Below, one piece after another: positions 1 to 64,000 of a DNA stretch of 64,000 nucleotides. The notes beneath the pieces were generated by a model. That model searched no databases. It was not told the DNA's origin and saw only the letters and a program-made list of their open reading frames with translations. The position numbers were made by a program, and so were the translations under genes. The DNA is from Pristionchus mayeri. Lineage: Eukaryota; Nematoda; Chromadorea; Rhabditida; Neodiplogasteridae. Numbering within the stretch: position 1 is the stretch's first letter; each line of letters begins with the position of its first letter. The stretch spans positions 32,120,901 through 32,184,900 of the forward strand of contig BTRK01000006.1 of assembly GCA_036245805.1 (NCBI GenBank), read 5' to 3'.

Positions 1-1685
1 ATAGTACTACATGACTCTAACATATCCATGGATGGTCAGAATCCCTGGAAAACAGGCCAGGAACTGAAAGGGAAACGAATCCCAAGAGTTCCAGTGAAAG
101 TTGCTCAGAAAATACGGCACGCACTTCAATCTCAAGTAGGTTGTTGTGGAAGTCCGCTTGATTCACTATGTTGATACAATGCATGCAATGATTCATAATT
201 TATTAATTAATACGTGGCAAAGTGGAATGCTTTCACAGAACTAACACTATGATAGTTCCTATCATTTGAGAATCAAGAATTCGAAATTGCCAATTCTTGA
301 AATTTTGGTGGTAGCATTGATAATTTCCAAAATAGCCTCTTCCATTTATTACTGGTTCACAGTGGATTCACAGGTACATGGCATACAGGCGGCAACAATT
401 AAAAAGGACCCCCAATTAAGAACCATTCCTCTATTCACGATCGTTTCAAGGTTTCTCGTGTCCCGTTTCATAACTTTGTCTCTCTCTAATCCCGTCGGCA
501 ATACTATCTATTGTGCGGTCTCAAGTGGGCCCAGTCAGTCTATCTATCCCTATCCCCTTCCTTCCATTAGAAAGAGGCGGGAGGCCTTGCAATTGCCCTC
601 CCCCCTATGGGATGATCTACCCCCCCCCCCCCACTCCTCGATTACTCTTACTTTCCAGCATCGTCCTGATCCGAGCCGCTATTCACAGTCATTGTTCAAT
701 CCGTCCGATTAGAGAGAGTGAGGACCCAATCTCCCTTTCCTTCTCTCCATTTTCGAATCTCCTCCTTGCTTCGCACTGGTCTAATCACACGAAAAAGCGT
801 GCGGTTCTCTTGCCATCCACATGTTGAATCATCTCTCGTTCTTCCTCACAAGCGAGAGAGAAAGTGAAATGGAGATAGGTGGAAAAAGTTGAATACCATC
901 ATTTGATTGCCATTTTTCTTTCTCGGGGGATCATTCTAAGGGGCGGATAAGTGGTTGTTCACGTATAATTCTCTTTAATCTCATTGGACCCGAACGAGAA
1001 AGGGGTGGTCAGAAGTGTTTGCATTGAATGTCCGTTAGTTTGATAAAAGAGCGCAACAACTTGTTTTCACTAATTCACTTTTTAATTCTCAATATTTTAT
1101 CAACAATAAAAGTCATGAATCCATTTAGTGGTAGGAATCAAGCCCATCTCCTTCTTTTCGGACAAACTTCTTTATCAATCTCCTATAGCTTCCCTTCGTT
1201 GATTACCATGATGATTTTCATGAGGTCCGATTTATTTCTCCTCTGTTTTTACTTTGGGCATAAGAAGTTGCGATTGGGAGTCCATGAGAATCCTGATCTC
1301 CTTCCCCTCGGGGAGATTCTCTCCTTTCCTTCTCTTCTCTCCTCACTCAGAGAGAGCGAGAGAGTGGGCGACTTCTTCTTCCTCTCTGCATGTGGTCTCT
1401 CTCTGCGTTCTTCCATTCCTCGGAGGGGGAAGGAGTAGATCAAGCAGTGGTCACCTAACTGGTCAGGGGGTCATCCAAGTGAATGGCAGTCCGTATCCAT
1501 TCGTATATTCAGTGATTCATCCATGGGTAGATTGAACAGTTACTCATTTCCATACAATGATCATCCGAGAGTATCGTACATTGTTCTTTTGCGTCAACTA
1601 TATAGCATGTATAGCATCGATAGCCGTCCCTCTTCGATACATTTGATCGCGCAGCTCGCGAAACGTGCACTTACCGAAATCGGGA
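1..1685. other. Intergenic, no gene supported
   Basis: Upstream flank of the ground-like gene. It is pyrimidine-rich with short TCTCTC runs and a 14-base C tract near 620-634. Open frames here show no signal peptide, domain or consistent splice sites. Part of it probably holds the promoter of the gene starting at 1686. Confidence 0.5.
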
Positions 1686-4600
1686 ATGCGGATATCGATC
1701 ATTATGATGGTGATTGGTGGAGGGAGCAGTGCATTCTTCTTCGCTCCTTGCAATTGCAACAATCGATGCCAAGATTACAACCCAGTGAGAAGAATTTCCT
1801 ACCTTTCATTGCTACTTCTATCAGGTGAAAGATAGAGGGAGTATGAACAGTAATTGGTTGAGTGTCCGATTCCTCCGGTCTGCCCCGATCCCTCTCCATG
1901 TCCTCCTTCCTACTCATACAATTCGTACCCGACTGGACCCACATACAATGGATACGCAGTAGTACCGAATGTGTATCAGGCAAGTCTACTTGTTACTCCT
2001 CTCACCTAGTATGCGATAATGATGACATAGTATGCGATTATTGCGATAAGCCTTTCGGTTGACTAACGGTGTACATCTTTCTTCTCATCGTTGATTAGCA
2101 GATCATGGTCATTGCAATTCCAGCCTCAGCCATCCTTCTTCTCCCCCGCATACAACACATATTCCACTGGGTACTCATCACAACCGAATGTGAGCATCTT
2201 GAATATTTTGCGATGGAAATTGTCAAATTATCACATAGTTACTCAACAATGTATAGTCCAAACCATCTGTATGTGGTTATGAGCAGTTATTCCGATTTCT
2301 TCGTACTATAATAGTCATTTTTTATGAATCTTCATCCCTGCAAATATATATTTCAGCCATGGTATCAAGTGCAACCCTCGTACTCTTCTCCGTACTCCTC
2401 TTTCCCTTCTCCTGCTTATCCTCCACCATCCTATGGATCTGATCCAGCAGCAACGAAGAATTACCCATCACCAAAACTTCCGGAATTAACGGTGAGAGTA
2501 GGGGTGAACAATAGTATTACATCAACTGATCTATCATAACAAGAAATATGATTGAATAGAAATGGAATAATAGTGCACAAAATTGCGTGCGCATGTAGAA
2601 CTTACTTGACAAATACCCGCAAAAGGGCACTCATAAATTTAGCCATTCTATATCAGACGGTGCAGAATAAGAATAGAAGTGAAATCTAATAAATGTGTCA
2701 GCCCCTTCCTTCGATCTCATCGCAGCAGCCACAAGAATACGGATATACGGCGAATAAGATATACAGACCGGTACCGGAAGTGAACGGTCAGCCATTCAGT
2801 CGTCCCTTATCCCGAATGTATCATCGAATGCTATTCTTTTCGATGGGTTCTCCGCAGTTCTGGAATTCATTTCAGCCACTTGGCACGATTTAAGATACCA
2901 TTCATATTATCCTCTTTTCAATGTTTATATTGAGAGAGATGAATAACCAAAGTGAGATCCTCTCCAATTTCAGTTCCTGCATCGACGACAGCCTACGAGA
3001 AGCCAGATGAGATCATCGAGGTGGAGACCACCGTGAGTCGAGTGCAATCAATCATCGAAGAACCAATATTTGCAGAACACGGAATACTACCCGCGCATGG
3101 ACAAAGTTACTGTTGAGCCATATCGACCCCCGGTGAGATTGACATGGATACTATGAAATATGGCTATTCTCGCATTAAACACTATGATTTCAGGTGACTG
3201 AATACGAAAGGGGCGACAATGAAGATCACTCCACTGAGGTATCACTTTCATTGTTGACCGCAATGTGACAGTCACTTTGACACTCGTACGTAACATATTC
3301 GAGGAATCTCGTGAGAAGTGAATTGTTTATTGATTTTAATGCAACTGGGACTCAATGCACCTTCAACAACTTCAGGTGGGTGAGTTCGAGTACAAGAAAA
3401 TCGGGGGAGGAACAACTCCCATTCCGTACTCTCCATCTGAATCATCAGAAGAACCCTTGATCACCACCAATGAGGTATTATCTAGTCTCATTTGATTTAT
3501 GGATCACTCTTCATTTCGCAAGTTCTATATCATAGCTCTGAACATAGCACGATCACGACTAATGAACAAATCGAATGAAGATATAAGCGAAAATGTCAAT
3601 ATGCGTTATCACGGTCTTCCCCCTATCATCGAATGATCCACTCATTCGCGATACCATTGCTCTTGTTCCAGATCGGTCCCACTCCCTCTGGCTACGACTC
3701 CAATTCAGAACGTCAGTTCTCTCCTCTCTATATTCCATTTCCAATCCGTTCTGGTCCATTAGGCACAGAATGAGCCTCTCATTATCGACTTAGTCCGATT
3801 TCTCTTTGGAATTCGCTGGATGGCTCAATCCCTAACTGGAATGCTCCTTTCCCTTCCTCGTCTCTTTCCTTCTTCGACTGTTTCCCAATTGCCTCTCTGA
3901 CGAGGAAAGAGAGTGGGAGCCACGGAAAATACGAAGGGCAGCTGCATTGAGGAGACAAAACTCTCCCTATTTTCACTCTCTTTTCCCACTCGGTCGAGAA
4001 ATTTAAATTGAAACTTTCTGACGAATCATGTGGCTGATATCATAGAGGAATCAGAAAACTACCAGAATCGCACACCTCAAAATTGCTGATTTAATTACAT
4101 CGAGATGCGGAAATGATAATGATTAATGACATTTTAGACGGAAAATAAATCAATATTTCTCCATTTGAAAGAGATTCAAAACAAAAATTTATCAGTTACT
4201 CAAATACAATATTTTACAGCGAATTCACCAAGCTATGGAGCTGGAACGCCCAATTTCAATAGCGGAAACAGTGTACCAGAGTATCCAGGTATAACCGATG
4301 CATACATACGAGAATGATTTGCCTCTCATCATCTCACCACTTGTACACTTGTACATCAGATGCAAACATGAAATTGATCGATTTCCAGACACGAATACTA
4401 CGCCCTCTTCCTCCACTGACTACAGTGCACCCGGCCCAGCTGGATACGGTAGCAATGCTTCTCCTCCAACGGACGCAGCCTACTCTGACGTCGTCTATCC
4501 GATTCCTCCACCGTCGAGGTAATCGATTTAGACAATCACAGACGAGATTACTCTGCATGGTTGATTGTGCATGAAATGGAAGTGATTGAGGTTGCAGTAG

Positions 4601-6382
4601 ACTGGCTGAGGTTGTGCATACTATCGGAAAAGATCGCGTTCAGACATCTATGTATATCTGAACGTTGTGTTTTTGTGGCAGTTATCTCCTCTAGTTGTTA
4701 GACATATCGGAGATGTCTGGAGTCTAGGACTTTATTGAGATGTGGGCTTCAGATATACATAGGTTGTATGTGGATTGTTCCTTGTTACTGTCTAGCCTAT
4801 GGAGACCGCCGAGACTCGAGTACAAATTCCCTTCCCAGAATTGGATTGTCTATGCGGAGTAAAGCAATGCTTGCTAGGAGTCTAGTTGTTGGATAGGCAA
4901 GGAACGTGTAAGGCAATGTTCTTGATACAAAAAAGTACATTTCCGTTGGGATTTGCATCCAGGAGTATAGATATATGACTTATTTTCAACTTGCTGCTTG
5001 TTATATGTTTAACTTAATTCCATGAATAATCTTTTGAGGAGAAACGCGCACTTCGAGAACGAATTGGACAAGTCGGGAGAAGTGGATGAGAGAAACGAAG
5101 TGATGAAACATCTGAAGGTGCGAATGGGCACTAGGCCCGATGATCGATGAAAACCTGATTATAACCTCAAATTGTGCTCTTTTAATGTATTTTCACAAAA
5201 GACTTCTTGAAAGTGTGAGAACGTACTGCGAAAATCCTACAGAAGGGTTCTTTTTCGGTAATCATCCGGAAGAATATCATCCGATCTGTGAATGATGATG
5301 GAAAATTTAACATTCAAACCATTTCGTTGATAGAGTCTTGTTGCATCGAAATCCGAATAATTAAATCATAGATCCGTCGTGCCTCTACGCCCCCTCCCGT
5401 TCCTCGGACTTCCTCCACTTGCAATTCGGAGAAACTCGGCGACGCCATGATTGGGGTACTCCTTATCTCATGACTAATCAATCTATCGTTGGATGTAGGT
5501 CATCGTCGAGGACGTCTCCATCTCGAAGAGAAGAGTCGCCAAGGCAACTGCAGAAGCATTCACGTGGGAGAGGTCACCATTCCAGTTGTTCTCATTCCAA
5601 ACACTTTTCCATTACTATTGAATATGAGTGCGGCTTCTGGCACATTGTTTAAGCTGAGCATTTCAAATTCCCAAGTGTCAAATCACTGTCGCAAAATCAG
5701 TTGTGCATTTAGTATTTTTTAGTCTTTTCAACCTACGCGATTTCGTGCTAAATACCGATGCTGATCGCATATTCTGACAACCCCCGCGACTTTGCACGGA
5801 ATAGCAACCTTTTCCCTTGAAACGTAAGGCTGAAAGTCTACGCGACGTTTCGAGATTGAGAGGAGTGAAAATAGCATCCATTTACACGCAGGTGATAGGA
5901 GAGTAGCAGAAGAATGTCGACGAGAGGACTCCCAAGGGAGGAGAGAGAGAGAGTAATAGCATCGATGGAATCTGGTTAAATACGACAGGGATGGCAGCAG
6001 AGATCGAGTAGTTTGTTCCCAGAAATTGGAATCTACTGCGACGATGCAGAGAACGCGTCAGAAGGAAGAGTGGGAGAGCACTAGGAAAGTTCCCAGAATA
6101 TGAACAAGAGTGGAATGGAAATCACCATAGACGTAGTGCACCCAAACAGTCAAATGAAGGAATATAGAAAATGATGATCCAATTTACATTCAGCCTAATT
6201 ACAACTAATGATGCTGAAACCGGAATAATAATGCAATTAGAAAAAATAAAATCAAAGATTATTAAGAGTGGTTCTCTAGATTCGATGTATTCTGTGCGAA
6301 GGGGGAGTTCTCGTACTCGATTCACGCAAGGAAGTACTGCGAAGTGACCAAGGGCGACGTCACTTGCTTCGCCTTCCGATAA
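1686..6382 (+). CDS. Secreted ground-like (GRL/GRD-type) domain protein
   Basis: Sixteen exons splice in one frame to about 451 residues: 1686-1784, 1863-1972, 2102-2189, 2357-2491, 2702-2786, 2974-3032, 3076-3132, 3194-3238, 3376-3474, 3672-3711, 4220-4288, 4389-4518, 5039-5117, 5372-5455, 5499-5572, 6280-6382. The start gives a signal peptide (MRISIIMMVIGGGSSA) followed by FFFAPCNCNNRC, a typical N-terminus of Hedgehog-related nematode proteins. Next come Cys/Pro spacers (CPIPPVCPDPSPCPP), a long Tyr/Pro/Ser/Gly linker, then a C-terminal ground-like domain: CNSEKLGDAM, SISKRRVAKATAEAF, FDVFCAKGEFSY, YCEVTKGDVTCFAF. The four conserved cysteines of the domain are present and the protein ends right after it, as in the family. 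Such proteins are secreted, often into cuticle or glial/apical matrix; the exact role here is unknown. The end of exon 15 could instead be 5563. Two small junctions were chosen by phase. Confidence 0.85.
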
Positions 6383-8038
6383 TTACGCCTTATTTCTTGT
6401 ATAACGTCTTTTTACACCATCCATAGTCTCTGGCTGCCCATCATATCAAATATTAGCCTAGTACTTTGGAAGTTCTGCCGAACCTCATGATATTGATATG
6501 TTTCACACCTATTCGATCCTTCATCAATCTACATAATATCCCAGTTAATATCCCCCGCTTTCCCTGACTTCATCATACCTCTAATAAGGCTATCATCACC
6601 CTCAATCGTGCAATGCACCTCGTCACTTGTTGATAAATTATTCGAAAGTCTTGGCCCGATCGTAAAAACATCAATATTTTGGTAACGAAAAGGCACGTTC
6701 TCAACACCTGCCAACCCCCATTCGAGTGGGACTCGAGTGAGCAGCAGATCATGAACACGAAGTAGATCAGAATGGTATACACCCAATTTGGAATTTGAAG
6801 GAAAATCGGAGATGGTACGTCACATCCGACCTCTTCATTTCTCATGATCTCTCTCTTCTCTAACCGTCTGTGATCTCTTCTTCGTTCTTCTCTCTCTCTC
6901 ATCTGCACCTGTTGGGGGGGGGAGATCAATCGACGACGTCAAGGAGAGAGAGGAGGAGGAGAGAGAGGGACTGGCACCCCCAGAAGTTGTACGCCCACCA
7001 CTATATAAGTCCTTCCCCTCAAACGATGCCATTCAACTCCTGAAGAGCCACGATGACAGTACCCCTCTACCATAATCCTCACCGCGTAATAGATCTTAAA
7101 ATAAGCAATAGAATAGTTCGTCAGCGTGTATGGGTGTACAATGTGGATTGGATGCACTGCTGCATGGGGAATATTCGTACTGTCGTACTGTAGGGACAGT
7201 AGATGACCACGGAGAGATGGGATTGTAGCCACAGGAGTCTATTCATAGCCATGCTCGCAAATCGAATTCCCATTCCGTCATCCTCCTTCGTATACCGTAC
7301 TTTCTTCGAATATCTCGTAGTGATCTGTAGTATGGGTCTGAATTGCATCATCATCACTTCTGACATCATCGCTTCTTTACGTCGATAGACTACAACCGTT
7401 CTCCCCTCCTCCTCTCTCCTTCGATCTGTATTCGGATACAATCCCACCCCTTACCACGACGATTTATACCGGCAGCCCCGTGGTAAGAGCCAAAGCACCG
7501 CCGTTCTCTATTGACGTTGCGTAGCAGCTACCGTAGCTATCTAATGTCCTCCAAATCTCACTAGAGATGCATGATTATTAGCCATTGTGCAATCCAATAA
7601 TCAATAATACGCTGCCCCTTGTTTTGATTGGATCTGAATTAGTTGCCCACACTTCCTATTCTAATCTCCTCTCCTCTACTGACGTTGTCTAATGACCACT
7701 TCGACGACGTCTCATACGTGTTTATTTCTCCCATTACGGGTCCGAGTAATTGAGTCTTCTCTCCTCTCCTCTCCTCTTTTCTTCTGCTGGCTGCTGCGTG
7801 TGTACAAGTTGCGCCTAATCCCTCCCCCTCAATTCGAGGAACGAACGTGGAGGGAGAGAGGTACTAGGACTAGGATAAAAGAGAAGAGAAGGTCAGATGG
7901 CCAGTCAACAGGTCAACATGCAACTCCTCCTCCTTCTCAACCATTACTCCATCCGCATATTCCTCATCTCGCAATTTCCTTCGTGCCCTTCATTGATCTC
8001 TCTCTAGATCTCCTCTACTTGGCCCCATCAGCAGTGCC
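6383..8038. other. Intergenic, no gene supported
   Basis: Gap between the ground-like gene and the neurotrophin-like gene. Open frames on both strands are low-complexity or lack splice support. CT/AG-rich strands occur at 6850-6970 and 7690-7900. Confidence 0.5.
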
Positions 8039-9103
8039 ATGTCTTCTCCTACCGTACTCTCCGGTTCCTCGATGGCTCGTATAGCCTTTCTCATCGCTCT
8101 GCTTGTGCACTGCAACAGTGGATACTGTAAGTCTATTTCATTGATTGGAAATGCGGTAACCTCAAATCAGACGTGTCATTCCTTTTCCTAATTCTTGCAC
8201 CAGAGATCGCCTGCTGAGTTAGAGCGGGTGCATTTAGAACTACCGTAATCCGCAGATATCCTCATCAGCCCTATTTGCAGTGTTATTCTTCAAGAGATCT
8301 CAGCCCGTCTACTCTTTCGATGCAACTTCCGATGATGATGTAGTGGGAAGATTAGTCGCCGAGGTAATTACTTCCTTATTAACTTCCACTACCTATCGAC
8401 TAAAACATTTTGAGCATCCTAAAACGTTATTAAATAGAACATTGCAAATGTCTCTCAAAATGAGTACACAGAAATTGCAGAAACTGAAGCGATCGGCAGC
8501 TCATCACGTCTCCACGGGACTCGGAGATTCACAGGAAGTGTGCAATACCATCGTCACGGAGCATCACCAGCCAAAGTTCGGACACGGTCAGCTTCCTTCC
8601 CTTCTTTCCTTCTTAGTTCGCATATTCTCATCCCATCAGACATTCGTATAGTCGTCGTTTCAATCCAGTTAGCTCAACCTTTAATGGCAGCTGAATCTCA
8701 GTAGGGAATATGATTTTGGTGAAGAATGATTTCTTTTCTGAACTTCCTATCAAAGGACCATTCTTCTATTCAGCCATGGACGGAATTCGAGTGGAAATCC
8801 AGCAGGACGACGAGGCTCAATTCGTGGCCACTTATCGTGTCTGTGGAAGTCAGGGAGGAGAACGTGCACCCTGCACAGGAATAGACACCAAACAGTGAGT
8901 ACTGTAGTCTCACTTCGTTTACCCATCGCCAACTGACTTCATCACTGTATTGCAGTTTCACGTCGGCGTGCGTGCAAGAATGGGAGAATCGAAAGGCGTC
9001 GATCCGACCCGTTGGCAGTTCTGATCCCTTCTCCCTCGGGGAACTCCGCGTCCCTGTTGCCTGCAGCTGCCGCGTCCGCCAGATCCTCCCCGCACGTCGT
9101 TGA
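8039..9103 (+). CDS. Neurotrophin-like (NGF-family) secreted cystine-knot ligand
   Basis: Five exons (8039-8126, 8281-8363, 8481-8586, 8774-8894, 8956-9103) join in perfect phase to 181 residues. A second in-frame ATG at 8072 starts a cleaner signal peptide (MARIAFLIALLVHCNSG). A short acidic pro-region ends in KLKR, a furin-type site. The following region has exactly six cysteines: EVCNTI, YRVCGS, APCTGIDTKHFTSAC, VACSC. Cys2-Cys3 is 10 residues and Cys3-Cys4 is 12, identical to vertebrate NGF, and the CxGIDxKHxxSxC and AC-x-C signatures match. Cys1-Cys2 is 38 and Cys4-Cys5 is 31, against about 43 and 28 in NGF. Known family members are secreted dimers that bind Trk or p75-type receptors. 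A Spaetzle-like cystine knot is the main alternative, but the GID-K-H block favours neurotrophin. The neighbours give no clue to function. Family membership is inferred from pattern; receptor and role are unknown. Confidence 0.8.
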
Positions 9104-10100
9104 GTGGCGCTACTGACGCGCCAATGCGACGCGAGTGAGGCGTCATCCAGATAGACAATAGACGACGAACACACAACGATTCCCTCCACTATCATGATCA
9201 CCTCCAAGTTCCTGCGAGCACATAATCTCCTTCATTGTGATTGCCCCCCCCCCCCCAAATCTCAAGCAAAATATTCCAAGTACCGTATACCATCTCTAAT
9301 TGTGAATTTGTATTCTGCTCGGCATTGAATCAATCCAATTCACCATTTCTTTTCTCGTTCAACAAATATGTGCCATCTCTCCTTCCTACTCTTTTGGCTT
9401 TTGACGACTCTCATTCACCTATCTTCGACCACTTTTTTCTCCACAATTGCACATGCCATTTCAGAGTATATCGATTTTACGATAAAATAATGCACTGTTG
9501 TGTATGTTTTCTATCTGCCAGATAACGACATACTTCGTAACAAATCATATCATGACAATCCATCTCGGATCACAATTTTTCCAGTTTTCTCATTATATCA
9601 AAAAAGATTTAGAACGCTAGTTACAAAAAATATTCATTTTACACAACGCATTGTATCAAAATTTGTGATATCTATGTGTTATTAATGACATCAGGATTCG
9701 CGTTATTTATGTTCTCAAAAGCCTTTTTTCCTTGAATGATCGACTCTTTTCGAATCACGCAGGGGGAAAAAATAGCAGAAGAAGCTGATGACAGATACAT
9801 TCCCTACGCCTCCGCAGAGTGAGCAACGAATTACAAAAGGTATTTATGTATCCCTGCTGCAATATCTTTTCTTTCAGCATAGAATAAAAACCGCTTTTGT
9901 ATGCGTCTTTTCAATCGAACCATAAATCTTTGTTCAGGAATCCACTCTATCGATCGATAATATTAGAAAATATGTACAGAAATATCAATGAATGCAAGCA
10001 TCTAAATTGGTGCATACCAGAAGGAGAAGGTGCTAGAAATTGTCAGCGATGCACTATAAATATCACCAGAATATATTTCAGAAATTTGAAGATATTGTTC
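9104..10100. other. Intergenic, AT-rich
   Basis: Tail-to-tail space between the neurotrophin-like gene and GBA2. It contains a 14-base C run at 9243-9257. No coding exon with convincing splice sites was found. A short frame near 9763-9821 (acceptor-like CGCAG, then a stop) was seen but is too small to call. Confidence 0.4.
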
Positions 10101-10118
10101 GCTCTCGAATATTTCTCT

Positions 10119-10442
10119 TCACCTTGACGTCATCCTCATCTCTATCGACAATTCTGTGATTCGCAAGTACAAAACACGATGAAAATACGAAAGTGTATTT
10201 GGGTGCCGCACATTGTCCTTGAGGCAGTCTTGTCCTCTCCAGTCGTACTTTCTTCGCCAATCTAACCAGCCAAAAACCATTTCGTCGTCAAGACTCAAAA
10301 CGATAACGATCATCTGCGAACGATCGGAGATTTCTCCATCAAGGAAGTGTCCTCGTGTTTTTATTTTGACTGTTCCATTCGAGTCAGGAATGCATTCGAA
10401 TTTGTATGAATCTAAATCCCACGCACGGTAGAATATCAATCT
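10119..10442 (-). CDS. Unrecognised possible exon
   Basis: An open frame read on the minus strand follows a good acceptor (TTCCAG) and encodes a globular-looking, Trp/Asp-rich stretch including AWDLDSYKFECIPDSNG, GEISDRSQM and WLDWRRKYDW. Base composition looks coding, unlike the flanks. A donor (GACAAT then GTGCGG) lies at about 10205, so the real exon may be shorter than the open frame. No partner exon was identified and no family is recognised. It lies just downstream of the GBA2 stop on the same strand, so it could be a separate small gene, an alternative 3' exon, or chance. Confidence 0.3.
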   Translation of the reverse strand, partial: RLIFYRAWDLDSYKFECIPDSNGTVKIKTRGHFLDGEISDRSQMIVIVLSLDDEMVFGWLDWRRKYDWRGQDCLKDNVRHPNTLSYFHRVLYLRITELSIEMRMTSR

Positions 10443-10614
10443 GGAACTAATTTGTGCAGGAATATTCGGAATAATAATTTTCGTTCCCTAGATCGATTAT
10501 GGCCATAAAATGGTTTTTCGACAGTAATACAAGCGACACGATTATAAAGCATAGGAATTGCACGTATTAGTCAATCGGAACGGTGTACACGGATCAGTTG
10601 AAGAGGGAATGATG

Positions 10615-13600
10615 CTATTGGAGATCGGACTCTTCCAGAGACTCACCACTCGTTGAGTCTAACTCGTAGTTACGAAGGGATTCCGTCTGAAATTAAATGC
10701 TTTGAAATAATATATATCGATTCTATTTAGAATATATTTCCAGCTCACGTTTCTCAGTGCGGCGTGAATGTTCCAGATGGCGAGTGGTCGCATGTAACCA
10801 ATCGCCCTCAAGAAACACATGTAACACATAGTTATAATAAATTGAAAACCTGTAGAACATCCACTCGAACATTGCCTCGGGGGTCTGATATTGAAGACCT
10901 GTGAGGGATGTCGTTATTCTTTCAGTCGGTTTATGTGTATTTCTTAAATATAACATGATTGAATATCTGACCAGCTCTTATCCAACAGGAATCGTAGACT
11001 CCTTCTGCCACAGCGAAACACCGATCACGATCGCCCTATCAACGCAATTGTTTTATGCGCGTTTCTTTACACCGTCTGCCAGCCCGTCCGGTGAATCTAG
11101 TGTGGTGTTACGCGATGTGTAAACCGGTATGTTGAAATGGCACTGACCATGAGAGCGTAGAAGCTGGCGAGGGAGTACGTCGTTCCCGTCCACATCTCCT
11201 CACTCTGAATGGCCACTGTGTCCTTCGTCCCGTCTTCTCTGCAAGAATCAATCAGTTATCCCCTCACACACATAACATATTATCTCGATGTGTATCACAG
11301 AAGGAAACGTGGGTGGAATGAACACTAAGATGCTAATCATATTCAAGGATCTCATTACTAAACAGGCATCTATACCCTACAAAAATAAGCGAACGGCTAC
11401 CGATTAGCATGCATCAAACTTATTCATTAATATAAAATATTTTTTTAGGCGATTCTTGGATGAGCAAGCGTACTTCACATATTCTTACTGTCAAAAAAGT
11501 TAAAAGTGACCTCCATCCATTCGCAGCCCCGCTTTTTCCATTCCCGAATTTCTTCACGTTATTCTCGAAAATTGTATCGAGTACAGAGGAAACCTGAATG
11601 AAAATTTGTAGAAATTTCTATATTTTTAAATTGCATAAATATAAGATATTGTACGTGATACTCAAATATGAAGACTGCGACGGTATCAAAACATGCTTTC
11701 CGACATAACATCTCTAGTGCAAGTGCATCATAAAATCGTACCTTCTCCTTCTCGATGAGCAAGTTGTTCGTCGTTCCATCAACTGAAGCGAGGAACCACA
11801 CTCCGCACAGTTGATCAGCCATTATGGAGGAGGAGGTCTCGTCGAAGTTGAAGTACCTTCAGGAATTATTCACACCAAGAATAAGATTATATTTTTTTTA
11901 AATGTTTTAGCTGAGAACTGTAATGTATACAATTATCAGCTAAAACATTATGTATAATTCCGGAGATCTAATAGTCTAATTATATTCCCATTTCTGTAAT
12001 ATAATAAATTGCATGTTCGTTTCCAGAGATCTCAAAGTGTGTGGCGTACACAATAATTTCGTGGATGTTAGTCAATGATCAACGTGCTGGCAAACGAATG
12101 ATGGATGTGCGAATTGTAGTGGTTCCTAGCAATGTAGTGATCGGAAAACAGCGCCTACGCAAAGGAATGACCAGTTTACAATTAGAATCTGGTATTACAG
12201 CACAATAACAAGCTTTTGTGCGAAGCGTCACTATGAGAGAAGAGAAAATAGAATGTTTGCACAATCGTTAACACGTTAAAAATCAGGTGAAACTGAGATA
12301 GTGAATAGAGATGTTTGATTATTGATTGCCTGCAACAATAGAACATTTTCCACTCATTCCGGGTTGATCTCACCTTCCATTCCATAATTTCTTGATGAAG
12401 ATTCCTCTTGCTTTCTGCACCTGATCAGCCAAAGAAGCTTCTTCTTTCTTTCTTCAATATTCATTTTTGTTTTTTTAATTTGAAAATCATGAGCTAATTG
12501 CTTTTCTTTTTTAGTTTTACTGCTCTCCTGAGCATCTACACTGCACTTAGTTGTCGATTGATTCTTCTACTCAATCGATGGATCACCTCACCTTCTCAAT
12601 ATCTCAGCCATTCTTCTCGCTGCTTCGAGTGCTGCCACCCAGAGGGAACCACAGTAGGCACTGGAAGGGAGAGCAAATATTGCAAAGAAGTGTGGGCAAA
12701 ACAACAACAAAAACAACAATGGGACTCAGACTGGCATATCGTCATGAACTATTCCATCTCTTTTTGCCTACATTCGACGATGCGAAAGCATTATTGCCTC
12801 TCTTTGACGCCATATTGCTCATAGTCTAATCTTTCTTTGATATCACCTTTCATTCATTCATTCATTCATTCATTCGTAACGTGATCAAAGATCAAGCCGA
12901 GTGGCAATAATAGACGGGGGATAAAAAGTGGGGGGTTGTGAACGGATGTAACTAGAAAATACACTATGCGAAGAACTAACATATTCTATGGGAAGAGCAT
13001 TCCAAATGGACATGGTTCTAGATACAAGAGTGGAACTAGAATTATTTGGTATGAAAGGTAAAGATATACGAAGTGGGTGTGCATTTCTGAGGGGGCGAGT
13101 GAGTGGCGCGCGTGTAAGTAGAGAAGAAATATCAAGAGAATAACGGCTGTGGATAATCGAATGGAGGAATAATATATCAATTATGAACCTACGGCGTTCT
13201 AAAGTCATTAGATTAAGCTCATGGAGCCGATGCTTATATGATATAGGAGGGAGGGAACAGCGTACATACATTCTGCGGGTATAGTCACGCTGAACTCTTT
13301 CAAGCTCTTTAGTCAATGCTACACTATGTATAGGATTCCAGATAATGGAGCAATATTCGAGATTTGGGAGGATGAAAGTATTATACGATTTGAGATATAA
13401 CTCAATAGAATTGCTACGAAAGGATTTAAAAATTAGATTAGATTTGGTACGGGCTTTAGAAATAATTTTACTAATATGGGATGAGAAAGAAAGAGAAGGG
13501 GAGAAATGCACTCCTAGATCTTTAATGATACATTTACTTGGGTCATTGCTAGGCTCGTTTAAGATAACACCGTTAATGGTGAATAGTTTACGGGGATTAT

Positions 13601-16600
13601 GTCGGCCATAGTGAACAATGTGACATTTAGTTTCAGAAACGCCAAGATTCCACTGCGAGGACCAGTTAGAAACAATATCTAGAGCGGATTGCAAGTCATC
13701 TGAGAACAGAGGGGCTTCAGCGAACAACTTGACTTCGTCTGCATACACAGAATAATAAATGGAGGCCGGGAATTTTACACAGATATCATTGATAAATAAG
13801 ATGAAGAGGAGAGGCCCGAGACAAGATCCCTGTGGCACGCCAGATATGACCGGGGATGGTGGGGAAAATGAAGTGTCAATAAATACGGATTGCGTACGAC
13901 CAGAGAGATATGAATGGAACCATGATACAATGTGATTAGAGATGCCTAACTCGGACAATTTATGTAACAATAATCTATGATCAATAGAATCAAAAGCTTT
14001 TCTGAAATCTATGTAAATTGTGTCAAAAGGAGAGCCATGCTTAGAGATGCGGAGATAATGTGCATAAGTCTCAGCAAGATTAGTGGAAGTTGATCTACAA
14101 TTTCTGAAACCAGATTGGTGAGGGTCAAATAAGTTGTTCTGGTCAAGAAACGCCGTAATTTTACCTATGATAATCTTCTCAAAAATTTTACACACAGATG
14201 AAGTAAGTGAAATAGGACGAAAATCTGTTATAGAGTTACTAGATTTTTTTGGAATAGGTTTAACTAAAGCTTGACGCCATTGAAATGGCACTTGGGAGGT
14301 AAGCAGAGACTTGTTAAAAATAGTAAGGAGAGGAGATACAACAGATAATCTACACCTCGAAAGAACTATACTGGGAATAGTGTCGGGAGTAACATTCACT
14401 TTGGGGGCAAGCTTACTAAGTGCACAGATAACATCCACGTAAGAAATTGAAGGGAGATCGAAAATGAAAGAAGGGGAAGGGAGAGGGAGTGGGGACGATT
14501 GGGGAGGGCTAAAGACAGAAGAAAAGAATTTTTCAAAAGCTACACACTTCTGGTCATTAGATGTCAGTACGGAACCATCAGAATCAACGATTCCAGAAGG
14601 AGTGGTCTTGGGAGTACTCAATTTCTCCTTGCAATAATTATAGAAAAGCTTAGGATTGGAGGACATAACAATACGATTTTCAAGGGAGCAATGAAATCTA
14701 TTTAGGGCAGAATTAAAACGCTGGGTCATAATAGCACATGCACGACTGTTTGGAGCAACTCTAGTTAATGTCTTACATTTCCCGTAAATAATTTTTAAAG
14801 TTCGTGGATATCTAGAGAAAGGGGAAGGTTTAGAGAGAGGAACAAATGTGTCTAAAACGTTATTTAGAAAGGCAACAAAATATGTATAAGATTGGTGGGT
14901 ATCACGATTGCTCAAAGCGTGGGTCCAGTCATGAAAGTGTATACAGTCATTAATCGAGATCCAATCAGCTAATCTATAGTTACGGGATGGAGCACAAACA
15001 TTCTGAGGAGGACGGGGAATGCGAAGGTCAAATGTCACACTGAGATGGTCACTAAGTGCAGTGGCAGGAGACACATTACATATAATATTCTCATTACAAA
15101 ATAATAGATCTAAATAGCTATTGAGCCTACTAGGGAAAGAGACAAACTGATTAAAGTGATGGTCTGACACGAAATCTAGTAGGTCATTTTGGTTTGGAGA
15201 AGAAAGAGAGGGCCAATCAACATTAGGAAAATTGAAATCACCAATTAAAATATAAGGAAAATCAACCGAAATATGAGTTTCTAAATTCAAAAGAAGTTGA
15301 ATAAGAGAGTCATTAGGGGCGGAAGGAGATCTATAAATAGTAAAAATCTAATTTTCGTATAAGGGAGAGACGGGGAGTAATCTAAATGAATATCAACTAC
15401 ACACGACTCGACAAGTGGTGAAGAAAAGGTAGAAATAAGTATGGGATTCAAAGAATTATGAACTAGACACGCGACGCCACCACCCCTACCGTAATCAGCA
15501 GAAGTAACGCGATCGCATCGAAAAGGCAAAAAATCAGGAAAACCGCCAACAAGGAGAGAGTCGCTATCACTATTATCTAACCAAGTCTCAGATATGCAAA
15601 TGATGCGGTACTCATGAGAAGCGATCAAGAATGAAAGCTGAGGGGATTTACATCGAATGGAACGAGCATTAGCATAGAATACGGAGACAGGAGAGTTTCT
15701 AGAGTGACGTGTACTTAATATCGATCGATTGTGTGTTGACCTAACGAGGGAATGACTAGAGAGTGAGGGGAGGGGAGACAAGAGTGGAAGTATGGTACCC
15801 TTGCTGCCACTGTCCTATCCTCTCCTCGTTGTCACGTGGTCAGTGCGGGAAGGCGCGATTGCAGCCGGATCGGGAGTCGAGGGAATGGAGGCAGCAGAGG
15901 GAGCAGAAGAGGGAGTTCCGGAGTGTCCTGGATGAGGGAGATCGGCAGAAGAGGTCTTAGTAGTGCGAGAGAGTCCGTAACGGGGAGGGAGCGGGCGAGG
16001 GGTACGGTAATTGATCAGAGTGAAGTCGCGCACTCCGCACACAATCATGCGAGCTTCAAGATTGCGTCGCATGGCCTCGCGCTTCCTTCTCCAAGGACAG
16101 CTGAGTGGGAGTCAGGTCCTTCCTGATGAAGGCAAGAGAGTCCTTGAAGGGAGAGGGACGGCCTGGCTTTCCACGAATTCCAGAGAGGAGGGCATCACGA
16201 GTAGTCTTGTCCGGGCAGCTTATCTTGAGAGGGCGAGTACCGGGAGGACGATGAGGAGGATGGCGGTGATGAGAAATCTTCTTCTCATCCCACGCCTTCT
16301 TCACCGCATCACTGCCCGAGTACTGGACGAGGTCAGCGATGAGCTTCTCGTCGGCAGCTGCTCCCTCCTTCAGGTTCTCCTTGTGTCCAATGACGACTGC
16401 CCTTGTTTCTTTATCCTCGTACTCCGCCCTGTCAGAGATTACACGAGAGCACGACTCGTACACAACGCGTGCCACGTCGAGAGTGGGGGCGAGTGAGGTG
16501 GGGGCAGGGGGAGGATTGGCGAGAGAGAGGGTCTGGAGAAGGGCGCGTACATCAGAGAGCATGGCCATGACAGCGTCTACTTTGCAAGAAAGCGCGTCCA

Positions 16601-19600
16601 CGCTTTCCTGGGAGGCGACTCGCACCGAATTGGGTTTGGCGGCAGCAGGGAGAGGGGCCTTGAGAGGGGTCCTGGTTCCCGACATCGCGCAGGGGAGAAA
16701 GCGTTGAAAAGTGTCCCACCTGGTCGAGTGGGATTAGACCACCTTTGATTCGAGATTCCATTGTTTTTGTTATTCCAATCTGTGCTTCCTTAATATTTGT
16801 GGCGCCGAGTCGGACAAAACATCAAAAATTTCGAATTGTGTTTTCACAATTTCACAAGGAGTCAACAAGCACTTTCGCAGATATTATTTGAATACGGTAG
16901 CCTAAGTAAAATGGAATGTTAAGGAATATGTGGTGCGTGCACTGGAATGGAGAGATATGTTCGTCCTCTGACCTCGTTCCAGTCATCGTCCATATGTCGT
17001 ATGTCTGATCTGCGAATCCTCCATTCTCGATCATCCCATCTCCATCCACGTCCCATTCACGTCTGAGTCAAAGAAAGAATCGTAGAAAGAATATGAATTG
17101 ACAGAACACTACAATTTCAGAAATAACTTCAAAGAAAAGCTATTATCTAACGATATTCAGTTGGATAAAATACAATTGAAACAGTCTCTCTCTTTAGGGA
17201 AATGCTTACTTTCCTGCCTCGATGATCTCCATGGAACGATCGAAGAGATGAGAGAGAACTTCATCCGCCTCAAGGAAAGCAATGATGGGGATTGTTGAGA
17301 GGGGGGTGCCTCTCTAATCTACAGCTACTCGATCTTTCTTTGCTCAACATGACTAGAGAGTGTAGTTGAATGAGATGCGAAGCGCAAGTATTCAAACCTG
17401 TGGATTCTCGTGCTTAATCGACATCTGGTAATCGCGAAGGGAAGCGAGGATAAACCTTTACAATGTTTTTTTAAAGAGGGAGATAAGTGTCTAAACACAA
17501 ACTTGAGGTTGAGATCCTTCCACTCTCCCGTATCATGCAGACAGTACGCATTCGTGTACTCCCAAGGAGCATCGACTGGAATGAGACACCCACTCGATTT
17601 AATTGAGATTCGAAAGCTCCACTTCTTCTTCAGACCAATGATATCAGATGAGAGTGTCAGAGAAACAATTCTATTTGTGATCTTCAATAAGACGTTACGG
17701 TAGTTCCTCTACTCACTTGGATGTCCCATATCGTGAGGGAGTCTCCCTCTCTTCTTCACTATCACTGTCTCTCCATCCATTAGAGTCTTGTGAAGACGTA
17801 AATCCTCTCGGTTCAGTTGCTCGGCTGAAATGAGGGGAATAAAGGAGGGGATAAGGGTACGGTGGATAAATAACTGCAGAATAAATAAACAGACAGAAGT
17901 CGAGTTGCATGGATACTTCGAGATGGGGCCAGTTCTCTATGAATGCAGCAGAGGCGTAGAAGTGGACGTCGTACGTGTTGATCATCAGATACTCCCATGC
18001 TGCAATTGATGGAACTGAGAGAAAAGGAGAAGAGAACTGACACTCCATGTATCCGAATCGACCCCACTCCTTCATGTGAGCTGATGTGTGATCGGAGACG
18101 TGATCCTCTCTCTCCTGAGAGTGATTCAATTATGGCCGAAAGAATAACAGATACCTACTTCATATTCGATCCACGAAGTCGATCCATCAGACACGTAGTA
18201 CAACTCGTTGAAGAGAGCCGATCGATACCTAATGCGATTGCTTCAGTCGCTGTTCAACGGTATGAAAGAGGACATCTACCATTCGGGAAGTCTTCTGTCA
18301 TTGATCACGGGATTCTGCCATTCTTCGATCTGTCGCTGCCAGTCTGCAAGTATAAGTATCACAGAGAGAAGAATATAAATCATTTAATTGAATAATACCC
18401 TTTCTCTTCTGTACAGCATGAACTCCCATCTCCGAAGTGGCCGAGGGACCGTGGAAGAAGCGAGAATATCGTCTGGAATATTAGTGAATCTATTATATTG
18501 AATCCTATAAAGCAATTACACTAAAAACTTGGTGAGCTTGAAGTTTAGAAATTCATTTTTTTTCATCGTGCAACTACATGAAATTGGGTAAAAAACTTGC
18601 CTCTTGCACACTTTCGACTTCTTTCCGAAGTCGATCTCGGGCATATTCCACACCAAGACGAATTCAAGCTCCCCTGATTCAGACGAGACCACCTAAGCAT
18701 CACAAGGTACATATTAGACTGTAGAAAGTGCTTGAATTAAGCTAGGTAAAAGTGTGACCTGTGTTTCAGCGCACACTGCGACGGCGCATTCTCTGTAGCC
18801 ATCAATCATCCTCTCTGCGATTAGTCACTTCATCCAATGCATCATATATCAGATCAATGTGCTTTCAAAAAAATCGCCAAGACTAGTAACATATACATAG
18901 ACTAACCATAATCCTCGAAGTTGCCGTCCTCTGCGAGTGACCTCCAGATGGAACTGCCATCGCCCGTTGGATCGAAGGATGTGCAAGAGAGGGAGTGACG
19001 TTTCTCAAGAGGATCTCCTTCCCTCTTCTCTCTCTTCTCTTTCTCATTCTTCTCACCTTATTCCTCTTTGCATATACTCCGTAGGTGACATTCCTTCCTC
19101 TCAATTTATGGGCCAATTCCATTCCTTCCAGGTGCGAGTCCGAGTATTTCCGCACTCTGCACAACGGATTTGAATTATGAATTTTCCAAAAAGCGTAGCT
19201 TTCTATTGATGTAAAGTATTTTTGAATATAGAAATCGTGTGATCGTGAGAGAAATCGTACATTTGTTTTTATTTTTAAATCCAGGTTGGAAAATGGCGGA
19301 CCTGCAGACGCTCTCCCTCGCCCATTGAGCACACCCCGTACCATTGCGCCATGTGAACGAGATACTCACCTGGTGAGGCACTAATTAGTTAACTATCCTT
19401 TCCCGAAACTACGTATTGTAGCCTCAACGTTCGCATTCATGGGTTAATATGCACGAAATCTGAGCCTTCCTCAAAGGGAGGAATGGGGACACCTCGATGT
19501 CCTCCTCCCTCACTCACATTGTAATCGACCGTGCTGTTATTCTTGACGTGCCACACGAAATTAGTGAGGGGAAGCGTCGATTCCTCAAGGAAGAAATTGA

Positions 19601-21019
19601 TAAAAGCATCACATGAAATGGTACTCCATAAACTCTTGCAATTCGTCAGAGAGAAGACGGAGTGTACTCTACTCAGAGAGTGGAGTACCTTGTAGTCATG
19701 GGGGATCACGGGTGAGATCTGCTCGCAGACTACCACCAATCCGAGATCAGACAGAGTGAATTCAGTCCACGATCGAGGGAAGAGACCACGGTAACGAACG
19801 GAGGACGAGGGGAATGCCTGCAGCGGAAGAATGCAGTTTGAATGAATTTTGAAAAAAAAATCATTTAGAAGACCTCCTTTCGCACACAATAACCCATTCT
19901 CAGAACCTCTGTATACCTTATCCCATGCTGATAGTGTACTCGTGTTCTGCTTTGCACAAGTGAGAAGTCTCTGAGTGATCAACTGTCCCGTGACACTCCG
20001 CACAGTGAGAATGAACTGAAACGAAGGATTCACTTATAAATATCTACTTAATTTATCTGAACAGTCTTCTAAATAAGGGGAGATGGGTTCACCTGATTAG
20101 CTCGTACATTGTCCGTCCAAACTTCTTTGATTCCAGGAACGAGTGCGAATCGATTGAACCCCCCTCGGAAATCACGGCCGATCGATCCACATCCAATTCC
20201 TCCGATGGGAACTCCTGAATGAAATGAGAGAATTACAGCTACTTCATCAGAATCTTGTCTCAATTTTTTACCGAATTCTCGACTCTTGTTCAATCTCTCC
20301 CGTTAGATCGAGGCACGAATTAAACTTGGCAGTAAAAAGGAATTCTTTGCTCACCAGTGTGTGCCATGTGCAGATGTTGTCTGAAGATGTTGATGAAGAT
20401 CCCCTCACCATGCCACCAATTCCAAATACTCTTGAAGAGAAACCTACAATTCTTCACTTACAATTTCCACCTAGTCTCCCGGCATCCATAGTGATTGCAC
20501 AATTAGAAGAGGCCACTCTATGAGCTCCTCTTGTTTACTGCACTGATTATTTACTTAATAGATCGTCAACAGACGAGAGAATGATAACAAAGGTCGTGTT
20601 TATCTGCGTCGTCTTTCGGAATACATCATGAGAAGAGAATTTTTTGAGAATACTCCGAATATTATGTTCATATTTTCTTCAATTAAATGTGTACCTGAAC
20701 ATCATGGGAATGACAACGGGAATGTGCTTGAGACGGGGAATGAAGGGAATCCGTCGTTCCGAAGGCTTCCAGTCGCCTCTCGCCGTCCATCCTCAAACAA
20801 TACCAATATGAAGGAACTCAAGTCTCACTCTTTGTGCGGAAATGCTTATGAAATTCAGGAAAAAAACAAGAAGTGTATGAATTATAAACTTTGGGATTAT
20901 CGTAATGAATTTCAGAATTGTATCATATTTCACTAAGCAAGTGATGAATATCACAAATAATTCAAACCGATTCCTTCGATCAGCTTCGAGGGGTCATCGA
21001 CTTCTCCTGACGAAGCCAT
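10615..21019 (-). CDS. Non-lysosomal glucosylceramidase, GBA2 type (GH116)
   Basis: Hydrolyses glucosylceramide to glucose and ceramide at the cytosolic face of ER/endosomal membranes (family knowledge). Thirty-one exons, all phase-consistent, give about 841 residues against 927 in human GBA2. Exon starts include 21019, 20791, 20443, 20214, 20015, 19817, 19583, 19369, 19156, 19003, 18814, 18692, 18472, 18343, 18228, 18114, 17999, 17824, 17575, 17455, 17268, 17062, 12660, 12451, 11856, 11593, 11238, 11035, 10898, 10806 and 10686. Landmarks in order: [131 protein letters not shown]. The Glu in FNELY and the Asp in ADQTYD correspond to the catalytic nucleophile and acid/base of human GBA2, so the enzyme looks active. 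One intron (18600) uses a GC donor. The intron 16972-12661 carries a LINE in the same orientation. C. elegans has one such enzyme; orthology is likely. Confidence 0.93.
12885..15781 (-). pseudogene. LINE ORF2 (endonuclease-reverse transcriptase), frameshifted
   Basis: The N-terminal endonuclease part reads from 15781 with [11 protein letters not shown] and [10 protein letters not shown]. Near 15345, in a T run, the frame shifts; the second frame continues through [13 protein letters not shown] (endonuclease core) and the reverse transcriptase blocks [47 protein letters not shown], then VYADEVKLF. The last is the catalytic YxDD box, here YADE, which replaces the second essential Asp by Glu. 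It ends at 12885 after a CR1-like C-terminal region. The frameshift plus YADE imply no activity. Confidence 0.88.
15815..16685 (-). pseudogene. LINE ORF1 (nucleic-acid-binding protein), frameshifted
   Basis: The first frame, 16685-16056, begins [11 protein letters not shown]. It has a heptad-like stretch ([19 protein letters not shown]) and an RRM-like end with [17 protein letters not shown] and [16 protein letters not shown]. Near 16075 the frame is lost and continues in another frame from 16072 ([17 protein letters not shown]), ending at 15815 in a Ser/Pro-rich tail. The continuation matches what ORF1 proteins of nematode LINEs have after the EKE block, so one indel has split the ORF. Confidence 0.7.
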
Positions 21020-23637
21020 CTGAAGTGCGGAATGGTAGGAGAGAGAGAGAGAGAGCAACGGAACACTCGGCAAGGAAAAGTAGGAATGGGACAAATTACG
21101 GAAGGAATAATGATGGCACACGGGGATTGGAATAACTCATCAAAATGAAAATATTAGATAAGCCTATTAAAATGAGTGCACCTTGAGAATGGAAAAAATA
21201 TTGTATTAGTGTAATAATAGGCAGAAGAAAAGATATGAAGGGAAGTTGTGTGAGCATAATAATGAAGAGATCTCAGGGAAAGGATAACGAGAAAGAAGGA
21301 ATCGACATTCGTACAGTCGTATCATCGGTGATAATTGGATGTTTTGACTGAAAGAAGCATACGATACAACTCGTGCGCAGCTGTATATTTAGTGTGATCC
21401 CTTGTAATGGCGGATCTTTTGCAGCTGCAGGAATAAACTTGCAAATTCGACCACTGCGAAACCGCTATTACTTACTTTTCTTATTTCTCTTTGTGTCTGA
21501 TTGCGTATAGAAGAGAGATCGGAATGGAGAGAACGAGAGAAATGAATGGATCTAGCCCTAGTGCATAGATCTACACTACAGTTGCCCAAGTTGGGCGAAC
21601 AGAGTGAACCACTGACTTCTTCGGGGAAGATTTGCTAGTTCAACATTTGCTAGTTCCTTCTACCTAACATTATTTATCATGATTTTTTCCGGTAATTGCA
21701 TTAGTTCTCTGATAACGAAAGGAAAGGAGGTTTTTACAAGTGATCAAACAGATACGCGCAGATCGGTAGGAAAGATGACTGAAATGCAGGATAGGAGAGA
21801 GACTTGCTTCGCATCCAGAACTATCGCTGAATGGAACTTCGAATTCAGTGAACAAATATGAATTGAATATGTAATAAGATTATAGAGCAACAAAGCAGAG
21901 AGGGCGGAATGGTTCCTCGAGCTCCAGTTGTCATTGGAGAGTGGAATGGCTCGCACAACAAAAGTGCAGTTGCTAGAGTATCATAGAGAGGAATGGCAAT
22001 CCAGAGGAGGAACAGGCTTGACGAGAGAGAAAAATAAGTGGAAGAGGGAGATCGCATTGGGATTTAGACGGGCATGGTGTGAGGATTCAATAGTGAAAGG
22101 AGGTGTAGAGAAGACGAGACGGACTGGCCAGATTATCCCCCCTTGCAACATCTCTGCAGGTTCGGAATGCGCTTTGAGGAGAAGAAGAAATGCAAACTCT
22201 TTCCTTTTTTATAACCTACAACACCAAATCGAGGTTAGTCAGACTATTCGGTTCGTATTGATATTACAGGCTCGCGACGCTCGAGAGATAAGAGATAGTG
22301 TGCAAATACTCACATAAATATGAGGGCAAACGGCGTGTTTTATAGGAGAAAAGTGGAGTGTGGGACTGAATAAGTGGAGACTCGACGGACTGAGGGGACA
22401 CTTGTTGATGAACTGCAGAGAGACGAGGGAATATAACACGCACAAACAGTGAGTGCATGGATGACTATGTGCCAGCATTTGTTCGCTGTTCCCGATTCAA
22501 ATCAAAGGCTACTCATGGAGAAGAGAAAGGGAAGGAAAGAGTGCACGAGCAGACGATGGTTCAATGGCAACTTGGAGAGACAGAGGAAGGAGAAGAGACA
22601 TTGCGAAATGAAGAGAGAGGAGGGAAAAGGAGGGTTTTGGAATGCGAATAGAGGTAGAGATAAATTGTGTGCGAGACTAGAGAGTAAACACAAAGCAATA
22701 CACTCTCTCCATTTCCCATTCTTCCTCCTTCTCACTCGTCGTGAGAGGGGGAGAGGGGGAGACTGTCGGTCGCCCTCTCACTCCAATCTCATCCTTCCTT
22801 TCGATTGTTCTCATTTCCAATTCGAGTAACGGTGGATCGAGAATGGTCAAGTGCACACTTTCAGTCGTGAGAATACGTGAGAGTGCATTACAACAATTGT
22901 GTGTCAACCTAGATAATTGAAAAATCTTTTCGGATATTGGGAGGGTGTCGCATAATTTTTTTTTAATTTTGCACTTCATTGAAAGGGTTAGTAAGGTACT
23001 GTAATTTGGAGATACAAGTTTATGAGAATGGGGAAATATGACTGCGATTTTCTCACTCTCTCTGCATCTCTCACGTATCTCAAAGAGGAAGAAGAGCAAT
23101 GTGATTATTCAATGCAAATTCTAACCTGATCAGATTATTACAATCTGCTCAGTCATTCACTTCTCTGCTCGATATCATTCTGTTCACTACACAATGGGAA
23201 CGACACTCACATCATTCAAAATGCAGAAGGAGAAAAGAAAGAGATCGCACCAGTGATTTTTTCTTCATTCGGAAGAATCTTCATTCGGCATTGTGGGTTG
23301 ACATTCAGTATATCAAATGCGGACTGACTGTTCCAGATCTCAAATTATTGATTACTTTCAAATTTTCAAATCGAAGAATCTTCATTCGGAATCATAGCTC
23401 TCGAATTTCAATTGAAAGCGGACGCCCTTCCGTTCCCGAAAAAAGAAAAGGTTTCATCAAAGGGAGATCGGGAAGGTCATCACACGTTGTTGTGATGCAT
23501 GAGAGAGGAGAGAAAAAGAGACCAGCAGATGAGGAATTTCTCCATTACAAACTGTCTCTAGTCGATGAGAGAGAATGGAAGACAGAGTAAAGAGTGGATG
23601 GATGGGAACCATTGTGCAGTGTACTTCCAGTCGAAGG
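21020..23637. other. Divergent intergenic region, no gene supported
   Basis: Head-to-head spacer between GBA2 (minus) and collagen A (plus). It is purine/pyrimidine-biased with several open frames of low complexity and no splice or domain support. A TC/GA-rich stretch lies at 22500-22790. Confidence 0.5.
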
Positions 23638-23645
23638 ATCGGGAG

Positions 23646-23653
23646 TATAAAAG
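23646..23653 (+). promoter_or_regulatory. TATA box of collagen A
   Basis: TATAAAAG lies 61 bases before the start codon, within GGGAGTATAAAAGGGAGG. The same element sits at the same distance in collagen B, and a similar one precedes collagen C. Confidence 0.75.
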
Positions 23654-23706
23654 GGAGGGTGGAGATAGGAGGAGCAAGCAATTGCAGCTTCAATCAACAG
23701 ACAAGA

Positions 23707-25301
23707 ATGAGTAACGTGAGTCCCTTCAATTTTCTAATCTGGTAATCAGGATACTCAAATGAAGAGATCTCTAAGGAAGAAGATCTCGTCTATTTCTTCT
23801 CTCCTTCAGGCTCTGGTGTACGTGGCTACTGCCGGCTTAGGCATCGCAATCTTCGCTGTGATGGCTTCTCTCGCCATTCTCACCAATGACATCACTTCCT
23901 TCCATGAGGAGGCGATGATGGATCTCAAGGAGTTCAAGGTGAGAGAGATGGAGGAGAAGCAGTTGACAAGAATGATCAGAAGACGGATTAGAAAAAAAAG
24001 AATAATGCTGTTGAGATGGTGGCGAACGATGCTTGGATGAACATCCTCTCAGCAGCCCCTGCTTCATCCTCTTCCTCTACTCCGTTCAACGTCAGAAAGG
24101 TATCGTATATTCCTCCTCTTTCATTCTTATATCATTCTCGATTCGATCCTAACGAGGTTTGATGAATGACAACAATGCAATTCGAATGTATTCTGCTGCA
24201 GGGCCGTCAGGCTAACGGGAAGACTTGCAACTGTGGCGAGCAGCCTAATAACTGCCCTGCTGGTAAGTACCAGTCCCTTTCTGGACCATAATGAATCATG
24301 GAATAGGAAGAGAATGAAGAGTGCATTGCAGGCCCGCCCGGTCCTCCCGGAGCCCCTGGAGAGGCTGGATTTGATGGAGCCCCTGGAAAGGACGGCAACA
24401 ATGGCAACGTTGGTCTGCCCACTGAGAAGGACCCGTACGCACAGCCTGCACCTTGCACCAAGTGCCCTGCCGGACCCAGAGGACCCGCGGGACCCGATGG
24501 AGAGACTGGAAGACCCGGACCCGAAGGCGCTCCCGGAGCACCCGGTGCACCTGGAAAGGACGGAGAGAATGGAGAGACTGGACCTGCTGGAGATGCTGGA
24601 TCCAATGGAAGAAATGGACACGATGGAAGACCCGGAGGACCCGGAAGAAATGGAAAGAGAGGATCTGGTGCTCCCGGTGCACCCGGACCCGACGGACGTG
24701 TTGGACGCGCTGGAAAGCCCGGAGCACGCGGAGAGCGTGGACCTGCTGGAGCTCCTGGACCTCAGGGAGCGGCTGGAGCACCCGGGAGAGACGGATTCCC
24801 CGGAGAGAATGGAACTGACGGAGTGGAGGGAGAAGCCGGTCTGCCTGGATCAGATGCTGCCTATTGCCCTTGCCCTCCTCGTTCGTTCGAGGTACTGTAG
24901 ACAAGAGTACTGTAGCAGCTACATAAGCTACACCATGAATTCCTCAAATGATCATAGTAGATTAGTACTTTGGCTGAATAGACTGAATGGGTTCAATTTG
25001 ACACTATTTCGAATAAAGATACTGTGATCACAAGAATATGTTTGAGGTGAAGCACGAGCCCGAGACCGCAGGCTACGACACTCCTGTGGCTGCCACTACC
25101 GCATCCGCTCCCTCTCCCGCGCGTGCCGCGTATGACGCTCCGGTGGCGGCTCCTGCTCCCTCGTACGAGGCAGTGACTGCTGCTCCTCCAGCCCCCGCCC
25201 CTGCTGGATACGATGCCCCCGCAGAAGTAACCACTGAGAAGACTCTCCCTACTCCTCCCAGAGCATCCAACCCCTACAGACTTAGGAAGCTTAGAGCTTA
25301 A
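23707..25301 (+). CDS. Cuticle collagen A
   Basis: Structural protein of the exoskeleton, secreted by hypodermis. Exons 23707-23715, 23810-23938, 24016-24099, 24202-24262, 24332-24891 and 25047-25301 join in phase to 365 residues. The N-terminus MSN is followed by a hydrophobic signal-anchor ([19 protein letters not shown]) and the collagen N-domain [13 protein letters not shown] cysteine block ([10 protein letters not shown]) precedes the Gly-X-Y region, which is interrupted around CTKC and closed by CPCPPRSF. The C-terminal exon encodes an Ala/Pro-rich tail with repeated [12 protein letters not shown] units ending in YRLRKLRA. No RxxR-type subtilisin site was positively located. Exon 1 carries only three codons. 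Its partner copy is mirrored at 34299-32705 and a diverged paralogue lies at 47203-45794. Confidence 0.93.
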
Positions 25302-25440
25302 GGAAGGCCATTGGCTGATTACTAAAAAAGAAGTGATACCACAATGAAATAAATTATTCAATAAATATCCCGTCCATTTCATTTCACAAACAAATTCAAC
25401 CGAAGATCACAGAATCACTTGGAAAATGCAATATTATCTT

Positions 25441-26067
25441 GTATATATATTTTATCTACGCACAAGGCGCAACGAGATACGAATATTATATTATGTGTGT
25501 CGTACAGAATAATTTGACTCCTCACATCGAGGATTCAAAGTGATAGAATAGGGAGAGAGAAGGGAGTACAAAAAGAAGCGAGAGAGAAAATAAGCGAAGA
25601 TCGAGTCAACTGGTCTCATCTGTCTTCGTCTGGTAAGTATTTGAGGAGGGAACCGAGGAGGAGGCACTCGGGTAGACCAGGTAGACTCTGCTCCGAGAAC
25701 TAGCATCCGTAGATCTCTAACGGGGAAGAAGTGGGGAGGGAGTAGACATGTATGCTTGGGGGGGGGGGGTGGAAAGAGAATATGGGGGTGGGGAGAGGGG
25801 AGAGAAGAAGGCGAAAGTGAATAACTAACGATAAGTTGCAAACTTAGATAAGTCTAATTTGAGTAATCTATTCTTAAAGACAGAAATATTTGAAGAACTA
25901 TGAACATCTGAAGAAAGTTCACTAAGTATCCTAGCTACTCTTCTAGAAAAACAATGAAAACGAGGTGTGGATTTAGTTGCCTCAATATGAATTCCAAATG
26001 TGTTCGATCTATCTCTAAGGGGTTTAAAAGTAAAGAATCTATTGCGATCTAGAACTGTGTCGCCATT
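25441..26067 (-). mobile_element. 5'-truncated CR1-like LINE 3' fragment inserted in arm A
   Basis: Present in arm A and absent from arm B, where the flanks TTATCTT and GCTCATTT are directly joined. The minus strand carries an open frame from 26073 to 25825 with the usual LINE C-terminal pattern (DRNRFFTFKPLRDRSNTFG, RRVARILSEL, ISVFKNRLLKLDL, stop), followed by a 3' untranslated part ending near an AT-repeat at 25441. It contains a 10-base G run near 25758. It differs in sequence from the LINE in GBA2. Confidence 0.75.
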
Positions 26068-26516
26068 GCTCATTTCTTATTTTATTTGTCGTTCAATATT
26101 TGGTTTAATCATGCTTACGATTCTCTCAAAACTTATCAGTGTCCGCTCGCTAGGTTTGCTGTTACTCCTCCTTTAATTCCTATCACACGTTTGCAGAGAA
26201 AAGGATAAGATTTACTATTGATTGTTCCCTAGATAATATATTTGCTAAGGTTCTTGTGCATAGCACGCTGGTGAGCCAATGGAAAATGCACAAAGGAGTC
26301 GAAAACGTGGAGGAGACGGAACTTTAATTGCAATGCTGCCATCAATTGTCTGCTTCAAGATTCTTTATTATGAATGTTTCAGAAATAGTGAATGAGTAGA
26401 TGGGATGCCCTAGATAGGATCTTCACTCTTTCCGCGTACGACTGCACTGAGTGGAATCGATCGGGGTGATCGCCTTGGTGAAAGCCGTCTGAATGCATAA
26501 ATGGGGGTACTGTATC

Positions 26517-27758
26517 CTATCGTAGTCTGACCTTTCCCTCGACACTCCTCTTATCCTCTCTGGTCTTGTTCTCCTCTCGATCCACCTTGGGATTCTTCTT
26601 CTCCTTATCATCAGTGGGCTCTTTCCCTGTCTTCTCCTTCAATTCCTCGCTCCATTCCTTCTTCTTCTCTTCCTTCTTCCTCTCTTCCTTCTTCTGCTCA
26701 CTGCAATAAATCACTTCTCGATTCGACTCTACCGTATTCCTCTCATACCGTTGCCCACTCGATGGTTCGCGCTTCTTTTCCTCCTTCTCTCTCTCCTTCT
26801 CAGTCTTCTTCAGAGGGGATTGGATGGTTCCTGCAGTGACGTCCCTTGCCGTCGTCTCCTTCGCTGCTACTTTATTGATCTTCAATCCATCGAACTTCTA
26901 AAGGGGCCTTTTGAGAGGGTCAAGTGATTCCACCATACGGATATTGGCTCCCTCGTCATCGTTGTTGTTGGTTTGTCTAGCGAATCTGGACCGATAGTGA
27001 TCGTCTCGATCATTAGATCGCCAGTCACTTGCGAGTACGCAGACTGTGCCTTTTCTCCCTTGAGATGCGAATGAAGAGGGAGTGCATCTATTCTCCCACC
27101 TTCTCCTCTCTCTTCTTACTGCTTTCCGGCGTCGTTCCACTTCCATTCGGTTCAGTGCTTCCAGGGGCGGAGCCTGCAGTCATTCAATGGTCGCACTGGT
27201 TGCATCCCCCTCCTCTCACCTGTTCCAGTGTTGGCTGGAGACGCACAAGTGCCTTTCGATGGACCCCCAGTTGTCTCCACTGGAGTCTGAGAGTCTGAGA
27301 GAGGGAGGGAAAGTTACCGTACTCTCAATTGATGATAAACTCACCAATTTGGTTAGGGGGAATTTGCTTCGATTTAACTGGGCTGTCCGCCTCTCCGGTA
27401 GTTGAGGGAACCTGCGGAGTTGCTACGTCCTGAGAAGAGAGATTGGGTTACGGTAGACAATGCCCACTGTTCATGCGTCTTACATTGTTCTTCTGAAGTG
27501 ATTGAGTGGGATCCGCTACCTTCGTTGAGTTGTGAGAGCTCTGAAGGGAGAAAGTGATGAGAGTAGAGAGAAGTTGAATACCTTCGTAAAAGAGCAGAGC
27601 GAGAACAGTAGGGAAATTGTTGTGCACAAGGATAGAAGGAGAAGGATCATTGCATGAGAGGAATGGGAGAAAGCAACCACTCACAATGACCCAGAGAGGA
27701 AGAAGTGAATGAAGAATGAGAGGAGTGAGGAGGGACAATGGAGGACCACTCTACTCAT
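26517..27758 (-). CDS. Putative Ser/Thr/Pro- and Lys/Glu-rich protein, possibly secreted
   Basis: Several short exons can be read on the minus strand: a hydrophobic start at 27758 (MSRVVLHCPSSLLSFFIHFF), then SHNSTKVADPTQSLQKN (about 27540), DVATPQVPSTTGEADSPVK (about 27430), TPVETTGGPSKGTCASPANT (about 27290), GSAPGSTEPNGSGTTPES (about 27175), and SAYSQVTGDLMIETITIGPD (about 27045). The last part, from about 26898 to the stop at 26517, starts KFDGLKINKVAAKE. It then becomes extremely Lys/Glu-rich (KEEKKKEWSEELKEKTGKE) after a 48-base intron near 26750. The first junction does not join in phase with the sites I chose, so the 5' end is uncertain. No domain is recognised. The gene sits in the loop between the collagen arms. 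Confidence 0.45.
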
Positions 27759-27946
27759 TCCCCATACTCTCTACCTCAACACACACAATCTCCATTGCTG
27801 TTCAAGAAGATCATCCACTCACTGCATAAGCAATCGTCGATGCGTCGGGGGGAAAAGAACGTCGCGAAGAAGGGGTTACGGTAGTCTAATTGTTTACTGA
27901 TTACGATAGTTTAATGGTTACGATAGAAGAAGGTGACGATGTAGAG

Positions 27947-28412
27947 CTCTGGTTTCTTCCAACCAGTAGGTGGTCAATTGGTTACCAACTGGTCAGGGCA
28001 CTGGTTAACCAGTGGTTAGCCTAAACTCCGCCCACTACCACTGGTCAAAAACAGCTAACAACTGGTTAACCAGTTGGAGTGGGCGGAGTTTAGGCTAACC
28101 ACTGGTTAACTAGTGCCCTGACCAGTAGTTGGGGAGTTCTCTGGTTTCTTCCAACCAGTTGCTGGGGAACCCTCCAGCAACTGGTCAGAGCACTGGTTAC
28201 CAACTGGTCAGGGCACTGGTTACCAACTGGTTAGCCTAAGCTCCGCCCACTCCAACTGGTTAACAACCAGTTAGAATAGCTTAGGCTAAGCAGTTGCTAA
28301 CCAGTGCCTCGACCAGTTGGCAACCAGTGCTCTGACCAGTTGTTGGCGGGTTTCCCAGCAACTGGTTGGGAGAAACCAGAGTTGCCCACCTACTGGCTGA
28401 AAGAAACCAGAG
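27947..28412. mobile_element. MITE built of palindromic CCAACTGGTTAACCAGT-type units
   Basis: Terminal inverted repeats start CTCTGGTTTCTTCCAACCAG and end CTGAAAGAAACCAGAG. The interior is many direct and inverted copies of AACTGGTTAACCAGTT-like units and AGGCTAACC/CTCCGCCCACT blocks. A second pair of the terminal sequence occurs inside (about 28138 and 28382), suggesting one element within another. No coding capacity. Confidence 0.7.
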
Positions 28413-28630
28413 AAGCAGCGAGGGTAGCTTCACGATCCTTGCAGCTGCGACTATGATTCCAGGTCAGGAATACTAAAGGGGAAAGAAGCAGGATTCGGAG
28501 GAAAGAAAGAGGGACGAAGTAATTCATGTTTCTATTTCAAAGCACGTTGATTCTCAGAACTCTAGATTCTCAGAATCAAATGGCTCAGTGTCAGAAATAA
28601 ATTACACTCGTTCCAGTCAGCTTATTCAAT

Positions 28631-31600
28631 TATAAGAGTCACTATCTGAGAGGACTGACCTCAGGCCGTACAGCAAAAATGAAATTTCATATAAATGTGG
28701 TCTTAGGGGTAACTTTTCACGTAGAGTTCGAAAATCGACCTTAGGAAGCCACACCTCTCACCCCTCATTTCTTGTTCTGCGCTGAACTTGAGCGGTCGGT
28801 TTTTCTAACTTTTGAACGACGCATCCAAATCACTTACATTTATAGTAATCCTGATAGATCTCGACGAGATAAGCATTTTTACTGTTGGAAGTGAAATGCT
28901 AGCTCATCTGTGAAAAAAGTTGAGGCCATTTTAAATGTTAAAATTTTTAATGTGGAAAGATATATTCCGGGGTGTAATTTTAAGTATGTTCATTGGATTC
29001 CCCGTGAAAAGTTACCCCTAGAACACAATTTTCACTCGTAATTTCGCGGGACAATGATATTTCCCGAAATTCAGAACAGGGAAGTATGGTGAACCACTGA
29101 ATTTTTGAAATCTCGTACATTTGCGATTTCAAAATTTTACCAATTTGGAAATGTTCTCAATACTGTACTTCAACTTTTTATGCATAATTAGAGAGTGTTC
29201 TCTCCAATAAACATGACTTACGACATCAAAAAATCTTTTTTTTTTCACGTCACAATTTCTCAAATTTGCACGTTGCCAACTCAACAGTTCGAGTCCGCTT
29301 GACGCTTTAGCTGTAGCCATTTTGTAGCATTCTTCGACATGAGTGAGAATTGGTGGAACAGACCTCCTCCGATATATCGGGGCTGTAGTTATTGACGCCC
29401 GAATATGGGTAGAAGACGGAGTCCGAAATATTTAAATTCATTTTGGGAGTTAATTTGGAGAATTTTGATAAGATATTGCTGTAAATAATGTTTTCATATC
29501 CTGAGGAATCATATACGTATGGAAAAGCGACCGTTTGAACAATTTTTCAAAAATCGAAATTTTCAAATATCGAAAATTTCGAAAATTTTGAAAGGGGAAG
29601 AGGTGTGTATTTGTGTGTAAATTTTATACACCAGATTATGAAAACATTATTTACCACAGGTATCACGAGTCGATGAAGCAAAATCAGGGCCAACGCGAAC
29701 AATTTTTTCCAAACTCATTTAAAATCAACCAAACTATGGTAGTATACTACCCTGGTGAAAAGTTTTTGAAAGAACCATACTATTTCTCCCAGAGCCTGCA
29801 TTTAGGAATTCTCCGGTTTTGGTCCCTGAAATACTGTATTTCAGCTCCCAGATGAGATAGAGAGACTTAATAGGGCTCAAAAAACGTAGAAAATTATTTT
29901 GAGAAACTTTTATGTTGAAGGTATGGCATGAAAATCAAAAATAAATTATTTGTGCTCAAAAGAATGAAGGCCAAACAACAGAAACAATGTTTTTGCCAAG
30001 ATGTGGGAGACTAAAGCAGAATTTTATTAATGATTTTGAAAGAACATCTTCCCTAACTTATAATAAAAAAATAAAAATGACAAAATGGTGGGGTTCTAGT
30101 TCTCATTTTTTGCATTCAAAGTGTAGTGTTCCCTACTTCCGTTCATAAATACCTAAACGTATCATTCCAGCTCACTGCATTTCACTCCCTGGTACTTATT
30201 CACGATGTTTCCAGTCCAGTAAAGCTAAATTACTGTGCGAAATTCAAAATTTCGAAATTTCGAAAAATACGGTTTTCGCATTCTCCCATGAGCACGATTT
30301 TCAGCATTGAAAACTCAAAAATTATAAATACAGAGCGATCAGCTACTGTCGCTTCTTAAAGTATGCTTCGACGCCAACAAAATTAGAGCCATGCATATTC
30401 ATCTAAACTTGTATTCCTCTCGAATTTCTCGCTCCAAAATCGCTACATCGACGGTTCGTCAAGGGATAAAATTCTTGTTTGATAAGATAATTAAGAATAC
30501 CGATACAATTACATTATGAAAAATATATTCAGGGATTGCTGAGTATGAAAAACACTGAAATTTTCAAAAATTGGAATTTTTTTTTGAAAAGGAAAATTTC
30601 AAATTTCAAATTTTTAAGAATTTCCAAAGTTAAGAAATATGAAATTTGTTATCGTTTTTCATACTCAGCAATCCCTGAATATATTTTCCATGATGTAATT
30701 GTATCGGTATTCTTAATGATCTTATCAAAAAACAAGAATTTTATCCCTTGACGAACCCTCGATGGAGCGATTTTGGAGCGAGAAATTCGAGAGAAATACA
30801 AGTTTAGATGAATATGCATGGCTCTAATTTTGTTGACGTCGAAGCATGCTTTAAGAATCGACAGTAGCTAACCTCTCCGTTTTTATAATTTTTGAGTTTT
30901 CAATGCTGAAAATCGTGCTCATGGGAGAATGCAAAAACCGTATTTTTCGAAATTTCGAAATTTCGAATTTTGCACAGTAATTTAGCTTTACTGGACTGGA
31001 AACATCGTGAATAAGTACCAGAGAGTGAAATGCAGTGAGCTGGAATGATACGTTTAGGTATTTATGAACGGAAGTAGGGAACACTACACTTTGAATGCAA
31101 AAAATGAGAACTAGAACCCCCACCATTTTGCCATTTTTATTTTTTTGTTATAAGTTAGGGAAGATGTTCTTTCAAAATCATTAATAAAATTCTGCTTTAG
31201 TCTCCTACATCTTGGCAAAAACATTGTTTCTGTTGTTTGGCCTTCATTCTTTTGAGCACAAATAATTTATTTTTGATTTTCATGCCATACCTTCAACATA
31301 AAAGTTTCTCAAAATAATTTTCTACGTTTTTTGAGCCCTATGCCATCTCTCTATCTCATCTGGGAGCTGAAATACAGTATTTCCGGGACCAAAACCGGAG
31401 AATTCCTAAATGCCGGCTCTGGGAGAAATAGTATGGTTCTTTCAAAAACTCTTCACCAGGGTAGTATACTACCATAGTTTGGTTGATTTTAAATAGGTTT
31501 GAAAAAAATTGTTCGCGGCTACCTCCATTGACTGGTGGTGATACCTGTGTTACAGCAATATCTAATTAGAATTCTCCAAATTAACTCCCAAAATGAATTC

Positions 31601-32414
31601 AAATATTTTCGGACTTCGTCTTCTACCCATATTCTGGCGTCAATAACTACAGCCCCGATATATTGGAGGAGGACTGTTCGACCAATTTTCACTCATGTCG
31701 AGGCATGCTACAACATGGCTACAGCTAAAGCGTCAAGCGGACTCGAATTGTTGAGTTGGCAACGTGCAAATTTGAGAAATTGTGAAGTGAAAAAAAATAA
31801 TTTTTTTATGTCCTAAGTCATGTTTATTGGAGAGAACACTCTCTAATTATTCATAAAAAGTTGAAGCACAGTATTGAGAACATTTCCAAATTGGTAAGAT
31901 TTTGAAATCGCAAATGTACGAGATTTCAGAAATTCAGTGATTCACCATACTTCCATATTCTGAAATTGGGGAAATATCATTGTCCCGCGAATTTACGAGT
32001 GAAAATTTTGTTTTAGGGGGAACTTTTCACGGGGAATCCAATGGACATAATTAAAATTACACCCCGGAATATATCCTTTCAAAATAAAAATTTTGACAAT
32101 TCAAATGGCCTCAACTTTTTTCACAGATGAGCTAGCCTTTCACTTCCAACAGTAAAAATGCTTATCTCGTCGAGATCTATCAGAATTACTATAAATGTAA
32201 GTGATTTGGATGCGTCGTTCAAAAGTTAGAAAAACCGACCGCTCAAGTTCAGCGCAGAACAAGAAATGAGGGGTGAGAGATGCGGCTTCCTAAGGTCGAT
32301 TTTCGAACTCTACGTGAAAAGTTACCCCTGGGACCACATTTATATGAAATTTCATTTTTTGCTGTACGGCTCATGGGTAGAATAGCTCAATTCTCTCAGA
32401 TAGTCACTCATAAT
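28631..32414. mobile_element. Foldback element 1, 3.8-kb imperfect palindrome
   Basis: The left arm 28631-30553 is the reverse complement of the right arm 30654-32414, with a loop of about 100 AT-rich bases centred on 30603. Outer ends pair as GAGTCACTATCTGAGAG with its complement at 32392-32409. The left arm is longer because of a separate 168-base insertion. The core, about 29655-31550, is related to foldback element 2 in the DPP III intron. There are many short open frames but none is shared or domain-like, so it looks non-autonomous. Confidence 0.85.
29484..29651. mobile_element. 168-base MITE nested in foldback element 1
   Basis: Terminal inverted repeats AATAATGTTTTCATA / TATGAAAACATTATT are flanked by TA on both sides (29482-29483 and 29652-29653). 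The right arm of the foldback element retains the empty site (GCTGTAACACAGG), so this is an insertion with a TA duplication, as in Tc1/mariner-type MITEs. Confidence 0.75.
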
Positions 32415-32704
32415 ACGTTATTTCTTCAAATTTGTCCGATCTTCATTGGGACCGTTTCAAATAACATTTCGTCTATTTCCATACATGGCATCCGGTATCA
32501 AAACTCTACCGGTTAAAAAAATGATTAAACCAAATATTGAACGACAAATAAAATAAGAAATGAGCAAGATAATATTGCATTCTCCAAGTGATTCTGTGAT
32601 CTTCGGTTGAATTTGTTTGTGAAATGAAATGGACGGGATATTTATTGAATAATTTATTTCATTGTGGTATCACTTCTTTTTTAGTAATCAGCCAATGGCC
32701 TTCC

Positions 32705-34299
32705 TTAAGCTCTAAGCTTCCTAAGTCTGTAGGGGTTGGATGCTCTGGGAGGAGTAGGGAGAGTCTTCTCAGTGGTTGCTTCTGCGGGGGCATCGTATCC
32801 AGCAGGGGCGGGGGCGGGAGGAGCAGCAGTCACTGCCTCGTACGAGGGAGCAGGAGCCGCCACCGGAGCGTCATACGCGGCAGGCGCGGGAGAGGGAGCG
32901 GATGCGGTAGTGGCAGCCACAGGAGTGTCGTAGCCTGCGGTCTCGGGCTCGTGCTTCACCTCAAACATATTCTTGTGATCACAGTATCTTCATTCGAAAT
33001 AGTGTCAAATTGAACCCATTCAGTCTATTCAGCCAAAGTACTAATCTACTATGATCATTTGAGGAATTCATGGTGTAGCTTATGTAGCTGCTACAGTACT
33101 CTTGTCTACAGTACCTCGAACGAACGAGGAGGGCAAGGGCAATAGGCAGCATCTGATCCAGGCAGACCGGCTTCTCCCTCCACTCCATCAGTTCCATTCT
33201 CTCCGGGGAATCCGTCTCTCCCGGGTGCTCCAGCCGCTCCCTGAGGTCCAGGAGCTCCAGCAGGTCCACGCTCTCCGCGTGCTCCGGGCTTTCCAGCGCG
33301 TCCAACACGTCCGTCGGGTCCGGGTGCACCGGGAGCACCAGATCCTCTCTTTCCATTTCTTCCGGGTCCTCCGGGTCTTCCATCGCGTCCATTTCTTCCA
33401 TTGGATCCAGCATCTCCAGCAGGTCCAGTCTCTCCATTCTCTCCGTCCTTTCCAGGTGCACCGGGTGCTCCGGGAGCGCCTTCGGGTCCGGGTCTTCCAG
33501 TCTCTCCATCGGGTCCCGCGGGTCCTCTGGGTCCGGCAGGGCACTTGGTGCAAGGTGCAGGCTGTGCGTACGGGTCCTTCTCAGTGGGCAGACCAACGTT
33601 GCCATTGTTGCCGTCCTTTCCAGGGGCTCCATCAAATCCAGCCTCTCCAGGGGCTCCGGGAGAACCGGGCGGGCCTGCAATGCACTCTTCATTCTCTTCC
33701 TATTCCATGATTCATTATGGTCCAGAAAGGGACTGGTACTTACCAGCAGGGCAGTTATTAGGCTGCTCGCCACAGTTGCAAGTCTTCCCGTTAGCCTGAC
33801 GGACCTGCAGCAGAATACATTCGAATTGCATTGTTGTCATTCATCAAACCTCGTTAGGATCGAATCGAGAATGATATAAGAATGAAAGAGGAGGAATATA
33901 CGGTACCTTTCTGACGTTGAACGGAGTAGAGGAAGAGGATGAAGCAGGGGCTGCTGAGAGGATGTTCACCCAAGCATCGTTCGCCACCATCTCAACAGCA
34001 TTATTCTTTTTTTTCTAATCCGTCTTCTGATCATTCTTGTCAACTGCTTCTCCTCCATCTCTCTCACCTTGAACTCCTTGAGATCCATCATCGCCTCCTC
34101 ATGGAAGGAAGTGATGTCATTGGTGAGAATGGCGAGAGAAGCCATCACAGAGAAGATTGCGATGCCTGAGCCGGCAGTAGCCACGTACACCAGAGCCTGA
34201 AGGAGAGAAGAAATAGACGAGATCTTCTTCCTTAGAGATCTCTTCATTTGAGTATCCTGATTACCAGATTAGAAAATTGAAGGGACTCACGTTACTCAT
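32705..34299 (-). CDS. Cuticle collagen B
   Basis: Inverted copy of collagen A with an identical gene length (1595 bases) and identical exon layout: 34299-34291, 34196-34068, 33990-33907, 33804-33744, 33674-33115 and 32959-32705, giving 365 residues. It has the same signal-anchor, [12 protein letters not shown] domain, Gly-X-Y region, CPCPPRS block and Ala/Pro tail. Visible replacements against copy A include Leu to Ser and Ala to Ser in the signal-anchor, Pro to Ser in the first triplets ([10 protein letters not shown]), Arg to Pro in the tail (SPAPAAY) and Val to Ala near the end. No disabling change was seen, so both copies should be functional. Confidence 0.93.
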
Positions 34300-34352
34300 T
34301 CTTGTCTGTTGAGTGAAGCTGCAACTGCTTGCTCCTCCTCTCTCCACCCTCC

Positions 34353-34360
34353 CTTTTATA
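34353..34360 (-). promoter_or_regulatory. TATA box of collagen B
   Basis: TATAAAAG at exactly the mirrored position of the collagen A box, 61 bases before the start codon. Homology between the two promoters stops only 8 bases further upstream, so the shared promoter is very short. Confidence 0.75.
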
Positions 34361-34368
34361 CTCCCGAT

Positions 34369-35190
34369 GTCCAAGGGAGGCGCGTGAACCAAGAGTAACT
34401 GTCGCTCTCTCCATGCACGTACTCTCTCACTGGACAGAGTATGGATAGACGGGATTAGTCATTTGAGTGTTGTACTCATCACGCATTCCTCTGTTTCTCT
34501 TGCCTGGAGAGATCCTTCCAAGGGAGGAGATCAGTGACCTTCCCGATCGAGAATGGAGGTTCTCTTCTTTGTTCTTACGAGAGAAGAGGGGAGAGAACGG
34601 GAGAGAGTGAGAGAGGGAGAAGTGACCTTCCTTCCCCCTCTGCTTCTCTTTTTCTCACTCCATTGTTTTGTCCGAGTTCGCAGTGGAACAGCAGAAGACC
34701 TTGATTGAGAGGAAAGAGGCGGCCTGGTTATTCTCGCTCTCTCGCTGTTCGTGCGAACGATAATAAGGGAAAGCGAAGAGAGGGAGGGAAGGGAAGGAAG
34801 TGTAATCTGACCGGAGGGAAGGGGTGAGAACCAAAGGAATGCATCATCGCAGTTCGAGAATGAACACAAAGTGATGTACAACTGTTCTTCCCTTCCCAAA
34901 CCACCGAAATTTGACATGATCTCGAGTCTGCTTTGAGGTTGAGCGACATCAGACACTATTTTTTCGGGATTAGAACCCCCGCTTGTGTTGCCAGTTTAGC
35001 TCAATTTTTGTATTTGGTCAGCATTGATGTGGTCAGAATTTTGATCTACACATGTTTACAGAAAATGAGCGTTATGCTAAAACATCGCGAGACAATATGA
35101 TCCGGATATGAAAATGATACAAATATTTAAAGTTAATTTAAAAGGTTAATCGATATATAGATATAGATATCTATATATCGATTAAATGCG
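34369..35190. other. Intergenic, no gene supported
   Basis: Unique flank upstream of collagen B. A minus-strand open frame at 34956-34531 is Ser/Arg-rich and lacks domain or splice support. A short self-complementary ATATAGATATAGATATCTATAT tract lies near 35153-35184. Confidence 0.45.
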
Positions 35191-35192
35191 TT

Positions 35193-35460
35193 CTAGCAAG
35201 CCGGGTTGCGCAGTGGTTGTGTGATAGAATGCGAATCCGAAGGTCATGAGTTCGACCCACCGCGCCTGCAGATCCACACGAAACCAAGGGGGTTAAGAAA
35301 TGTTGGTAGTGACTGGTAATCACGAATAAATTCCCCGTGCACACAACACGGAGGATAGCCTAGCAACAGGCCACTGATCATCTCAGGATAGGCCCCAGTT
35401 GCATTGGCGTGGGGTAGTCGACAATGCGAAATGCGTTCACGACTCACGAACTTTACTTTA
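35193..35460 (+). mobile_element. tRNA-derived SINE-like element
   Basis: The head contains an A box (TTGCGCAGTGG) and a B box (GAGTTCGACCC) about 50 bases apart, in a tRNA-like 70-base segment with poor acceptor-stem pairing. A unique body follows, then a tail of CTTTA repeats near 35450. It lies just downstream of the DPP III stop. It could also be a tRNA pseudogene with chance flank. Confidence 0.55.
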
Positions 35461-35512
35461 CTTTATATCGATCATCGATATATCGATATATACATGGAAG
35501 AATTACTCTTCA

Positions 35513-38500
35513 TCACTTAGCGAATGCACGAGGGAAGTACTTCTTGTCCATCTTCCACTGCTTCTCGAGATCGTCGATTGACTCCGGCGAGAATCTGAAC
35601 AAATCGATTATCCGAACGGGAATGCAGAACCCTTTACGTCTTTAATGCAGAACGGGAATCTTTAAGCCAAAAATAATAATACATAGACCATTTATTATTT
35701 CTCAATGTGACTCATGGCTACTCGTAGCTACAGTAGTGAGCAAACCTCTCGACGATGGATTGGATTATTCCCTCAGGGGTCTCAGGGTAGGTCACTAGTT
35801 CGACATTCCTCCCATCTTCGATCAGTTTCGTGTTTGGTTGTACGAAGATGAATCGTGGTTTTCTCTTCGCAATGACGATTTCTCTCCACTTCAGATCGGC
35901 ATGATCGACTGCACCGTATCTGAGAAGGGGCTGACTCTCTTCTCTCTCCCTTCACATTCTCCCTCTGTTCTCACTTGTCGAATAGTGCTCTTCCTCCCTT
36001 CACATCAGCAGTTGATTTGAATCCCTGGAGTTTTTTGAGGAATTCGTTGACTGCGGGCACTCCCACAGAGAGGATCTTCGACTCGTCCATTCTGAAGGAG
36101 AGGTCGTCCACTCCTGATGGATCCTTCCTCTGCAGTCAATTGATACAATCTTTTGCACGATGTATACTACTACGATTTCAATAGTTATTTATTCCGTAAT
36201 AATTTAATATCTGATAATCAGAATCCGAATTCATCCTTACCTCTTCGATTGTGATGAATCCCTGTCCAGCCTCGAGGACCACCTTGAGAAGGACATATCG
36301 CGCCCATGAATGAGCCTGAAACAGATGGATTCGAAGTAAGAAACCTTTGCAACTATTTAACACGTGTATCACGAGTCAGTGGATGAAAGACAGGCCCCGC
36401 GGGAACAATTTGAAAATTTATATTTCGTATTTGCTCCATATTATGTTGAGATAATACCCTGGAGTGAAGATTTCGAAAAATATAGGTCATTGGTCCCAGA
36501 GCCGGCTTTTAGAAATTTTCCGGTTTTGCACCTGGCTATAGCGTAAATCAGCTCCCAAACGAGCTACAGAGCTCGCACCGGGCTCAAAATGAGCGTAAAA
36601 CTATTCTGAACAATTTTTATGTTGGCAACTTTTTCAAATAATCGCATGTTAAAAGATATGACTAAAAATGTTGATTCCTAATCTTTCAAAAAATGTTTTC
36701 TCCATCACGCAGGAAACTTACAGTGGATTTTCTTTTCATAAAATGAAAGAAGATCCCTTCATACATCTAAGAAAAAAATAAAATCAAAAATCAAGAGGGG
36801 TTCATGTTTCGATATTTCGCATCAAAGGTGTCATATTGGCGTAGCATGAAAAGAAGTTCTGTCTACTAAACACTAACTTAGCATTCAATGAGAACTCGAT
36901 GTGATTTATTAGTTTTCTCAATGTTACAATTAATTTGGCATTGAAACATGCAAAGTTTGGTTAAGTTTAAAAAATCGATTTTTTCGACCTCGATTTATCG
37001 CATTTTTACACATCTCAGTCAAGATTCTTAATCATACATAGACAATAACTATATACAAGCTTTAATAGACCCCTAGAATAGTAAAAATATTTGAGAAACA
37101 GCCCACTACAACTTCATACTATTTAGATTTTTTCACGCGAACATGCCCTCCCGAGAGTTTCGAAAATATTGAAAGCATTTTTTGACCAGTGTTAAGAGGC
37201 AACTGAAACAGTTTGCAATTGATATACAATTTATGTGATATGAAGAGTTGAAAAACGTTAGCAATACAACAGATGACAACGATTCTGAAAAAAAGTGCAA
37301 AATGGACAGTTCAGAAAATTTCGATTTTTTCAGAATTGTGAAATATGTCAGTAATTCTTTATTAGTTACACATATCCTGCAATTTAAAATATTTTCTGAT
37401 AGAAAATTTATCGATAACCGTATAACCCTGGTCAAAAAATGAACTTTCAATATTTTCGAAACTCTCGGGAGGGCATGTTCGCGTGAAAAAATCTAAATAG
37501 TACGAAGTTGTAGTGGGTTGTTTCTCAAATATTTTTACTATTCTCGGGGTCTACTAAAGCTTGTATATAGTTATTGTCCATGTATGATTAAGAATCTTGA
37601 CTTTGAGATGAGTAAAAATGCGATAAATCGAGGTCGAAAAAATCGATTTTTTAAACTTAACCAAACTTTGCATTTTTCAATGCCAAATTAATTGTAACAT
37701 TGAGAAAACTAATAAATCACATCGAGTTCTCATTTAATGCTAAGTTAGTGTTTAGTAGACAGAACTTCTTTTCATGCTACGCCAATATGACACCTTTGAT
37801 GCGAAATATCGAAACATGAACCCCTCTCGATTTTTGATTTTATTTTTTTCTTAGATGTATGAAGGGATCTTCTTTCATTTTATGAAAAAAAATCCACTGT
37901 AAGTTTCCTGCGTGATGGAGAAAACATTTTTTTGAAAGATTAGGTATCAACATTTTAGTCATATCTTTTTAACTTGCGATTACTTGAAAAATTTGCCAAC
38001 ATAAAAGTTGTTCAGAATAGTTTTACGCTCATTTTGAGCCCGGTGCGAGCTCTATAGCTCGTTTGGGAGCTGATTTACGCTATAGCCAGGTGCAAAACCG
38101 GAAAATTTCTAAAAGCCGGCTCTGGGACCAATGACCTATATTTTTCGAAATCTTCACTCCAGGGTATTATCTCAGCATAATATGGAGCAAATACGAAATA
38201 TAAATTTTCAAATTGTTCCCGCACTCTACTAACTCGTGATACACGTGTTAATCTCTAATACCACCTGGTGGGATACAATTCCTAACAATATGAGGGGTGA
38301 TGCAGGAAGTGGATTGATTAGGTGGACTGTCATTACCTGTCCCCACTTCTTCTTATCTGCATTATGATGCTCGAGAGCAGTGAGTCCCTTGAGCATGGAA
38401 CCGAGCCAATTCGTATGGACGATCTTCTGCGCATATTCTCCCTCGAATCCGAAGATCCTGGGGGGGGGACTACTACATTGAGGAGATTCTCACGTTGGAT

Positions 38501-41166
38501 GAACTGACTTGAGAATGTCCATCTCAGTGCAGAGTACATATCCAACTGCTTCTGCTCTGCATTCTTCGTATGCACTCGAGAGTTGGCCGAAGAGACCTCC
38601 CCAAGTCTCGCCCGGCTCATACCAGGATGTCACCTGCAGAGGAGAAACAAGTTACAGTACATCCACCGACTTGCTTGTGAACAACTATTTCTTATTTTAA
38701 AAAAAAATTAAAATGCTGGTCTCACCTTTCCTCCTGTTATGATATCCATAGTGTTCTCTTTATCAAAGTTGAAGGATCCATCGGAATTTTTCTGGAAAAT
38801 CTGGCTCCGCATCGTATCCACTGGGAGTGAATGATGTTTCTCTGCTTTTGTCTTACCTGGAATAGTTTTCCACTCCCGTGTCCTAGCAGTTCGTGCAGTC
38901 CGATCTGAACTTCGAAGGCCTTCCCATTGTAGTCGAAGATCAACTTCTGCAAAGCATTCATCTTCAAGAATGACTTCTTCAAAGAAATATTTTCCGAACA
39001 TTCAGAAAATATTTCATTTTTTCAAAACTTTAAATGTGGATTTCAAATAGTATATTTCAGTTGGTTAATCCTCGCCTCATCCTCCTCCGATATGAAATTG
39101 ATCTTCTGCTTGGGCATGGCAGAGACAGAATTGGAGAGAGAGACGTTCTTGAATCCCTCGTTCTGTCGAATATCATCGTCTAGAAAGATATCTTATCGAA
39201 GCCATATTTATATATTTATGTCGAATCACTTTAAATCATAGTTATAGGTCGTCTAGGTAGTGGATGGAGAGAGTGACTCACAATTGGGGATGTTTATTCC
39301 ACAGGGAATTCCGCTCACTCCGAATGCGATGACATCGAGTGCAGTGAAGTCTGGTTTGAGGAATGAATCCTTCTCGTACCATTTACCCCATGGGAGTCTG
39401 AGATGAAACCCATTGGAATGACTGTTATCATTTATTTACCTGAAAATGTACTTCCGGTTCGGGAAATTTAATCAGGAGATATTTTACTCATGTCATCCCT
39501 GTCTCACCTCGGTAGAATTTCCTCCGCAGTCTCCACCAGTTTAGCGAATTTCTTGGAAGTTTCCTTGTTGACTGCAGCTACGAATCCCTCGAACTCAGAA
39601 CGGAAACCTGCAAAGCTCGAGATTCACCAAATTAAAAATAATTGAAATTCTTTTGAAATTGATAATGAAATTTCACCGGCAGGATCTCTGTAATTCTCGA
39701 TGAATCCAATGTAGCTCTCCACCACGGGATTCACATCTCTGATCCACAATCGAGAGGCGTCTTTGTGATCTTTGATCTCTCCCGATGTGAAGTGCTCTGC
39801 GTACTTGCCCATCATCGCCTTCTCGTTAGAAGTCGCTGCGAATTCTCCCGCCTTAATAGCATTCGAATGTGTTTTCTTTGCAGGGCTTTCAACAAAGTAT
39901 TGCCAAACATTGTCTGTTATTCCCCTTGCCTTCAGTAGATGGGCACGCACTCGTGCGAGTATCTCCGAATAATCTCCCTTTTCCTGCACTATCCTCACCC
40001 CTTCGAACTCATCCTCAATCGAACCACCTCAAATAGACATACAAATTACAGTGCTATTTTACAATAATTCTTCAACCGATTTCATTTCGACCTAAAAAGT
40101 CTCACCATTGATTGAGGCTGATTTAATGATGTACGTCGTCCTCCCATTTATTTCTTCCTTGAACAGACGACTGTTCCATCCCTCCAGACTCTACAACTTC
40201 GTATTCAAAATTCAAACGCGGTCTTTTAATCTGGGGCAACATATCTGAATATGGTACACTACCCTCTGTTTCATGTATCGATAGATGAAGTCGCTGTCAT
40301 TCTTGGTCACTGACTCCGAGTGGTACGTCGTCACTCCTCCGTCGTTGAATCCCAGTCCGGCAGTTCGTTTGTCGATACAGAAGATTCCATCTTCGACTTC
40401 TTTGTAGAGGGAGATCAGATGGACGGACGAGGCGAGTCTCTTCAACTTCTCCTGAAATATGGAGTGAAGAGTGAGATTCAGCAGGGAAGTTAGGACTAAA
40501 TGAAACTACTCATCTAGTCGTACTGAGTCCTAAGCATTTTCAAAACAGAAAAAAATGATGAAACGGACTGGAGAGAGATCGGGAATGAACTTGGAGTCTC
40601 CGAATCCCTTGTAGTTTCCACCATTAGAGTAGAAAGAGGCGGCCCAAACCATGAAGGAAAGCCAATCCTCATCGGAAAACCCCTGAATTTAGAGTTGTAT
40701 CAGTGTATTGGTCCGAGTCTTTGCAGTATGTCTTGACAGTAAGGGAATTGCGGAAGGAATATTTGGAGATGAGTTTCAACTCACAGCGGCGAATGCTTTC
40801 CTCTTGATTTCTCCGATGGAATCGGATGAGAAAAGACGATGGAGAAGAACGAATATTCCTCCCGATTCAGGGGAAGTCTCAAAAACAAGGGAGGAATTGA
40901 AAATTCACAAGTAAAATTGGAAATGCAACTACAGGAAGGATATGATATGAATTGAACCTGAAGGGGAATGATGAGTGATCCCTCGAATGAAGCACGTGCT
41001 ATGTAGTGCGCATAGAGACGCTCCGTCGGTGAGAGATCTTACAATTGATTCATCGATATAACCAAAATAAGAGCAAAGTCTGATTCTGGAATGCGGTGTT
41101 GCAGTCCAATTCGCAGATGGGGACATCGTTGGGAATGATGTGAAGACTGACGTCGACCTCACTCAT
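35513..41166 (-). CDS. Dipeptidyl peptidase III (M49 metallopeptidase)
   Basis: Cytosolic zinc exopeptidase removing dipeptides from peptide N-termini. The start at 41166 ([20 protein letters not shown]) aligns with the human N-terminus. Then [78 protein letters not shown], the zinc motif [13 protein letters not shown] (about 38885), EECRAEAVG (second zinc site, about 38570), [35 protein letters not shown] and the end FPRAFAK at 35513. All key zinc ligands and the catalytic Glu are present. An acceptor TTACAG about 33 bases upstream of the ATG would suit spliced-leader trans-splicing. The intron between about 38320 and 36315 contains foldback element 2. The first internal junction (around 41090-41045) could not be resolved in phase; it may use a non-canonical donor or hide an indel. 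Confidence 0.9.
36361..38247. mobile_element. Foldback element 2, TTAA-flanked, in DPP III intron
   Basis: Arms of about 840 bases (36361-about 37200 and about 37425-38247) pair end to end: CACGTGTATCACGAGT at the left, ACTCGTGATACACGTG at the right. TTAA stands on both sides (36357-36360 and 38248-38251), consistent with a TTAA target duplication, though TTAACACGTG is itself part of the symmetry. About 220 bases separate the arms. It has no transposase; it is related to the core of foldback element 1. Confidence 0.85.
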
Positions 41167-42471
41167 CTCTCGGATTAGTCCACTCAGCTCTTTCCTCTGT
41201 AATACAGTTATCGGATATAGGAACTTGCGAAAGGGACAAACGGTTACAGTTTACTGAAGAGATAACGGAAGGATGGAAAAAAGAGAAAGAATATGAACTG
41301 GAGCAATGGAGAGAGGAGATGAAAATGTTGACTCCTACAATCTCACCCGATTGCCGGCTCTATTATCATATCATGTTCTCCCACAAGAACCTGTCGACAA
41401 CAATCCTTTTTATACCATTATTTGCGGGGAGGGGAGGTGGGATACTTTCGCAACCAGTGCATTGATATCTGCTGCAGACTGCACAAATAAACAACAGAAC
41501 GTGAGATAAAATGGAAGAGAGAGGGAATGATTGACTCTCTCTCTCTCTCTGCTAGGGACAACAGTTGTCCACAATAGAGAGACAACATCGAGTGGACAGA
41601 GGATGGGCAATTTCTGCATATCCTCTCCCTTTGTCTCATCTACTCTGTGAGAGAATGATGATCTGTTGTCAATAGGGAGGGAAACTAATCCGCCTTACAG
41701 TCAAGTGCTAATCCGTAGCACTCGAAAATCCAAGGAAATTGAAACTTAAAAATACGAATCGCATTTTCTTGGATAAACATTGACTGTGTCAGTTAAACTT
41801 CGACAGTATCTTTCAACAACATGTTTACGTTAAGCATAATGCGATCGAAAAGTGATTTGTTTCATCAAGTTCCTCCGTGACAGTAAGATGCCTAAGCATA
41901 ACCTTTGACATTGAACATGAACTCTAAATATTCGCAAGATTGTATTTAATTCGTCCTGAGCGGATACACAAATAAACCGATTTCGAGTATTATATTATCT
42001 AAGCCAATTTCAACCGTAAGCGAAAATAGACATGATTCACAAAATTGTGCACGTGAAATTGAATCCCGGCCTCGCATATGCGTTAGATACTACTGAGGTA
42101 TTGCCTATACTCGCCATCGATGAATATCTTGGGCATTTGTGTTAAATTTGTTAAATTTGCCAAGTTACCGATCGAACTCATTTATACAGTATTTTCCATT
42201 ACGTCACTTTCGTGACAATATAGACTATATTTTTTAGAAAACCTATTGATAAGTGATGGGAGTAGAGCATAATTCGGCATACTCCAATCTTTATTTCTTT
42301 ATGGCACAGTACAATGCTGTTTCAGAAGTAATGGCTTTTCTTTAGCAGGAAGAATGAAAGATCTTATCTTATCACTTGCAAGGGAAAGATCTCGAACTTC
42401 ATGATAAAAGATAAAGGTAAAGGTGAAGGTACATCCCGTCTTCGAGACCAGCTCGCGGAAGAACACTGCTA
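41167..42471. other. Intergenic, no gene supported
   Basis: Divergent spacer upstream of DPP III. It contains a GA/TC-rich tract near 41510-41550. Short open frames are not supported by splice sites or domains. Confidence 0.5.
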
Positions 42472-42746
42472 CTCTGGTAAAAGTTTCCCAGTGGGATCCC
42501 AGTGAAATCCCAGTGGGGACCCCGCGTGTATCTCACTGGGAAATCCACTGGGATCCCACTGGGAAAGTCTGTTCAAGTCGCTATCCCAGTGGGATGACAG
42601 TGGAATTTCCCACTGGGATCCTAGATTTTTCCCAGTGGGATCACAGTGAAATCTCCCACTGGGATCCCAGTGGATTTTCCAATGAAATACATGCGGGGTC
42701 TCCACTGGGATTTCACTGGGATCCCACTGGGAAATTTTTACCAGAG
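42472..42746. mobile_element. MITE built of palindromic CCCAGTGGGATCCCACTGGG units
   Basis: Terminal inverted repeats CTCTGGTAAAA / TTTTTACCAGAG enclose a run of CAGTGGGATCCCAGTG-like self-complementary units in both orientations. The ends share CTCTGGT with the element at 27947-28412 although the repeated units differ, suggesting two members of one architecture. Confidence 0.7.
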
Positions 42747-43396
42747 ATAGGCCAGTGTTAATTTGGGCGGATTCAGTCCGGAGTGCCCACCTTTCGCCAG
42801 ACCTATTTGCCTGCGTGATCTAGTCACTTCATGATATACATCATAGATTGTCCGATTTAGCATACAGGCGGTACAATAATAATAAATAGGTTATTCATAG
42901 TTGTGTGTTGAGCTCTATGACTTTAAAGCATCTGTTCTCTTTACTTTACTTATAATATAATTCAGATGGCTGCCTAGAAGGTAAAGCACACGGCATTCTC
43001 ACGTGGGCATTCAATTTTGTTTGCCTCTCTGTGATCTCGAATACTCTTCTCCTTCCTTTCTCTCTATCTCTTTAACATTCTCATGCACTCTTATGCAGCA
43101 TCGAACGATAATCGAGACGAGTGGACTATTTCATATATTATGCGCATGTCATGTTTATGCAACTAATCAAGTTATGGTGGAAAATTTGTTTATTGCTCCG
43201 ACTCTCTGAAATGAACGCATTCTCACGTTTATTGGGCAACGTGAGAGAGTTGCAATCATTCTTCATCCGTTATCACCATTATGGCAGCACAAAGTGGACA
43301 TGAATGCGCACACTTTTCATGCCACATGTTATCCATCACCACTGCTATAACCGTGTGTATTCTTGCCCATACTCCTACACTAATTGCATATTTCAG
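42747..43396. other. Upstream region of the methyltransferase
   Basis: No gene seen. CTTTACTTTACTT near 42938 resembles the tail of the SINE-like element at 35193-35460. The last six bases (TTTCAG) form an acceptor immediately before the ATG, suited to a spliced leader. Confidence 0.4.
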
Positions 43397-45676
43397 ATGT
43401 CCGACCTCAAGACTACTCTTCAAGTGAGTTCCCCGAAATATTAGCCATAGCTAAAAATCATCTTCATCTTTCAGATGATGCTAATGGGTGGAATGATCAC
43501 TCCGACCATCGCACTCGGAAAGAAACTCGGATTGTTTGAAGCACTAGCAGAGGCGAGTTGAATCAATTTGTTCTGGAACTGAATCCGCTCTACTGTTCCA
43601 TTAAAATGGTCCCTGTTGATTTATGAGAAGATCATTGTTCGATCCTTGGGCTACAGTCGTTCATTGCAGGTCGCATCTGAATCCTCTCCAGCAGATGCGA
43701 AGACAATTGCTGAGAAGGCTGGATGCAAAGAGAGGTTTTCACCATGCTGTTGCATAATGAGAATGATGAGATTGCGCGAGAAAAGAAAACCTTCTCCATC
43801 TCCAGATACGTCCGTGAGTGGTTGGCAGTTCTCTCTTGCGCGGGTTTCATCGAAGTGACGCCCGATGAGAAGTTCTGGCTCACGCACGAAGCAAAACATG
43901 TACGTGATTCATTCGAATTGAGCAGGAGAATTAAATATTCATAATAATTGTTTTGTTTGCACAATATTGTCTTCTTTTCATGACTTTCAGCAAAGAAGGA
44001 AGAACAACATGGAGACCGTGCAATTTTCTGAACTTTTTCGTTAACAGGAATTCTCTGGGATGAACAACTTCGTCGTCGCTCAGATGTCCTTCCTTCCCTC
44101 TGTAGTCAAGACATTCACCGAATTGACAGAGGCATTCAAGAAGGAAGGACCTTATGGTACATATCCTGGCTCACTCTTCCCTATCAAGGCACACAAAACA
44201 TAGAGATCATTCTTCTGAAGTATGGACGGAACTCATCTTCAAATTGAGGTCTGGAGTACTCGCAGTTCTCTGATTTCTACTCTTCGATGGACATTATGAC
44301 TAGGGTGATGCACGATGCTCATCTCATCTCTAAATACTTCCCTCTGGCAAGAAATTATTGTGATACTTGAATGAAACTGATTCAATCGCGAATTATAAGC
44401 AGATATTATGCTGCTTGTTTGCTGCATAGCTTGACACCATTTATCCCAAATTGCTAATAATGCAGATCGGCATGAGTGAGAGACTGGAGGCGGGGAATCT
44501 CAGAGTTCTGGACGTCGGTTGCGGATCTGGATACCACGCACTCAAGATGGGTGAGCATTAGTGGTTGGTCCAAATTGTTGACTGAGATCTACATGTTTGG
44601 TTTTATTCTTTCAACGACCTTCTCATGAGCGAACATGACTGACTGATCTTTGATCTTTTTTCTTCAGCTGCGACGTATCCCAAATGCGAAATGCACGGAG
44701 CTGACATTTCCGAGCCTGCCATTGAAATGGCTAACAAGAGTCTCAAAGAGGAAGGGCTGAAGAATCTGGTGAACCCCGTTAAGACATTTGATAGTTCGCT
44801 TGGCTTCCTTTCTTTATGATTGCAATTAGTTGTTGATGAGATGAGCAACGAAAAAAGAAGTCACAACATAACATGGGCATCCCGCCGGAAGTTGCCACTC
44901 TTCTCTCTCAGACTTTCCACGTGGAGGATGCAGGGAAGATGCCCGATGCATGGACGAATTCATTCGATTTCATCACCATCTTCGACGCTTGCCACGACCA
45001 GATGAGACCCGATCTCGTGAGGATTACCTATCTTTTACCTTTAACCACACGAAAGATAGCTCATGATGTCGTTGATCTCAATACGTTAATATTTCAGTGT
45101 CTCAAAGAGATCTACCGCATGCTCAAGCCAGGAGGAATCTTCGCTATGCTCGAGGTATCTAAACACGAATATTTGAATGTTCTGCGGCTCTTGTTAAATA
45201 TGTTGTCTATGGCAGGTCCGAGGTACGTCTAACATCCACTCTGACAAGGAGAAGCAAGGCCCGCTCGCAGCTGTATTCTACGCATCTTCCATGTTCCATT
45301 GTCTGCCCGTAGGAAGCAATAGAGAAGGTATACACCTTAACAAACTCATTATATCTCTCAAAGGAGTCAAAGGAGAAGTTACATTGAGGAATGTACTGTC
45401 TTTCCGATCAAATTTGACATTGTAGACGCTCTGTGCATGGGTGCGATGTGGGGAGAAAAACGAGCTCGGAAACTCATCCAAGACGCTGGCTTTAAATGTG
45501 AAAATGTAAAGGTGAGAGAATTTAGTCCAACATATTCCATTTTTAAATACGCCACTAATTATTCTCCCAATCAGATAAAAATAAGTGTGTCCTCTCAGGT
45601 AGTCGAGCCCAAATTCTTCCCCATCAACATCGTGTACCTCTGCACGAAGGAGGAGATACCCCATTACAACCTTTGA
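43397..45676 (+). CDS. SAM-dependent methyltransferase with winged-helix N-domain
   Basis: Starts MSDLKTTLQ directly after TTTCAG, then MMLMGGMITPTIALGKKLGL, DAKTIAEKAGCKERYVREWL (dimerisation/winged-helix-like part), FTELTEAFKKEGPYGLEYSQ, and the SAM-binding motif I VLDVGCGSGYHALKM near 44500. Motif II/III regions follow: CEMHGADISEPAIEMANKSL, FDFITIFDACHDQMRPD, IYRMLKPGGIFAMLEV. It ends RKLIQDAGFKCENVKVVEPK to CTKEEIPHYNL at 45676. About ten exons are separated by short introns. It resembles a methyltransferase family that is multi-copy in Caenorhabditis. The substrate is unknown. The exon between about 44760 and 44890 was not pinned exactly. Confidence 0.85.
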
Positions 45677-45793
45677 ACGCCCTATAGAAGATGATGTAGT
45701 TCTTCTCCAGATGTTATAAGTAGAAAGGACCACAATTTTGTGAAATACATGTTTATATCTATCGTATTCACAGACACATCAGATCTCTCCTTC

Positions 45794-47203
45794 TTAGACG
45801 CGGGCCTTTCTTCTGCGAGAGTATCCAGAGACAACGGGAGCGGGCTCCTCGTATCCCTGGTTCTTAGGCTCGCTCTTGACCTGCAATATTGATTATAGTA
45901 ACCCGAGGTTCAATTAATTAATGCTGCGAATTACAGTAATCCGTATACAGTACCTCGAAGGAACGAGCGGGGCATGGGCAGTAAGCGGCATCAGATCCGG
46001 GAAGTCCGGCATCTCCCTCAGTTCCGTCAACTCCGGGTTCTCCGGCATCTCCGTCTCTTCCGGGAGCTCCTGCGGGTCCCTGGGGTCCAGGTGCACCGTT
46101 GTCTCCCTTGGATCCACGGGGTCCGGCCTTTCCGGGGCGTCCAGCACGGCCTTCCTACAATTGGAGGTTACAGTATCAAATGAGGATTGTGTGAGAGGTA
46201 CTAATCCATAAACCGTTGCCTACCTTTCCGGGAGCTCCAGGAGCTCCGTGTCCTCTCTTTCCATTTCTTCCGGGTGCTCCGGGTCTTCCATCGTGCCCGT
46301 CCTTGGCATCAGGTCCAGGCTCTCCAGCGAGTCCGGGTGCTCCATCCTCTCCGTCCTTTCCGGGTGCTCCGGGTGCTCCAGCTCCTCCATCGAGACCAGG
46401 CTGTCCAGCCTCTCCATCGGGTCCAGCGGGTCCTCTGGGTCCAGCAGGGCACTTGATGCAAGGCTCGGGCTGGGCGTACGGGTCCTTCTCAGAGGGAAGA
46501 CCAGTGAGACCGGGGTTTCCGTCCTTTCCAGCCTCTCCGTCGAATCCAGCATCTCCAGGTGCTCCAGGAGGGCCGGGAGGACCTGCAATGATTATTAAAT
46601 CACATACTTCTTCCTACGAGGGTAAGGGGGGGGGAGGGGGGAGGGGGGGGTGATCATCTTACCAGCGGGGCAGTTGTTGGGCTGCTCTCCGCAGTTGCAG
46701 CTCTTGCCGTTAGCCTGACGGACCTGCAATAAAGGAATGAACCTGTGAACATCAAACCTGAGACATTTCAATGCCGAAGCCCACAGAATCACACGGATAC
46801 CGTACCTTTCTGACGTTGAAGGGCATGCTGGAAGATGCACCGACAGAGGGAGTGGCCAGAATGATGTTGGTCCACGCGTCATTGGCGACCATCTGAAGAA
46901 GAACTTATTTTATTTCCCCAAAAATTGATAATACTATGCAGTTTGCGCTAAACCGGATAGTCAATGGCTCATTGATGCATCTGCTAGAAGAAGATGGCTG
47001 ACCTTGAACTCCTTGAGGTCCATCATTGCCTCTTCATGGAAGGAAGTGATGTCATTTGCAAGGATGGCAAGAGAAGCCATCACTGCGAAGATTGCGATGC
47101 CTGAGCCGGCAGTGGCCACGTACACCAGAGCCTGAAGGGAAGAAGGTGCTAGAGACAGGAAGGAAGGGTGGATAAAGGGAGGAATTCCACTCACGTTAGT
47201 CAT
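45794..47203 (-). CDS. Cuticle collagen C
   Basis: Exons 47203-47195, 47131-47003, 46892-46806, 46723-46663, 46582-46224, 46154-45954 and 45880-45794 join in phase to 310 residues. The N-terminus MTN plus [19 protein letters not shown] and [12 protein letters not shown] are nearly identical to collagens A and B, as is [13 protein letters not shown]. The Gly-X-Y region has the same EKDPYAQP interruption but an extra intron, and ends CPCPARSF. The tail is much shorter (VKSEPKNQGYEEP to RRRKARV). It is a paralogue of the inverted pair, older than their duplication. The adjacent intron near 46620-46650 contains G runs. Confidence 0.92.
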
Positions 47204-47254
47204 TGTAGTGGAAGTAGTCGAGGTGACTGCTTGCTACTGCCCTTTCCCTCCCTC

Positions 47255-47262
47255 CTTTTATA
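47255..47262 (-). promoter_or_regulatory. TATA box of collagen C
   Basis: TATAAAAG about 52 bases upstream of the start codon, in a GGAGGGAGGG context like that of collagens A and B. Confidence 0.7.
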
Positions 47263-47981
47263 CCTCGAGAAGAACAAAAAAGGCGTCATCCGCAGTAATG
47301 ATTGTTCGTGGCTGCTCGACCTTGGCAGCCCATGCAGCAGTCTCTCTCTCGCGAGTTCCCCCTCTATCTCCCCTTCCCATCTACACTCGATACCTCCCCT
47401 TTCCCCTCACTCTCTTCAGGGTCGTAGAGGAGAGATGGGAGTGATCGAAGAGAACCCCTCTGACCTCTCCCTTCTCTCCCATTTCTTCGTCAATTCGCCC
47501 CCCCCCCCCTGGTCACAAAGAATGACGACGAGAAAGAAAGAAGGGCTAAGATCATTGTGAGAGGACGGTGAATATTATTGAGTAAACAGGGGAAAGATCA
47601 CGCAAATACCGAGGGTGAAAGTGTCCATTCTCTTGGAGGTTCGGCCGGTTCGGAAGGAAAGGGACACATTCTGGTGAGTTCCACTCCTCGGAAGGCTAAC
47701 TGGCAGAGTTATTCTTTTCATGTGCTGATTCAGTGAGTTAATGTTAAAGGGAAATAGGTCAAGCCAAATTTCGACCATGTTTCCGATTGAAGTGATGTCT
47801 CCAATGGTCTCGTCTACTCTGGTTGCAACTCTCTTCACTCTCCTCCGTTCTGTCGATCTCGAGGAATACGATCAAGGTCCTCCTTCTTCTCCCTCATTCA
47901 ATGGATGAGTGTGATAAGGAACATGTGTCTGCTGGCACATTTAGCTGTGTTTTTGTTCAATCATAACGATCGAGGTTGCAG
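47263..47981. other. Intergenic, no gene supported
   Basis: Divergent spacer between collagen C and the ShKT gene, with a 10-base C run near 47500. A possible signal-peptide frame starts at about 47905 (MSVIRNMCLLAHLAVFLF) but does not join in phase to the first ShKT exon with the sites seen. Confidence 0.4.
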
Positions 47982-49547
47982 TGTGTATGGACTACTCGAG
48001 AGATTGTGAGAGGAGAGCAGATCTATGTTATACCAAAGTAAGAATCGCTTCTAAGTTTTAGCTTCTGGTTGTAGGCTACTTTTCACACACTCTTCTGATA
48101 AACATTTCGGATTATTCAGTACGCTAATAAACATGTTTTTATTATTTCTGTCTTTCTTTTTTATGGACTTCTATCACTTCTCCTAAATGGAGGGATCAAT
48201 ATCCCTTAACCATTCCTCTCTACTAATCGCTTCTCCTCTCCATTCCCCTCAGGACTGGTCGATTCCCTCAATGCAGGTCGAGTTGATGCATCGATCCTGT
48301 CCCAAGACGTGCAATGTCTGCTCTGCTGCAGTGGCTGCATCTGCTGCAGCCCCGCCAACTTCCTCTGCCCTCGCCCTCTCATTGACTGCAGCTGCAGCCC
48401 CTCCCAAGAAGGAACCTTGTACGAGGGTAGAACAACGGAAATGAACATATTGACTATTGGCTATAGTTTATTGCGTACGTAATCAAGTGCTAATTGAGGA
48501 CTGCAGAATGGAATAATTGTTACAATATTAGGAAACGTATTTTTGTCAAACTCAGAACCGTAAAACGTTACCTTTCTCTCAATATAAAATGAAATGCGTG
48601 GTGAATCTCAGCATCGGAGAGGTCTTCGATCTCCTCGTCGAAGTCTCGTCGTCCCACTAAGAAGTGCAGGGATGTCGCCTCAGATTGCGACGAGACTGCT
48701 GACCTGTGCCTCCATGCCAGCTTCAAGAAGATGATGAAGAAACAGTCTGTTCATTCTAACTGCAACTCTTGCATAATATAGCTGCATCCGATCCACCAAA
48801 AATCGCAAAGCTGCATATCTATCTTCCATTAATATGTATTTCCGAAGAATTTTTTTCGGTATTATGAGAGTTCGCCGCGATAGGAAATTCATTCGCTTCA
48901 GAGGTTAAAATTAAGCTTTTCAGGTGTGCAAAAACGTGCAATTTCTGTCCCGGTCGTACCTCTTCTAGTTCATCAAATAGGAGTGGAGGAGGGGGAGGAG
49001 ATGATGTACTCACCATCTCGGGACTCGCTGGAGTTGGAGAAGTCGGAGATCTACCTAAGAGGTGAGCACTTAATCTTCCAACTGAGTTACCCAGGGGATT
49101 TTTAGTAGAGGTTCAAAATTACAAGAATTTTTGGGTTCAGTAAGTCAAGCACAAAGCCGAAGTCGAAGGCAATCGACGGTCTCTCGATCTCTGAACTCGT
49201 CAAGTTGATCAGGAAGGCAGAGGAAACTACTGAGACGACGGTTAGGAGAATGGAAGAAAGGGATAAGTTGATGAGTTGATTCAGACGTGTGCTGACATGG
49301 CATACGACTGCCCCATCAAACAAGGACTCTGCGGGAATGCGAGGTTAGAGTTCTTTTTGTCTGAAGCTAATTGTGGTATCCACGCTCGTTCTTGGTGAGC
49401 GTCGTAGAGCAGAAGCAGAATCATTTGCACCCCCCCCCCCCTCATTCCAGTCTTCTCTCCTTGCTCTCCTTCAGATACTCCAAGTTGATGCTCAAAATGT
49501 GCATGCGTACGTGCAATCTCTGCACAATTTCATCGACCACCACATGA
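47982..49547 (+). CDS. Triple ShKT-domain protein, probably secreted
   Basis: Three six-cysteine ShKT domains, each split by an intron. Domain 1: exons 47982-48037 and 48277-48426 (CMDYSRDCERRADLC, then CPKTCNVC). Domain 2: about 48618-48744 and from 48924 (CRDVASDCDETADLC, then CAKTCNFC). Domain 3: from about 49286 (CADMAYDCPIKQGLC, then CMRTCNLC), stop at 49547. Linkers are Ala-rich (AAVAASAAAPPTSSALA), Ser/Gly-rich (SSSSSNRSGGGGG), and a Lys/Glu helix-like piece. In nematodes these domains occur in secreted proteins and enzymes of the surface or reproductive tract; no catalytic domain is seen here. The 5' end with the signal peptide is not resolved. Confidence 0.75.
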
Positions 49548-50240
49548 GATATGCGTACACACTGTTTCTATGTTGATGTTAATATATATATTATGTAACT
49601 TCATATTGATGAATATCAATCAGATTTGTGCTACTTTTATCACTTCATTGCATGTTCAACTTCATTTTATGAATTGTGGCTAAGATCAGAATCAGGGATG
49701 ATCGGTACTTGATTATGAATGGTGATGGATTACCTCGACTGTGAATGAAAACAGAAACAAGGAAGAGATAAATCGATATCAGATAAATACGGAAGGTCAA
49801 AGAGCGAGGAACCGGGTGACTGACACGTAACGAGAGGATGGAGGAATCGAACAAGGTATCGTGTGATAATTTACTTGATAATTAATTTCACATATCTCTC
49901 CTGCAGTTGATTGAGTGAGGAATCGAAAGAAAATATTTGATATCTACAGGGTTGACTACAGGGATTATGGGTAGAAGAGATGGCAGGATGGTCCTTAGGT
50001 CTCAGATTCGACCTCGGCAGAGAAGGCGGGATTGGAAAGACCCTTTGGGGGAGCATCAGGGGGAGGACGACGACGAGGAAGTCGAACAGGCATCTCGGAG
50101 ACGTCGATCTGTAATGGGGGGACTGTCAATGGCAGAAATAGAATTGATGATTGTAAACCGTCTTTCCCTTCCTTCTAACTGCGCTACTCATTGAAAGTTG
50201 ATCCGATACTTGGCGAGAATTCTAAAGAATCGTCAAGGTA
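49548..50240. other. Intergenic, one weak exon candidate
   Basis: A plus-strand stretch at about 49950-50111 follows CTACAG and precedes GTAATG and reads as a very basic then acidic peptide (PRQRRRDWKDPLGEHQGED). No partner exon was found, so it is not called as a gene. Confidence 0.35.
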
Positions 50241-51506
50241 TCAGGTTGTAACATAAGTTTTGTCGCGTCCAATCTCTTATGCATTTTAACCTCAGAAATT
50301 CTTCGAATTAATTTAATTTCAATTTCGTTATTCATCATCAGTGAGGGCCTTCGTACTCTTTCTTACGCGCTTTACTTCAGTCCTGTCAAGGCAGTTGAGG
50401 AGGCACATTTGTCAGACAAAGTTGTACTGAGATAAGGATTAGAAATCATTTTCACGCATCAGCTCTTCTTTAAAAAGGATAAATTATGCCGATTTTGTGT
50501 GATTTGCGTAAAGTACTACATATGTGCATAATTTTGAACCACTCACGGATAATGACAAACGAAAATCGTTCTAGAAATGTAGACGAGTTTGTATAATGTG
50601 GATGGTTGGTGACGGTCGCGAAAACTTTCGCAAGCCGAATTTTCTTCTCAGTAGATATCCAGATCCAAATAGTGGTGGAATATAGTTCACCCAAAGTGGT
50701 CAGTGTGCAGACAAAGTTTGGGGTAGATTGGGTTCTGTTGAGATAAGTGGCTCCATTCAGAACGATGGTATGTAAATTAAACTACTGAAATCGGCACTTT
50801 GTTCATATTCCTACCTCGCACACATGTTCAAAATCTGATTTGTTGTGTCCATCCGAACCATAAACCCTTCCCTTACTAGTATCTACTTGGGATAAGTTTG
50901 GAAATAAATAGCTTTTGAATGACAATCTTTAATTCGAAACACCTAAACTTGCAAATTTTGGTAAAATTGTGCGCGAATTGAATTAATAAAAATTCAAATT
51001 TCCCACAAGTGGAGTGTTCTTTCTCTCACTTGTTTAATGATAAATTATACCTCCATGAGTGGTAATTGAACGCACTTATGTTAGTCACTGTTGTTGCAAT
51101 TCTGGATTCAGAAGAGTTGGTCAAGTTGGCTACGAATCAGCGGCTAACCTTACACTCAGTGAAGTATATCTTTGGTTCCGCTCAACATAGCACCATATCT
51201 GGCGTATATTTTGAAAGAGCATTGACGTGGTATATCACCATGCTGTAGAAGTTTGGTTCATTATTCATCTCTGCGAACTAGCACCCGATCAAACGAATTA
51301 ATAAAATCTGCACCAAATTTAAATCAGTTCATATTAATATTTTTCGCATAGCCAGCGTGCGCAGTTCAGCTCTACCCTATGGTTTGGATGTGCATGAACA
51401 CCCCAAACATATACTAGGAGGTCAGGCATTGATAATGTTTGAGAAGTATCCTTCATGGAAATATTGTGAACCTCCGAAATGCGACAAAACTTATGTTACA
51501 ACCTAA
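50241..51506. mobile_element. Mariner-sized element with 26-base inverted ends, decayed
   Basis: Ends TCAGGTTGTAACATAAGT and its complement at 51481-51506 extend over 26 bases to TTTTGTCGC, with TA on both sides (50239-50240, 51507-51508). The length of 1266 bases and TIR style fit mariner, but no transposase motif was found inside. Its right end abuts the last exon of the receptor kinase. Confidence 0.7.
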
Positions 51507-54500
51507 TAGATCACTTGCCCTTCCGTCGTCCTCGTACTGGACGTTGTAGTAGTTCTGAGCCGCGTCCAGTTTGAGGTACGAGTATTCCTCAGTCACCTGC
51601 AGTCGAGAGATTTCCCATCGAGATTAAATAAACGAAGACGTACATCTTCTAGAAGAGTGGCCAGTCTCTGTCTGATGAGGGAGAAGTCAGGACGGAGAGA
51701 TTGATCTGCTTGCCAGCAAGACTTCATCAGAGAGTAACTAAAGATGTTCTAATTAATATTGGATATTTTCGAATACAATAGACAAGTTTTAGTGGCATGA
51801 GTGAAGATATCATGCTAAAGGTATATCTAGTGTGCTCAAATATGAAAAAAAAATGTATGGGGTCAAAGTGAGGCGGCTTGCAAACGTACTACTCATCAGG
51901 GCAGTTGTCGGGTTTGGGCATTCGATCGCCACGTTCGAGATTGGGAAGAACCTGCAGGAAGTAGAGTGATGGAAGTAGACTAGTCGTTTAAGTGAAGTAT
52001 AAATGTTATACTCGATGATTCGTGATTGAGCACTAACAAACGCAAATTTCCTTACAATTAGGATTCAACTTTAGAATAGAAGCCTACTTCGGCGGCTCTC
52101 CATTCGGGGTAGGGACATCCACCGAGAGTGATGATCTCGAAGAGAAGCACTCCAAATGCCCATCTGAAATGACCAATCACATCTCTATCCTCCATTCGTT
52201 ATTTATATCTGTTCGATAGTGAAGAATGTACGGCAAGATTTAGACGTGGCCTCTCCTACACTAATTATTCCAGTCTCACTAACACATCGCTCGTCGTCGA
52301 GAATTCGTAGTCTCGAATGGCTTCGGGAGACATCCACTTCAACGGGAGACGACCGCCCTTCAAATTTCCAGATTTCAGTTATCGTTCGGTGAAATCACAG
52401 ATCATTTTGTAGGTCAAATATCCCCACCCTGCTCTTGTAGCATCCGTCATCCTTGCCAATCATTCGACAGAGGCCGAAGTCACCTGAATCGCTTCATAAT
52501 ACACGCAGCTTTATTATTTATATTATTCATATTTTGCTTTACTTATCAAATTGATTTTTTAAAACTTTGGACAAATAATCATGTACGTATCACCGTTCGA
52601 ATCCTCTCGTGCTCAACTAACCGATTTTGCATGCATTTCCTCCGTCCATGAGGACATTCCTCGCAGCGACGTCACGATGGACGAATCCCTTCTGAGAGAG
52701 ATACTCCTGCAAGGAAGATGAACTACTGAGGAGAAGAGGAGGAGGGCGAACAGGAGAGAGGAAGAAGAGATTCCACTCACCAGTCCATAACTGATCTGGA
52801 CAGCGAACATGTACAACTGCTTCATTGTGATGATCATAGCAAGATCCACACCATCCTGCACACACTTAGTATTAGTATGTTTATCTCATTTTGCATCTTA
52901 CTATTTCTATATTTGCCCTGAAATGCAATTTCTATTTCAGCCATAGTTGCCCAACACTTCAGTCACAATTCAGGAGAGAAACTGATGAGTTTCGGACTCG
53001 AATCCGGGAGGGGGATACCAATGGAGCCGTGCATCTACAGACTGGATCCCTTACAACAAGATTCGCCCCCTAGGACAGCCTAGAGCGCGCTGGAAATATG
53101 ACCTAAGAAGATCCCTTGGACCGTACTGGTGGCATACAACGACCGAAGAATAAGACCTATCATCATCTGGTGATAACTACCTGACGTGATAAATTGAATT
53201 GAATTATTTTGTAACCTTATAGATCGTGCATGTTAACAATGTATATAGCACGTGCACTTTGCACCCATGCACCCAGCACTTTGCACCCATGAATCATGGG
53301 GGTCGCCGCCGGCGTGGGCAACTATGATTTCAGCTGATAGATGAACTAGTGGCTAGTCAAATCGATAGTAATACCTCTTCACTTGGCTCAGCGTAATTGA
53401 TTCCTTGGTCATCCAGCTTCATCATGTACTTGCATCTGCAATTGTCATATAATACATCAAATTCAATTCATTAATAGGCTATTCCATTTGTCAATTGAAA
53501 AAAAGTAATTGTTCACCTTTCTCGTAGGAATCCCAGAAGATCCTTCCCAGCACAGTATTCAACCACGAGGAGATACGGCTCACTCTCGGTCACACAAGCC
53601 ATCATATTCACTGCAACATCAGTCATAGAACACTTCTTCTCTTCATCTCATTCTCTTCTCCTCACCGAGTCTCTCGTGGAATCCGATGCTCTTCATGAGC
53701 ATGATCTCCCTCAGGAATTCCTGCTTCGATTCCTCGTCCGCTGATTCTACAAATATTTAAATTAACTTCACCTAGTTAATTGAATAATTTATTAGTTAAT
53801 TGAATAATTTCTTTACCAGGCAAGGTCTTAATGGCGACTTCGCAGTTCTCAGCCCGCATCAGATTTACTCCGAGGGGAGATGTCGCGTCGTGGTTACCAA
53901 GAGTCGTCCCGATTAACTTCCCTGTGATTTATTTAATCTAATCGGTGTCTTACATATATCTAATCATAGAAATTTTTATGATAAATAAAAAAGTGAATCT
54001 AGATGAAAGAACTGACCAAGATATACTGCTCCGAAGGCACCCGAACCGAGTTTCGTGGCGTATACATCGACATTTCGACGGTCGATCTCCCAGATGTCCA
54101 CCCTAGTTGATCGAATGATGTATTCAGTACCGTCGTATTATGGTCACTATTAAAGTACACGAAGGAATTTCCTCAGATATTGGCAAGATGCTTAATCAAT
54201 AAAGAAACAATTCTCCGAATGTCGATATGAAATAAGTAGAGTAACTCACTTCTTGGGAAGGGCGTAATAGGCGTTCTGCATTGGCTGCTTTAGTTTCATT
54301 TCCTTCACTTCCACCTGAATCGGATTCTATCAGTGTAGTTGTACTGGACACACACATTTCATATACTGTGTTCAAGAAATAGTGAGCAATTGAATTTGCG
54401 TACCTCAAGCTTCGAATTCTTATTTTTCATTCTTCTCATGCGGTAGCAGGCGCAGAGGGCTACAACCAGAATGCCGAAGAGTATTCCTCCACCGACGAGT

Positions 54501-57500
54501 CCCACGATGAGAGGAGCGTTGTCCGACTCGTACACTGGAAGGAATCCAATGGGAAAATTGTAATGAGAATAACCGAGAAAGATTTAGGAGATTTCCATAC
54601 TGATTTCTGCATGAAGAACTTACGACTCTTCTCAACGAGAATTCTGATAGTCTTCGGCTTGGTCGCCTTAGTCGCGTTAGGAATGAAAGGGAGTTGAATG
54701 TTCTCGTTGCTCTGAAAATAATCAAGCATCAAATTAAAACACTAGTTCACATTGAATCCATGATTTTTCTTCTCGCTAGTTATAGTCGGGATAATTTAAT
54801 CAGCGTAATTTAACCTTGATAGCGCAAATAGTGACTCCGTAGAGACTGTCTAGAGTGATGTTGTCGATGATGAAGTAGTTTTGAGTGTCGAACACCTAAA
54901 CATTTACTGTTGTTCACCTCGAACTTTGAACTGCCGATAGCCTTAAAGAAGGACTGTCAGCAAAGTTGAAATTTTGACGTTGTCATAACCATGACCGACC
55001 TTTGTACAACCATAAGAGATTCTGAAAATTTCAAATTCATATCTCTATTTTGAACATAGTTATCATTAGTTGGCAGAAAGCCAAGGAGGGCTTGAAGGGA
55101 AGGGACGTGCGGGAATTCAAATATCTAGAGGATTTTTCAAAAACTGGTGGGATTCGAACCCGCTACCTTCCGATTACGCTGCGACTGCTTTACCACTGAG
55201 CTATGCGAGTGACCCCTGCCTATCCTCTTAGCTCGCGCTATGATCGTTGGATGATTGTCTAGGTCATGGTTATGACAGCGTCAAAAATTTAACTTTGCTG
55301 ACACTCCTTCTTTAAATAAATACATATATCATATATGCTGACCTGGCAGGGGATGCTCTTGTCCTTGCAATTGGACATCGATCCGATAACATCAGTCTGG
55401 TTCACTCCGAGTAGTGCATCCTGATCGGGTGTGTCGTACGGAACGGCATTGCCATACATCGCCACGAAGTACAGAGTTGGAAGCTCGCCCGTTCTGCATC
55501 AAACATTTGTGCTGTCATTTGTTGTCCTAAATCGCAAAGAGTCCTAAGAAAGGTATAATTCTCAAATATGTATCTATCACTAAAGTATACACAATAGCCA
55601 TAATCAATGACTAAATTGGATGGGAATCTGACCTAACAATAGGAGTGAAGGTGACGTTCACAGATACTGGCTGAGACAAATCCGCCCTGATTTTGTCCTC
55701 CGGAGTGATTGGCTGAAATGAGATTCTTTGAAATTCAAAATGAAAATTCCCTTCCTGATATTTAGTATTGTTTAACTACTTTTTTGATATTCCGAAAGTT
55801 TTCAAGCGAATGTTTCCAAGGATCAGAACATTGCTAGTACCAGTAGTATGATAGAATTGTGAGTTTTTACACTGATCGAGCTTGTTCACAACATAGTTAA
55901 TTTAAAAATGGAAGAGGGATGGAATGCTGACGACAACAGATGAGTTGGCCATCTGTCCACAGACGGGAGCAGGAGGAGGAGTAGTCATCAGACAGGGGGA
56001 ATTCTGCACGGAAGTGCAGTCTGAAATGAGAGGTTATCCTCCTGCTTCTTTGTGCGCTTCAATCTACGAGTATTGTGCAGCATTATATTTCTTAGATCAC
56101 AATGAAGTTCATGTATGATTCTTAAAATTAGACAGCAAATAATACCACACATACAGCACAAGATGGGAAATCCAATTACTGAGTATATCGAATGCGGGAA
56201 TTTACAAGTTTGCAATGCAGAAAAGCGATTACATTGTTTGTAAATAACTCACTGATATCGATAGTCCTCAGGGCGTTGCTGGGCGGGGCGTAGTAACTCA
56301 TCTCCGTCTTGCACTGGTTACTCGTTGCAGACTGCGTGTAGTAGACGTATCTGAAGACGAGGAAGGGAATCATCGGATAGAATAAGCAATGGAACTATTA
56401 TTGGCCCCATTCACTTGAGAGAGGCGTATCATCTTTCCCTCACCTGCATCTCCTGTACATTTGATCTGCTCCCAATCTCGCACTCATCTGACGGGGAACG
56501 TTAGTCGTCGTCTACAATTGACTTAGTAATAATAGTTTTAAATAAAAAAAGCATTACTGCTCATAACTCGAGTAGATATTAAAGTTACCAGACGAGGACG
56601 AAATTAACCCCCTATTTTTTGTCCTCCATCGAATAGCCGATGGCTGAATTAGTTGAGAATGAATATACAAAAATGTTAAAATCAATATTAGCCTCAAGGG
56701 AAAGCCGGAAATGATCAGCGTAATCCCGCGCTCTCTCACTTTTGCATACTCTCTCGTACACGCGACGAGATCAGGGTCAGATCAGGGTTTCGTCCTCGTC
56801 CGGTCCTCGTTACTTTAAGGGTAGTTAGTGTAAATTATAAGGGGATTTATCACTGCATAACGTGGTAGCCAGCATAATGCATCAAAGAGTGGGACGGAAA
56901 CTCACAAATTCTGCCAAGGGAACAGTCTGCCCGAAGTCGGCCACCTGCAATGGGAAAATTTTTTAAAAAGTGAACTATTAGAGGGGCTGTTCTCGTAATT
57001 TGCGAATGATACCTGGCAGTTGATCAGGTTGAACATGGGGACGACGGAGAGATCGTCCACTCCCAAAGGCCAGTCTGCAATCGAGAAAAGATTTGAGGCC
57101 ATTATCAATTATAATTATTACCTCCGTTTCTATATCTGAGAAAATTGAGTGTTAAAAGTGAAGGGAAGTTATTTTATTGTGAATTTAGAGATTGAAGAAC
57201 AAATAAGGAGCTGTTCTCCTTTCACTCTCCTCATAACTAGACACCGCAAGCTCCGCCCATTCGGCACTGACACTTCCCCCCCGAAAGCGAGATCAGGGGG
57301 ACACAGGCTTCATTCGCAACCAAATCACTAGTTCAAAAATGAATTTCGAAGCTCTTTTCATCCTCTATCGAATGAGCCTCCGTAACCCTGGAAAATCCAT
57401 CTCTAAGTAGGTCAGCATACAAGTTTTATAGAGCGCCTTAGCCTAGAAAACTATAAAACTCGTATGCTGACCTACTCAGAAAAGGATTTTCCAGGGTCAC

Positions 57501-60500
57501 GGAGGCTCATTCGATAGAGAATGAAAAGAGCTTCAAAATTCAATTTTGAACTAGTGATTTGGTTGCGAACTCATAATGTGTCTCTTCGATTTCGAAACGC
57601 GCATGGCTCGTGACACTCCCCGCGTCCTCTCCTCCCTCTCCCTCCACTCCTCTCGCCTTTCTCTCACCCGGCGTTACTAGAGAGCACCCTAATTATGAGA
57701 AAGCCCCTCTTCCTTCCTCCGCAGAGTTCGGCGAAGCCCTGCCCGATCGTTTCGAGAATTGAAAAGACAATGGAGAATTAGGCTCCGCCCCTCTTTCTCT
57801 CGTCTCGCTTTTTGAGCCGTCAATTCACCCACATTTTGCGCCATATCTTGGCTCAAACATTAGATATCAACCTAATTCAAAATGCATGATCCTATTTAGC
57901 CCCATGGGAACACATTAAACACACAATTAGGCCTGTGTGATAATTTCGGCCACCCACCTTGTGGTCCCTACTCATAACTCACGTTGATCGTCGAACTCGA
58001 AAGTGACGATGAGAGTGGCGTTCGCTTTGTAGAAATCCGAAATGAAGGGCTCACTCTGAAAAGAAATAAAATTGAAAGAATTGGATTGGATTGTTTTTGA
58101 TGTGTTATTCACAAGCTTCCACTTACATGTTAATCATATGCTTCCAAGTGTTATAATCCACACGAGGATCACCCCGCTGACTAATCAATGAATTTGTTTG
58201 AGAAGTTCGAGTTATATTTAAATTCTCACAGAGTATTTAATGGAGATGAGTTTGAGTGAGGGATCCACCGAAGGTTTCGGAGATTCGACGATTACCTCAG
58301 TAGAAAAGTTGGAGATGCCCTTCAATTTGGGAATTATCTCAAAATGTTTTGAATCTCCGAGTACTCGTTCCGTTCAGTTCCTCAATTAGCACATATATCA
58401 CAATAATGTTGATTACTTCAACAGCTCACCGTCTGTGAGAATGCCGCCACTCTCACTGCGAATGGATCACAGAAGTTGCCCCCTGGCAGTTGGACATTGT
58501 ACAGAGAGGACTGCTCTGATAACTGAAATGAAACAACTTATTGGTTGATCATAGAGCTGCAACCTCTCCCTTTGTGCTCGAATATTCCTCAGTTACCACT
58601 TTTCACTAATTTTCATCTTCATCAGGTATCGTAGGAATACTACATCCTTCAAACAAATTTGACACATGTTAATGTTTATTCGATCCGACTGATCTGATTG
58701 ATAGTATCATTTTCCTTCGCCCTAGTGCACACTCGAATAACATTCTACTTCCCAGATCCCCCCTCTCACAATCAATCATCCTCTCATCCTTAGAGGGCGT
58801 GAGTACTAGAGAGAGTCATCCTACTATCTGACTACTCGGATGTTTATCACTCGGGTCAATTCCGCGAGTTGTTGGGTCAAATAAGGGTGAGCCATTATTC
58901 GATACCAGGTCACTCATTGTATTTTCCGAATCTCCGATACTGGTACAAGTCAACTCTGACTAAAAGTGAATGATCGGTTGAAAAATAGCCTAGCTCTTCT
59001 AACTAGAATTGTTTTCAAATCGGAGAATGATAATATGTGATACCATACAGATAAATGGGCTTATAATTTATTGGGGTGTCCGGAAAGTTCGTATATTTTT
59101 TTGTTTTTATTTTTTATTAAATTCTTTACAATTCTCAGTGACCAATGTATGCCCCCTTCTTTCTCACTACCTCCCTCCAGCGATTGGGCAGGGTCTCGAT
59201 TCCTCTCTTCCAGAATGCGGGTTTCTTCGAGACCGCCCAGTTCACGAAAGCCCTCACAATTTCATCTCGATTCTTAAACTTCTTTCCTTTGCAGAAGTCA
59301 GAGAGAGAGCGGAAGCAGTGGTAGTCGCATGGGGAGAGATCCGGGGAATACGGTGGATGGGGAATCCTCTCGATCTTCAGCTCGTCCATTTTCTTCTGGG
59401 TCATCTTCGCTCGATGTGGGCGAGCATTGTCCATCAGAAGAAGAATTTTGCCCTGGTTCAGGAGTCTGGGAGGGACTCTGATCGCGACATCTTCCAGTTG
59501 TTCAGAGAAGAGGTCGGCATTGATGCTGGTGCCAGGGGCGAGGATCTCCCAGTAGATGGGACCGAGCACTGAGAAGAAGAAGCAGAGGAGTTCCTTCTTT
59601 CCGTGCTCTTCCTTCTTCGGGACGGGCGTGGGCTTCTAATCTGCATCCACCCATTGCAGTCTCCTCACAGGGTTATCGTACGTGATCCACTTCTCATCTG
59701 TAGCGATGATGGAATTGACCCATCGAAGATTGGATCTACGATGGAGTAATTCCCGACAGACTTGAACACGATTTTTCAGCTGTTCGGGGGAGAGGTCATG
59801 GGGAATCACTTGTGGGAGTTTCGGCTTCTTCCCAGATCGATGGAGGATATCGGACACCGTTGATCTGGGAGTACCAGTATCCTTCTTCAACTCACGCACA
59901 CTGGCCATGGGCTTGCGCTTCAGTGTGCGGAGAACGAGAGGCTGATCGAGGGAGGGAGGGCGTCCAGAGCGGGGTTGATCATCGATTCCAAACTCCCCTT
60001 TCTTGAAGCGGGAGAACCACTTATAGCAGAAGGGTATGGAGGGGGCGTCAGCTCCTTCCGACTGGGCCAGGGCAGAGTGGGCCTCCTTCACGGATCGGCC
60101 AAGACGGTAGTAATGAAGTAAAACTGCTCGGAGGTAGAGATGGGAGTCCATCACAAGAATCAATGTAGCAACTAGGAGACTGATTAAATCCTCTCACTAC
60201 TCAACGTCAGAATGATGCAATACATTGTTGACAAACAGATTGCGCAATCACTGCATTTGATCGCGAACTGACTTTTCTCCGAAGCATTATACGAACTTTC
60301 CGGACACCCCAATAGATGATTCATGACCAACTGAAAAGGGTTATTCATACGAACCATTGATTTCTCCTCGTCGAATTGTCCTCCTGCCGGTCTGTACTGC
60401 ACTGCGTAGATCGAAGCTCCCGTGACATCTTGCCACTCCACCGTCCGAGTCCCTAATAATTAATAATTAGGGCGTAATTAATTATATTTCCTTTGAGTCT

Positions 60501-61563
60501 TCTATTATCTTTTCGATTCACTTCTCCTATTGAGACATATATTCATTTCGAAAAAAACCGCAAGATTATAGTAATATATATAAAAATTCATATAGCAATA
60601 TATATAAAATATATTGCTATAGTAATATATATAAAATAATATATAGTAATATGTATAAAAGATTATAGTAATATATATAAAAACAGATTATAGTAATATA
60701 TATAAAATATATTTGCGTTTGCGAAAAAAACGAGTTGATGTTCTAAGACAATCATAATCACAATTCCACATATGGGGTGGCGATAACAAGTGAATCTTTG
60801 AGAATCCATTCTTTCTCACCATTAGTATAGTCAGTGTGTACATTCTGCGGCTGCTGCAGCTGCGAGGCCACGCCCAGGTCACGACACACCGACCAGCAAG
60901 AGGAATCATCCGGATCCTGCAGCATCAGTTGAATGAGAGAAGGAGAGCAACCAGCTCTTTTATCATTTTAGCTTTGATCTCTGGTCGGCGATGGAGGATT
61001 TTAGTATGAAAGGAAAAATAGTTTGAAACCACAAAAGAGCATTATGCGTGCTTAATCCAATGGTTTTAGTGCTCTGTCTAAACGTCATTTCACGATATGG
61101 AATTGAAAAGAGGAGAATGCAAATAAGAGGAGACTCACGCAGAAGTTGACTGCTTCGTATGGTTCACACAAGGATCTGCATCCAACCAGAGAGGAACCAT
61201 TCTGGAAGGAATGACAAAAATTGAAGATTCAAATAGCATTCTTATCAATGCCAGCCTTATCTGATGAGCTAATTCAGATCAGGTTTCTCCCTCTGCGCAT
61301 TCATCGGTTTTTGATCGAAGTGCAAACAAATGCGACTTTCCACGAATGACTCCAAAAGTGCCAACTACAATTCGGTTTACCCAATTACTCGTGATAGGAT
61401 TACTCGTGAACTGTCTCGATACCTGGACGCAACCGCCAATACACCGTAAGTAGCACGTCTCGTAACGAGTCAGGGCTGCCGATACAGAAAGAGAGGAGGC
61501 AATGAGGAGAAGTAATGAGATTATCGATCGATGAGAGGAGTACGGTAACGATGGGTAGGTCAT
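51453..61563 (-). CDS. Receptor tyrosine kinase with Cys-rich/FN3-like ectodomain
   Basis: Start 61563 gives a signal peptide (IISLLLLIASSLSVSA) and a Cys-rich region (CYLRCIGGC, CRSLCEPYEAVNFC, SCWSVCRDLG). Fibronectin-III-like pieces follow (VEWQDVTGASIYAVQYRP, SLYNVQLPGGNFCDPFAVRV, LYFVAMYGNAVPYDTPDQ). The transmembrane helix is near 54500 (IVGLVGGGILFGILVVALC). The kinase runs from 54100: GSGAFGAVYLG, VAIKTLP, EFLREIMLMKSIGFHERL, HRDVAARNVLMD, IGDFGLCRM, LPLKWMSPEAI, WAFGVLLFEIITLGGCPYPE, LMKSCWQADQSLRPDF. All catalytic residues are present, and a kinase insert (YMMKLDDQGINYAEPSEE) is seen. A tail with LDAAQNYYNVQY offers Tyr sites. About 25 exons. The last open frame runs past 51506 into a transposable element before its stop, so the true C-terminus is uncertain. 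It resembles nematode kin-16/ver-like kinases more than Trk; the ligand is unknown. Confidence 0.88.
52942..53326. mobile_element. hAT-like MITE with 8-base target duplication
   Basis: Inverted ends CATAGTTGCCCA / TGGGCAACTATG are flanked by the perfect 8-base repeat ATTTCAGC (52934-52941 and 53327-53334), diagnostic of hAT-type insertion. It lies in a receptor-kinase intron. Inside is a plus-strand stretch resembling the C-terminus of RTE-like LINE proteins, and repeats of GCACCCATG. Confidence 0.8.
54947..55311. mobile_element. TTAA-flanked MITE carrying tRNA-like Pol III boxes
   Basis: Inverted ends of about 50 bases (AGAAGGACTGTCAGCAAAGT at the left, complement at the right, ending 55311) with TTAA on both sides (54943-54946, 55312-55315). 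It lies in a receptor-kinase intron. The internal segment 55146-55220, read on the minus strand, has an exact A box TAGCTCAGTGG and B box GGTTCGAATCC, but the tRNA acceptor stem does not pair. Confidence 0.8.
57313..57569. repeat. 257-base hairpin element
   Basis: Two near-perfect arms of about 118 bases (from TTCGCAACCAAATCACTAG to its complement ending 57569) with a 20-base loop near 57431-57450. It lies in a receptor-kinase intron. No duplication of flanking bases was identified. Confidence 0.8.
59071..60312 (-). mobile_element. Mariner transposon in a receptor-kinase intron
   Basis: Inverted ends TTGGGGTGTCCGGAAAGTTC (59071) and complement ending 60312, flanked by TA on each side. The length of 1242 bases is typical of mariner. 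It inserted between two ectodomain exons of the kinase gene (exons near 60340-60450 and 58430-58525), same strand. Confidence 0.92.
59135..60163 (-). pseudogene. Mariner transposase with one in-frame stop
   Basis: Reading from 60163 (or the internal Met of MDSHLYLRA), the N-terminal helix-turn-helix part includes SIPFCYKWFSRFKKGEFGID and GRPPSLDQ, then the first catalytic Asp in TDEKW. A single TAG at 59636 follows QWVDAD. The same frame then continues (KPTPVPKKEEHGKK) through LLMDNARPH (second Asp) and YSPDLSPCDYH (third Asp, DD34D class) to 59135. No frameshift is seen, so one nonsense codon is the only visible lesion. Confidence 0.9.
60566..60712. repeat. AT-rich minisatellite
   Basis: About seven imperfect tandem units of TATAGTAATATATATAAAA in a receptor-kinase intron. 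Confidence 0.75.
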
Positions 61564-64000
61564 CGTGGTCCTGTGACGTATTCGAGAAGAGGCCGACGGC
61601 CAGCCATCCATTCAAGGCCGACGGATATCAGCCTGGAAAAAATTGCTTGAGATTTGAAGAAATCAGTGAAGAAACGGTAGAATACAAATTCAGCAGAGCA
61701 AAGTGCGCACTCCTTTCGAATTCTAATTACTCGATGCCAATTAATTAGGTCACGAAGTGATCGGAAACCAAGGACAGAAGTAAACAGAAAAGTGTGATGT
61801 AATGGAATCACATGCGTACAGCTGGCAAAATTGGAAAAGTAGAAGGGAACACGGAGAAATGGAGTTCACAAGCGGATTACTGGCGATAAATATGGATTGG
61901 GAAGAGAGGGAGAGGGGGGAGATATCTCCCCTCCCGACCCTGACTCATCTTCCCGACCTTGACGAATGCATTTGCATGCAAGGGAGGAAGAGAGTCCATC
62001 GAGAGGGCAGAGAAAGATCGCAATCAGAAATAACGACAATGAAGACCACGACGGTTCCGATACCATTAGAGAGATTGAGTGAGGAGGAGAGGAAGCGAAT
62101 TGATTGATTACTAACTCCCTCCCCTCTACCTCAGCAAGTGCGCGATGGAGAAGAGAAAGAGTAAAATAAACACGTGAATGAAGAGGGGATCGAATGGATT
62201 ACCCACTGGAAGGGCAAAGTGAGAAAGGAAGATGGTCAACCCCCTTTATCATGTAATCCAAATTGTGTCTGTGAAGTGACAAAGAAACAACTCAACCTTT
62301 CCGAACTCAGATTAGAAAGGGCGGTTAATGGACTGTCAATGAATTATCACATAGGTAGGGGCAGATTGGAAATATTTAGGTGATTGGCATCGATATTTGA
62401 TCGTGATCACAGGAAGAGACAATTGGCAGTTCGAGGTCACGCTCTGCTGCATGTGGTAAGTGTCTGGGATGGCCAGCCCATCTCTCTTCCATTCTTTCCC
62501 TCGTCAGTCAGACAGTGCAAGAAAGTGTACGTGAGAGTGCAATCTAACACCTACAAAAAAAGGAGTTGTGCCGAGGTTATTGAGGCGTGGACTGATCGAC
62601 ATCAAGTGCTCACAAGGAAGACAATGGATTTGTTCTAATTGCTCTCCTAGATTCAAACTTTTTTCCCGGTTAATGGAGTTGCAAGGTTCGATTATCAGAA
62701 TGATATACTAATTTGGGCGCAAGTGAGCAGTGAAAAAGTGAGAGATCGCGCGAGAGTATTAGCCAACGGGGGGAATGGTGTGGGGTGGCTGATTTAGTCT
62801 GCATCTTCCTCATTTCGAGTGCTCTCTCTCTCTTCCACGAGCACCGAACCGGTCGAGACGGAAAGAAGAGAGAGAGAGAGGAGGGATGGCTGAGGAGAGA
62901 TACCACGGAAGAATGATTAGGCATGAACAACACCTGGGTCGAGAATGAGGGAGTACGTCGGGTAAAGAGAATGGAAAGAGTTGGAAGGGGTCAATGTATG
63001 AGTAATAACGAGAGGAGAAGATGAACTGACCGAGGTGAGACTTCCAATAGGGGAAACAGAAAGAGCAACCAGTGCAAGATTAGCGAAGGGGAAACTCGAG
63101 TGTCAAATTCATTTCACCCATTTCAATTAGATCTAATGAATGTGATCTTTTAACTCCAATATTATAAACTGGTGGGATGGGAAAATAAAATGGGTGTGCT
63201 CTTCTGGTCTTGGTATGGAACGAGAACTATAGTCTATAGAATCAGAAAGAACTGGAAATCTAGAGAAAGATGGGAGAGCACAGGAATGTAAAAGGGGTGA
63301 CGTAATTATAGATCGCACAGGGGTTGTTGGGTCGCTCGACAGATTTATAATCCGTATTGTCGAGCTGGTAAATGTTTGTAGGGACTACAGGTGAACAGTT
63401 GATGAGTGAAATATGTAATAGAACACGGTGGCGAAGTATCGATCTCCGTCTATATCGTGAGCCTTTCGTTTTCTGCGGTTCATGAAACAGCGGAGAGTAA
63501 AAGCCGAGTGGGTTGAGCAAATATTCAAAAGAACAGTGTAAGAGATCAGGAAAAGCAACAGAATACTACCGATGAAGTGGGTGGGTTCAAGAGAAGTGGG
63601 TTTCACACTTCTAGATTACTGAATGGACTAATCTACTAGAACCTCCAAGTGGACTGACACCTCCCCCTCCCCCTTCCTCCCCTCTCTCTTCTCTTCTCTC
63701 CAGATAACGACCCCTCCATTCCAGGCTGTATTTGTGCGTGCATCGTCTATCTCCCAGTGTAGGAATGGCACGATGATGATATGATCGACCCCCATTACAT
63801 GGGACGAAAAACGAGGGAAGGATTGAAAGGGAGAGAAAGATGACTCCCTAGGAGGGTTTCTTTCAATAGTTGAACCCCACTCAGATGAGAAATCTATATT
63901 TTGTAAAAGTAAACTGAATGAGTGATAACGAGCTCGAATAGAGATGTGCAGTGATAAGTCAGGAATATTACTCATACGCCGATTAGCAGAATGCCTTAGG
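61564..64000. other. Intergenic, no gene supported
   Basis: Upstream of the receptor kinase to the window end. The region is purine-rich with GAGAGA runs (62860-62885) and a pyrimidine stretch at 63655-63705. Open frames are low-complexity, and none shows a signal peptide, domain or consistent splice sites. Confidence 0.45.

Follow-up and report, generated by a model that had tools for sequence, protein, structure and literature searches.

A predicted five-exon gene of Pristionchus mayeri belongs to a nematode family of cystine-knot proteins with a predicted neurotrophin-like fold

Sites that separate the neurotrophins from the Spaetzle proteins were described by Wilson (2009; PMC2772990). 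In that paper, Pro13 is assigned to Spaetzle and Trp130 to neurotrophins, site 133 is aromatic in Spaetzle and Ile or Val in neurotrophins, Gln44 is common to both, and some protostome neurotrophins retain Pro136. The paper also describes Daphnia and other protostome neurotrophins as having a neurotrophin-like knot after a pro-region, and we liken the gene presented here to them by that description; its predicted layout of signal peptide, pro-region, basic site and knot is that of proNGF and, according to Wilson, of several Spaetzle proteins too. For C. elegans, the text of a 2026 preview (PMC13174251) states that sequence homologues of vertebrate neurotrophins are not apparent, and also that TRK-1 strongly binds putative cystine-knot neurotrophins.

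The gene lies within a 64,000-nucleotide stretch of DNA, called the window below, from P. mayeri, a member of the nematode family Neodiplogasteridae. A first-pass annotation had proposed a neurotrophin-like ligand encoded by five exons that join in phase to 181 residues, and this structure was borne out. Use of an acceptor at 8481 gives 181 residues and use of one at 8472 gives 184, the five exons being in phase either way. Exons 2–5 of the 181-residue model contain 151 of the 152 residues of a partial NCBI protein of P. mayeri, PMAYCL1PPCAC_30061 (P0001), so that the model is the public protein over these exons plus a likely exon 1. The features are:

8039..8126, + strand: exon 1, likely signal peptide (in-phase open reading frame, donor gtaagt, hydropathy peak 2.75)
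8281..8363, + strand: exon 2, pro-region (present in P0001)
8472..8586 or 8481..8586, + strand: exon 3, end of the pro-region, KLKR and Cys1 (two possible acceptors)
8481..8492, + strand: KLKR dibasic site, putative proprotein cleavage site (from the sequence)
8541..9070, + strand: cystine-knot domain, Cys1 to Cys6, split by introns 3 and 4
8774..8894, + strand: exon 4, Cys2, Cys3 and the start of the CxGIDxKH block (present in P0001)
8956..9103, + strand: exon 5, the rest of the CxGIDxKH block, Cys4, Cys5, Cys6 and the stop codon (present in P0001)

Exon 1 is predicted, because it is absent from the partial NCBI protein. It may start at the ATG at 8039 or at an in-frame ATG at 8072, and its junction with exon 2 (SGY/LLFF) resembles KTY/VVVV and RAYYVL in relatives. 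Support for the exon comes from the open frame, the donor, the hydrophobic stretch and its likeness to the signal peptides of relatives; it likely encodes a signal peptide. For exon 3 the NCBI protein fits the acceptor at 8481, and the P. fissidentatus protein P0002 (VAEVRIQKMKR) is more like the form that starts at 8472.

To find relatives, protein searches were run with the single sequence and with profiles. The single-sequence search (E ≤ 1) gave three proteins, namely that of the gene itself, one from P. fissidentatus (E = 4.1e-57) and one from Mesorhabditis belari (E = 6.7e-25). A profile of these three and the query gave 22 proteins at E ≤ 10, and a 16-row profile gave 56 at the same threshold. 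Of these 56, 41 carried an organism name, all of them nematodes, and 15 did not; the genera included Caenorhabditis, Ancylostoma, Haemonchus, Steinernema, Aphelenchoides, Globodera and Heterodera. The search requires shared five-residue words and a length window, and the missing of other nematode groups from the matches therefore does not mean their absence. Under the same requirement for shared words, no protostome neurotrophin was among the matches of the single-sequence and profile searches. Several relatives are named NGF domain-containing, nerve growth factor-related or Spaetzle domain-containing in the databases, and PF00243 is precomputed on P0030, P0033 and P0038. The earlier view of neurotrophins as unrecognised in nematodes is outdated, since databases already label the C. 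elegans member and others as NGF domain proteins. Relatives from many nematodes, C. elegans included, were already in the databases, and the present gene is therefore not a first discovery but one more member of a known nematode family.

Membership of that family (P0007 and its relatives) was indicated by the profile match and by the motifs VEIQQD and P[IV]xCxC. The C. elegans NGF domain-containing protein P0007 (178 aa) has the same six cysteines, a GHxxNGSRVEIQQD-like stretch, CxG[IV]D...SxC and P-[IV]-x-C-x-C, and it begins with a signal-peptide-like stretch followed by a basic site, as does the P. mayeri protein. The two are 33% identical over their alignment; P0007 differs in having RKRK before the knot and a Cys2–Cys3 spacing of 8. 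When P0007 was used as the query in the P. mayeri genome, the gene was the best match (E = 7.7e-4), and a paralogue on another contig came next (E = 0.09):

C5:13693550-13694484 (L003:1501-2435): second P. mayeri copy, three knot exons

Only these three knot exons were found by tblastn within the L003 locus, where exons 1 and 2 gave no match. A within-family tree of 31 rows showed the paralogue to be a duplicate within Pristionchus, with a long branch of 0.65 as against 0.039 for the gene. That short branch, a frame open across all five exons, and relatives in P. fissidentatus and M. belari that were found by single sequence and are more than chance would give, all argue against the exons having arisen by chance or belonging to a pseudogene in decay. 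Such an explanation could appeal to an annotation that consists of a partial hypothetical protein only, but it is very improbable, and the gene of P. mayeri is real.

Conservation was scored in an alignment (A6) of 31 of the 57 fetched proteins. P0017–P0022, P0024, P0029, P0034, P0036, P0037, P0039, P0042–P0048 and P0051–P0057 were left out, these being fragments, long or fused models, one near-duplicate and most of the nameless rows. The six-cysteine knot with its C-x-C ending is present in the P. mayeri protein and kept throughout the family except in P0009, which lacks Cys3, and in the truncated P0038. The CxGIDxKHxxSxC block, shared with vertebrate neurotrophins (NGF, BDNF, NT-3 and NT-4), and the AC-x-C ending had both been reported for this protein, and both were confirmed as CTGIDTKHFTSAC and ACSC. 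C-x-G-[IV]-D occurs in 25 of the 31 proteins, and the second Gln of a QQ pair is invariant in the family. A search of the P. mayeri genome with a presumed 15-base pattern of the GID block gave no match; its sole purpose was to place the window.

The spacing of the six cysteines had been described as reproducing that of NGF exactly for Cys2–Cys3 (10) and Cys3–Cys4 (12). The spacings are 38, 10, 12, 31 and 2 in the P. mayeri protein, 43, 10, 12, 28 and 2 in mouse NGF, and 37, 7, 14, 31 (to the second Cys of a CC pair) and 2 in fly Spaetzle. The claim therefore holds for the two spacings quoted, whereas Cys1–Cys2 and Cys4–Cys5 differ from NGF and are nearer to fly Spaetzle; the comparison makes the inner spacings neurotrophin-like and the outer ones Spaetzle-like. 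A Cys2–Cys3 spacing of 10 was found in only one of the 31 proteins, that of P. mayeri, the others having 7 to 9 and P0009 lacking the cysteine. A spacing of 12 between Cys3 and Cys4 occurs in 26 of the 30 proteins that have both cysteines, and 11 in the remaining four. Identity with NGF at Cys2–Cys3 was rejected as evidence of orthology, because relatives have 7–9.

A furin-type site had also been proposed at KLKR. The sequence is there and is dibasic, but it does not conform to the furin consensus, R-X-K/R-R. A basic pair 8–30 residues upstream of Cys1 is present in 29 of the 31 A6 rows, and in 8 of these 29 it is KK.

The separating sites of Wilson were located in A6 by alignment and not from the figure of that paper, and the counts below should be read accordingly. 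Pro13, the Spaetzle state, is present in all 31 proteins; hhalign pairs it with a Pro of fly Spaetzle, and MAFFT places it one column off. Trp130 is absent from all 31 at Cys5-9, the position at which mouse NGF has Trp. Site 133 is Ile in 22, Val in 7 and Leu in 2 (the P. mayeri protein has Leu) and aromatic in none, and Pro136 is present in 31 of 31. The position Cys2-7, which we equated with Gln44, is Gln in mouse NGF and in both Spaetzle sequences and in none of the 31 nematode proteins, where it is Phe in 25 and Leu in 6; in eight of them a Gln stands at the next position out, Cys2-8. In the alignment the nematode family also lacks the CC pair that fly and Aedes Spaetzle have close to their ends. 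Judged from these alignments, most of the residues that separate the two groups have the Spaetzle state or that of neither group.

Profile comparisons gave conflicting results. Contrary to the neurotrophin assignment, the better Pfam match of the 184-residue form was to Spaetzle (PF16077, 25.3 bits) and not to NGF (PF00243, 18.4 bits), both being under the cut-off of 27. P0001 scored 25.9 bits against PF16077 with the same cut-off, and a later version of that model is precomputed as a match on it. Spaetzle matched 26 and NGF 21 of the 31 members at E ≤ 0.1, and 13 and 9 respectively of 16 members at E ≤ 1, while the best single E-value over the 31 was 1.9e-7 for NGF versus 1.6e-6 for Spaetzle. 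C. elegans P0007 matched neither family in Pfam at E ≤ 0.1. In a single-sequence search of the PDB up to E = 10 the sole match was a venom NGF (E = 0.67). The family profile placed NT-3 (E = 0.0013) and NGF first in the PDB, with fly Spaetzle at 0.54, and hhalign gave 5.6e-6 for NGF versus 0.0022 for Spaetzle. As profiles of sequence, then, these methods disagree, Pfam leaning to Spaetzle and the profile-against-PDB and hhalign comparisons to NT-3 and NGF. A search of the P. mayeri genome with PF16077 gave no match, even to this gene, and none in the controls, and was therefore uninformative.

The structure models pointed in one direction. Predicted monomers of the proteins from P. mayeri and C. 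elegans have a fold clearly nearer to that of neurotrophins than to that of Spaetzle; structural alignments with vertebrate neurotrophins showed 17–21% identity. Of the two better matches to Spaetzle that the first-pass annotation had named as refuting it, the one by profile was seen in Pfam for this protein and the one by structure was not. In the model of P0001, pLDDT was 81–97 per block of ten over residues 51–150. A neurotrophin-like secreted ligand is thus well supported by the predicted fold and the family-level profile matches. This part of the original proposal stands; assignment to the neurotrophin family proper is not borne out. The strict label fails because of the absence of Trp130, the presence of Pro13, the lack of Gln at Cys2-7 and the Pfam scores below cut-off.

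We consider it reasonably probable that this five-exon gene, of a family spread over many nematodes, encodes a protein with a predicted NGF-like fold that is likely a secreted, dimeric ligand of a Trk-type receptor (TRK-1). In terms of ancestry, its best place is on a nematode branch of the neurotrophin/Spaetzle superfamily; orthology to the vertebrate neurotrophins is not proven. The signal peptide would be removed from the precursor, cleavage at the dibasic site would separate the pro-region from the knot, and the mature knot would form a homodimer, which may bind TRK-1. Alternatively, the protein could be a nematode Spaetzle, a ligand of the Toll receptor TOL-1, whose likeness to neurotrophins reflects shared ancestry only. 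PF16077 is the best Pfam match of the P. mayeri protein and matches more family members than NGF does, Pro13 and Pro136 are universal in A6 and Trp130 is missing from it, and the outer spacings of 38 and 31 are near the 37 and 31 of Spaetzle. This is nevertheless unlikely, as the predicted fold clearly lies nearer to neurotrophins, none of the proteins has an aromatic residue at site 133, all carrying Ile, Val or Leu there, the CC pair of fly and Aedes Spaetzle is lacking, and the profile-against-PDB and hhalign comparisons favour NT-3 and NGF.

The mosaic of residue states might instead mark a ligand found in nematodes only, either one that parted from the stem of the superfamily before neurotrophins and Spaetzle acquired their present forms or one that has diverged until it resembles neither; its receptor may then be a different one. 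The lack of the Gln common to both groups, with Phe or Leu in its place, is in keeping with this idea, and so are residues invariant in this family, for instance the second Gln in QQ. We regard it as rather unlikely, because the fold and the GID block side with neurotrophins, fast divergence accounts equally for the mosaic, and the preview reports a TRK-1 interaction for C. elegans cystine-knot proteins (PMC13174251). A related and equally tentative proposal is that the family is a third branch of the superfamily, which left before the two classic families had settled and now serves TRK-1. It would combine the fold and GID loop of neurotrophins with prolines and outer spacings of the Spaetzle type; if so, it would be a living intermediate in the separation of Toll ligands from Trk ligands. 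The mosaic residues bear on the separation of neurotrophins from Spaetzle, and a C. elegans member of a family with a predicted neurotrophin fold opens the ligand side to genetics.

The TRK-1 ligands of C. elegans are reportedly the subject of a study by Nawrocka et al. in 2026. We assume that the ligands of the preview are the nematode family of P0007. With the neurotrophin fold and the binding reported in that preview (PMC13174251), a Trk-type receptor is the best guess for the partner of the P. mayeri protein. When the P. mayeri genome was searched with a TrkB kinase domain, ten kinase places were found (134 of 173 candidates scored), two of which, L010 and L015, lie in one gene; none of the ten was assigned as a Trk orthologue. 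Several of them, read by eye, we take to be ALK-, DDR-, insulin-receptor-, Eph-, Src- or ACK-like and not Trk. The kinase piece of L010 matched an EGFR-named entry, ROR1 and MuSK in the PDB, all above TrkC. That EGFR-named entry, 9p9u chain A (678 residues), was the best, at 159.9 bits compared with 116.2 for ROR1. A genome search for LRRCT_2 (PF16920) gave nothing over the cut-off, and likewise nothing in the controls.

Elsewhere in the window, a non-LTR retrotransposon lies at 12885-15814 on the minus strand; a single open stretch carries its reverse transcriptase and endonuclease domains, and the next one, which overlaps it, has a weak endonuclease match. Two adjoining open stretches at 59135-60193 (minus strand) match Mariner/Mos1-like transposases. 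A methyltransferase-like exon (44840-45232, plus strand) matches Methyltransf_31 and, more weakly, ubiE/COQ5; the open stretch that follows it (45341-45676) matched no Pfam family. The segments 23638-25441 and 32565-34368 form an inverted pair with arms of 1,804 bases that are 99% complementary, and the interval between the arms holds four shorter inverted pairs. Each arm contains a collagen stretch, and a third, outside the pair, lies at 46176-46613 on the minus strand.
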